From NCBI GenBank assembly GCA_012522795.1, contig JAAYJT010000075.1, positions 1 to 39,177 on the forward strand: a stretch of 39,177 bases of DNA, read 5' to 3'. Source of the stretch: Bacteroidales bacterium (GTDB lineage Bacteria > Bacteroidota > Bacteroidia > Bacteroidales > JAAYJT01). The stretch's first letter is position 1. Each line of letters begins with the position of its first letter. Made by a program: the position numbers and the translations under genes. This document shows, in pieces, positions 1 through 39,177 of this stretch. Below the pieces are notes generated by a model that was not told where the DNA came from, did not search any database, and was given only the letters and a program-made list of their open reading frames with translations.

Positions 1-2
1 GT

Positions 3-3000
3 GTCTTCAATCCGGATCATAGTCTGAGTCCATGGTATGGTAGTGCTTCCAATATCTATACCTTCGGTTTGGGTATCAGTCAGGTAGAGTGGAAGGTAGA
101 AGACGAGTTCGGCAATACTACATTCTGTCTGCAGGAGGTGCAGATTCTTGAAGTGCCCGTAACCGTTGATGCCGGCTCTGATATGGGAATATGTGCAGGT
201 CAGTCCTATCAGTTAAATGGTAGTGTAACAAATACAATGACTTTTGAATGGAGTACAAGTGGTACAGGTTCATTCGACAATCCAAATGCACTTAATCCTG
301 TTTATACTCCAAGCTATGGTGATATTCTTGATGTTCAGGTCACTATTACTTTAACTGCTACCGGTCCATGTTCAACTGTAAGTGATCAGATGGTTCTGAC
401 AATATTCCCGCCACCAGTTGCCAATGCTGGAATAGATGCGGTCATTTGCTTAGGTGATTCTTATCAGATAGTTACAGCATCGGCAGATCATTATACCGGA
501 TTGTCATGGACACATAATGGCTTAGGTACACTCTTGGGTTCAAATACATTAACTCCTGTTTATCAGTCTGCATCTGGCGAAACAGGAATTGTTACGCTTG
601 AATTAACAGTCGAAGGTTATGGTACCTGCGGTTCAGTAACAGATGTTATGACCATTACAATAGCTCCATCGCCTGAAGCTGATGCCGGCGTTAACACTGA
701 CCTGTGTGGGGAAAGTTATGCATTATTGAACGGTAATTTTGTTCCGGATGCTATAGTGGAGTGGAGTCAGGTTGGGGGTCCTAATCAGGCATTTTTATTT
801 AATGCAAATACCAATAATGCTTTGGCATTTGGAATCATAAATGGTACATATACTTTTAGTTATACAGTAACAATTGGTAGTTGTGTTTCAACTGATGAAG
901 TTGTCATTACCAACTGGCAACCTCCGGTTTGCTGTATTAGTGCAGGCTCTGACCTGATTATATGCGATGATGATGAAGTTATATTAACCGGAACCCTACC
1001 TCTGGTTGGAGATTTATTGTGGTCACAGGTTAATGGACCATCAACTGCAGTAATTCAGACACCTGATAATTATCAGACCCTTGTAACTGGACTTGTGCCT
1101 GGTGTTTATACTTTCAAATATGCTAATTTCAATGGCCCTGCCTGTGATACAATTTGTGATTTTGTAAGTGTAACAGTTTATGAACCACCTGTTGCCTTTG
1201 CCGGCGTTGACACTGTTATTTGCCAGAATTATTCTTACGAAATTAATGATGCAACGGCTTCAGGATATAATAGTCTTGAATGGAGTACCAGCGGAACAGG
1301 TTCGTTTAGCGATGTTACAGCATTGAACCCTGTTTATACACCATCACAAACAGATATTATTAATGGAAGTGTTCAATTAAAACTTAAAGCTTATGGTTCG
1401 GTTCATTGCCCAATTGCTATTAGCACAATGATACTGACAATCCAGGCACCGGCTGATATTCAGGCAGTTGATGATGTGGGGACACCTGTTAATGGATATA
1501 CAGGTGGCATAGCAGTACTAAATGTTCTGACAAATGATCTGCTTAATGGTCAGGCAGTTGTTGACTTTACCAATGTTACATTAACAGTAATTGAGCCTGC
1601 TTCTTCAACTGGTGTTAATCTGGATATTAATACAGGTCAGGTAACTGTTGATATTGCTACTAATCCGGGAATCTATACAATTAAATACAGAATTTGTGAA
1701 AATCTCTGTCCTGATAATTGTAGTGATGCTATTGTTACGATTACAGTACTTGTTCCCGTTCCACCAGATTCAACTGTAGTGGAATGTCTGAGTCATGCAA
1801 TTCCACCTGTAGCTCCTGAAGTTGTTGATGTTGTATGCGGTGGTTTGGTAACTTCTACATATGTATTTATTGATGATCCTGATCCTCTTGTGTGTGAAGG
1901 TTCTAGAGTATATATCTATACTTATGAAGATTGTGCACAAAATAGATTTACATGGACATACACCTATAATGTTGAACGCAGTACTCCACCGGTAATTGCT
2001 GCCGGATCTGCTGTACCTACGTCATCAGTTGTTGAGTGTTACAGTAGTGTTGTTCCTCCTGAACTTCCTGTTGTTATTGATGTTTGTGATAATGTGTTAA
2101 ATCCGGTTGACGGCTCACCTGTAATTTCAGGAACCTATGACGGCTGTGAAGGTACAGTAGTATATACATATACTTATAAGGATTGTGCTGATTTACCATT
2201 TGTCTGGACTTATACCTATACAATTGAACATTCAACTGGTCCAGTAATGAGTAAACCTGCACCGGTTTCTTCAATAGTGGAATGTTATGCAGATATTACA
2301 GAACCTGAATTGCCGACAGTTGTTGATGCATGTGGTAATGTTCTTTCTCCAACAGTTAGTTCACCAGAAGTTGAGAGTAATTATGATAACTGTGAAGGTA
2401 CGGTTACTTACACTTATACGTTTAAAGACTGTGCAGGCTTAGAATTAGCCTGGAATTACACTTACACTATTGATCTGCAAACTGCTCCAGTTGTACCTGA
2501 TAATGGTGAAGCAACAGTTAACTGTTTTGCTGATGCTTCAGAACCCATACTTCCTGAAGTATATGATCATTGCGGAAATATAATCACTGCTGAATTAATA
2601 AGTGTGATTGATGATCCTGATATGTATGCATGTGAAGGTTCAAGAGTATATACATATAAGTATACTGACTGTGCAGGTAACAGTTCTGACTGGCAGCTTA
2701 CCTATTATATTGAATTGACAACTAGTCCAGAGGTACCGGCTAATGGAAATGCAACAGTGAATTGTATCAGTGATGCCGTACCACCACAAATACCTGAAAT
2801 AACAGATGCTTGTGGAAATGTTCTTACTCCCGAGCTGGTTGAAATTGTGACTGAACCGCAAGACATAGTTTGCAGTGGCACAAGAATATATAAATATGAG
2901 TTCCAAGATTGTGCCGGTAATATTTCTTATTGGATGTTTACCTACACAATTAGTCGTTACACACCGCCACATGTTCAGGTGCCGGCTCCAAATAAGGCAA

Positions 3001-5378
3001 CTGTAACTTGTCTTGAAGATGCAGTATGGCCAACACAGATGCCAGTAGTTGTTGATGCATGTGGCAATGTTCTTGATTACACACCTCCTGTAAATATCAC
3101 TACAATGGGATATAATAACGGAGTAATGTGTGATGGAGGTTATAAACGTTATACCTTTAAATATAAAGATCCCTGTAATCCTTCTATTGAAATGAGCTGG
3201 GTGTTCATGTATACTGTATTGCCTCAAACCGGTCCGGAACTTATTGACCAGTTAGCAGGTTGCAATATATTAAATCAGGATGGAATACAAATTTCTTTAG
3301 CTGAGGCTCAATTGTTTGATCCTGCCTCACTTGAAGCTTCTGTTGCAGCACTATATATGGCAAGTTGTGGCGATGTGGATGCAAACCTGATAAATACTAC
3401 ATATACTGGTAATGATTTAAGCTGGACAGGTATCTATACTTATAAGATATTTGACAGATGTGATAATTTCCAGATTTGTCAGGTTATGTATTCAGGTGGT
3501 TTTGTTGGAGGACCTACACTTATTGATCCTCTGGAAGACTGCTCAAGCCTGAGTCAGCAAAATATTAATCAGTGTTTTGCATATGTGGAAGCTTTTGATG
3601 GTACTACACTTGAGTCTGATGTCGCATCACTTTATACATATTTTGGTGAACCGGTAACAGCTACTCTTGTAGATTCTGACGTAAGTGGAGATGATTGTAA
3701 CTGGCTTGCTATTTATACATTTGATATAAAAGGCGAGGTAGGCGAGTCAGTTAGTTGTCAGGTGTTCTATACTGGCGGTGATACAGAAGCTCCTGTTCTT
3801 ATTGGAGATCTACCACAGGGCAAAACCGGTATGAACCTCTGTTTTGCTGATATTCCTGAAGGACCTGGCGCTGATGAGATTAAGGCACTGTTTACGGATA
3901 ATTGTAGTGAAGTCACAGTAGTAAAATCGGGTACTCCAACAGGTGACAACTGCAACTGGTCAGTAACTTATGTATATGATATAACTGATGAGTGTGGTAA
4001 TGCCGCTGATCAGATTATTATTACATACTCAGGCAGCAATCAAACACCTCCGATAGTACCTGATGCTATTAATGTAGCAGTAAATTGTAAATCACAGGTT
4101 GTTGAACCAGATATCTTGCCTGTAGTAACAGCTGCATGTGGCGACACACTTACATATTCCTTGTTAAGTGTTCAGGAGATACCACCGGCATTTACATGTG
4201 AAGGCAATATAATTTATACTTACAGATTTACTGATGAATGCGGCTTATACAGTGATTGGACATATAATTATACTGTTGAGCGTACAACTCCCCCTCATCA
4301 GGTTGGCGGACCTGTTCCTGCAACCAAGACAGTTGCTTGTCTTGAAGATGCAGTATGGCCTGAGCAATTACCTGTTGTGGTTGATGCATGTGGTAATATA
4401 CTTGACTACACGCCGCCGGTAAACATAACTACAATGGGATACAGCCAAGGAGAAATGTGTAATGGTGGTTACAAGCGTTATACCTTTAAATATAAAGATC
4501 CTTGTAACCCCGCTATTGAAATGAGCTGGGTATTCAGGTACGAAATACTGCCAACCACAACACCTGTTCTTAAAGATGAACTTGTTAGCTGTTCAAGCCT
4601 GGATCAGACCGGTTTAACCTGGACATTGGGTTATGCGGAACAATTTGACCCAGCAGTACTTGAAGGAGATGTAGCTGCACTGTACAAGGATGTTTGTGGC
4701 GATGATATTACGGCAACACATATCCGTACAGAAAAAGATCATCAGTCAGAATTAGGTCTTGTTACTGTCTGGAATTTCTACTATACATTCAAGATTGAGA
4801 ATTCCTGCGGAAATTATGTTGAATGTGAAGTACATTATAACGGTAGTGAAGTACCGACAACTCTTACACTTGAGAACATCACTGTTGAAATTGATGATGT
4901 AATGTGCTTTGGTGCCAGCGAGGTTCTTACAGTATCAGATGTAGTTGTAAAGGATGGAGGAGATCTGACATTGATAGCAGGTCAGTCAATTAAATTATTG
5001 CCAGGCTTCACAGTAGAAGAAGGAGGATATCTGCATGCATATATCAGCGATACCTATTGTGCTAACCCGACACCTCTGGTAGTAGCTAAAGACAGTGAAT
5101 CAACATTGCCTGAAACTATAACAGAATTAATTGAAGATAATCTGCTGTTTAAAGTGTATCCTAATCCAACATTGGATAATTTTACTCTGGATATGATTGA
5201 TTATGATGAAGCAATTACAGTTGAAGTTTATGATTTACTTGGCGATAGAATAATAATAAAACAATTATCAGGAGCTAAGAAATATGAATTCAACCTGACT
5301 AAACAGGCCAGAGGAGTATACATTATCAGAGTATTTACTACTGAAGATTCAGGTTTTGAAAGAATCATCAAACAATAA
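3..5378 (+). CDS. Giant modular secreted protein with T9SS C-terminal sorting domain, 5' end outside the window
   Basis: The reading frame is already open at base 3, with no stop or convincing start before the edge, so this is the C-terminal 1,790 or so residues of a larger protein. Modules in order: several Ig/PKD-like repeats with an ADAGxDxxIC-type opening (to about 1450); one cadherin-like domain (about 1450-1750); six cysteine-paired HYR-like repeats of about 80-90 residues built on a DACGNVL...CEG...YTYxDCAG pattern (about 1760-3235); three related modules of a second type (about 3240-4050); two more HYR-like repeats (about 4056-4560); one more second-type module (to about 4850); a GQSIKLLPGF linker common before sorting signals; and a type A sorting domain starting VYPNPT and ending in ERIIKQ (about 5145-5378). 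By family knowledge, such proteins cross the outer membrane through T9SS and are cell-attached or released. A role in adhesion is inferred. No catalytic domain is visible in this portion. Confidence 0.9.
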   Translation, partial: VFNPDHSLSPWYGSASNIYTFGLGISQVEWKVEDEFGNTTFCLQEVQILEVPVTVDAGSDMGICAGQSYQLNGSVTNTMTFEWSTSGTGSFDNPNALNPVYTPSYGDILDVQVTITLTATGPCSTVSDQMVLTIFPPPVANAGIDAVICLGDSYQIVTASADHYTGLSWTHNGLGTLLGSNTLTPVYQSASGETGIVTLELTVEGYGTCGSVTDVMTITIAPSPEADAGVNTDLCGESYALLNGNFVPDAIVEWSQVGGPNQAFLFNANTNNALAFGIINGTYTFSYTVTIGSCVSTDEVVITNWQPPVCCISAGSDLIICDDDEVILTGTLPLVGDLLWSQVNGPSTAVIQTPDNYQTLVTGLVPGVYTFKYANFNGPACDTICDFVSVTVYEPPVAFAGVDTVICQNYSYEINDATASGYNSLEWSTSGTGSFSDVTALNPVYTPSQTDIINGSVQLKLKAYGSVHCPIAISTMILTIQAPADIQAVDDVGTPVNGYTGGIAVLNVLTNDLLNGQAVVDFTNVTLTVIEPASSTGVNLDINTGQVTVDIATNPGIYTIKYRICENLCPDNCSDAIVTITVLVPVPPDSTVVECLSHAIPPVAPEVVDVVCGGLVTSTYVFIDDPDPLVCEGSRVYIYTYEDCAQNRFTWTYTYNVERSTPPVIAAGSAVPTSSVVECYSSVVPPELPVVIDVCDNVLNPVDGSPVISGTYDGCEGTVVYTYTYKDCADLPFVWTYTYTIEHSTGPVMSKPAPVSSIVECYADITEPELPTVVDACGNVLSPTVSSPEVESNYDNCEGTVTYTYTFKDCAGLELAWNYTYTIDLQTAPVVPDNGEATVNCFADASEPILPEVYDHCGNIITAELISVIDDPDMYACEGSRVYTYKYTDCAGNSSDWQLTYYIELTTSPEVPANGNATVNCISDAVPPQIPEITDACGNVLTPELVEIVTEPQDIVCSGTRIYKYEFQDCAGNISYWMFTYTISRYTPPHVQVPAPNKATVTCLEDAVWPTQMPVVVDACGNVLDYTPPVNITTMGYNNGVMCDGGYKRYTFKYKDPCNPSIEMSWVFMYTVLPQTGPELIDQLAGCNILNQDGIQISLAEAQLFDPASLEASVAALYMASCGDVDANLINTTYTGNDLSWTGIYTYKIFDRCDNFQICQVMYSGGFVGGPTLIDPLEDCSSLSQQNINQCFAYVEAFDGTTLESDVASLYTYFGEPVTATLVDSDVSGDDCNWLAIYTFDIKGEVGESVSCQVFYTGGDTEAPVLIGDLPQGKTGMNLCFADIPEGPGADEIKALFTDNCSEVTVVKSGTPTGDNCNWSVTYVYDITDECGNAADQIIITYSGSNQTPPIVPDAINVAVNCKSQVVEPDILPVVTAACGDTLTYSLLSVQEIPPAFTCEGNIIYTYRFTDECGLYSDWTYNYTVERTTPPHQVGGPVPATKTVACLEDAVWPEQLPVVVDACGNILDYTPPVNITTMGYSQGEMCNGGYKRYTFKYKDPCNPAIEMSWVFRYEILPTTTPVLKDELVSCSSLDQTGLTWTLGYAEQFDPAVLEGDVAALYKDVCGDDITATHIRTEKDHQSELGLVTVWNFYYTFKIENSCGNYVECEVHYNGSEVPTTLTLENITVEIDDVMCFGASEVLTVSDVVVKDGGDLTLIAGQSIKLLPGFTVEEGGYLHAYISDTYCANPTPLVVAKDSESTLPETITELIEDNLLFKVYPNPTLDNFTLDMIDYDEAITVEVYDLLGDRIIIKQLSGAKKYEFNLTKQARGVYIIRVFTTEDSGFERIIKQ
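3005..4545 (+). repeat. Long-range intragenic duplication of a repeat module
   Basis: The segment at about 3005-3215 recurs at about 4334-4544, offset 1,329 bp (443 codons, in frame). Both start with CTTGTCTTGAAGATGCAGTA and encode near-identical protein, including DYTPPVNITTMGY and KRYTFKYKDPCNP. Differences are mostly silent or conservative. In each case the module is followed by a second-type module, so a block rather than one repeat appears to have been copied. Confidence 0.8.
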
Positions 5379-5400
5379 AGCTTAATTGTGGTTTATACAA

Positions 5401-5440
5401 GGGCACGGTTTCTAATAAATGCGAGACCGTGCCCTTTCTA
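5401..5440 (+). terminator. Rho-independent terminator after the giant surface protein
   Basis: GGGCACGGT (5401-5409) pairs perfectly with ACCGTGCCC (5426-5434), a 9-bp GC-rich stem with a 16-nt loop. It is followed by a short T-rich tract and lies 22 bp after the stop codon. Confidence 0.8.
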
Positions 5441-5608
5441 TTTTAATTTGCACAAATAATTTTTGATATAAATCATTTCTGATATATACAATAATATAAT
5501 ATGATAAAGCAAGGAGTTATTTGTGAGCTTTTAACAATATTTATACTAAGCAATTGATCATATTTTTTTGTATTATTATGAACATTATACTGATAATTTA
5601 AATTATTG

Positions 5609-5616
5609 TAATTTTG
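5609..5616 (+). promoter_or_regulatory. Candidate -7 element for the DUF3078 gene
   Basis: TAATTTTG matches the Bacteroidota -7 consensus TAnnTTTG, 49 bp before the start codon. No clear -33 TTTG was found at the expected distance, so this is a partial match. Confidence 0.4.
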
Positions 5617-5664
5617 CACGCCAATTTTAAAACTTATTTTAAGACTAATTAAAACTATTAAAGT

Positions 5665-6573
5665 ATGAAAAAATCATTTATTTTGCTTGTATTAATGTTT
5701 TTTGGAGTTTTTTCAGCATTCTCTCAAACTACTGAAGCTGAAGAATCAGTTAAGAAATTGAAAAGTGACATACCAGATGGCTGGGGAAAAGGTGGGTTGT
5801 TTTCTGTGAGTTTTACTCAGGTTTCTCTTACTAACTGGGCAGCCGGAGGACAGAATTCGCTCTCAGGTGCAGGAATGATTAGTCTGTTTGCAGATTATAA
5901 AAAGAAAACTTTTATTTGGAACAATAGCCTGGACTTAGGTTATGGTTTGATGAAACAAGGCGAGGATAAGGTTTTTAAAACTGATGATAAACTTGACTTT
6001 GTTTCTAAAGCTGGACGACAGGCTTCAAAAAACTGGTTTTATTCAGGATTGCTTAGTTTGAAAACTCAAATGACCGATGGCTATAATTATCCTAATGATT
6101 CTGTAACAATTTCAAAATTCATGGCTCCGGGTTATATACTTGGCGCTTTGGGGATGGATTACAAACCAGGTGAGAAATTATCAGTATTCATTGCTCCTGT
6201 TACCGGAAAGATCACTGTGGTTAATGACGACAGATTATCTGCTTTGGGTGCTTATGGAGTGGATAAGGGTAAGAAAACACTAAGCGAATTTGGTGGTTAT
6301 ATCCGTGCTGCCTATAAGACTGATATTACAAATAGTATTGCTTTTCAAACCAAGGCAGACTTTTTCTCAAATTATCTTAGCAAACCGCAGAATATTGATA
6401 TAAGCTGGGAAACACTGCTGCTGATGAAACTTGGAAAGCTCATAACTGTCAGTTTCTCAACACATCTGATCAACGATGCAGATATTATTACAGCATTTAA
6501 AGACGATGGAGAAGGAGTATCTAAAGTTCAGTTTAAACAAATTCTTGGAGTCGGACTTTCATATAAGATATAA
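5665..6573 (+). CDS. DUF3078 family outer-membrane protein
   Basis: 302 residues with a signal peptide (MKKSFILLVLMFFGVFSAFS, cleavage probably before QTT). The body is rich in alternating aromatic and polar strands, as in a small outer-membrane beta-barrel. The stretch WGKGGLFSVSFTQVSLTNWA and the later WNNSLDLGYGLMK segment are characteristic of DUF3078, a Bacteroidota family of unknown function. The length fits the family. The ATG at 5665 sits directly before the signal peptide and has an A-rich leader. It appears to be a single-gene unit between the terminator at 5401 and mscL. The family call is firm; the barrel location is inferred from composition and signal peptide. Confidence 0.85.
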   Translation: MKKSFILLVLMFFGVFSAFSQTTEAEESVKKLKSDIPDGWGKGGLFSVSFTQVSLTNWAAGGQNSLSGAGMISLFADYKKKTFIWNNSLDLGYGLMKQGEDKVFKTDDKLDFVSKAGRQASKNWFYSGLLSLKTQMTDGYNYPNDSVTISKFMAPGYILGALGMDYKPGEKLSVFIAPVTGKITVVNDDRLSALGAYGVDKGKKTLSEFGGYIRAAYKTDITNSIAFQTKADFFSNYLSKPQNIDISWETLLLMKLGKLITVSFSTHLINDADIITAFKDDGEGVSKVQFKQILGVGLSYKI

Positions 6574-6600
6574 TACAATGAATTACGATAAATATTTGTA

Positions 6601-6608
6601 TAATTTTG
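6601..6608 (+). promoter_or_regulatory. Candidate -7 element for mscL
   Basis: TAATTTTG, a full match to TAnnTTTG, lies 95 bp before the mscL start. No clear -33 partner is visible. Confidence 0.35.
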
Positions 6609-6702
6609 AAGCGGTAATTATTGGATTCTTACTAAAATAATTACTCGTTTTTAGTTTAATAACTATTTTTTTAAATATTTTTATAATCAAAATTTATTAA
6701 TT

Positions 6703-7101
6703 ATGAGTCTTGTTAAAGAATTTAAAGAATTTGCCATGCGTGGCAATGTTGTCGATCTTGCTGTTGCAGTTGTTATTGGCGGTGCTTTCGGGAAAATCGT
6801 TGCTTCTTTTGTAAGCGATATTCTTATGCCTCCTCTTGGTTTATTACTTGGAGGTATGAATTTCGAAGATCTTCTGATAACAATTAAAAGAGGTGTAGGT
6901 GATATTGCACCTGTTACAATTAATTATGGAATGTTTGTTCAGAATATTGTTGATTTTCTGATAATTGCATTTGCAATCTTTATGATAATCAAAGCTATTA
7001 ATTCAGCTAAAAAGAAAGAAGTACCTGCACCCGAAGCTCCTGAAGCTCCTACAAAAGATCAGGAACTTCTGACGGAAATCAGAGATTTGCTGAAAAAATA
7101 A
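6703..7101 (+). CDS. mscL: Large-conductance mechanosensitive channel MscL
   Basis: 132 residues, the usual MscL length. The N-terminal amphipathic stretch [20 protein letters not shown] leads into TM1 with the pore-lining [12 protein letters not shown] pattern (about 14-45). A periplasmic loop follows, then TM2 (about 72-98, [18 protein letters not shown]), and a charged C-terminal helix ending [12 protein letters not shown] that forms the cytoplasmic bundle. By family knowledge it is a homopentameric inner-membrane pore that opens under high membrane tension and releases solutes during osmotic downshock. It is bounded downstream by a strong terminator, so it is probably transcribed alone. 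Confidence 0.97.
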
Positions 7102-7124
7102 AAATATATCTGGAATGTTGTAAA

Positions 7125-7162
7125 AACAGGCTGTAGATGAGATTTTACAGCCTGTTTTTTTT
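7125..7162 (+). terminator. Terminator after mscL, possibly bidirectional
   Basis: AACAGGCTGTA (7125-7135) pairs with TACAGCCTGTT (7146-7156) and is followed by an uninterrupted T run. The A-tract on the left gives a U-tail on the minus strand too, so it could also end the convergent ABC-F transcript. Confidence 0.85.
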
Positions 7163-7214
7163 CGCTGTTGGATTTAAGCTTTTTATCTTGATTGAGTTTG
7201 CCAAGCTTACTTAT

Positions 7215-9086
7215 TTAGCTTCCTTCAATGATTTCACTCAATTCCAGCCAAAGATCAGTTAATTCATCAATTTTTTTCATTATTTCACCTACATCGTTTG
7301 ACCATTCCTGCAATTCCTCAACTGTGCCGGTGCCACTATTGAGTTTACTTAGAATATCCTCCTTTTGTTTCTCAAGCAACTCAATTTCTGTGGTCAGCGT
7401 TTCATATTCTTTTATTTGCCTGTAAGTTGGTTTGTTTGATTCTTTCTTTACTTTATTGATTGGTTTTTCTGCCGAAGCCCGTTTTGCTTTTAATGCCTTT
7501 TCCTGCTTTTGTTTTGTTTGGTAATATTCTGAATAGTTCCCATAATAGTCTTTTACTTTTCCATTTCCTTCAAAAGCAAAGATATGGTCTACCATTCGAT
7601 CCATGAAATAACGATCGTGCGACACTATCATCAGGCAGCCTTCGTAGTTTTGGAGAAATTCTTCGAGTTTGTTCAGGGTTTCTATATCGAGATCATTTGT
7701 AGGCTCATCAAGAATGAGAAAATTTGGGTTTTGCAATAAAACAGTCAAAAGATAAAGTTTGCGTTTTTCGCCACCGCTAAGGCTCGAAAAGTAATTATAA
7801 TGTATATCGGTATGAAAATTAAAATAACTCAGAAACTGTGTTGGCGACATGCTACCTTTTCTTATTACAATTTGTTCGGCAATTTCCTTAACGATGTCAA
7901 TAATACGTTTGTCGCCGGTAATAGGCATGCCATCCTGTTGAAAATAACCAATTTTCAACGTTTGTCCTTTTACGACTTTCCCCCGGTCTGGCTTAATCTC
8001 TCCAATAATGATTTTTAACAGCGTTGATTTACCTGTTCCGTTTTTTCCCACCACTCCAATCCTGTCACCTCGTTTAAATGTATAGGTGAAATCCTCAATT
8101 AGTTTATTATCATCGTATTGCTTTGATATATAATTTAATTCCAGGATCTTTCCACCCAGTCTTTGCATTTGTACAATAAACTCACGGGGTTTGTCATCTG
8201 CACGTTTTCCTTTTACTTTTTCTTCAAGTGAATAAAATGCCTGTTCACGGGCTTTTGCTTTGGTGGCACGTGCCTGAGGCTGACGTTTCATCCATTCAAG
8301 TTCTGAAATATAAAGCGATCTGGCTTTTTCCCATTCGGTTTTTCCTATTTCTGCCATCTCAGCTTTTTTCTCAAGGAAATGGGCATAATTACCTTTGTAT
8401 CTGTATATTGTCTGATTATCAAGTTCAAGAATGATATTACAGACTTTATCAAGAAAATACCTGTCGTGAGTTACAACGAAAATACTTAGATTTTGTCGGT
8501 CAAGAAAATTTTCAAGCCATTCGATCATAGCAATATCAAGATGGTTAGTAGGCTCATCGAGTATAATTAGGTTTGCCTCACCAATCAACGCTTTTGCAAG
8601 AGCTACCTTTTTCCTCATTCCGCCCGAAAGGGTTTCAATGGTCTGATCCAGATCATTGATATCGAATTTACCCAGAATCTCTCTTATTGATGCTTCAAAA
8701 TTCCAGGCTTGCAGCTCGTCCATACGGCTGATTATGTCAACCGGAACATGTTTGTTTGATTGTGATGAACCTGCATAATGTTCATATTCACGAACCAGCT
8801 TTGTTAACTCGTCATCAGCATCAAAAAGATAGTCGAGTATTGTGGAATTATGATCCATTACCGGATTTTGCGGTAAATATGAAATCCTTACATTATTTCC
8901 TATGGTTACCTTACCAGAATCTGGAGCTTCTTCACCGGTTATTATTTTGATCAGACTGCTTTTTCCGGCTCCATTCCTTGATATCAGCGCTATTTTCTGT
9001 CCGGCTTCAATCCCAAAGCTAATGTTTTCGAACAGTAATTTTTCTCCGAAAGATTTAGTAAGATTCTCAACCGATACTATGTTCAT
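7215..9086 (-). CDS. uup: ABC-F family ATPase, Uup-like
   Basis: 623 residues with two ABC ATPase domains in one chain and no membrane segment, the ABC-F arrangement. Domain 1: Walker A GAGKSS (about 39-44), signature LSGGM (153-157), Walker B with LIILDEPTN (173-181), H-loop His207. Domain 2: Walker A GKNGTGKS (347-354), signature LSGGE (436-440), Walker B LILDEPTND (457-465), H-loop His490. The inter-domain linker (about 235-300) is basic and helical. A C-terminal coiled-coil (about 555-620) as in Uup distinguishes it from short EttA/YbiT types. ABC-F proteins bind the ribosomal E site and relieve stalled translation; Uup has also been linked to branched DNA intermediates. The subfamily name rests on length and the C-terminal coiled coil. 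Confidence 0.9.
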   Translation of the reverse strand: MNIVSVENLTKSFGEKLLFENISFGIEAGQKIALISRNGAGKSSLIKIITGEEAPDSGKVTIGNNVRISYLPQNPVMDHNSTILDYLFDADDELTKLVREYEHYAGSSQSNKHVPVDIISRMDELQAWNFEASIREILGKFDINDLDQTIETLSGGMRKKVALAKALIGEANLIILDEPTNHLDIAMIEWLENFLDRQNLSIFVVTHDRYFLDKVCNIILELDNQTIYRYKGNYAHFLEKKAEMAEIGKTEWEKARSLYISELEWMKRQPQARATKAKAREQAFYSLEEKVKGKRADDKPREFIVQMQRLGGKILELNYISKQYDDNKLIEDFTYTFKRGDRIGVVGKNGTGKSTLLKIIIGEIKPDRGKVVKGQTLKIGYFQQDGMPITGDKRIIDIVKEIAEQIVIRKGSMSPTQFLSYFNFHTDIHYNYFSSLSGGEKRKLYLLTVLLQNPNFLILDEPTNDLDIETLNKLEEFLQNYEGCLMIVSHDRYFMDRMVDHIFAFEGNGKVKDYYGNYSEYYQTKQKQEKALKAKRASAEKPINKVKKESNKPTYRQIKEYETLTTEIELLEKQKEDILSKLNSGTGTVEELQEWSNDVGEIMKKIDELTDLWLELSEIIEGS

Positions 9087-9112
9087 TATTCATTGGAATA
9101 AAAATGTGTTTG

Positions 9113-9142
9113 CAAAGGTAAGCCAATGCAGATAAAAACAAA
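9113..9142 (-). promoter_or_regulatory. Promoter of the ABC-F gene
   Basis: Read on the minus strand: -33 TTTG (9142-9139), an 18-bp spacer, then -7 TACCTTTG (9120-9113), a good match to TTTG-N(17-21)-TAnnTTTG. It lies 27 bp before the start codon and overlaps the terminator of the upstream rhaD-like gene. Confidence 0.6.
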
Positions 9143-9163
9143 GGCTGTAAAAGTTTACAGCTT
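9134..9163 (-). terminator. Terminator after the rhaD-like gene
   Basis: Minus strand: AAGCTGTAAA and TTTACAGCCT form a stem of about 9 bp (one G-U) at 9142-9163, followed by TTGTTTTTATC. It lies 36 bp after the aldolase stop codon. Confidence 0.65.
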
Positions 9164-9198
9164 GGGATATTATTTATCAGCTTCTGAACCTGAATTAA

Positions 9199-10011
9199 TT
9201 ATGTAGTATCCGGTAATTTAAATGCTGCAGCCAGTTCCTTTAGCTGTTCTTTGCTCAATCCTTTTGGTTCGCAACCCAAGGAACGTGAAAAAAGATAGAT
9301 CTGTGCTGCTTTACTTAGAACATCAATAATGTCAAAACATTCCATAATATCCTTGCCAACAGAAAGAACCCCGTGCTTTTCCCATATCAGCACATCATGC
9401 TTTTCAAGCTCTTTGAGTGTAGCCTGTGCCAAAATATCTGTCCCCGTGAGGGCATAAGGTACTATTCCTATACCTTTAGGAACCAGAACACGGGCTTCGG
9501 GGATCATTGACCAAAGCGTATGAGTAAGATGCGATGAGTCAAGAAAAATGTCGCAGTGCGAAAAGGCAATAAGCTCAGTAGGGTGGGTATGGAGTACAAC
9601 ACCGTTATTAATACCGTTCCTTTTCAGAAAGTTTTGAATAATCAGATGTGAAGGGAGTTCAGAAGTTGGTGTTAATGCTTTTCCATCAATTATTTCTACT
9701 TGTTGCTTTTCATTTGAAACCCTGATAAGCAGCCCATTATTCAAAGGTGATCTTGCAATATCGCGCATTCGCTTTCCTGCACCCGTTACAAAAAAAATAT
9801 TGCCATCAATTGATGAAATATCTTCAGATATATTAATTGTAAACACACTTTCAAACCCTGTAAAAGTTTCTGTTCTATACTTTTCTGTGAGATTTACCGA
9901 AATATTACCTCCATTAGCTTCTGCCCAGTTACGTTGCCACAGAAAACCAGCTACTTCGGCTATTTGCTCAAGTTCAATAATGAGCTCCTGATTTTTATCT
10001 GCAATATTCAT
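9199..10011 (-). CDS. rhaD: Class II aldolase, rhamnulose-1-phosphate aldolase (RhaD)-like
   Basis: 270 residues, very close to RhaD length. Active-site pieces sit where they do in E. coli RhaD: the glycine-rich ANGGNIS phosphate loop (32-38), TSELPSH with catalytic Glu118, zinc ligands His141 and His143 in LHTHPTELIA, and third ligand His213 in WEKHGV. LWSMIPEARVLVPKGIGI is characteristic of the Bacteroidota RhaD subgroup. RhaD cleaves L-rhamnulose 1-phosphate to dihydroxyacetone phosphate and L-lactaldehyde. No rhamnose kinase, isomerase, transporter or regulator is beside it, so the substrate is inferred from similarity only. A related aldolase acting on another deoxy-sugar phosphate remains possible. 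It is followed by its own terminator. Confidence 0.8.
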   Translation of the reverse strand: MNIADKNQELIIELEQIAEVAGFLWQRNWAEANGGNISVNLTEKYRTETFTGFESVFTINISEDISSIDGNIFFVTGAGKRMRDIARSPLNNGLLIRVSNEKQQVEIIDGKALTPTSELPSHLIIQNFLKRNGINNGVVLHTHPTELIAFSHCDIFLDSSHLTHTLWSMIPEARVLVPKGIGIVPYALTGTDILAQATLKELEKHDVLIWEKHGVLSVGKDIMECFDIIDVLSKAAQIYLFSRSLGCEPKGLSKEQLKELAAAFKLPDTT

Positions 10012-10096
10012 TGTCCGATATTTTATTTAAAATCCCAGGTCATTAAAACAGAACATTCTGGATTGTACACCCTGTTTTAAAAATAAAGGGCTAATT

Positions 10097-10127
10097 TACT
10101 AATTTCACCAGAGTTGCCAAATTAGTA
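10097..10127. repeat. Perfect 9-bp inverted repeat
   Basis: TACTAATTT (10097-10105) and AAATTAGTA (10119-10127), separated by 13 nt. It is not followed by a T-run on either strand. Confidence 0.6.
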
Positions 10128-10148
10128 CTTTTATGTTATGCAATGAGT

Positions 10149-10180
10149 GTTTTGTGCTGAAATGTTTTACAGCACAAAAC
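10149..10180. repeat. Perfect 11-bp inverted repeat
   Basis: GTTTTGTGCTG (10149-10159) and CAGCACAAAAC (10170-10180) with a 10-nt spacer. No U-tail follows on either strand, and it lies about 100 bp upstream of the PLP-gene promoter candidate, so it does not look like a standard terminator. Confidence 0.7.
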
Positions 10181-10279
10181 TGAAAATATAAAGTCAGGGC
10201 AGACCTGTAGCGAAAAAAAGTATTTTCAACCTCAGCTAATTTAAACTCAAACATTCATCCTGATTAATTATGAAAACAT

Positions 10280-10287
10280 TAATTTTG
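10280..10287 (+). promoter_or_regulatory. Candidate -7 element for the PLP-enzyme gene
   Basis: TAATTTTG matches TAnnTTTG and ends 48 bp before the start codon. No clear -33 element is visible. Confidence 0.4.
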
Positions 10288-10335
10288 CCGTTACTCTAAC
10301 CGACTAATTTTATTAAACTACAAAATATATCAAAA

Positions 10336-11517
10336 ATGAAAAGTAAAAATCTTGGATTTAACTCCAAACTCATTCATGGCGGTGGCTATGAAGATCCACT
10401 TGGAAGCGCTACTGTTCCTATTTATCAAACTTCAACTTTTGCATTTAAGAATGCCGATCACGGCGCTGCTTGTTTCTCTGGCGAAGAGGCAGGTTATATT
10501 TACACTCGCATCGGGAATCCTACTATTGGCGCTCTTGAAAATCTGGTAGCCGAACTGGAAAATGGTTATGGTGGTATTGCAGTTGGTTCGGGTATGGCTG
10601 CTGTTAATACAATTTATTTCGGATTGCTGAATCAGGGCGATCATATTGTAAGCTCAGCGGCTGTTTACGGGCCTTCGAGAGTGGTTATGGAACAGCATTA
10701 TTCACGTTTTGGAGTAGAGTCAACTTATGTAAATACTGCTGATACCGAGGCTATATTAAAAGCTTTAAAGCCAAACACACGCATGATCTTTATTGAAACT
10801 CCTGCTAATCCTACAATGGATATAACTGATCTTAAAGCTTGTGCTAAAATTGCAAGGGAGAACAATCTTTATCTGGTGGTTGACAATACATTTTGTAGCC
10901 CATACTTGCAAAAACCTCTTGATCTAGGTGCTGATATAGTTTTTCATTCAATGACAAAATTTCTGAATGGTCATGCCGATATAGTTGCCGGAATGGTGAT
11001 TGCAAAGGAAGAAGGATTATATAAAAAGCTTAGATCAATGATGACAAATCTTGGCTGTAACATGGATCCTCATCAGGCATATATGGTAATCAGGGGTTTG
11101 AAAACTCTGGGTATCAGAATTGAAAGGGCTCAGCAAAATGCTATAAAAATTGCAGATTATCTTGAGAAACACCCCAAGATTGAATGGATAAAATATCCTG
11201 GCTTGAAATCGCATCCTCAGTATGAATTAGCCAGATCGCAAATGTTAGGTTCAGGAAGTATGCTTTCGTTCGAACTCAAAGGAGGACTTGAGGCTGGCAA
11301 ACGCCTTATGGATAATGTAAAAGTTGCTTTACTGGCTGTTTCGCTGGGAGGTGTTGAATCATTGATCCAGCATCCGGCTTCAATGACTCACTCCAAAGTT
11401 TCGGCTGAAGCTAAACTTAAAGCCGGAATTACTGATGGCTTGGTTCGTTATGCTGTTGGTATTGAGGATGTTGAGGATTTAATCGACGATCTCGATCAGG
11501 CCTTGGCTATGGTTTAA
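10336..11517 (+). CDS. Cys/Met-metabolism PLP enzyme, methionine gamma-lyase-like
   Basis: 393 residues, the family length. PLP-site features: YTRIGNPT (56-63, including Tyr56 and Arg58 that contact the neighbouring subunit's cofactor), SGMAAVN (85-91), Tyr111 stacking on PLP, Asp183 in VVDNTF, and Schiff-base Lys208 in HSMTKFLNGHAD. Fold-type I tetramers of this family act on methionine, cystathionine, homocysteine or O-acylhomoserine. Overall sequence suggests a methionine gamma-lyase (methionine to methanethiol, 2-oxobutyrate and ammonia). However, the position two after the active-site Tyr, Cys116 in characterised methionine gamma-lyases, is Pro113 here (VYGPSR). Cystathionine gamma-lyase or gamma-synthase activity is therefore equally possible. 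It stands alone, with no met or cys genes adjacent. Confidence 0.85.
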   Translation: MKSKNLGFNSKLIHGGGYEDPLGSATVPIYQTSTFAFKNADHGAACFSGEEAGYIYTRIGNPTIGALENLVAELENGYGGIAVGSGMAAVNTIYFGLLNQGDHIVSSAAVYGPSRVVMEQHYSRFGVESTYVNTADTEAILKALKPNTRMIFIETPANPTMDITDLKACAKIARENNLYLVVDNTFCSPYLQKPLDLGADIVFHSMTKFLNGHADIVAGMVIAKEEGLYKKLRSMMTNLGCNMDPHQAYMVIRGLKTLGIRIERAQQNAIKIADYLEKHPKIEWIKYPGLKSHPQYELARSQMLGSGSMLSFELKGGLEAGKRLMDNVKVALLAVSLGGVESLIQHPASMTHSKVSAEAKLKAGITDGLVRYAVGIEDVEDLIDDLDQALAMV

Positions 11518-11547
11518 ACAGTAAATGTAATAATTGTTTATTTTTAC
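11515..11547 (+). terminator. Weak AT-rich terminator candidate after the PLP gene
   Basis: TAAACA (overlapping the stop codon) pairs with TGTTTA across about 14 nt and is followed by a T-rich tract. The stem is short and AT-only. Confidence 0.35.
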
Positions 11548-11560
11548 TATTTTCATTTCT

Positions 11561-11568
11561 TAACTTTG
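11561..11568 (+). promoter_or_regulatory. Candidate -7 element for the patatin gene
   Basis: TAACTTTG matches TAnnTTTG. A TTG lies 24 bp upstream (11534-11536), a little far for a -33 box. The leader to the start codon would be about 85 nt. Confidence 0.45.
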
Positions 11569-11658
11569 CACAAACGGTATCTTCCTGCTTGTTTTGTATA
11601 AGGAATGGAGCCGGGATAACAATATGATAAATAATAGGTTGTAAAAGAATAATAATTT

Positions 11659-13980
11659 ATGGAAGGACTTTGGCTGGCATCAATAAGAAGATTATTAAAA
11701 GAAAGCAGATTTCTGGTACTTGTACTTGCTTTTATGCTGCCTTATTTTTCTTATAGTCAGAAAGTGGGTCTGGTATTAAGTGGCGGAGGAGCAAAAGGAG
11801 CTGCGCATATTGGTGTGATAAAGGCTTTGGAAGAAGACGGCATTCCTATTGATTATATTGCAGGGACTTCGATAGGTGCAATAATAGGAGGATTATACGC
11901 CATAGGATGGACTACCGGTCAAATGGAAAAAGTAATATTGTCAGAAGAGTTTAAACATTGGGTTGATGGAGAAATTGACAATGAATATAAGTTTTACTTT
12001 AAGATGCCTGAACTTGATGCTTCGTGGGTTAGTTTTAATTTCAGCCTCGATTCAGTATTACGTTATAAAATGCCGGTAAACCTTATTTCTCCGGTAGTTA
12101 TGGATTATGTAATTATGGAGACTTATTCTTCAGCAGCTGCAGCCGCCGATTATAATTTTGATAGTCTTTTTGTACCTTTTCGCTGCATGGCTGCTGATGT
12201 GCTTGAAAATAGGGCTTTAGCACTAAAAGAGGGTGATCTTGGTCATGCCATCCGAGCATCAATGACTTTCCCGTTTTATTTCAAACCCATAACTATTAAC
12301 GATCGTTTGCTGTTTGATGGTGGTATGTATAATAATTTCCCTGTTGATGTAATGTATGACGAGTTTTTTCCTGAGATTATAATAGGAAGCCGGGTAGCAA
12401 GTGATTTTGATATTCTCAGTGAAGATAACCTAGGTTCGCAACTTGCTGCAATGCTTACCACTACCACCGATTACGAAGTTCCGTGCGATAATGGTGTTCT
12501 TATTCAGCCTCAGTTGAAAAATGTGAATCTTGTTGATTTTAAACACAGCCATGCATTTATTGATAGCGGATATGTTGCCGCAAGAAGAATGATCCCTGAA
12601 ATCCGTTCTTTTGTTTATGATACCGTTCCAAAAGAAGTAGTTGACAAAAGAAGACAAAAGTTCCTTGAAAAGAATCCTCCGTTGATTGTAAATAAAATCT
12701 ATATACAAGGGCTGGACGATAGAAAAAGCACTTATATAAACCGAATACTAAGATTAGGAGAAGATACCCTGCCTCTTGAAAAAATTAAACCCGAATATTT
12801 TAAACTTATTGTTGATGGTAAGATAGACCACATATTTCCCCGTCTACAATATAATAAAGCCACCGGTTTTTATGATCTGTATCTTGATGTAAACCGAAAA
12901 AATGATATCGTAGTGGATATCGGAGGAAATGTATCCTCTTCGTCAATTAATTCAGCTTTTGTAGGTATAAGATATAATATGTTAGGTACTCATGCACTGG
13001 CAATTTCATTGAATTCATATATCGGGAGATTTTACAGTTCAGTACAGGGTGCAGCCCGTTTGGATTTTTCATCAGTAATTCCGTTTTATTTCGAACCGGT
13101 GATTACGCTTAGTCAATGGGATTATTTTACTTCAAAAAAATATTTTGTTGAGGACATTGTACCTTCTTTTTTAAAACAAAATGAGATAAGCTGGATGTTT
13201 AACCTGGGCTTCCCTGTTGGCAGCAACAGCAAAGTAGTTGGAGGATTTTCATCATTCAGGCTTAGAAACGATTATTATCAGACCAATTATTTTACAAGAG
13301 CCGATACTGCCGACCAAACCTCGTTCAAAGGGCTTAACCCTTACATAAATTACGAAAAGAATACACTGAACCATAAGCAGTTTGCAAATAGCGGTAGTTT
13401 TTTTAATTTCACTGCACGTGCATTTTATGGTAAGGAAACACATGTTCCGGGTTCTACCTCCCGAAGATTAATAAGCTCTGAGAAAATTCAGAAATGGTGG
13501 CAATTGAAAATGTCATATGAGAAAATATTTTCCATATCAAAACCATACCGTCTGGGGTTGTTAACTGAAATAGTACTTTCAAACCAAAAAATGTTCAATA
13601 ACTATACTGCTACTGTTTTAAATGCACCGGCATTTTATCCGGTTCCTATCAGCAAAACGTGGTTTTCACCTGATTACAGGGCACATAGTTATGCTTCGGC
13701 GGGATTAAAGAATATCTTCATTGTTCGTCGCAATCTTGATATAAGGCTCGAAGGTTATACGTTTATGCCCTATAGACCAATAATAAGGGAAGATGATTAT
13801 ACTGCCGGGTATGGTGATAAATATTCAGTATTCAATTTTGCTGCATCGGCAGGTATAATTCTGCATAGTCCTATAGGTCCTATCAGCTTTACTGTTGATT
13901 ATTTCAATAAAAATGAAGATCCTGCAAATCTGTTGTTCAACCTGGGATATATTATTTTTAATAAAAGAGTGCTGGATTAA
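11659..13980 (+). CDS. Patatin-like phospholipase fused to POTRA and outer-membrane beta-barrel (PlpD-like)
   Basis: 773 residues. A signal sequence occupies about 17-34 (FLVLVLAFMLPYFSYSQ) behind an unusually long basic n-region. The patatin domain follows: oxyanion-hole GGGAKG (42-47), nucleophile elbow GTSIG with Ser71, catalytic Asp220 in DGG. A POTRA-like segment spans about 340-410 (IVNKIYIQGLDD...). The remainder (about 415-773) is an amphipathic strand pattern typical of a BamA/Omp85-type barrel. This order matches type Vd autotransporters such as PlpD, where the lipase is carried outside by its own barrel; Bacteroidota homologues are widespread. The catalytic dyad is intact, so lipolytic activity is expected, but the substrate and whether the lipase is released cannot be read from sequence. 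Confidence 0.9.
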   Translation: MEGLWLASIRRLLKESRFLVLVLAFMLPYFSYSQKVGLVLSGGGAKGAAHIGVIKALEEDGIPIDYIAGTSIGAIIGGLYAIGWTTGQMEKVILSEEFKHWVDGEIDNEYKFYFKMPELDASWVSFNFSLDSVLRYKMPVNLISPVVMDYVIMETYSSAAAAADYNFDSLFVPFRCMAADVLENRALALKEGDLGHAIRASMTFPFYFKPITINDRLLFDGGMYNNFPVDVMYDEFFPEIIIGSRVASDFDILSEDNLGSQLAAMLTTTTDYEVPCDNGVLIQPQLKNVNLVDFKHSHAFIDSGYVAARRMIPEIRSFVYDTVPKEVVDKRRQKFLEKNPPLIVNKIYIQGLDDRKSTYINRILRLGEDTLPLEKIKPEYFKLIVDGKIDHIFPRLQYNKATGFYDLYLDVNRKNDIVVDIGGNVSSSSINSAFVGIRYNMLGTHALAISLNSYIGRFYSSVQGAARLDFSSVIPFYFEPVITLSQWDYFTSKKYFVEDIVPSFLKQNEISWMFNLGFPVGSNSKVVGGFSSFRLRNDYYQTNYFTRADTADQTSFKGLNPYINYEKNTLNHKQFANSGSFFNFTARAFYGKETHVPGSTSRRLISSEKIQKWWQLKMSYEKIFSISKPYRLGLLTEIVLSNQKMFNNYTATVLNAPAFYPVPISKTWFSPDYRAHSYASAGLKNIFIVRRNLDIRLEGYTFMPYRPIIREDDYTAGYGDKYSVFNFAASAGIILHSPIGPISFTVDYFNKNEDPANLLFNLGYIIFNKRVLD

Positions 13981-14281
13981 CTGAGTCGTTGATAAAGACG
14001 TTGTATTTCAGTGTTGTGTGCCTGGAGTGTTTTTATAAAGATGCGAAAAGCCGAATTATAACCCAATTTTAACAAGATATTCTTACACCTTTTAAAGCTT
14101 GGATTAACGGCATTAAGAAATATTGTTATTTTTGCAATCCTTTTTAAAAATCAAAATCAAATTACTTTTATCTACATTTAATTATTTTATTAATCTCTCC
14201 TCGGAAAGGCTTTTGAGAGATGCTGTTTTATTAAAGTATTATAACTGAAAGCCATACCGGAAAATCATTAAATTCAATAGT
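13981..14281 (+). promoter_or_regulatory. Intergenic region with DUF349-gene promoter candidate and long leader
   Basis: This 301-bp gap has no credible ORF. TATTTTTG at 14127-14134 matches the -7 consensus and would give a leader of about 140 nt. The leader holds a small CTCTC/GAGAG stem-loop near 14197-14220. No known riboswitch was recognised. Confidence 0.4.
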
Positions 14282-16588
14282 ATGGAAACCAAAGATTTAT
14301 CTAATCAGACTCCTGAAAAGGAAGAGAGCACTGCAACTCCTGCAAGCGTAACCCCGGAAACTCCGGATTTGTCAGAACCTGATGCTGTTGAATCAGCTGG
14401 CGACAAGGAATTATCAGCGACAACCTCTAAAACTGAAGCAGAGCATATCAGCGAAGCGCCATTAATGTCGGAGACTCAGACGCACGTTGATGAAACTAGT
14501 TCAATTATTGAACAAGTTGAACAATCTGAGCCCATTATCGAGGCAATTTCTGAGAAAACCGAAGATTTACCGGATGTTAAGGAAATACCTTTAATGGAAA
14601 AAGAATTAGTTGAAACTTCGATTCCAGAAAAGGAATCAGTAACGGAGGTTAAAACACCTGCTGAAGTTGATGAAACGCAAACTGAAAAAGTGGAAGTCAG
14701 CGCAGAAATAGATAAAGATGAAATTGCAGATAAGCCGGCAGAAAGTCCTGAAAAACAGGATGTAGCTGCTGCGTTGCCTGATGAAGCACAGAAGACTTCA
14801 GAAAAAGAAGAGGATCCTGATGATGATCTTGATGATTCTGACGATGAAGACGATGAAGAGGAAATAAGTGAGGAACTATACCGAAATTTGTCGAGAGCTG
14901 AGCTGGTTGAGCAACTTGAGGCATTGGTACAGGAACCGGATATCCTTTCAATCAAATCGAAATTAGCACTTATAAAAGTAGTATATCTGCAAAAAGAAAA
15001 GGAAGAATTACAGGCAAATTACGATAGCTTTCTGGCAGAAGGAGGCATACCCGAGGATTATGCCCCAGGACAGGATGAGCTTAGCCAACGCTTTTATAAT
15101 GCGAACAGAATATATCGCGAGAAACGCCAGCGGTATAACGAAGAGATGGAAAATCAAAAACTTGTAAATCTTGAGGAAAAGAAAAGAATTCTTGAGAAAC
15201 TGAAAGCACTTATAAGCTCGGAAGAAACCCTGAAAAAAACTTATGATGAGTTTAAAGCCCTTCAGGAACAATGGAGACAGATTGGTATGGTTCCTAAGAG
15301 TGAAATAAATCAGCTATGGCAAAACTATCATTTCCTTGTTGAGAAATTCTTTGATAAGGTAAAGATAAATAAGGAACTCAAAGATCTGGATCTGAAGAAA
15401 AACCTCGAACGGAAAATTGAGATCTGTGAAAAAGCTGAGGAGTTACTTCTTGAAACATCAATAATTAAATCATTCAAACAACTTCAGCAGTATCATGAAG
15501 AATGGAAGGAGGTAGGTCCGGTTCCTCAGGATAAGAGAGATGAGATCTGGGAACGGTTCAAAACAGCTTCGGATCAGATAAACGAACGCCGCCGGGAATA
15601 TTACAGTGAAAAACAAAATGAGTTTGAAAATAATCTTCTTGCAAAAACAGCATTATGTGAAAAAGCTGAAAAACTTATTTCGAATAATCCTACTACACTC
15701 AGGCAGTGGCAAAGACGTACAAATGATATAAACGAGTTAATGAATATTTGGAAAACTATTGGACCAGCTCCAAGAAAACAAAATAATGAAATATGGAGCC
15801 GTTTCAAGACCAGCCTCGACACACATTTCACAAGCTATAAGGAATATCTAGAAAAATTAAAGGAACAACAACTCAATAATTACAATCTTAAACTTGATTT
15901 GTGTGCTCAGGCTGAAGCACTTAAAAATAGCAGCGATTGGCGTAAAACTACCCAGGAACTTATACAGCTGCAGCAGGAATGGAAAACAATTGGTGCAGTG
16001 CCCCGCAAACACTCTGATAAAATATGGAAACGTTTCCGTTCAGCCTGCGATGAGTTTTTCCAGCGTAAAACTGATTTCTTCTCTAACATAGCTCAGGTTG
16101 AAGAAGAAAATATGAAGAAAAAGGAAGAAATAATAAAACGCCTGGAGGAATTCAATTTTACGGCAAATAGGGCTGAAAATCTTGAGGCGCTGAAGAATTT
16201 CCAGCGTGAATGGCTTGAAGTAGGACATGTTCCTATAAAAGAAAAAGATAAGCTGCAAAATAAATTCCGTACCGTTATAAATAAGCATTTTGATAAACTG
16301 AAGATTGATGCATCAGAGATTACGGCTATGAATTATAAGAACCGTATTGAATCTATAAAAGAAATGCCTGATGCAGGAAAAATGCTTTACCGTGAAAGAA
16401 ATTCCCTACAGCTGAAGATAGCCAAATTGCAGGAAGATGTCAAGTTATGGGAAAATAACATCGGATTTCTGGCTGTATCAAAGAACGCTAATATTGTAAA
16501 GGAAGAGTTCCAGAAAAAAATTGATCAGGCTAAGCAGGAATTAGCGCTTATGGAAGCTAAACTGCGTTACCTGAAAGAAATGCAATAG
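14282..16588 (+). CDS. DUF349 repeat protein with acidic N-terminal tail
   Basis: 768 residues. The first 200 or so are low-complexity and rich in Glu, Asp, Ser and Thr, ending in a run of Asp/Glu (near 175-195), and are probably disordered. The rest is helical and highly charged, and contains five recognisable DUF349 repeats. Each is built on W-x-x-x-G-x-x-P followed by an (I/L)W-x-x-F-type helix, for example [40 protein letters not shown] and [12 protein letters not shown]-terminal coiled coil follows. There is no signal peptide or membrane segment, so it is predicted cytoplasmic. DUF349 proteins have no well-established biochemical role. The stop codon is separated from the aroC start by only 2 bp, suggesting co-transcription and translational coupling. 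Confidence 0.85.
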
Positions 16589-16590
16589 TT

Positions 16591-17688
16591 ATGGCTGGTA
16601 ATACCATTGGAAATGTGTTTCGTCTGACTACTTTTGGCGAATCTCATGGTGCTGCAATTGGTGGTGTTATTGACGGATGCCCTGCAGGCGTTGTTATCAG
16701 CACTGAACTTATTCAGGATTTTCTTAACCGGCGTAAGCCCGGACAATCGGTAACAACCTCGCCAAGACAGGAATCAGATCTGATAGAAATTATTTCCGGA
16801 GTTTTTGAAGATAAAACAACCGGGGCTCCTATTGCTTTTTTAATTAAAAACAAAGATCAGAGACCTGAAGATTATGAACATCTGAAAAATGCTTTCAGAC
16901 CTTCTCATGCAGATTTCTCATGGGATATTAAATACGGGACCCGCGATTACAGAGGTGGTGGAAGATCGTCAGCACGCGAAACTGCGATTAGAGTTGCAGC
17001 TGGAGCTATTGCCATGCATGTGCTTAAACCTGCAGGGATGGAAATAACTGCATGGGTGTCAGTCATTGGTAATGTTAGTATTAGCAAATCACTTACCGAT
17101 ATTTCGCAATCCGATATTTACTCAAACGAAGTACGATGTCCTGACTCAAATGCTGCTATGCAAATGATCGAATATCTTAAAGAACTGAAAGAGAGTGGTG
17201 ATACTACCGGTGGAATAATTAACTGTAATATTAAAAATGTACCTGCCGGACTAGGCGAACCTGTGTTTGATAAATTACAAGCTGATCTTGCCAAAGCAAT
17301 GCTTAGCATAAATGCGGTAAAGGGTTTTGAATATGGTAGTGGATTTTCTGGCGCTGCTATGAAGGGTTCAGAACATAATGATATCCCTGAAGGTATTTAT
17401 ACCAATGAGGCAGGTAATACTTTTCTGAAAACAAAGACAAATTATTCCGGCGGAATACAAGGTGGTATTACAAACGGGCAGGATATTTATTTCAGAGTTG
17501 CTTTTAAACCTGTTTCTACCCTAATGAAAGATCAGCAAACTATTGATAATACAGGGCAACAAATAACTCTGAAAAGCAGGGGTAGACATGATGTTTGTGT
17601 TGTTCCACGCGCTGTACCAATTGTAGAAGCTATGACTGCACTCGTTTTATGTGATCATTATCTAAGAGCAAAATTGTCAAGAGTGTAA
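16591..17688 (+). CDS. aroC: Chorismate synthase
   Basis: 365 residues, the normal length. Family hallmarks are present: [20 protein letters not shown] at the N-terminus, the FMN/substrate loop [12 protein letters not shown], and [16 protein letters not shown] near the C-terminus. It performs the last step of the shikimate pathway, converting 5-enolpyruvylshikimate 3-phosphate to chorismate with reduced FMN as cofactor, in the cytoplasm. It begins 2 bp after the DUF349 gene stop, with no room for its own promoter, so it very likely depends on the upstream transcript. No other aro gene is in the window. Confidence 0.98.
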
Positions 17689-17748
17689 ACCCATAATTGA
17701 ACATTACCAATATGAAGGTTGTTATTGGCATACTGTCAAAAAAAATAT

Positions 17749-17781
17749 TTTGTTCAAATAATTATTAATTAAACAACTTTG
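17749..17781 (+). promoter_or_regulatory. Promoter of the YceI-like lipoprotein gene
   Basis: TTTTG-type -33 box (17749-17752), a 21-bp spacer, then CAACTTTG (17774-17781), one mismatch from TAnnTTTG. It ends 7 bp before the start codon, implying a very short leader. Confidence 0.5.
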
Positions 17782-17788
17782 TGAATTT

Positions 17789-18457
17789 ATGAAGACAAAA
17801 CTTGCATTATCTGTAATGTTTTTAGTAACACTTTTTGTTGTGTCATGTGGTGGACCTCAGGGCGAAAAAGCTGTTACAAGCGATGAGAAAACAGCAATGG
17901 AAGCTAAAGGCGATTCATTTCTGGCTGATGTTGAAAATACTATGATTGAATGGATTGGTACCAAACCTACCGGACAACATAATGGTGTTATCAGCCTTGC
18001 AAAAGGTTATGTATCAGTGGAGAATGGAAACATAACCGGTGGCGAAATGATAATTGATATGAGTTCAATTGTTAATCACGACCTTACTGACCCCGAAACA
18101 AATGCTAAATTAGTAGGCCATTTGCTTTCTCCTGATTTTTTTGATGTTGAAATTTATCCCGAAGCCCGTTTTGAACTTACATCGGTTTCAGAAAATGAAG
18201 GAGCAAAAACAGGTGAAAATGCTTTTACCCATTTTGTATCCGGCAACCTGACAATGAAAGATGCAACCCGCAACGTTGCTTTTCCAGCAAATATCGAAAT
18301 CAGGGATGGAGCTGTAAAAGCTGTTACTGATAATTTTATTATTGACCGCTCTGAATGGAATGTTAAATATGGTTCAAGGAAATTTTTTGATAACCTAAAA
18401 GACAATTTTATTCATGACGAAATCTCGCTGAAAATCTCATTTGTGGGTTTGAAATGA
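17789..18457 (+). CDS. YceI-family lipoprotein
   Basis: 222 residues. The N-terminus MKTKLALSVMFLVTLFVVSC is a lipoprotein signal with lipobox VVSC, giving lipidated Cys20. The body is a YceI-like lipocalin-type barrel: VENTMIEWIGTKPTGQHNGV, the mid-domain SPDFFDVEIYPEARFELTSV and the ending DRSEWNVKYGS are all typical. YceI proteins bind isoprenoid-like hydrophobic ligands in a long internal channel; the in vivo ligand is generally unknown. It has its own promoter and a strong terminator, so it appears monocistronic. The family call is firm, the specific role unknown. Confidence 0.92.
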   Translation: MKTKLALSVMFLVTLFVVSCGGPQGEKAVTSDEKTAMEAKGDSFLADVENTMIEWIGTKPTGQHNGVISLAKGYVSVENGNITGGEMIIDMSSIVNHDLTDPETNAKLVGHLLSPDFFDVEIYPEARFELTSVSENEGAKTGENAFTHFVSGNLTMKDATRNVAFPANIEIRDGAVKAVTDNFIIDRSEWNVKYGSRKFFDNLKDNFIHDEISLKISFVGLK

Positions 18458-18482
18458 TAAGAATGTTTTTAGAAAATGAAAG

Positions 18483-18507
18483 AACGGGCCAGAAGCCCGT
18501 TTTTTTA
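18483..18507 (+). terminator. Rho-independent terminator after the YceI gene
   Basis: AACGGGC (18483-18489) and GCCCGTT (18495-18501) form a perfect 7-bp stem with a 5-nt loop, followed by a run of T. Confidence 0.85.
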
Positions 18508-18528
18508 TTTGCTTGTTTTTATGGTTTA

Positions 18529-20232
18529 TTAAAACAACCAGTTCCTTCTTGGCAGGTTAAGTCTTAGTGCAGCGCCAATGAACATGTCTTTTTCTTCAGT
18601 AATGATGTCATTGCTTTTTATGCGATACCTAAAATCCAGATCCATAAAAAGATTATGCCGGAGCTGATAGCTTACCCAGGCTTCTGCAATGAATAAATCA
18701 GTCCTGACACCTTGCCCCACCTTGTTTCCAAGCTCTCTTTCGTAAGTGTTGTAATCCAGAAATATATTACTGCCCCAGTTGCTGTTGTTGGTATCGGCAC
18801 CATAAAACGCACTTACCAGGTATAATCCTGTATTTATTCTTGGAAATGGTTGGGCATCAATATTTATTATCAGTTCGCTGAAATTTGCACCAAGGGGATG
18901 TGCAAGAGCTTGATTATAATGTGAGTATGAGTTAACGGGATAGGTACCGTTAATTGTATAATGGGTATAGGAATAAGGCCTTACCCTGTTATATTCTACC
19001 TGAATGTCAAGGTTTGATATATTGGCAACATCAATGTATTTTATTCCCGCCTGATAGCCAAACTTATTGGCAGCATGTCCATTTCCTGCTCTTAGATCAT
19101 TGAGTCTGAATTCATTAAGCATAAATTGTCCATATAGTTTAATGTCTTTAAACGGAATAAAACCTGCATTGATACCTACCAGCATTTTATCAGGGTCGCC
19201 GAGCTGGTGCTCAACAGAGCGGTAAAATATTACAGGATTAAGATAATGCAGATCAAATCCCCGTCCTGTTCCCTCATTATCATGAAAGATAACAGATTCG
19301 TATAGCCCGATATCAAGATTATCAAACAACTGTGTGCTCAAATAATGCATAGCCATATATTTGGCAGGATACGGGCTTGATCTGTTCGTTCCTGTTATAA
19401 ATCCATAACGATCGGTAAAGCGGGTGTATAGATTTGTATAATTGAACCGCCATACTCTGGTTGTAATTTTCAGAAATAAATAATCAGTTGCGAAATCTGA
19501 GAGAAGTAGCGATCGTATTCCGTGCCCGATAAAATTCCTGTCCTGCCCGAATTTTACATTGATTTGTTTTATAGGGCTGAATGTTATATACCCTCTGGCA
19601 TGAAAAAAATCAAAACCTGAAGTTTTAAATTTTTTTGTAAGGTGAGCACCCGGATAAGAACCGTACTTATTAATAAATCCTCTTTCATGGTGAGGTGGTT
19701 TCATCTGGTTTTCAGCTATGAATGTATAAAACCCAATTTTCCTATCAATATCACCTCTTATCTCAACAGTACGCGTGTTGGTGTACAAAGTTTCTTTTTC
19801 ATAACTTGAATATCCGCTACTCAAGTATAATCCGGGATTTATAAACAGATTAAAGTCTTTTTCGTTTATCTGAAGAAAATTTGCCTTGCTTCTATAGAAA
19901 TATCGTAAAACAGGCTTTTTGCTATCATATATATTACTACTGCTAAAAGGCAAATTATCGGATTTAAGATACTCCAGATTGAATTTATCAACAAAAGAAA
20001 GGTTAATGTCAAGTGTGTCAAGCATTTTGCCTATCTGACCCATATCTAAGCGCTCAAAAGGCCTTGAATCAGTAGAAAAGTGCATGTCTGCAGTCTTACC
20101 AGCTTTAATAGTATATCGCTGATAAAGCTTTTCCGCAGTTCCTCCAAAGATAACCCCGGTGCTCTGCGCAATCGTAAATAACGGGAAACATAGAAAAAGA
20201 AGAGTTTGTATAATAGTTTTAATACGAGTCAT
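18529..20232 (-). CDS. Capsule assembly Wzi-like outer-membrane protein
   Basis: 567 residues with a signal peptide (MTRIKTIIQTLLFLCFPLFTIAQ). The rest has many short amphipathic strands and ends in a strand with terminal Phe (LNLPRRNWLF), as expected for an outer-membrane beta-barrel. The region NVKFGQDRNFIGHGIRSLLL and LHYLNPVIFYRS resemble the Wzi-like capsule assembly family of Bacteroidota. Wzi is a surface lectin that anchors capsular polysaccharide. It follows, in the same direction and 88 bp away, a PglF/WbpM-type dehydratase that makes a nucleotide-sugar precursor, which supports a role in surface-glycan attachment. The family is assigned from recognised sequence pattern; the glycan is unknown. 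Confidence 0.75.
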   Translation of the reverse strand: MTRIKTIIQTLLFLCFPLFTIAQSTGVIFGGTAEKLYQRYTIKAGKTADMHFSTDSRPFERLDMGQIGKMLDTLDINLSFVDKFNLEYLKSDNLPFSSSNIYDSKKPVLRYFYRSKANFLQINEKDFNLFINPGLYLSSGYSSYEKETLYTNTRTVEIRGDIDRKIGFYTFIAENQMKPPHHERGFINKYGSYPGAHLTKKFKTSGFDFFHARGYITFSPIKQINVKFGQDRNFIGHGIRSLLLSDFATDYLFLKITTRVWRFNYTNLYTRFTDRYGFITGTNRSSPYPAKYMAMHYLSTQLFDNLDIGLYESVIFHDNEGTGRGFDLHYLNPVIFYRSVEHQLGDPDKMLVGINAGFIPFKDIKLYGQFMLNEFRLNDLRAGNGHAANKFGYQAGIKYIDVANISNLDIQVEYNRVRPYSYTHYTINGTYPVNSYSHYNQALAHPLGANFSELIINIDAQPFPRINTGLYLVSAFYGADTNNSNWGSNIFLDYNTYERELGNKVGQGVRTDLFIAEAWVSYQLRHNLFMDLDFRYRIKSNDIITEEKDMFIGAALRLNLPRRNWLF

Positions 20233-20320
20233 GAGCTTAAGAATATCTGTAAAGGTAGATAGAATAAATAAAAGCCTGTTTGTTAATAGTTGGTAATTTG
20301 CTATTTGTAAATTACAGAGA

Positions 20321-22252
20321 TCAACTGTTTTTTGATTCTTCTTTTAGCTGATCGAGGGTAGAAAACACCGAGTTGTTGCTAAGATATTCCGGTACTATTT
20401 CCTTCATCTTTTTTACCAGAGCATAAATATCATTTTCAACAATTATTTCCGAAAGCTGATTAAGGTATGTTTCGGCTTCTTCACGTGTATAGGCCCTTAC
20501 CTTTGCTTTCATAATCTTGGGGTGATGTGTGGGCAGTAGATTTTCGCCAAGCAGCAGCAGTTCTTCATATAATTTCTCACCGGGGCGCAAGCCTATTTCT
20601 ACGATTTTGATGTCTTTATCAGGCACAAGACCTGAAAGCTGTATCATCCGGCGGGCTAATTCATAAATTTTAACCGATTTGCCCATATCGAAAACAAATA
20701 TCTCACCGCCTTTTCCCATTGCACCGGCTTCCATAACCAGATTACAGGCCTCAGGAATGGTCATGAAATAACGGGTTATTTCTTTATGAGTAACAGTAAC
20801 AGGACCCCCGCTTTCAATTTGTTTTCGGAATATTGGAATCACTGAACCATTGGAACCCAGTACATTACCAAATCGTGTAGTTATAAACCGTGTGGTATCA
20901 TCGGCAACCGACTGTATATAAATCTCAGCAATTCTTTTACTGGCACCCATAACATTTGTGGGGTTTACAGCTTTATCGGTTGAAACGATTACAACCTTTT
21001 TGGTTCGATATTTTATTGCCAGATCTGCAATTATCTTGGATCCAAACACATTAACCATCAATGCTTCATAAGGATTTTCTTCCATTAAAGGCACATGCTT
21101 GTATGCAGCAGCATGATAAATAATCTGGGGCTGATATTCCCTGAAAAGCCCTTCCATTCTGAACTGATCTTTAATATTGGCAATCTGATAAACCACTCTG
21201 TCAGTAATATCTTTGTAATCCGGAGTATTATTTATCTCAAACTGTAAATCAAAAATTGCCGATTCTGCCTGATCAACAAGTATTACCTTAGCTGGATTGT
21301 AATACAGTAGTTGCCTTACAATTTCACTTCCAATTGAACCGGCAGCACCAGTTACCATGATTATATTGTTTCTGATATCGTCAGCAATATTTTTATTATC
21401 AAGCTTTATTGGCTCCCTGCCAAGTAATTCCTCAATATGCACTTCACGTAACTGAGTACTGCTTAGTTCTCCATTTATCCAATTATCAATAGGTGGTACT
21501 ACCTTTACCTGAAGATTATATTCAAGCCCTTTTTCAATGATTTCTCTTTTATGATTTGTGTCAAGATTTGGGATTGCAATAATTATATCCGAAATACTGT
21601 TTTTTTGAATATAATTAGTATTCAATGCTTTTTCAGGTGCTACAACAAGAACTCCGTCAAGCATTTTATTTACAATACTTGGATTATCATCAACAAATGC
21701 TACTATTGTATACTGGAAAGTCTGGTCATGCCTCAAAGCGTTTAAAGTAAGAAGCCCGGTTGAACCTGCACCATAAATCAATACGCGCATCCTTTCTCTG
21801 TCTTTTTTACTGATTATTTCAGAATAAACTGCCTTGATGAGCAGGCGATTACCTATTAGTAAAAAGGCAAGTAACATAAAATGGATCATAATCACCGACA
21901 ATGGAGGAATATATTTACTGCTTATAATTCCAAAACGATTAAGGGTGTTGATGATCACTAAAACCAGAAAAGCATATGAACACGCTCTGAGTATATGCAT
22001 CGCATCAGTTAAACCTGTTTGCCTTATAACTCCTGTGTATGATTTTGTTCGAAGATAAAAAAAACCATAAATTAAAAAGACAATAATGAACTGACTTGCA
22101 ATTAGTTCAGGATTAATAGTTAGGTATTCGAATTCATGACGGATGAATACAGCAAACACGTAGGATATGCTGGTTATTAATATATCGTAGCTAAGAACAA
22201 CCCATCGTGAAAGAAACTTATTCGATAGATTGTTTAGTATAAAATCTTTCAT
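20321..22252 (-). CDS. Membrane nucleotide-sugar 4,6-dehydratase (PglF/WbpM/CapD-like)
   Basis: 643 residues. Four or five membrane segments lie at the N-terminus (about 15-140). A first Rossmann region follows (GAGSTG 161-166), then the catalytic SDR domain with TGAAGSIG (301-308) and HAAAYKHVP (380-388). The catalytic stretch STDKAVNPTNVMGASKR (424-440) has Met435 where classical SDRs have Tyr, followed by Lys439; the Ser/Met/Lys arrangement is normal for this branch. These inner-membrane enzymes convert UDP-GlcNAc to its 4-keto-6-deoxy derivative, the first step to sugars such as bacillosamine or QuiNAc used in capsule, O-antigen or glycoprotein glycans. It is not within a larger glycan cluster here; the Wzi-like gene downstream is its only obvious partner. 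Confidence 0.9.
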   Translation of the reverse strand: MKDFILNNLSNKFLSRWVVLSYDILITSISYVFAVFIRHEFEYLTINPELIASQFIIVFLIYGFFYLRTKSYTGVIRQTGLTDAMHILRACSYAFLVLVIINTLNRFGIISSKYIPPLSVIMIHFMLLAFLLIGNRLLIKAVYSEIISKKDRERMRVLIYGAGSTGLLTLNALRHDQTFQYTIVAFVDDNPSIVNKMLDGVLVVAPEKALNTNYIQKNSISDIIIAIPNLDTNHKREIIEKGLEYNLQVKVVPPIDNWINGELSSTQLREVHIEELLGREPIKLDNKNIADDIRNNIIMVTGAAGSIGSEIVRQLLYYNPAKVILVDQAESAIFDLQFEINNTPDYKDITDRVVYQIANIKDQFRMEGLFREYQPQIIYHAAAYKHVPLMEENPYEALMVNVFGSKIIADLAIKYRTKKVVIVSTDKAVNPTNVMGASKRIAEIYIQSVADDTTRFITTRFGNVLGSNGSVIPIFRKQIESGGPVTVTHKEITRYFMTIPEACNLVMEAGAMGKGGEIFVFDMGKSVKIYELARRMIQLSGLVPDKDIKIVEIGLRPGEKLYEELLLLGENLLPTHHPKIMKAKVRAYTREEAETYLNQLSEIIVENDIYALVKKMKEIVPEYLSNNSVFSTLDQLKEESKNS

Positions 22253-22590
22253 ACTTGTGTTGGTATCAAATACTTATATTAAAGAGAGTTTTTTGCAAAT
22301 ATAAAGCATAAACGCGCATTTTGTTACTCCAAACCTTTATTTGAAACTTGTATCAATCTCAAAGCATTGATATTTAGGGGCTTATTATTAATATTTTTTA
22401 TAATTGAACGAAAATAATCTTTATACAAGCTCTTGATAAACTTTGTATATGTTTTTCGGGAATGGTCATGAAAATTAATCATATATCTGATTTCGCAAAT
22501 ATTTTCTTTTAAGATTGGTATCTTTGCATTCTGATTTCATTGCGAAGCTTTAATTAAGGCATTATTTTAGAACAAAATAGAGTGAGCGAA
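22253..22590. promoter_or_regulatory. Divergent promoter region between the dehydratase and MOSC-MogA genes
   Basis: About 338 bp without a credible ORF. Minus strand: TATATTTG (22303-22296) matches the -7 consensus for the dehydratase gene, about 44 bp before its start. Plus strand: TATCTTTG (22519-22526) matches it for the MOSC-MogA gene. Convincing -33 boxes at normal spacing were not found. The centre is very AT-rich with no strong structure. Confidence 0.45.
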
Positions 22591-23520
22591 ATGGATACTA
22601 AAGTTGTTTCGGTAAATATTTCTGTAGAAAAGGGAACAATTAAAAAACCTGTTGAATTTATTAAAATTTCTGATAAGGGAATTATTGGCGATGCTCATGC
22701 AGGCAACTGGAACAGGCAAATAAGTTTGCTTGGAATGGAGAGTATTAAAAAATTCTCAAAAGATTCAGGTAGAGAGTTTAAACCTGGTGAATTTGCTGAA
22801 AACATCACTACTGAGGGATTCACTTTGTATGATGCTCGTCCTCTCGACAGGTTTGTTATAGGGGAAGTGGAGATGGAAGTAACTCAGATAGGTAAAAGTT
22901 GTCATGGCGATGGCTGCGCTATCTACCGTGAAGTTGGAAAATGTGTAATGCCAAAAGAAGGAATTTTCTGCCGTACTACCAAAAAAGGTATGATCCGTCC
23001 CGGTGATATAGTGAAATATTATCCAAGAATAATGAAGGTATTCATACTTACAATTAGCGATAGGGCTTATTATGGTGAATATCAGGATCGTAGCGGACCT
23101 CGTGCTGCTGCTTTGACAGAAGAGTATTTCAAGAGTCAGGCATATGGTTGTGAGATCTCCCGGGAAATAATTCCGGATGATGAGAAGCAATTACGTCATA
23201 AACTCATTGAGTGTCGTGACAATGATTATGATGTCGTTTTCACTACAGGAGGCACCGGAATTGGCTTCAGGGACATAACTCCTGAAGTAACATTATCGTT
23301 GCTTGATAAGGAAATACCCGGGATTATGGAACATATAAGACTGAAATTCGGACAGGTAAAGCCGGGAGCATTGCTTAGTAGAGCAGTAGCAGGATTAATG
23401 GGCAAAACTCTGGTTTTCAATATGCCGGGAAGCGTAAAAGCTGTTGATGAATATACTGATGAGATTTTTAAGAATCTCAGACATTTAATATATATGATTC
23501 ATAGCCTTGATATTCATTAG
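22591..23520 (+). CDS. MOSC domain fused to MogA/MoaB-type molybdopterin adenylyltransferase
   Basis: 309 residues from the ATG at 22591; an in-frame GTG nine bases earlier (22582) is possible, but ATG is preferred. The N-terminal half (to about 145) is a small MOSC domain with GIIGDAHAGNW, KPGEFAENITTEGF and RPGDIV. The C-terminal half (about 148-309) is a MogA/MoaB domain with LTISDRAYYGEYQDRSGP, TTGGTGIGFRD and FNMPGSVKAV. MogA-type enzymes adenylylate molybdopterin before molybdenum insertion; MOSC domains handle sulfur or cofactor transfer in Mo enzymes and detoxification proteins. A single-chain link of late molybdenum-cofactor handling is inferred. Such fusions are known in several anaerobes. 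No other moa, moe or molybdate transport gene is in the window. Confidence 0.9.
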   Translation: MDTKVVSVNISVEKGTIKKPVEFIKISDKGIIGDAHAGNWNRQISLLGMESIKKFSKDSGREFKPGEFAENITTEGFTLYDARPLDRFVIGEVEMEVTQIGKSCHGDGCAIYREVGKCVMPKEGIFCRTTKKGMIRPGDIVKYYPRIMKVFILTISDRAYYGEYQDRSGPRAAALTEEYFKSQAYGCEISREIIPDDEKQLRHKLIECRDNDYDVVFTTGGTGIGFRDITPEVTLSLLDKEIPGIMEHIRLKFGQVKPGALLSRAVAGLMGKTLVFNMPGSVKAVDEYTDEIFKNLRHLIYMIHSLDIH

Positions 23521-23540
23521 AACCTGGAATCATTGAAGAA

Positions 23541-23573
23541 ATGAAGCTATGGAATTTAGATTTAATGCTTCAT
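23541..23573. repeat. 7-bp inverted repeat between MOSC-MogA and HD genes
   Basis: ATGAAGC (23541-23547) and GCTTCAT (23567-23573) with a 19-nt spacer. It lacks a T-run, so it may be incidental or a weak terminator or processing site. Confidence 0.3.
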
Positions 23574-23621
23574 GATTATTTGAAAATCAGATATTAATTG
23601 TTATTTATGGCGAAGTGAATT

Positions 23622-24176
23622 ATGAAAAGAGATAAAGCACTTGAATTATTGCATGAACACATTAAAAATCAGCGAACTATTGCTCATTGTCTGGCATCAG
23701 AGGCAGTACTTGGGGCTGTTGCAAAATATCTTGGAGAAGATGAAGAGAAATGGGCTTTAGCCGGATTACTCCATGATTTGGATGTAGAGCATACACAGGA
23801 AAATATGGAAAAGCACGGATTGGAAACAGTTCGTATTCTTGCTGACTATAGTCTTGATGGAGATTTATTAGATGCAATTGCCCGCCATAATGAAATAAAT
23901 GGGAGCGGAGAACGTAGTACGGCATTTCACCATGCACTTGCTGCAGGCGAAACAATTACCGGACTTATAACTGCTACTGCATTGGTTTATCCTGATAAAA
24001 AAGTGGCTTCGGTAAAACCTAAATCAGTAGTAAAACGAATGAAAGAAAAAGCTTTTGCAGCTTCGGTGAACCGTGAAACTATCATGGAATGTGAGAAAAT
24101 TGGCATGCCACTTTCTGATTTTGTTGAAGTTGCACTAAAGGCTATGGTTGGTATAGCTGATGACATCGGATTATAG
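23622..24176 (+). CDS. HD-domain hydrolase
   Basis: 184 residues, cytoplasmic. The HD metal-site pattern is visible: His22 in RTIAHCLASE, His51-Asp52 in GLLHDLDVEHT, and His89 in AIARHNE. It resembles the small stand-alone HDIG-type proteins annotated as hydrolases or phosphohydrolases, for which the substrate is usually unknown. It lies 101 bp after the MOSC-MogA gene and 77 bp before the FtsB/DivIC-like gene, all on the plus strand, and may share their transcript. No clear -7 element was found directly in front of it. Confidence 0.85.
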   Translation: MKRDKALELLHEHIKNQRTIAHCLASEAVLGAVAKYLGEDEEKWALAGLLHDLDVEHTQENMEKHGLETVRILADYSLDGDLLDAIARHNEINGSGERSTAFHHALAAGETITGLITATALVYPDKKVASVKPKSVVKRMKEKAFAASVNRETIMECEKIGMPLSDFVEVALKAMVGIADDIGL

Positions 24177-24253
24177 AGTGAAATAATAAACACCTTTAAA
24201 CTATGTTTTTATAAGGAAACCATTAGAAAACATACAACAAACCTATTTCAGCC

Positions 24254-24583
24254 ATGTGGAACAAAATACCGGCATTCCTGAAAAATAAATATCTGATAGC
24301 ATCATTATTATTTGTGGTATGGATGTTTTTTTTCGATCGCAATAGCCTGATGCAGAAGAAAAAGTATAATAAAACCATTACTGAACTTGAAGAGGTCAGA
24401 GACTTCTATATCAGCGAGATTGAGAAAGACAGTATTACCATGCATATACTGTCGTCAGATACCGCTACACTTATCCGTTTTGCTCGTGAAGAATATCTGA
24501 TGAAAAAAGATGATGAAGATGTTTATGTGATTATTGAGAAAAAGGCTGATACTACCGATATGAAAAACAACTCAGCTAAATAA
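24254..24583 (+). CDS. Septum formation initiator, FtsB/DivIC-like
   Basis: 109 residues. A short cytoplasmic start is followed by one transmembrane helix (about 13-29, YLIASLLFVVWMFFFD), then a coiled coil (about 34-60, KKKYNKTITELEEVRDFYISE), and a small C-terminal region with REEYLMKKDDEDVYVI, which matches the FtsB/DivIC family's conserved AREEYGM/V-type end. These bitopic proteins join FtsL and DivIB/FtsQ in the divisome and help switch on septal peptidoglycan synthesis. Length and topology fit. In Bacteroidota one such protein often stands away from the mur/fts cluster, as here. The tail after residue 95 is hydrophilic and probably disordered. Confidence 0.85.
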   Translation: MWNKIPAFLKNKYLIASLLFVVWMFFFDRNSLMQKKKYNKTITELEEVRDFYISEIEKDSITMHILSSDTATLIRFAREEYLMKKDDEDVYVIIEKKADTTDMKNNSAK

Positions 24584-24659
24584 TTCATATAGACATATCT
24601 CTCTGTAATTAAGTGTATTGTTATGTTTTTTCTTTAAATATCCATGATTTACTAACTGC

Positions 24660-27134
24660 CTAAAAAGGAAAATTTAGGTTAAACTGCAATGTGATATTTT
24701 CTTTGAAACTTTTAAGAGAATAATAGCCATAGCGGTAAAATATTCCTGCTCCGATATTGTAAAATTGCATATTTAGCAGGTTATTGACAAATAAGCCCGA
24801 TTCGATAAACCCTTTTCCGTAATCATCCAGAACAATGCTGTGGTATTGCTGATCTTGCTTTTGAAGTTTACCAAAACCTGCATGGGTGGCAATTTGAAAT
24901 TCAGGTTCAAACTTCCTGGTTCTAATAAGTAATTTACCAAAATTATGTGTTAGAAAAATATTGAGATATCTGTCGGCACTGAATTCATTAAGACGCATGG
25001 TGGCAAAACTTCCGGGAGAATGGATTGCAACACGGCTATAGCTGCTGAAACCTGAAAATAGTTTCTGATAAGGTACATTACTGTCAATAAGTCCTGCATT
25101 TATCTGCACCGAAGTTTTACCTATCAGCTTTTTATAAAATGTATGTTCAATTTTAAGCTCATATCTGCTGTAAGGAAAATCGCTGTCAGGCACGCCTTTT
25201 AATCCCTTAGTGTATTGAAAAAAGATTATCGGATAATCACTTCCAAGTGATAGTCGTGAACGTGTAGTCTGAACAAATTTTTCCCGCCACTGAAATCGAA
25301 ACCTGGCTCTTAACTCAGTGAAAATAAATGGTGCTGAATACGGATCTCCTTCTTGTTTAAAATATGTATACTTATATTGTGGCATATTGTTAACCCTTTG
25401 AAATTCAAGAGTGGAGAGTAGATAAGACATGAATCTGTGCTGAATTCCTGTAACAACTGTTTTTGTATTGTCCATCTGGTTTATTAGCCAGTTTCTGTAT
25501 GCGTTCTGATGTATAAGACCGGAATTCTGGATGAAAGATTCAATCTTTCTAGCTTCATTCAGATCGTTTTCGTAGCTTAGGAACCATCTGGAATCCTTGA
25601 AGTGATTAAAAGTCAGGCTAATATCCCCGCCATATTTGAATTTGTCATCCCCAAAACCATATCCGATATAAGCTCCCGCACCAAAAACTTTGCTGATTTG
25701 CTGACTGCTTGACAGCCCAAAACCCAAATAGAATTTTTCATATCTGTTCAGCCGCATCAAGCGATGCATTGGAATATTGAATTTCCCTAACGGGATATTT
25801 CCGTTTATTAAAGTTTCAGTTAAAAGAGCAATACGATCAAAATTATGAGCCTGCCCCAAGCTGTCGAGAACATGATAAGTTCGAATATCTTTTTCAGTAA
25901 GACCTTTAGACCTTAGCATTTCCCATTTCTCCGCACTACGGTGAGTTGCTTTATGGTCAAGTTCTATACTGACCTCGCTAAACATCTTTTTTACAATATT
26001 CGGATTAAGCTCAATATCAGTTATATAGCTTCTGCCCTGGCCAACAGGATAAAAAGTGTTTACTTTGGCAGTTTTGAAAATTATATCTGTGTTCAGTTGA
26101 ACAGGAAACCAATACATACCGTCAATCATCTGGTACATCTGTTGTATCTTTACTGACATGCCTTTTTCCTGTAAAGCCGGTTCAGCAATAACATTCTGGA
26201 TAGCCCAGCGGTTCGAATTAATGTAAAGCAAACCCTTTAACCCGTCGAAATTCAGATTTGGTTTTGGCTCGTACGATATAATGAAGGTAGTATCATTTGA
26301 ACCGCTCATCAGTAAAGTGTCTTCAATTATGAATGAGTACCGGGAAATGCTTCCTTTGCTTATAGGGTTCAGATAATTTTTATCAGAGATACTTATGACA
26401 TCATCATAAAACGATGTAGACTGAATATGTGAAAGAATAAAAATGAAAAATGGATCTTTTAATCCTGAAACCCTGTTTGCTATTATTTTCTGATGATTAT
26501 GACCCGGATACAAGAACTTGCGTTGAGCTACTGTTTCCATGATAAACAGGTGTTGTTCATCAAGAATGTTTTTTAAACGAATAAGCGAGGAATCGGCTGT
26601 GATCGTGTCAGCTTTCATCAGGCTGTCAGCATCAACAGTGAAGATCATTTTATCGTAAGAAGTATATGAAAATGCTGGCAATTTCTCATAATTATTGATA
26701 TCGCGGTTGTTTACTGCATTGTTAATGATCCGGTGAGCAGGGTTCTCTCCGGCTATTACTATTATTTCAGGAAGGCTTACAGCTATCCTTTTCATCATGA
26801 TTTTCGGCTCAAATTCAGGATCTTCCACATAATAAATTTGTTGGGAATAGCCCACGAAGCTGAACCTCAGAAATTCAACAGGTTCTTTTGAGCTTAGAAT
26901 AAAACGTCCGTCAATATCGCTTACACCGCCAATATTACTTTGATTAATAACTATGTTTACAAAAGCCAGAGCCTGTCTGGTTTCTGAATCAAAGACCTGC
27001 CCTGAGATCGTATAAGGTTGGGAATAAACAGTGGCTGACAGTAAAGTAAAACAGGCTGCAATTATAGCCACTAATATTTTACTTGGGGATTTTAAATGCC
27101 GGCACAGATGATTTTTTAGTCCTTTTGCTCTCAT
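24660..27134 (-). CDS. DUF5686 outer-membrane protein with carboxypeptidase-regulatory-like N-terminal domain
   Basis: 824 residues from the ATG at 27134; the frame extends two codons upstream to a TTG, which is less likely. A signal peptide with a long basic n-region ends near VYSQP. Next comes a CarboxypepD_reg-like Ig fold (ISGQVFDSETRQALAFVNIV...GGVSDIDGRFIL), common on TonB-linked and other outer-membrane proteins of Bacteroidota. The large DUF5686 region follows, including ENPAHRIINNAVNNR and ending in an aromatic-rich strand with terminal Phe (LQFNLNFPF), so a beta-barrel is likely. Function unknown. It is convergent with the FtsB-like gene (76-bp gap) and is probably transcribed alone. 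Confidence 0.85.
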   Translation of the reverse strand: MRAKGLKNHLCRHLKSPSKILVAIIAACFTLLSATVYSQPYTISGQVFDSETRQALAFVNIVINQSNIGGVSDIDGRFILSSKEPVEFLRFSFVGYSQQIYYVEDPEFEPKIMMKRIAVSLPEIIVIAGENPAHRIINNAVNNRDINNYEKLPAFSYTSYDKMIFTVDADSLMKADTITADSSLIRLKNILDEQHLFIMETVAQRKFLYPGHNHQKIIANRVSGLKDPFFIFILSHIQSTSFYDDVISISDKNYLNPISKGSISRYSFIIEDTLLMSGSNDTTFIISYEPKPNLNFDGLKGLLYINSNRWAIQNVIAEPALQEKGMSVKIQQMYQMIDGMYWFPVQLNTDIIFKTAKVNTFYPVGQGRSYITDIELNPNIVKKMFSEVSIELDHKATHRSAEKWEMLRSKGLTEKDIRTYHVLDSLGQAHNFDRIALLTETLINGNIPLGKFNIPMHRLMRLNRYEKFYLGFGLSSSQQISKVFGAGAYIGYGFGDDKFKYGGDISLTFNHFKDSRWFLSYENDLNEARKIESFIQNSGLIHQNAYRNWLINQMDNTKTVVTGIQHRFMSYLLSTLEFQRVNNMPQYKYTYFKQEGDPYSAPFIFTELRARFRFQWREKFVQTTRSRLSLGSDYPIIFFQYTKGLKGVPDSDFPYSRYELKIEHTFYKKLIGKTSVQINAGLIDSNVPYQKLFSGFSSYSRVAIHSPGSFATMRLNEFSADRYLNIFLTHNFGKLLIRTRKFEPEFQIATHAGFGKLQKQDQQYHSIVLDDYGKGFIESGLFVNNLLNMQFYNIGAGIFYRYGYYSLKSFKENITLQFNLNFPF

Positions 27135-27260
27135 TATCAAGTGATTACCATGACATTTTTTGTCAAAACTGTTGTATGAACCTGATCTAATCTAAAATCA
27201 TCTGTGCTTACTTGTGTCCAGACCATTATTAATCGAATGATTCGAAGCAAAGTGGCTCTT

Positions 27261-27596
27261 TTACACTTCAGTTAGCTTTTCATTATTTCGGTGTCTGTTG
27301 GCATCGCGGGTGTTTTTCTTTTCAAGATTTCTGATAATGGCTTCTTCAAGATTAACGCCTGTTTGGTTTGCAAGGCATATTAAAACAAAAAGCACGTCAG
27401 CAAATTCATCAGCAAGATTAATATCGCTCTCACCAGCTTTAAATGATTGTTCTCCGAATTTCCGGGCTATAATACGTGCAACTTCACCCACTTCTTCCAT
27501 TAGTAATACAGTATTGGTAAGTTCGTTGAAATATCTAACTCCGGTGGTGTTTATCCATTTATCCACCAATTGTTGCGCTCCTGTTATTGTTAGCAT
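27261..27596 (-). CDS. MazG-like nucleotide pyrophosphohydrolase
   Basis: 111 residues, a single-domain MazG protein. The metal-binding EExxE...ExxD motif is intact: Glu34, Glu35 and Glu38 in MEEVGEVARI, and Glu64 and Asp67 in LADEFADVLFV. Small MazG enzymes hydrolyse canonical or damaged nucleoside triphosphates to the monophosphate and pyrophosphate, acting as house-cleaning enzymes; the preferred substrate is not predictable here. It starts at ATG 27596, 123 bp after the response regulator gene and in the same direction, so co-transcription is possible. Confidence 0.9.
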   Translation of the reverse strand: MLTITGAQQLVDKWINTTGVRYFNELTNTVLLMEEVGEVARIIARKFGEQSFKAGESDINLADEFADVLFVLICLANQTGVNLEEAIIRNLEKKNTRDANRHRNNEKLTEV

Positions 27597-27719
27597 AGTA
27601 ATATGATAATGGTTTGTAAATTAGCAGCTTATGTTAATGTTGCTGAAATAGTTGTTTTATTAGAGTAATTACAAATTCAATCTCAGCGTACTATACCGTT
27701 AGAAGACATGATTTTACGA

Positions 27720-28409
27720 CTATTCAGCCACTTCAAGCTGAAATCCTGTACCGTGAATGGTAACAATGGAAACTTTCGGGTCATTCTTAAGATATTTACG
27801 AATGCGTGCAATGAATACATCCATGCTTCGACGTACAAAGTAATTTTCGTCGCCCCATATTTCTTTTAGCGCTTTTTCGCGGCTTAGCAGTTGATTTTGA
27901 TTTTGGCAAAGCAAGCGCAGGATATTGTTTTCTTTGGGTGTGAGGGTTTGCTGACCATCAGGTGATATTAACCTCATATTGATAGCATCAAATGTATAAA
28001 TTCCAATATTATAGATTTCTTCTTCTTTTGTCAGTCCACATCTTTTTAAAATGGCTTCAATACGAAGTCCAAGTTCTTCGCTGTTGAAAGGTTTTGTAAC
28101 ATAATCGTCGCATCCGGCCTTGAATCCTTTTATTCTGTCTTCATTCAGTCCGCGGGCAGTGAGAAAAATAATAGGAATTGAAGGGTTTTTTTTCCTGATG
28201 TTTTCGGCAAGCGTAAAACCGTCCATTTTGGGCATCATTACATCCAGGATACACATGTCAATATTGCCTTGTAAAAATGCAATCCAGCCTTCTTTTCCAT
28301 CGCCTGCGTGTACAGTATCATACCCAAGCAATTTAAGATAATCACATAAAAGCAGACTGAGATTAGGATCATCCTCAGCAACAAGAATTTTTATAGGTTT
28401 CTGACTCAT
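27720..28409 (-). CDS. RprY-like OmpR-family response regulator
   Basis: 229 residues from the ATG at 28409. The open frame continues to a TTG at 28445, but that codon overlaps a -7 promoter box, so the ATG is preferred. The receiver domain has the acidic pair in VAEDDPN, phospho-acceptor Asp56 in CILDVMMP, Thr84 and Lys106 (DDYVTKPF). A winged-helix OmpR/PhoB DNA-binding domain follows, with TLTPKENNILRLL, RSMDVFIARIRKYL and IHGTGFQLE. The sequence closely follows Bacteroides RprY. No histidine kinase (RprX-like) gene is adjacent, so it is an orphan within this window. RprY is associated with envelope or oxidative stress control in relatives; targets here are unknown. Confidence 0.88.
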   Translation of the reverse strand: MSQKPIKILVAEDDPNLSLLLCDYLKLLGYDTVHAGDGKEGWIAFLQGNIDMCILDVMMPKMDGFTLAENIRKKNPSIPIIFLTARGLNEDRIKGFKAGCDDYVTKPFNSEELGLRIEAILKRCGLTKEEEIYNIGIYTFDAINMRLISPDGQQTLTPKENNILRLLCQNQNQLLSREKALKEIWGDENYFVRRSMDVFIARIRKYLKNDPKVSIVTIHGTGFQLEVAE

Positions 28410-28442
28410 TTTAATATTACGGGAATAATTTAATAATTTCAG

Positions 28443-28450
28443 CAAAAATA
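28443..28450 (-). promoter_or_regulatory. Candidate -7 element for the RprY-like gene
   Basis: Minus strand TATTTTTG (28450-28443) matches TAnnTTTG. It predicts a start of transcription near 28437 and a leader of under 30 nt to the ATG at 28409. It overlaps the alternative TTG start, arguing against that start. Confidence 0.5.
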
Positions 28451-28451
28451 T

Positions 28452-28479
28452 AAAAAAAAGCCATTATAAAAAATGGCTT
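28452..28479 (-). terminator. Terminator after the acyl-CoA synthetase gene
   Basis: Minus strand AAGCCATT (28479-28472) pairs with AATGGCTT (28465-28458) across a 6-nt loop, followed by a T run, 39 bp after the synthetase stop. Confidence 0.8.
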
Positions 28480-28517
28480 CTGATATGGCTTTAATTAAAA
28501 AAAGTTTGATATTGGGA

Positions 28518-30359
28518 TTAAACCCTACGTTTTAAATGTTTTTTAGGTTTTGCTTTAACAGTTTCAGGTTGTAATGCAATAACGGTTTTAAAAAGCGAAG
28601 CAATGACGTCATTATATTTTTCAACGATCTTTTTTCTGCGCAATTTTAGGGTTGACGTTAATTCTCCGGTATTTTGCGTCCATTCATCGGCAAGCAAGGC
28701 AATTTTTTTGATCTGCTCATTGCTGCTAAGCTTTTTATTTAATGATTTTATCTCTGCTTCAAAATGCCTGATAGTTTCAGAATTCTTGATCAGATCAGAC
28801 TGATTCTGAAAATTAATCTTTTGTTTTTTTGCCCATTCAACCAGATTGCTGAAATTAGGAATTATCAAAGCACCGGCATATTTTTGGTTCTCACCCACAA
28901 CCATTGTTTGTTGAATATAATAGCTTTCTTTCAATTTGTTTTCAATTTGCTGTGGCGCTATATACTTACCATTCGACAGTTTAAATATTTCTTTTTTACG
29001 ATCAGTGATCTTTAGAAATCTTCCGTTTTCAATCTCACCGATATCCCCTGTGTGGAACCAGCCATCTTCATCAATTACTTCACTGGTTTGAACCGGATCC
29101 TTATAATATCCCTTCATAATATTAGGTCCTTTTGCAAGTATTTCACCATCTTCATCTATTCTTATTTCAACTCCTTCAAGAATAGGACCCACGGTTCCAA
29201 CCATGACCTGCCCTGGTTGTGAATAATTCACACTGAGAATAGGCGATGTTTCGGTTAAACCATAACCTTCAAAAACAGGCAGTCGTGCAGCCCAGAAAAT
29301 ACGTGTTAAACGCGGTTGGAGAGCAGCACCGCCACAACCAATGAAAGTTATATTAGGACTTAAGGCATCTCTCCATTTGCTGAATACTAATTTATCTGCA
29401 ACTGCTAATTGAGCTTTATATAAAATATTTTGTTTTTCGTAAGGAACATATTTACCTGCAATCCGTAATGCCCATGCAAAAATTGTTCGTTTTATTGGAC
29501 TTAAAGTCTTTGCCTTTGAAACTATTTTTTCGTAAACTGATTCCAGTAAGCGTGGAACAGTAATAAAACCGTCAACCTGTAAGTCTTTTATATCAGATGC
29601 TATGCTACTAAGACTTTCAGCATAAAAAATACTAACACCCAGATAATGGTACTGGTAGTTCACCATATGTTCAAAAACATGGGATAGCGGCAAAAAACTA
29701 ACTACTTTATGGTTGTAGTTAAGATGATTCAGTTTTGAGGAGGCAATAGCATTGCTCATAAGGTTCTTATGGCTGAGCATCACGCCTTTAGGGTTGTCAG
29801 TAGTGCCTGATGTGTAAATAATTGATAGCAGAGCTTCTTCTGAAATAGCTGCTTTTATTTCTTCGAGTTTCTTGCTTATCTTTGCTGAATTCAATTTCCC
29901 AAGTTCTGCTATCTCCGACCAGTTTTTTGCCCCTTCTACATTATTAAATGTATATATTTTTTGAACCAAAGGTAATTTATCCCTGACCTCAATAAGCCTT
30001 TTGTACAGCGATTTGTCAGAAACTATAATTATTTTGGTGTCAGAGTGATTAAGAATATACAATAGCTCTTCAGTCGTTAGTGTTGAATGTATAGGCACAT
30101 GAACAGCACCTATCTGAGCCATGCCCATATTCATGAAGTTCCATTCCGGACGATTATTTGTTATGGTTGCTATTTTATCTCCCTTCCTGATTCCCAGCGA
30201 TAATAGTCCATAACTGATATTGTTGGAAATGTCTATATACTGATCTACTGAATATTCAACCCATTTGCCGGATTGCTTATATCCAATTCTGAATTTTCCA
30301 ATTGTTTCGGGGTTTGCCTTGAACCTTTCGAATAGGTCAAAAATACGCTTCTCTGTCAT
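28518..30359 (-). CDS. AMP-forming long-chain acyl-CoA synthetase
   Basis: 613 residues, typical of the FadD15-like long-chain group. ANL-superfamily motifs in order: P-loop YTSGTTDNPKG (182-192), GYGLTETSP (365-373), WFHTGDIGE (434-442) and the hinge/catalytic region DRKKEIFKLSNGKYIAP (453-469). It activates free fatty acids with ATP and CoA through an acyl-adenylate, feeding lipid synthesis or degradation, and acts in the cytoplasm or at the inner-membrane face. A basic C-terminal tail (KAKPKKHLKRRV) is an extra feature. The upstream region has TACTTTTG (minus strand 30391-30384) as a possible -7 element. No beta-oxidation genes are adjacent. Confidence 0.93.
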   Translation of the reverse strand: MTEKRIFDLFERFKANPETIGKFRIGYKQSGKWVEYSVDQYIDISNNISYGLLSLGIRKGDKIATITNNRPEWNFMNMGMAQIGAVHVPIHSTLTTEELLYILNHSDTKIIIVSDKSLYKRLIEVRDKLPLVQKIYTFNNVEGAKNWSEIAELGKLNSAKISKKLEEIKAAISEEALLSIIYTSGTTDNPKGVMLSHKNLMSNAIASSKLNHLNYNHKVVSFLPLSHVFEHMVNYQYHYLGVSIFYAESLSSIASDIKDLQVDGFITVPRLLESVYEKIVSKAKTLSPIKRTIFAWALRIAGKYVPYEKQNILYKAQLAVADKLVFSKWRDALSPNITFIGCGGAALQPRLTRIFWAARLPVFEGYGLTETSPILSVNYSQPGQVMVGTVGPILEGVEIRIDEDGEILAKGPNIMKGYYKDPVQTSEVIDEDGWFHTGDIGEIENGRFLKITDRKKEIFKLSNGKYIAPQQIENKLKESYYIQQTMVVGENQKYAGALIIPNFSNLVEWAKKQKINFQNQSDLIKNSETIRHFEAEIKSLNKKLSSNEQIKKIALLADEWTQNTGELTSTLKLRRKKIVEKYNDVIASLFKTVIALQPETVKAKPKKHLKRRV

Positions 30360-30788
30360 TTGGGGAAATTATAAAAATAGCTGCAAAAGTAATGTAATTA
30401 TCTTTGTAATCATAAATAAACAGAAATTTTATTGATTTGTTTATAACTTGCTAAAAAAGAATAATTTATTGCCAGACCAAGTGTCAATTATTAGTTTGAA
30501 TTTTTAAAAATCTGTTTTTGTTATAAATAACTAACGGACGATAACGGATTTTATCGTGATAAAACAATAAAACAGGCTATTTAATTGTACCTTTACACCT
30601 GCCGGGCGTATATTGTTCTTTAGAGCCAATGGTAAAGCTTTTCAGAATTAATTGTCACTTCAGCAAAACTATACACTACTTATTTATTAACACTTTTTGC
30701 TCTGAAATTCTGAAATAATCTTTTGAAAAAGTAACTTTTATCATTAAAATACGTCATACATAAAAAAATAAGAAGACATATTGCGCAA
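30360..30788. promoter_or_regulatory. Divergent control region between acyl-CoA synthetase and ECF sigma operon
   Basis: 429 bp with no credible ORF. It contains a minus-strand -7 match TACTTTTG (30391-30384) toward the synthetase, a plus-strand TATCTTTG (30399-30406), and a repeat cluster at 30532-30564 (separate entry). The sigma gene probably starts from a promoter in 30565-30780; TACCTTTA at 30588-30595 is one weak candidate, but no clear consensus was identified. Confidence 0.45.
30532..30564. repeat. Direct repeat plus inverted repeat, possible operator
   Basis: TAACGGA occurs at 30532-30538 and again at 30542-30548, a 10-bp period. The perfect inverted repeat TTTTATCGTGATAAAA (30549-30564) follows immediately. 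The phasing of one helical turn and the adjacency are what make it look like a protein-binding site. Confidence 0.5.
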
Positions 30789-31274
30789 ATGACAATAGCA
30801 GAATACAATTCATGTGTTGATAGTTTTGCCGACGGAGTGTATCGTTTCATCCTCAAAAGCCTTGATGATGAGGAACTGGCCCGAGATGTTGTTCAAGAAT
30901 CGTTTACACGGTTGTGGGAAAGGCGAAAGGATGTAAAGAGTGAAAAAGCGAAATCGTACCTGTTTACTACAGCCTATCATACAATGATTGATACAATAAG
31001 AAAAGAAAAAAGGCAAACCAGACTTGAAGATTATCATATATCAGAAATGATTTTTGAGTCTTCTGCAATTGATCTCAAAGCTGTATTGAATGAAGCCGTT
31101 GATAAACTTCCTGAAATACAAAAATCAGTTGTAATGCTAAGAGATTACGAAGGCTACAGTTATAAGGAGATCGGGCAGATAACTGGTTTGAACGAATCGC
31201 AGGTCAAGGTTTATATCTATAGGGCAAGAGTTTTTTTAAAGAATTATATTGGTAGTTTGCATAATGTAATTTGA
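30789..31274 (+). CDS. ECF-type RNA polymerase sigma factor
   Basis: 161 residues, sigma-70 regions 2 and 4 only. Region 2 spans about 8-72, with DDEELARDVVQESFTRLWER and the following SYLFTTAYHTMIDTIRKEK. Region 4 spans about 100-155, with VDKLPEIQKSVVMLRDYEGY and the helix-turn-helix SYKEIGQITGLNESQVKVYI. No extra C-terminal domain. Its stop overlaps the edge of the next gene, which encodes a membrane anti-sigma-like protein, so sigma and regulator are likely co-translated. By family logic the sigma factor is held inactive at the membrane until an envelope signal releases it. Targets are not visible beyond its own operon. Confidence 0.93.
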   Translation: MTIAEYNSCVDSFADGVYRFILKSLDDEELARDVVQESFTRLWERRKDVKSEKAKSYLFTTAYHTMIDTIRKEKRQTRLEDYHISEMIFESSAIDLKAVLNEAVDKLPEIQKSVVMLRDYEGYSYKEIGQITGLNESQVKVYIYRARVFLKNYIGSLHNVI

Positions 31275-31276
31275 AA

Positions 31277-32425
31277 ATGACAGAAATCAATTATAATAAT
31301 TACGAGGCTTTTTTCCTCGATTATCTTGAAGGAAGGCTAAGCCAACGGCAGATTGATAAACTCATAGCGTTTGTTGATTCACACCCTGAGTTAAAAGATG
31401 AGTTCAAGAGCCTTGAATTTGTGAAGCTTATACCTGATGAATCAATAAGTTTTAAAGGAAAAGAAATGCTTAAAAAGCAGTCTGTAATATCTGTAGGCAA
31501 CATGAATGAGCAAAATTATGAGGAAGTTTTTGTAGCTGCTTTTGAGAAGGATCTTTCTGAAATACAAAGCCTTGAACTTAACCAGTTTCTAGATAAAAAC
31601 CCGGCTTTGAGAAAAGAATTCAACCTTATTGGGAAAAGCCGTTTATCGCCTGATACCAGTATTGTATATCCAGATAAGGAGAGTTTAAAGAAAACTCTGA
31701 TAGTACCATTTGCATCGAGGTTGTTTTATTATGGAGTTGCCGCTGCAGCAATACTCCTGCTGCTTTTAGCTTTAAAATTCATTTTTATTCCTTCAGCACC
31801 AGACAAAGAGAATAATTTATTTACTGAAAATCCTGTTGAAAATAAAGTTATAGAAACCCCAAAGGACATCCCTCTTATTCAGGAACCTGAAATAAAAACT
31901 GAAAAACTTCATGATCCCGGCAAAAAGACCTTACTAGCTGAAGTTAAAAAAGCAGAAAAAAGTGAGGATGAACCTTTTTCTAAATCCCAGGCTAATGCAC
32001 AGCTTCCTGTAAAAGTGGAAAATATTGGCACCATGAGTACATTGTCAGCAATAATCAATATTGAGAATAATAGAATAGTTGCAAATCACAGTTATTATTT
32101 CTCTGAAAATTTTAACGATTTAGCTATTGCTCAACAAATACGCCATGCCGATGCTCCAGAGAAAGATTTTAATGCTGGTCGTCTTTTAGCTCAAGGTTCG
32201 GCAGTTATTAATGAAGTGTTCAAACCCGAAGGAAAAGAACGTAATCTCATGCCCGGCAAGAATGAATTATTGAAGATTGCTAATATTGGGATTCAGGGAT
32301 TTGCTTGGTTAACAGGTGCTGATATAGAATTGCGTAAAGAAAAGGATGAAAATGGCAATATCATATCATATGCTTTTGAAAGCCAGTCGTTTCGGATCAA
32401 CCAGAATCTGAATAAAAATAATTAA
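31277..32425 (+). CDS. Membrane-anchored anti-sigma-like protein with duplicated N-terminal domain
   Basis: 382 residues from the ATG at 31277, 2 bp after the sigma stop; an in-frame TTG at 31271 would overlap it. The cytoplasmic part holds two similar segments of about 60 residues: one starting NYNNYEAFFLDYLEGRLS with SHPELKDEF, the other starting NEQNYEEVFVAAFEKDLS with KNPALRKEF. One transmembrane helix follows (about 149-171, LFYYGVAAAAILLLLLALKF), then a hydrophilic, Glu/Lys-rich external region of about 210 residues. No zinc-finger His/Cys motif is seen. Position next to an ECF sigma gene and topology support an anti-sigma role; it was not matched to a named family. The duplication is unusual enough to note. 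Confidence 0.75.
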   Translation: MTEINYNNYEAFFLDYLEGRLSQRQIDKLIAFVDSHPELKDEFKSLEFVKLIPDESISFKGKEMLKKQSVISVGNMNEQNYEEVFVAAFEKDLSEIQSLELNQFLDKNPALRKEFNLIGKSRLSPDTSIVYPDKESLKKTLIVPFASRLFYYGVAAAAILLLLLALKFIFIPSAPDKENNLFTENPVENKVIETPKDIPLIQEPEIKTEKLHDPGKKTLLAEVKKAEKSEDEPFSKSQANAQLPVKVENIGTMSTLSAIINIENNRIVANHSYYFSENFNDLAIAQQIRHADAPEKDFNAGRLLAQGSAVINEVFKPEGKERNLMPGKNELLKIANIGIQGFAWLTGADIELRKEKDENGNIISYAFESQSFRINQNLNKNN

Positions 32426-32536
32426 TACTCCCTTCAGTATTAATTATTAACATTTTCATTAAAAACTTCCTGTAACAAAAGATTGAGTATTTCCGTCATA
32501 ATGATGTTAAAAGAAACTTATTAAAAATTTTTGCTC

Positions 32537-34081
32537 ATGAAAACATTTTTTAAACAAACCGCTTTTTTCTTATTCCTGCTTCCCGGACTTATTTTTGCTA
32601 CTGTAGCCAGTGCGCAGAAGTCTGGCAAAGGCAACAAGAATGTTATTAAAGTTGACCATGAGGTTAATAATTTTTCAGCTATCAAGGTTAGCTCTGCATT
32701 TAATGTCATTGTTGAGAAATATGATTCCCCGCTTGTTAAAATTGAAACAGACGAAAATTTACAAAACCAGATTACAGTTGTAGTTGATAATGGAATACTT
32801 ATAATAGGTTCGACAGGAATCTCAAATCCCAGTGCACTTAATGCATATGTTTTTTATACAAGTCTTGTTTCGGCTGATATTAGCAGTGCTGCCACTTTAA
32901 AAAGCTCAGGACCCATTGTAGCCGATCAATTTTCACTCTCTGTTTCAGGTGCAGCACAAGCCAATACCGAATTTGATGTTGAGCAGCTTGATTCTAATAT
33001 CTCGGGTGCTTCCACTGTTAAAATCAAAGGTAAGGCTAATTTGCACAATACTGAAGTAAGTGGCGCATCAGGACTTAACGCTGTTAACCTCCTTACTTCG
33101 GTTACAAAAGCAAAGGTGAGTGGTGCTGCCAAAGCAAAAGTTACTGCTTCTGATAAGATTGATTGCGATATAAGCGGAGCAGCTAGACTTGAGTATTTTA
33201 ACGGTAAATCTGTTGTGAGTGCAGGGAAGATCGGAAAATACAGCATATATGTTGACGAGGATATCAATATTGATTCTCTTAACTATGTTGATGTTCGATC
33301 GTCAGAATACAGAGATTCGGTTCATGTTAGAATAGGTAACCTTGAGATTGAAGTTTATGACGGAGATAATACACGGGTAAGAATTGGCAATGCTCAGCTC
33401 GAAGTTGATGAATCAGGAAAAGTTGCATTTAAAAAGGGAGAAAAGAAATCAAAATTCAATGGACACTGGGCTGGTTTTGACATGGGAATCAATGGATATA
33501 TCACACCCGGAGGCAAGCTTAGTGTACCAAATGAATATTCTTTCCTCGATTTGCGTTACGAAAAAGCAATCAATGTGCAGATCAATGTATTTGAACAAAA
33601 TTTTGCGCTGGCCGGCAATAAATTCGGACTGGTTACAGGTTTGGGTTTGGAATGGAATAATTACAGGTTTTACAATGATGTAAAATTAGACATATCAAAG
33701 GATAAAATTGCCTATATTCCACAGGAAGGCATAAAATCAACCAAAAGTAAGCTTACTGTACAGCACCTGAATGTCCCATTATTTTTTGAATACCAGACAA
33801 ATTCAAAAAACAATATTAATAGCTTTCATATCTCTGCTGGTGTTATGGGTGGTGTAAGAATAGGCTCACATTCAAAGAATGTACATGAGAACGGAGGTCG
33901 CCGTAAGGAAAAACAAAGAGATGATTTTTATCTTAATCCTCTGAGCCTTGATATTATGCTCAGAGTTGGATGGGGAAAACTGAATTTATATGGTAATTAT
34001 TCGTTGCTGCCACTTTTCCGTGAAAACAGAGGACCTGAATTATACCCATTTTCAGTTGGGATCACAGTCTTATCGTTTTAA
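32537..34081 (+). CDS. GIN-domain (DUF2807) protein fused to an outer-membrane beta-barrel
   Basis: 514 residues from ATG 32537; an in-frame TTG six bases earlier is less likely. The signal peptide ends in TVASA before QKSG. The head GIN/DUF2807 domain (about 35-230) begins VNNFSAIKVSSAFNVIVEK and carries about six evenly spaced SGA-type turns (SSAATLK, SGAAQAN, SGASTVK, SGASGLN, SGAAKAK, SGAARLE), as in a parallel beta-helix. After a charged linker (about 280-310), the last 200 residues look like a small outer-membrane barrel (GFDMGINGYITPGG... ending YPFSVGITVLSF). It lies about 110 bp after the anti-sigma-like gene and is plausibly the operon's effector or envelope sensor. Function is unknown. 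Confidence 0.82.
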   Translation: MKTFFKQTAFFLFLLPGLIFATVASAQKSGKGNKNVIKVDHEVNNFSAIKVSSAFNVIVEKYDSPLVKIETDENLQNQITVVVDNGILIIGSTGISNPSALNAYVFYTSLVSADISSAATLKSSGPIVADQFSLSVSGAAQANTEFDVEQLDSNISGASTVKIKGKANLHNTEVSGASGLNAVNLLTSVTKAKVSGAAKAKVTASDKIDCDISGAARLEYFNGKSVVSAGKIGKYSIYVDEDINIDSLNYVDVRSSEYRDSVHVRIGNLEIEVYDGDNTRVRIGNAQLEVDESGKVAFKKGEKKSKFNGHWAGFDMGINGYITPGGKLSVPNEYSFLDLRYEKAINVQINVFEQNFALAGNKFGLVTGLGLEWNNYRFYNDVKLDISKDKIAYIPQEGIKSTKSKLTVQHLNVPLFFEYQTNSKNNINSFHISAGVMGGVRIGSHSKNVHENGGRRKEKQRDDFYLNPLSLDIMLRVGWGKLNLYGNYSLLPLFRENRGPELYPFSVGITVLSF

Positions 34082-34104
34082 TAGTTTGACGAATTTTTGC
34101 TTAT

Positions 34105-34130
34105 GGCTGCCATTTTTAGCAGCCTTTTTT
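34105..34130 (+). terminator. Terminator ending the sigma/anti-sigma/GIN operon
   Basis: GGCTGC (34105-34110) and GCAGCC (34119-34124) form a perfect stem with an 8-nt loop followed by six T, 24 bp after the stop codon. Confidence 0.85.
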
Positions 34131-34145
34131 GTTTAGGTTTCAAAG

Positions 34146-34153
34146 TATTTTTG
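34146..34153 (+). promoter_or_regulatory. Candidate -7 element for yebC
   Basis: TATTTTTG matches TAnnTTTG, 36 bp before the start codon. The nearest TTTG (34128-34131) is only 14 bp upstream, short for a -33 box. Confidence 0.4.
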
Positions 34154-34189
34154 TAATTTTACAACCTGAATATTTAAAAATTTTATTTT

Positions 34190-34930
34190 ATGGCAGGTCA
34201 CAGTAAATGGTCAACAATTAAAAGGAAAAAAGGAGCTATGGATGCCAGACGCTCAAAGATGTTTTCAAAGATTATTAAGGAAATAAGTATTGCCGTTAAA
34301 GAAAGTGGCCCTGACCCGGATAGCAATCCACGACTCCGGCTGGCAATTGCTAATGCTAAAGGAGTTAACATGCCTAAAGATAATGTTAGCAGGGCAATAA
34401 ATAAAGCTTCTGATAAAGATTCAGAAAGCTTTGTTGAAACCACCTACGAAGGTTATGCACCTAACGGTATAGCCTTATATATTGAGTGTACTACCGATAA
34501 TCTCCAGCGAACAGTTGCTAATGTCAGATCATATTTTAATAAATTTGGCGGAAACCTTGGTACTAATGGTTCATTGAGTTTTCTTTTTGATCGCAAAGGT
34601 GTTTTCACTGTTCCCAAAGCTGATATTGACCAGGATACTTTTGAAATGGAACTTATTGATGCAGGTGCTGAAGAAATTGAACTTGAAGAAGGGTTTTTTA
34701 CAGTTACCACTGCTATGGAAGACTTTGGCTCAATGATGAAAAAGCTTGAAGAGTTAGGCGTAGAACCTGAAAATGCTTCACTTCAGCGTATCCCTAAAGA
34801 AACCATTACACTTGATTTGGAATCGGCACGAAAAGTGATGAAACTTATTGATATTTTCGAGGATGACGACGATGTTCAGAACGTATTCCATAACCTTGAA
34901 ATCACGGATGAATTAATAGCTGAGATGTAA
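34190..34930 (+). CDS. YebC/PmpR-family regulator
   Basis: 246 residues, the family length. The N-terminus MAGHSKWSTIKRKKGAMDARR is the hallmark of YebC (TACO1) proteins. NPRLRLAIANAKGVNMPKDN and the ECTTDNLQRTVANVRSYFNKFGG region (parts of domains 1 and 2) are also present, as is the acidic C-terminal DDDDVQNVFHNLEI. Members have been described as DNA-binding regulators and, more recently, as translation factors that help ribosomes through proline stretches. No ruvC or other usual neighbour is next to it. It has its own promoter candidate between two transcription units. Confidence 0.96.
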   Translation: MAGHSKWSTIKRKKGAMDARRSKMFSKIIKEISIAVKESGPDPDSNPRLRLAIANAKGVNMPKDNVSRAINKASDKDSESFVETTYEGYAPNGIALYIECTTDNLQRTVANVRSYFNKFGGNLGTNGSLSFLFDRKGVFTVPKADIDQDTFEMELIDAGAEEIELEEGFFTVTTAMEDFGSMMKKLEELGVEPENASLQRIPKETITLDLESARKVMKLIDIFEDDDDVQNVFHNLEITDELIAEM

Positions 34931-35052
34931 TCCTGGCTTTAACGGGAATACCAGGTTAGATCTGTGAAAAGCTACCGTAATATTTTTGAGGGCAAGTGAG
35001 AGGTTAAGAAAGGTTTGCGGGAATCAGCAAATCATGAATGGTTTTTTGCTTG

Positions 35053-35137
35053 TGCCCGGAACAGGACTTGAACCTGCACATCCTTGCGAATACTAGTCCC
35101 TGAAACTAGCGCGTCTACCAATTCCGCCATCCGGGCA
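35053..35137 (-). tRNA. tRNA-Leu (anticodon CAG)
   Basis: 85 nt, class II tRNA with a long variable arm. The acceptor TGCCCGG pairs with CCGGGCA. The D arm carries GGTAGACGCG. The anticodon stem CTAGT/ACTAG encloses loop TTCAGGG, giving CAG. The T arm contains GGTTCAAGTCC. CCA is not encoded. Confidence 0.95.
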
Positions 35138-35143
35138 TGAAAG

Positions 35144-35181
35144 AAAAAAATCAACAACTTGTTTTAATTGTTGATTTTTTT
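35144..35181 (-). terminator. Hairpin between the two tRNA-Leu genes
   Basis: A perfect inverted repeat: seven A then TCAACAA (35144-35157), a 10-nt loop, then TTGTTGA plus seven T (35168-35181). It has the shape of a terminator on either strand. It lies after tRNA-Leu(GAG) and before tRNA-Leu(CAG) in the transcription direction. Confidence 0.7.
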
Positions 35182-35196
35182 GTGTTTAAACTTCGG

Positions 35197-35281
35197 TGCC
35201 CAGGACAAGACTCGAACTTGCACATCCGTACGGATACCAGCCCCTCAAGCTGGCGTGTCTACCAATTTCACCACCTGGGCA
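35197..35281 (-). tRNA. tRNA-Leu (anticodon GAG)
   Basis: 85 nt, class II. Acceptor TGCCCAG/CTGGGCA. Anticodon stem CCAGC/GCTGG encloses loop TTGAGGG, giving GAG. Long variable arm; T arm with GTTCGAGTC. Encoded CCA is absent. Separated from tRNA-Leu(CAG) by 59 bp. Confidence 0.95.
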
Positions 35282-35336
35282 AATGTATTTATTAATGTTT
35301 GTTAAAGAACAAATCCCGTATTTGAGTTTGGGGCTG

Positions 35337-35365
35337 CAAAAATACTCTTTTTTACAATATTCCAA
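35337..35365 (-). promoter_or_regulatory. Promoter of the tRNA-Leu genes
   Basis: Minus strand: ATTGG containing TTG (35365-35363), an 18-bp spacer, then -7 TATTTTTG (35344-35337). Predicted transcription start is about 50 bp before tRNA-Leu(GAG). Confidence 0.5.
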
Positions 35366-35509
35366 TATCTATGATAAAGATTTTTTCATTTGAACTTTTA
35401 TTCCGTGAAAAACTCTGGATCTTGTGTTTAATACTATGAATTATAAGGGAAAAGAGTCCAAACTAATCCAATTTTACTGTTCTGACTCATAAAGTTGGGA
35501 TTATTTTAA

Positions 35510-35517
35510 TATTTTTG
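35510..35517 (+). promoter_or_regulatory. Candidate -7 element for the DUF4301 gene
   Basis: TATTTTTG matches TAnnTTTG, 35 bp before the start codon. No -33 box at normal spacing. Confidence 0.4.
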
Positions 35518-35552
35518 GCAATTATTCAGAATAAATTTTAAATCTTAATAAT

Positions 35553-37103
35553 ATGTTCAGTACCAATGACATTGCTTTAATTAAGTTGAAGGGTATAAAT
35601 CCTTTAGTGGTTGAAAAACAGATTGAAAATTTCAAAAATGGGTTCCCGTTTATGCAGCTATTAGCTCCTGCCACAATTCAGCATGGAATACGCAGGTTGA
35701 CTGAAGATGAGGTGAATGCATATTCTCAGAATTATGAAAGTATTATTAAAGGTAGAGAAGTACTAAAATTTGTTCCTGCCTCGGGTGCTGCAAGCCGTAT
35801 GTTTAAATCTCTTTTTGAATTTATTGATGAAATTTCAGCTTCGCCTAAGGATGTTGATTTGCTGAAAGACAAAGGCTTTAACTCACCAGCTTATTTTTTT
35901 GACAATATCAAGGAATTTGCCTTCTATGAAGAACTTAAGGAAGCATTGGAAAAAGATGGGCTTCAGCTTGATGAATTGGTGATGTCAGGTAAATTTTTAG
36001 AAGTATTAAAGAAACTTCTTGATAGTGATGGATTGAACTATGCCAATCTTCCCAAGGCTTTGCTCAGGTTTCACCGCTACAGTGACGAGTCAGGGCGCAC
36101 AGCTCTTGAAGAACACCTTGTAGAAGCAGCTAATTATGCCTGTAATGACCAGGGTATGGCAAGCGTTCATTTCACTGTTTCGCCCGAACATGTTGATGAC
36201 TTTAAAAAACTAGTTGATAAGGTTCAGGCAGTTTATGAAGAACGGTTTGGAGTACGTTATGAAATTGAGTATTCAATTCAGAAACCTTCTACTGATACAA
36301 TTGCTGTTGACTTAAACAATAATCCGTTTAGGGAAACTGATGGAAGTTTGTTGTTTAGACCCGGAGGTCATGGTGCTTTGATTGAAAATCTGAACGATTT
36401 AAATGCGGATATTGTATTCATAAAAAACATTGACAATATTGTACCCGACCGCCTGAAAGAAACAACCTATCTTTATAAAAAAGCCATTGTTTCAATGCTT
36501 GTAGAACTACAGACCGAAGTGTTTGGTATGCTTCAGGCTCTTGAAAATCCTGATATCAGAAAGGAAAGGATCTATGACTTTTCAGTGTTCTGCAATGAAA
36601 TGCTAAATATCAGATTGCCGGATAATTTTAAGCAATTAAAGGATGAAGAGCAGATTGAAATTTTAAAAAAAGTTTTGAACCGTCCTATACGTATCTGTGG
36701 AATGGTGAAAAATGAGGGAGAACCCGGAGGAGGACCTTTCTGGGTAAAGGATGTCGAAGGAAAGATTTTATTACAAATAGTAGAGTCGTCTCAGATAAAT
36801 CTTGCTGACGAATCGCAACTAAAAATAATGCAGGCTTCCACTCATTTTAATCCTGTTGATCTGGTTTGCGGACTAAAGAATTATAGGGGGCACAATTTTA
36901 ATTTACCCGATTTTGTTGATCCTTCCACCGGTTTTATTGCTGAAAAATCAAAAGATGGCCGTAAATTAAAAGCACAGGAACTTCCCGGATTATGGAATGG
37001 AGCTATGGCTGACTGGATTACAATTTTTGTTGAAACACCAATTATTACTTTTAATCCTGTTAAAGTTATTAACGACCTGTTGAGAAAAGAGCATCTGATG
37101 TAA
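35553..37103 (+). CDS. DUF4301 family protein, possibly nucleotidyltransferase-like
   Basis: 516 residues, cytoplasmic, of the length and pattern of the DUF4301 family found mainly in Bacteroidota. Conserved segments: KFVPASGAASRMFKSLF (72-88), NLPKALLRFHRY (165-176) followed by RTALEEHLVEAA (182-193), RPGGHGALIENLNDL (269-283), and FIKNIDNIVPD (289-299). In order and spacing these resemble the glycine-rich loop, the PK-(x)-L-(x)-PF lysine motif, the GHG loop and the NxDN motif of UDP-sugar pyrophosphorylases (GT-A-like fold). That likeness is inferred by eye, not established. No sugar-metabolism gene is adjacent. It probably has its own promoter (-7 candidate at 35510). Confidence 0.85.
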   Translation: MFSTNDIALIKLKGINPLVVEKQIENFKNGFPFMQLLAPATIQHGIRRLTEDEVNAYSQNYESIIKGREVLKFVPASGAASRMFKSLFEFIDEISASPKDVDLLKDKGFNSPAYFFDNIKEFAFYEELKEALEKDGLQLDELVMSGKFLEVLKKLLDSDGLNYANLPKALLRFHRYSDESGRTALEEHLVEAANYACNDQGMASVHFTVSPEHVDDFKKLVDKVQAVYEERFGVRYEIEYSIQKPSTDTIAVDLNNNPFRETDGSLLFRPGGHGALIENLNDLNADIVFIKNIDNIVPDRLKETTYLYKKAIVSMLVELQTEVFGMLQALENPDIRKERIYDFSVFCNEMLNIRLPDNFKQLKDEEQIEILKKVLNRPIRICGMVKNEGEPGGGPFWVKDVEGKILLQIVESSQINLADESQLKIMQASTHFNPVDLVCGLKNYRGHNFNLPDFVDPSTGFIAEKSKDGRKLKAQELPGLWNGAMADWITIFVETPIITFNPVKVINDLLRKEHLM

Positions 37104-37336
37104 CAAGCCTCAATTACAGCTTTTTATCATATTTTACCTGAAATTTTCAAATATTGAATTATAAAACGATCCTTTTGGTTTTAAGTTCTTTATTATTGAT
37201 ATGTTTATATCTCTGAGAATAGGCAGTCTCCGCTCATTACATTCAGGCGGATTGTATTATCAGTTTTGCAAACAAAATATTAAGTATGCTTGTTTGTATC
37301 AATAAGTAAATCAATTAATAAATTAAATATAATATT

Positions 37337-38968
37337 ATGAACAATGCTATTTTTCATTTTGATAATCCTGCGAATGAGCCGGTTAAATCGTATGCACCCG
37401 GTACACCCGAGCGTAAGACTATTTTAGATGAGCTTGACAGGATTAGTTCGGAGGTTATTGATATTCCGTTAATTATCGGAGGTAAGGAAATTCGTACTGG
37501 TGATACAGGTAATGTTGTAATGCCTCATAACCACCAGCACAAACTTGCAGTATATCATAAAGCAGGCGAAAAGGAAATAAAAATGGCTGTAGAAGCTGCT
37601 TTGAAGGCACATAAGGCATGGGCTGAGATTTCATGGATCGAAAGGATTTCAATAACGTTAAAGGTTGCTGAGTTATTGAGAAATAAATACCGTGCGCTTA
37701 TTAATGCTGCCAGTATGCTTGGCCAAAGCAAGAATGTTATGCAGGCAGAAATTGATGCAGCTTGTGAAACCATTGATTTTCTGAATTTTAATGCACATTA
37801 TATTTCAAGAATTTATGAAAATCAGCCACATTCAGAGCCGGGTATCCTAAACCGCATTGAATATCGTCCTATTGAAGGCTTTATTTTTGCAGTTTCTCCG
37901 TTTAATTTTACCTCTATTGCATCTAATCTGAATATGTCGCCGGCGGTAATGGGTAATACTCTTGTCTGGAAACCGGCTACTACTGCTATTTTATCGAATT
38001 ATTACCTTATGAAGATCTTTATGGAAGCCGGTTTACCTGATGGTGTTATCAATTTTATTCCGGGTCAGGGTTCTTTAATAGGTAATATCGTGATGAGTGA
38101 TCCTGATTTTGCCGGATTGCATTTCACCGGTTCAAATCGCACATTTAATCAATTATGGCAGGCAAGTTCAGCCAATTTGCCCAAATATCGTACTTATCCC
38201 AAGATTGTTGGAGAAACGGGCGGAAAGGATTTTGTTTTGGTTCATAATTCTGCCGGAGTTGATGAGGTGGCTACAGCATTGGTTCGAGGTTCCTTTGAAT
38301 TTCAGGGTCAAAAATGCTCTGCGGCTTCACGGGCTTATATTCCTGAATCGTTGTGGCCTGCGATCAAAGAAAGAATGTTGGAAAAACTTTCGCATATAAC
38401 TGTTGGAGATGTAAAGCAGTTCTCAAACTTTATGAACGCAGTAATTGACGAAAATGCTTTTAACAATATCATGGGATATATTAATAAAGCTAAAACTTCA
38501 ACAGATGCAAAAATCCTTCACGGAGGAAATGGAGATAAATCAGTTGGCTATTTTATCGAACCTACTGTTATACAGGTGACTGATCCTCATTTTGTTACAA
38601 TGGAAGAGGAAATATTCGGACCTGTTTTAAGTGTGTTTGTATATAAAGATAAGGATTTTGACAAAACCCTTGAACTGGTTGATAACACCTCGCCTTATGG
38701 ATTAACGGGGTCAATTTTTGCACAGGACAGAAATGAACTTGTTAAAGCTTGCCGTGCGTTGCGGTATTCAGCAGGTAATCTTTATTACAATGATAAACCA
38801 ACAGGTGCAGTTGTAGGACAACAGCCTTTTGGTGGAGCACGTCAATCGGGTACTAACGATAAGGCAGGAAGCTATCTGAACCTGCTGCGATGGATAAGCC
38901 CTCGTACAATTAAGGAAACTTTGATTCCTCCTACCGATTTCCGTTATCCGTTCATGCAGGAAGAATAG
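37337..38968 (+). CDS. pruA: L-glutamate gamma-semialdehyde (1-pyrroline-5-carboxylate) dehydrogenase
   Basis: 543 residues, the length of the stand-alone P5C dehydrogenase group found in eukaryotic mitochondria and Bacteroidota. ALDH features: VSPFNFTS with Asn190 (187-193), GETGGKDF with general base Glu293, nucleophile Cys327 in FQGQKCSAASRAYIP, EEEIFGPVLSVFVY, and the GGARQSGTNDKAGS end. It oxidises glutamate semialdehyde, from proline or ornithine, to glutamate with NAD+. No proline dehydrogenase domain is fused and no putA/prodh gene is next to it. The preceding 233 bp hold only a weak promoter-like pair (TTTTG at 37264, TATGCTTG at 37285). Confidence 0.95.
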   Translation: MNNAIFHFDNPANEPVKSYAPGTPERKTILDELDRISSEVIDIPLIIGGKEIRTGDTGNVVMPHNHQHKLAVYHKAGEKEIKMAVEAALKAHKAWAEISWIERISITLKVAELLRNKYRALINAASMLGQSKNVMQAEIDAACETIDFLNFNAHYISRIYENQPHSEPGILNRIEYRPIEGFIFAVSPFNFTSIASNLNMSPAVMGNTLVWKPATTAILSNYYLMKIFMEAGLPDGVINFIPGQGSLIGNIVMSDPDFAGLHFTGSNRTFNQLWQASSANLPKYRTYPKIVGETGGKDFVLVHNSAGVDEVATALVRGSFEFQGQKCSAASRAYIPESLWPAIKERMLEKLSHITVGDVKQFSNFMNAVIDENAFNNIMGYINKAKTSTDAKILHGGNGDKSVGYFIEPTVIQVTDPHFVTMEEEIFGPVLSVFVYKDKDFDKTLELVDNTSPYGLTGSIFAQDRNELVKACRALRYSAGNLYYNDKPTGAVVGQQPFGGARQSGTNDKAGSYLNLLRWISPRTIKETLIPPTDFRYPFMQEE

Positions 38969-39075
38969 AAAAATTCATTACAATAAATGCTAAACTAAAG
39001 AATAATTTTGAACCTGTTAAGACTGCTGATGTGCGAATAAACCTTATTTCGGCACTTTCAGAAAAGGCTTAAATA

Positions 39076-39107
39076 TTTGATTTATAAATAATTAAGTTGT
39101 ATCTTTG
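39076..39107 (+). promoter_or_regulatory. Strong Bacteroidota promoter at the right edge
   Basis: TTTG (39076-39079), a 20-bp spacer and TATCTTTG (39100-39107) form the best full consensus match in the window. Predicted transcription start is near 39114. Confidence 0.65.
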
Positions 39108-39115
39108 CGGAAACA

Positions 39116-39155
39116 AAACCCCGAAAACGAGCATAAAGTCTCAAAATCGGGGTTT
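39116..39155 (+). other. 5'-proximal stem-loop downstream of the edge promoter
   Basis: AAACCCCGA (39116-39124) pairs perfectly with TCGGGGTTT (39147-39155), loop 22 nt. It begins within a few bases of the predicted transcription start. A possible ATG follows at 39171, cut off by the window end. It could be a leader structure, a small RNA or a terminator of upstream transcription. Confidence 0.5.
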
Positions 39156-39177
39156 CTCAAAAAAAGCGAGATGAAGA

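Follow-up and report, generated by a model that had tools for sequence, protein, structure and literature searches.

UGPases (Ugp1/UGP2, PF01704), UAP/AGX and USP are the closest described systems to the protein considered here. The nucleotide loop of UGPases is of the Gly-Gly form, whilst that of GlmU resembles the G-x-x-x-R-M stretch found in DUF4301 proteins. NadR, which enters the argument through genomic context, has a nucleotidyltransferase domain whose fold differs from that of DUF4301. For the Aspergillus nidulans UGPase (AnUGP, PDB 8c0b), the published description lists thirteen ligand residues, among them Glu307, which contacts the acceptor, and names the C-terminal oligomerisation domain of UGPases (PMC10470519). 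According to two further reports, 14 residues lead from L113 to K127 in human UGPase, where K396A, D253L and N251L leave 0.04 %, 0.06 % and 0.01 % residual activity, respectively (PMC5381698), and plant UGPase has a lysine in its SB-loop (PMC5832301). DUF4301 appeared in a single paper, in which one row of a table lists a protein of Prevotella ruminicola (PMC7035244); we found no other mention of DUF4301, and none of PF14134, in the literature searched, of which few subscription papers and no preprints formed part.

The DUF4301 gene and its surroundings

The gene under study lies in a 39,177 nt stretch of Bacteroidales DNA, referred to throughout as the window. It begins with ATG, contains no internal stops and specifies 516 aa, of which residues 4–514 are spanned by the PF14134 (DUF4301) match (E-value 1.3 × 10−220; 734 bits against a cut-off of 27). 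This is the only DUF4301 match in the source genome. The gene and its immediate neighbours are as follows:

34190..34930, + strand, YebC/TACO1 family protein, upstream neighbour
35553..37103, + strand, DUF4301 protein, predicted UGPase-like GT-A nucleotidyltransferase (PF14134; structural model; Foldseek and VIA-align matches)
37337..38968, + strand, aldehyde dehydrogenase, downstream neighbour

Upon clustering the neighbours of 130 DUF4301 loci, which have very unequal flank lengths and in some cases repeat a gene, neither the YebC/TACO1 gene nor the aldehyde dehydrogenase gene showed any sign of forming a conserved unit with DUF4301. The interval between yebC and the DUF4301 gene holds, on the opposite strand, a tandem pair of tRNA-Leu genes (anticodons cag and gag; 35052–35280, − strand). 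Further upstream (30789–34081, + strand) are an ECF sigma factor, a 384 aa protein and then a protein that combines DUF2807 with an outer-membrane barrel; the 384 aa protein had no Pfam match at an E-value of 0.001, and is possibly a regulator of the adjacent sigma factor. Neither the window nor the seven loci examined contained a riboswitch that reached the Rfam gathering threshold, and a weak NCBIfam match (E-value 0.049) to a pseudo-SAM family was disregarded. DUF4301 was present in 51 of the 296 genomes sampled from the phylum and in one of 14 control genomes, that of Bacteroides ihuae.

Predicted fold and relationship to UDP-sugar pyrophosphorylases

An AlphaFold2 model of the protein, generated from an alignment of 79 sequences (A1), had a mean pLDDT of 90.5 and a pTM of 0.89. 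When it was compared with the PDB using Foldseek we obtained 66 matches at an E-value ≤ 0.001, the best 50 of which were all UGPases, UAPs or USPs (top E-value 2.7 × 10−12), with moderate TM-scores (0.35–0.51 by query length) and a large rmsd upon global superposition. VIA-align, which served as a second look by re-aligning Foldseek's own matches, ranked yeast Ugp1p first (Z 22.5, rmsd 3.2 over 320 residues) and placed members of the UGPase/UAP/USP superfamily at ranks 1–48 of the 50 entries listed. UGPases aligned with the whole model at Z-scores up to 22.5, and UAP/AGX and USP enzymes shared the same fold at 18.4–21.2. GlmU came next (Z 16.9); bacterial sugar-1-phosphate nucleotidyltransferases of this kind have the core GT-A fold in common with DUF4301, but just 208 and 233 residues were aligned in the two such entries among the matches listed. 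The preliminary description of this DNA had proposed comparing a predicted structure with GT-A nucleotidyltransferases, and the outcome agrees with its expectation: the model has the catalytic GT-A fold of the UDPGP superfamily, of the UDP-sugar pyrophosphorylase (UGPase/UAP) type, along the chain.

At the level of sequence, searching the PDB with the single protein returned no nucleotidyltransferase, the match found being an unrelated flavoprotein (E-value 0.034), and a narrow profile likewise returned none, finding an unrelated AAA ATPase (E-value 2.4). A full-length profile of diverse members had the UAP 3oc9 as its best match (E-value 0.0045), as did a profile of the middle part (E-value 0.0062). 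Below 3oc9 were unrelated chains, EBP2 (E-value 0.2) for the full-length profile, and two Dandelion chains and an endoglucanase V-like protein (E-values 0.2–3.1) for the middle part. The C-terminal profile, searched against 177,635 PDB sequences, produced nine matches (E-values 0.012–1.2), all of them UGPases, which sets this end of DUF4301 apart from UAP and USP; in the alignment FNPVKTVNDLL lies over UGPase FLPVKTCSDLL, such that the catalytic FLPVK falls on FNPVK. Each of these E-values is weak alone, and we argue for the relationship because nine of nine matches agree with one another and with the predicted fold.

The UDPGP family model (PF01704) itself matched 12 of 37 DUF4301 members at E-values up to 10 (best 9.5 × 10−5), and was absent for the window protein in a Pfam search up to an E-value of 10. 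Upon scanning 61 genomes with the same model, one match fell inside a DUF4301 gene (genome G009; E-value 5.5 × 10−4, 18.5 bits against a cut-off of 22), whilst nine of the ten DUF4301-carrying genomes had no match at DUF4301. Separately, three genomes (L131–L133) contain a frame of 1114–1134 aa with a weak, partial UDPGP match (E-values 1.2 × 10−10 to 5.2 × 10−6); in G033 this frame adjoins a GalU-like gene (L171).

Conserved segments and the predicted active site

The preliminary description had assigned the protein to DUF4301 and picked out four conserved segments as those expected of a UDP-sugar-pyrophosphorylase-like nucleotidyltransferase, remarking that GHG followed by F-x-x-N-x-DN recalls UDP-glucose and UDP-GlcNAc pyrophosphorylases in particular. 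The assignment held, and the segments were located at exactly residues 74–85, 165–176, 269–280 and 289–299 of the translation. Their conservation exceeds chance, as they are enriched in invariant positions both in A1 (28 of 47 within the segments versus 63 of 469 elsewhere; Fisher P = 8 × 10−12) and in A2, which comprises 37 more diverse sequences (23 of 47 versus 42 of 469; P = 8 × 10−11). The resemblance of GHG and N-x-DN was also upheld, with 269–280 and 289–299 both aligning with the UAP 3oc9. As a proxy for the common pocket around which the preliminary description expected all four segments to cluster, alignment thus places two of them, whilst 74–85 and 165–176 are assigned through order and topology. 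Three C-terminal blocks absent from that description, at approximately Q408–Q414, F432–D436 and F500–K504, were equally conserved, and on sequence evidence these are the clearest link of DUF4301 to UGPases. The features concerned, in order along the gene, are:

35772..35807, + strand, residues 74–85, VPASGAASRMFK, resembling a nucleotide-binding loop; P75, A76, S77, G78, R82 and M83 invariant in A1 and A2
35808..36044, + strand, residues 86–164, mostly helical insertion (model helices) that separates the loop from the PK lysine
36045..36080, + strand, residues 165–176, NLPKALLRFHRY; P167 and K168 invariant
36273..36296, + strand, residues 241–248, S-x-Q-K-x-x-T-D; S241 and Q243 invariant
36357..36392, + strand, residues 269–280, RPGGHGALIENL, GHG motif aligned with NGHGGL of 3oc9; H273 invariant
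36417..36449, + strand, residues 289–299, FIKNIDNIVPD, N-x-D-N motif aligned with HNVDNIL of 3oc9; invariant
36711..36740, + strand, residues 387–396, NEGEPGGGPF; G392 and G393 invariant
36774..36794, + strand, residues 408–414, QIVESSQ; Glu411 at AnUGP Glu307 in the HMMER alignment to 8c0b; invariant
36846..36860, + strand, residues 432–436, FNPVD; Asn433 at AnUGP Asn329 and Val435 at the position of Asn331 (alignment, invariance)
37050..37076, + strand, residues 500–508, FNPVKVIND; Lys504 at AnUGP Lys403 (human K396) in the alignment to 8c0b; invariant

Ten of the thirteen ligand residues named in the AnUGP description appear to be kept in DUF4301, none of the ten varying in either the 79 or the 37 sequences. 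Three were placed by HMMER alignment to UGPase, four through 3oc9 together with a shared motif, and three by order or topology. For the first group, counting the alignment by hand pairs Glu307 with Glu411, Asn329 with Asn433 and Lys403, the catalytic lysine of the F-x-PVK motif of the UDPGP superfamily, with Lys504; the same alignment sets Asn331 against Val435. For the second, the alignments to 3oc9 position the GHG (Gly272, His273) and N-x-D-N (Asn292, Asp294) motifs, both common to DUF4301 and UGPase although aligned here against a UAP, and by shared motif these four residues would correspond to UGPase Gly227, His228, Asn256 and Asp258. His273 is thus the predicted phosphate histidine, and Asn292 and Asp294 the predicted metal or acceptor residues. 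The third group, Gly78, Lys168 and Gln243, was matched through order and topology only. The segment at 74–85 comes after a strand (E70–74) in the model and may be equivalent to the UGPase loop by order and topology, Lys168 is probably the phosphate-binding lysine (K127/K135 of UGPases, by topology alone), and Gln243 is a candidate base-binding residue, corresponding by order alone to AnUGP Gln198. Residues 387–396 may additionally form a sugar-binding loop, by analogy with the SB-loop of UGPases.

The remaining three ligands are not kept. Besides Asn331, which is Val435 here whilst the acceptor residues Glu411 and Asn433 are kept, these are, both by order, the loop leucine (P75) and the first glycine of the loop (S77). 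The loop, PASGAASRM, thus differs from its UGPase counterpart (in part from PMC10470519), and the UGPase arrangement of a Gly-Gly loop with the phosphate lysine some 14 residues further on (PMC5381698) is absent: DUF4301 has S77–G78 and then, if the equivalence by order is accepted, 93 residues from P75 to K168, of which ∼79 are inserted before the PK lysine. In addition, the DUF4301 chain ends soon after F-x-PVK, with the structural alignments to UGPases stopping at the end of the model, at UGPase residues 367–419. Given the lack of a PF01704 match to the window protein, the altered loop, the insertion and the position of the chain end, we regard DUF4301 as a UGPase-like relative and not as a member of PF01704. 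Moreover, because of the altered nucleotide loop, UTP should not be assumed to be the substrate.

The altered loop and the large helical insertion in the model would also fit a relative of the superfamily that is catalytically dead or regulatory in function. We consider this very improbable, however, as neither the 79 nor the 37 sequences show any variation at the positions assigned to phosphate and metal ligands, a constancy that a dead enzyme would not usually maintain. Instead, from the predicted UGPase fold and the presence of most catalytic residues we infer catalytic activity: DUF4301 probably couples a nucleotide to a sugar-like compound that bears a phosphate. The view of the preliminary description, that the family comprises UDP-sugar-pyrophosphorylase-like nucleotidyltransferases, is in this way supported by the predicted fold, by C-terminal matches to UGPases exclusively and by the ten ligand residues kept; the support extends to fold and enzyme class, and in part to mechanism. 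Its further suggestion, that the family makes or uses nucleotide sugars, may hold, although a genomic link to the salvage of nicotinamide riboside (vitamin B3) in one bacterial family hints at a different acceptor. As judged from model and sequence, it is likely that DUF4301 is an active nucleotidyltransferase related to UDP-sugar pyrophosphorylases, with hexose-1-phosphate or hexosamine-1-phosphate as its likely acceptor; with activity granted, we lean towards a sugar-1-phosphate in that role. In such an enzyme, the nucleoside triphosphate would dock on the GT-A sheet, up against the loop formed by VPASGAASRM, with a divalent metal held by Asp294 and the phosphates lined up by Lys168, His273 and Lys504. 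The acceptor, for which a hexose- or hexosamine-1-phosphate is the likeliest candidate, would then attack the alpha-phosphate through its own phosphate to yield an NDP-linked product and pyrophosphate, whilst Glu411, Asn292 and Asn433 would contact the acceptor hydroxyls.

Genomic context and the choice of acceptor

No neighbour was common to all DUF4301 loci among the 130 clustered, the largest cluster being represented in 25, and no genomic link between DUF4301 and sugar-nucleotide pathway genes was seen among the loci examined. The commonest neighbours, namely PnuC, a NadR-type kinase, an RF-1-domain protein and a TonB receptor, occur in one bacterial family.

The nine UGPase matches of the C-terminal profile raise a narrower proposal, in which DUF4301 serves these bacteria specifically as their UDP-glucose pyrophosphorylase in place of GalU. 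GalU over its cut-off is indeed missing from 39 of the 41 DUF4301-carrying genomes tested, and the window genome possesses GalE and NDP-sugar dehydrogenases with neither GalU over cut-off nor a second nucleotidyltransferase, termed X. GalU is, however, equally rare where DUF4301 is lacking (1/39 genomes, compared with 2/41 carrying DUF4301), such that replacement of GalU left no signal. Furthermore, 14 of the 39 genomes lacking DUF4301 have neither GalU nor X and still have GalE, and therefore presumably draw on another source of UDP-glucose. GalE (73/80 genomes) and NDP-sugar dehydrogenase (78/80) do not separate genomes with DUF4301 from those without by their presence. As GalU is scarce whether or not DUF4301 is present, and these 14 genomes have GalE but neither GalU nor X, phylogenetic profiles do not single out UDP-glucose, and we judge this specific assignment to be unlikely.

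Nucleotidyltransferase X is ∼330 aa in length (alignment A6; loci L155–L166 and L168–L170), and its best NCBIfam match, rmlA_long, fell below cut-off; in L155 it adjoins metK and ahcY. Within family f17 it was found in 0/4 genomes with DUF4301 versus 9/10 tested without, and within f35 in 0/4 versus 2/3, or 0/8 versus 11/13 for the two families together. In these two families X and DUF4301 are strikingly anticorrelated, as they may be if one displaces the other, but families f6, f22 and f48 hold both, and overall X was present in 21/41 genomes with DUF4301 and 25/39 without.

A different acceptor is brought into consideration by one family, f6, in which DUF4301 adjoins PnuC in 26 of 26 DUF4301-carrying genomes, compared with 0/25 in the remaining genomes that carry DUF4301. 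In 23 of these genomes PnuC also has an AAA_28 kinase next to it, which forms a single open frame with DUF4301 in 15, and both kinase and DUF4301 domains were recognized by Pfam in all four of the single-frame proteins scanned; in the other three genomes (G084, G154 and G289) PnuC adjoins DUF4301 and there is no kinase. This PnuC adjacency and kinase fusion in one bacterial family is a new observation. In loci L082–L130, those of f6 among them, the order is PnuC, ribosylnicotinamide-kinase-like AAA_28 protein, DUF4301, RF-1-domain protein and TonB receptor, the last two recurring downstream in 23 and 22 of the 130 loci, respectively. Flavo-1 RNAs were present in two f6 loci, which suggests that the family belongs to the flavobacteria. 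In one genome, G118, PnuC passes its equivalog cut-off, and the match of the kinase to NadR covers the ribosylnicotinamide-kinase half of the latter (TIGR01526 positions 164–322; E-value 1.6 × 10−33), with a score of 116 bits that lies below the whole-protein cut-off of 341, as is to be expected for half a protein.

With these data NMN joins the sugar-1-phosphates as a possible acceptor. DUF4301 would then be a GT-A NMN adenylyltransferase that, in f6, acts after PnuC import and ribosylnicotinamide kinase and is a non-orthologous substitute for the corresponding domain of NadR, which is likewise a fusion of kinase and nucleotidyltransferase of the kind seen beside PnuC in this one family; the nucleotidyltransferase is, however, N-terminal to the kinase in NadR, whilst DUF4301 is C-terminal to it. 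Consistent with such a role, PnuC is present in 39/51 genomes with DUF4301 versus 85/245 without. Among 61 genomes with a PnuC-adjacent kinase, the kinase was without room for the NadR adenylyltransferase in 30/31 with DUF4301 versus 21/30 without (P = 0.006, a value that ignores kinship), where room was judged from the distance that separates the kinase match from that of PnuC, and was checked by sequence in one protein. For one genome (G292) the gap is 569 and the frame just 235 aa; if counted as kinase-only, the second figure becomes 22/30. In four long frames the kinase domain follows closely behind PnuC, with gaps of 12–191 bases. Within family f10 the kinase stands alone in 4/4 genomes with DUF4301 and 0/3 without, the latter three being able to accommodate the other domain; one of these three encodes a kinase protein with an N-terminus that, by motif, we take to be of the adenylyltransferase type. 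This bias towards kinase-only genes fits DUF4301 taking the place of the NadR adenylyltransferase. As separate observations, the window genome has adjacent PnuC and AAA_28 kinase genes on another contig (L145; C37, 4826–5985), unlinked to DUF4301, and families f3 and f4 (e.g. L146, L147 and L149) include PnuC–kinase pairs without room for the other domain of NadR and without DUF4301.

Several findings nevertheless weigh against NMN. The linkage is missing from 25 of the 51 genomes with DUF4301, 12 of which also lack PnuC, and none of these 12 has NAMPT; as another source of NMN, the latter was present in 6/41 genomes with DUF4301 and 5/39 without. Kinase-only PnuC pairs also occur in 21 or 22 of 30 genomes lacking DUF4301, and three f6 genomes keep PnuC, the kinase and the RF-1-domain gene without it. 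NadD was found over cut-off in all 80 genomes tested, such that its replacement by DUF4301 was rejected, and the window protein matched no NMN adenylyltransferase sequence family in Pfam (E-values up to 10) or NCBIfam (E-values up to 1). Finally, most of the residues that hold glucose in UGPases are kept. We therefore regard an NMN adenylyltransferase as decidedly improbable, and continue to favour a UGPase-like enzyme acting on a sugar-1-phosphate.

Should the acceptor prove to be NMN after all, the final adenylylation step of NAD synthesis would have a second, unrelated fold. In either case DUF4301, a family with a function so far uncharacterized, gains a candidate enzyme class and a set of named, predicted catalytic residues, so that a single assay would suffice as a test.
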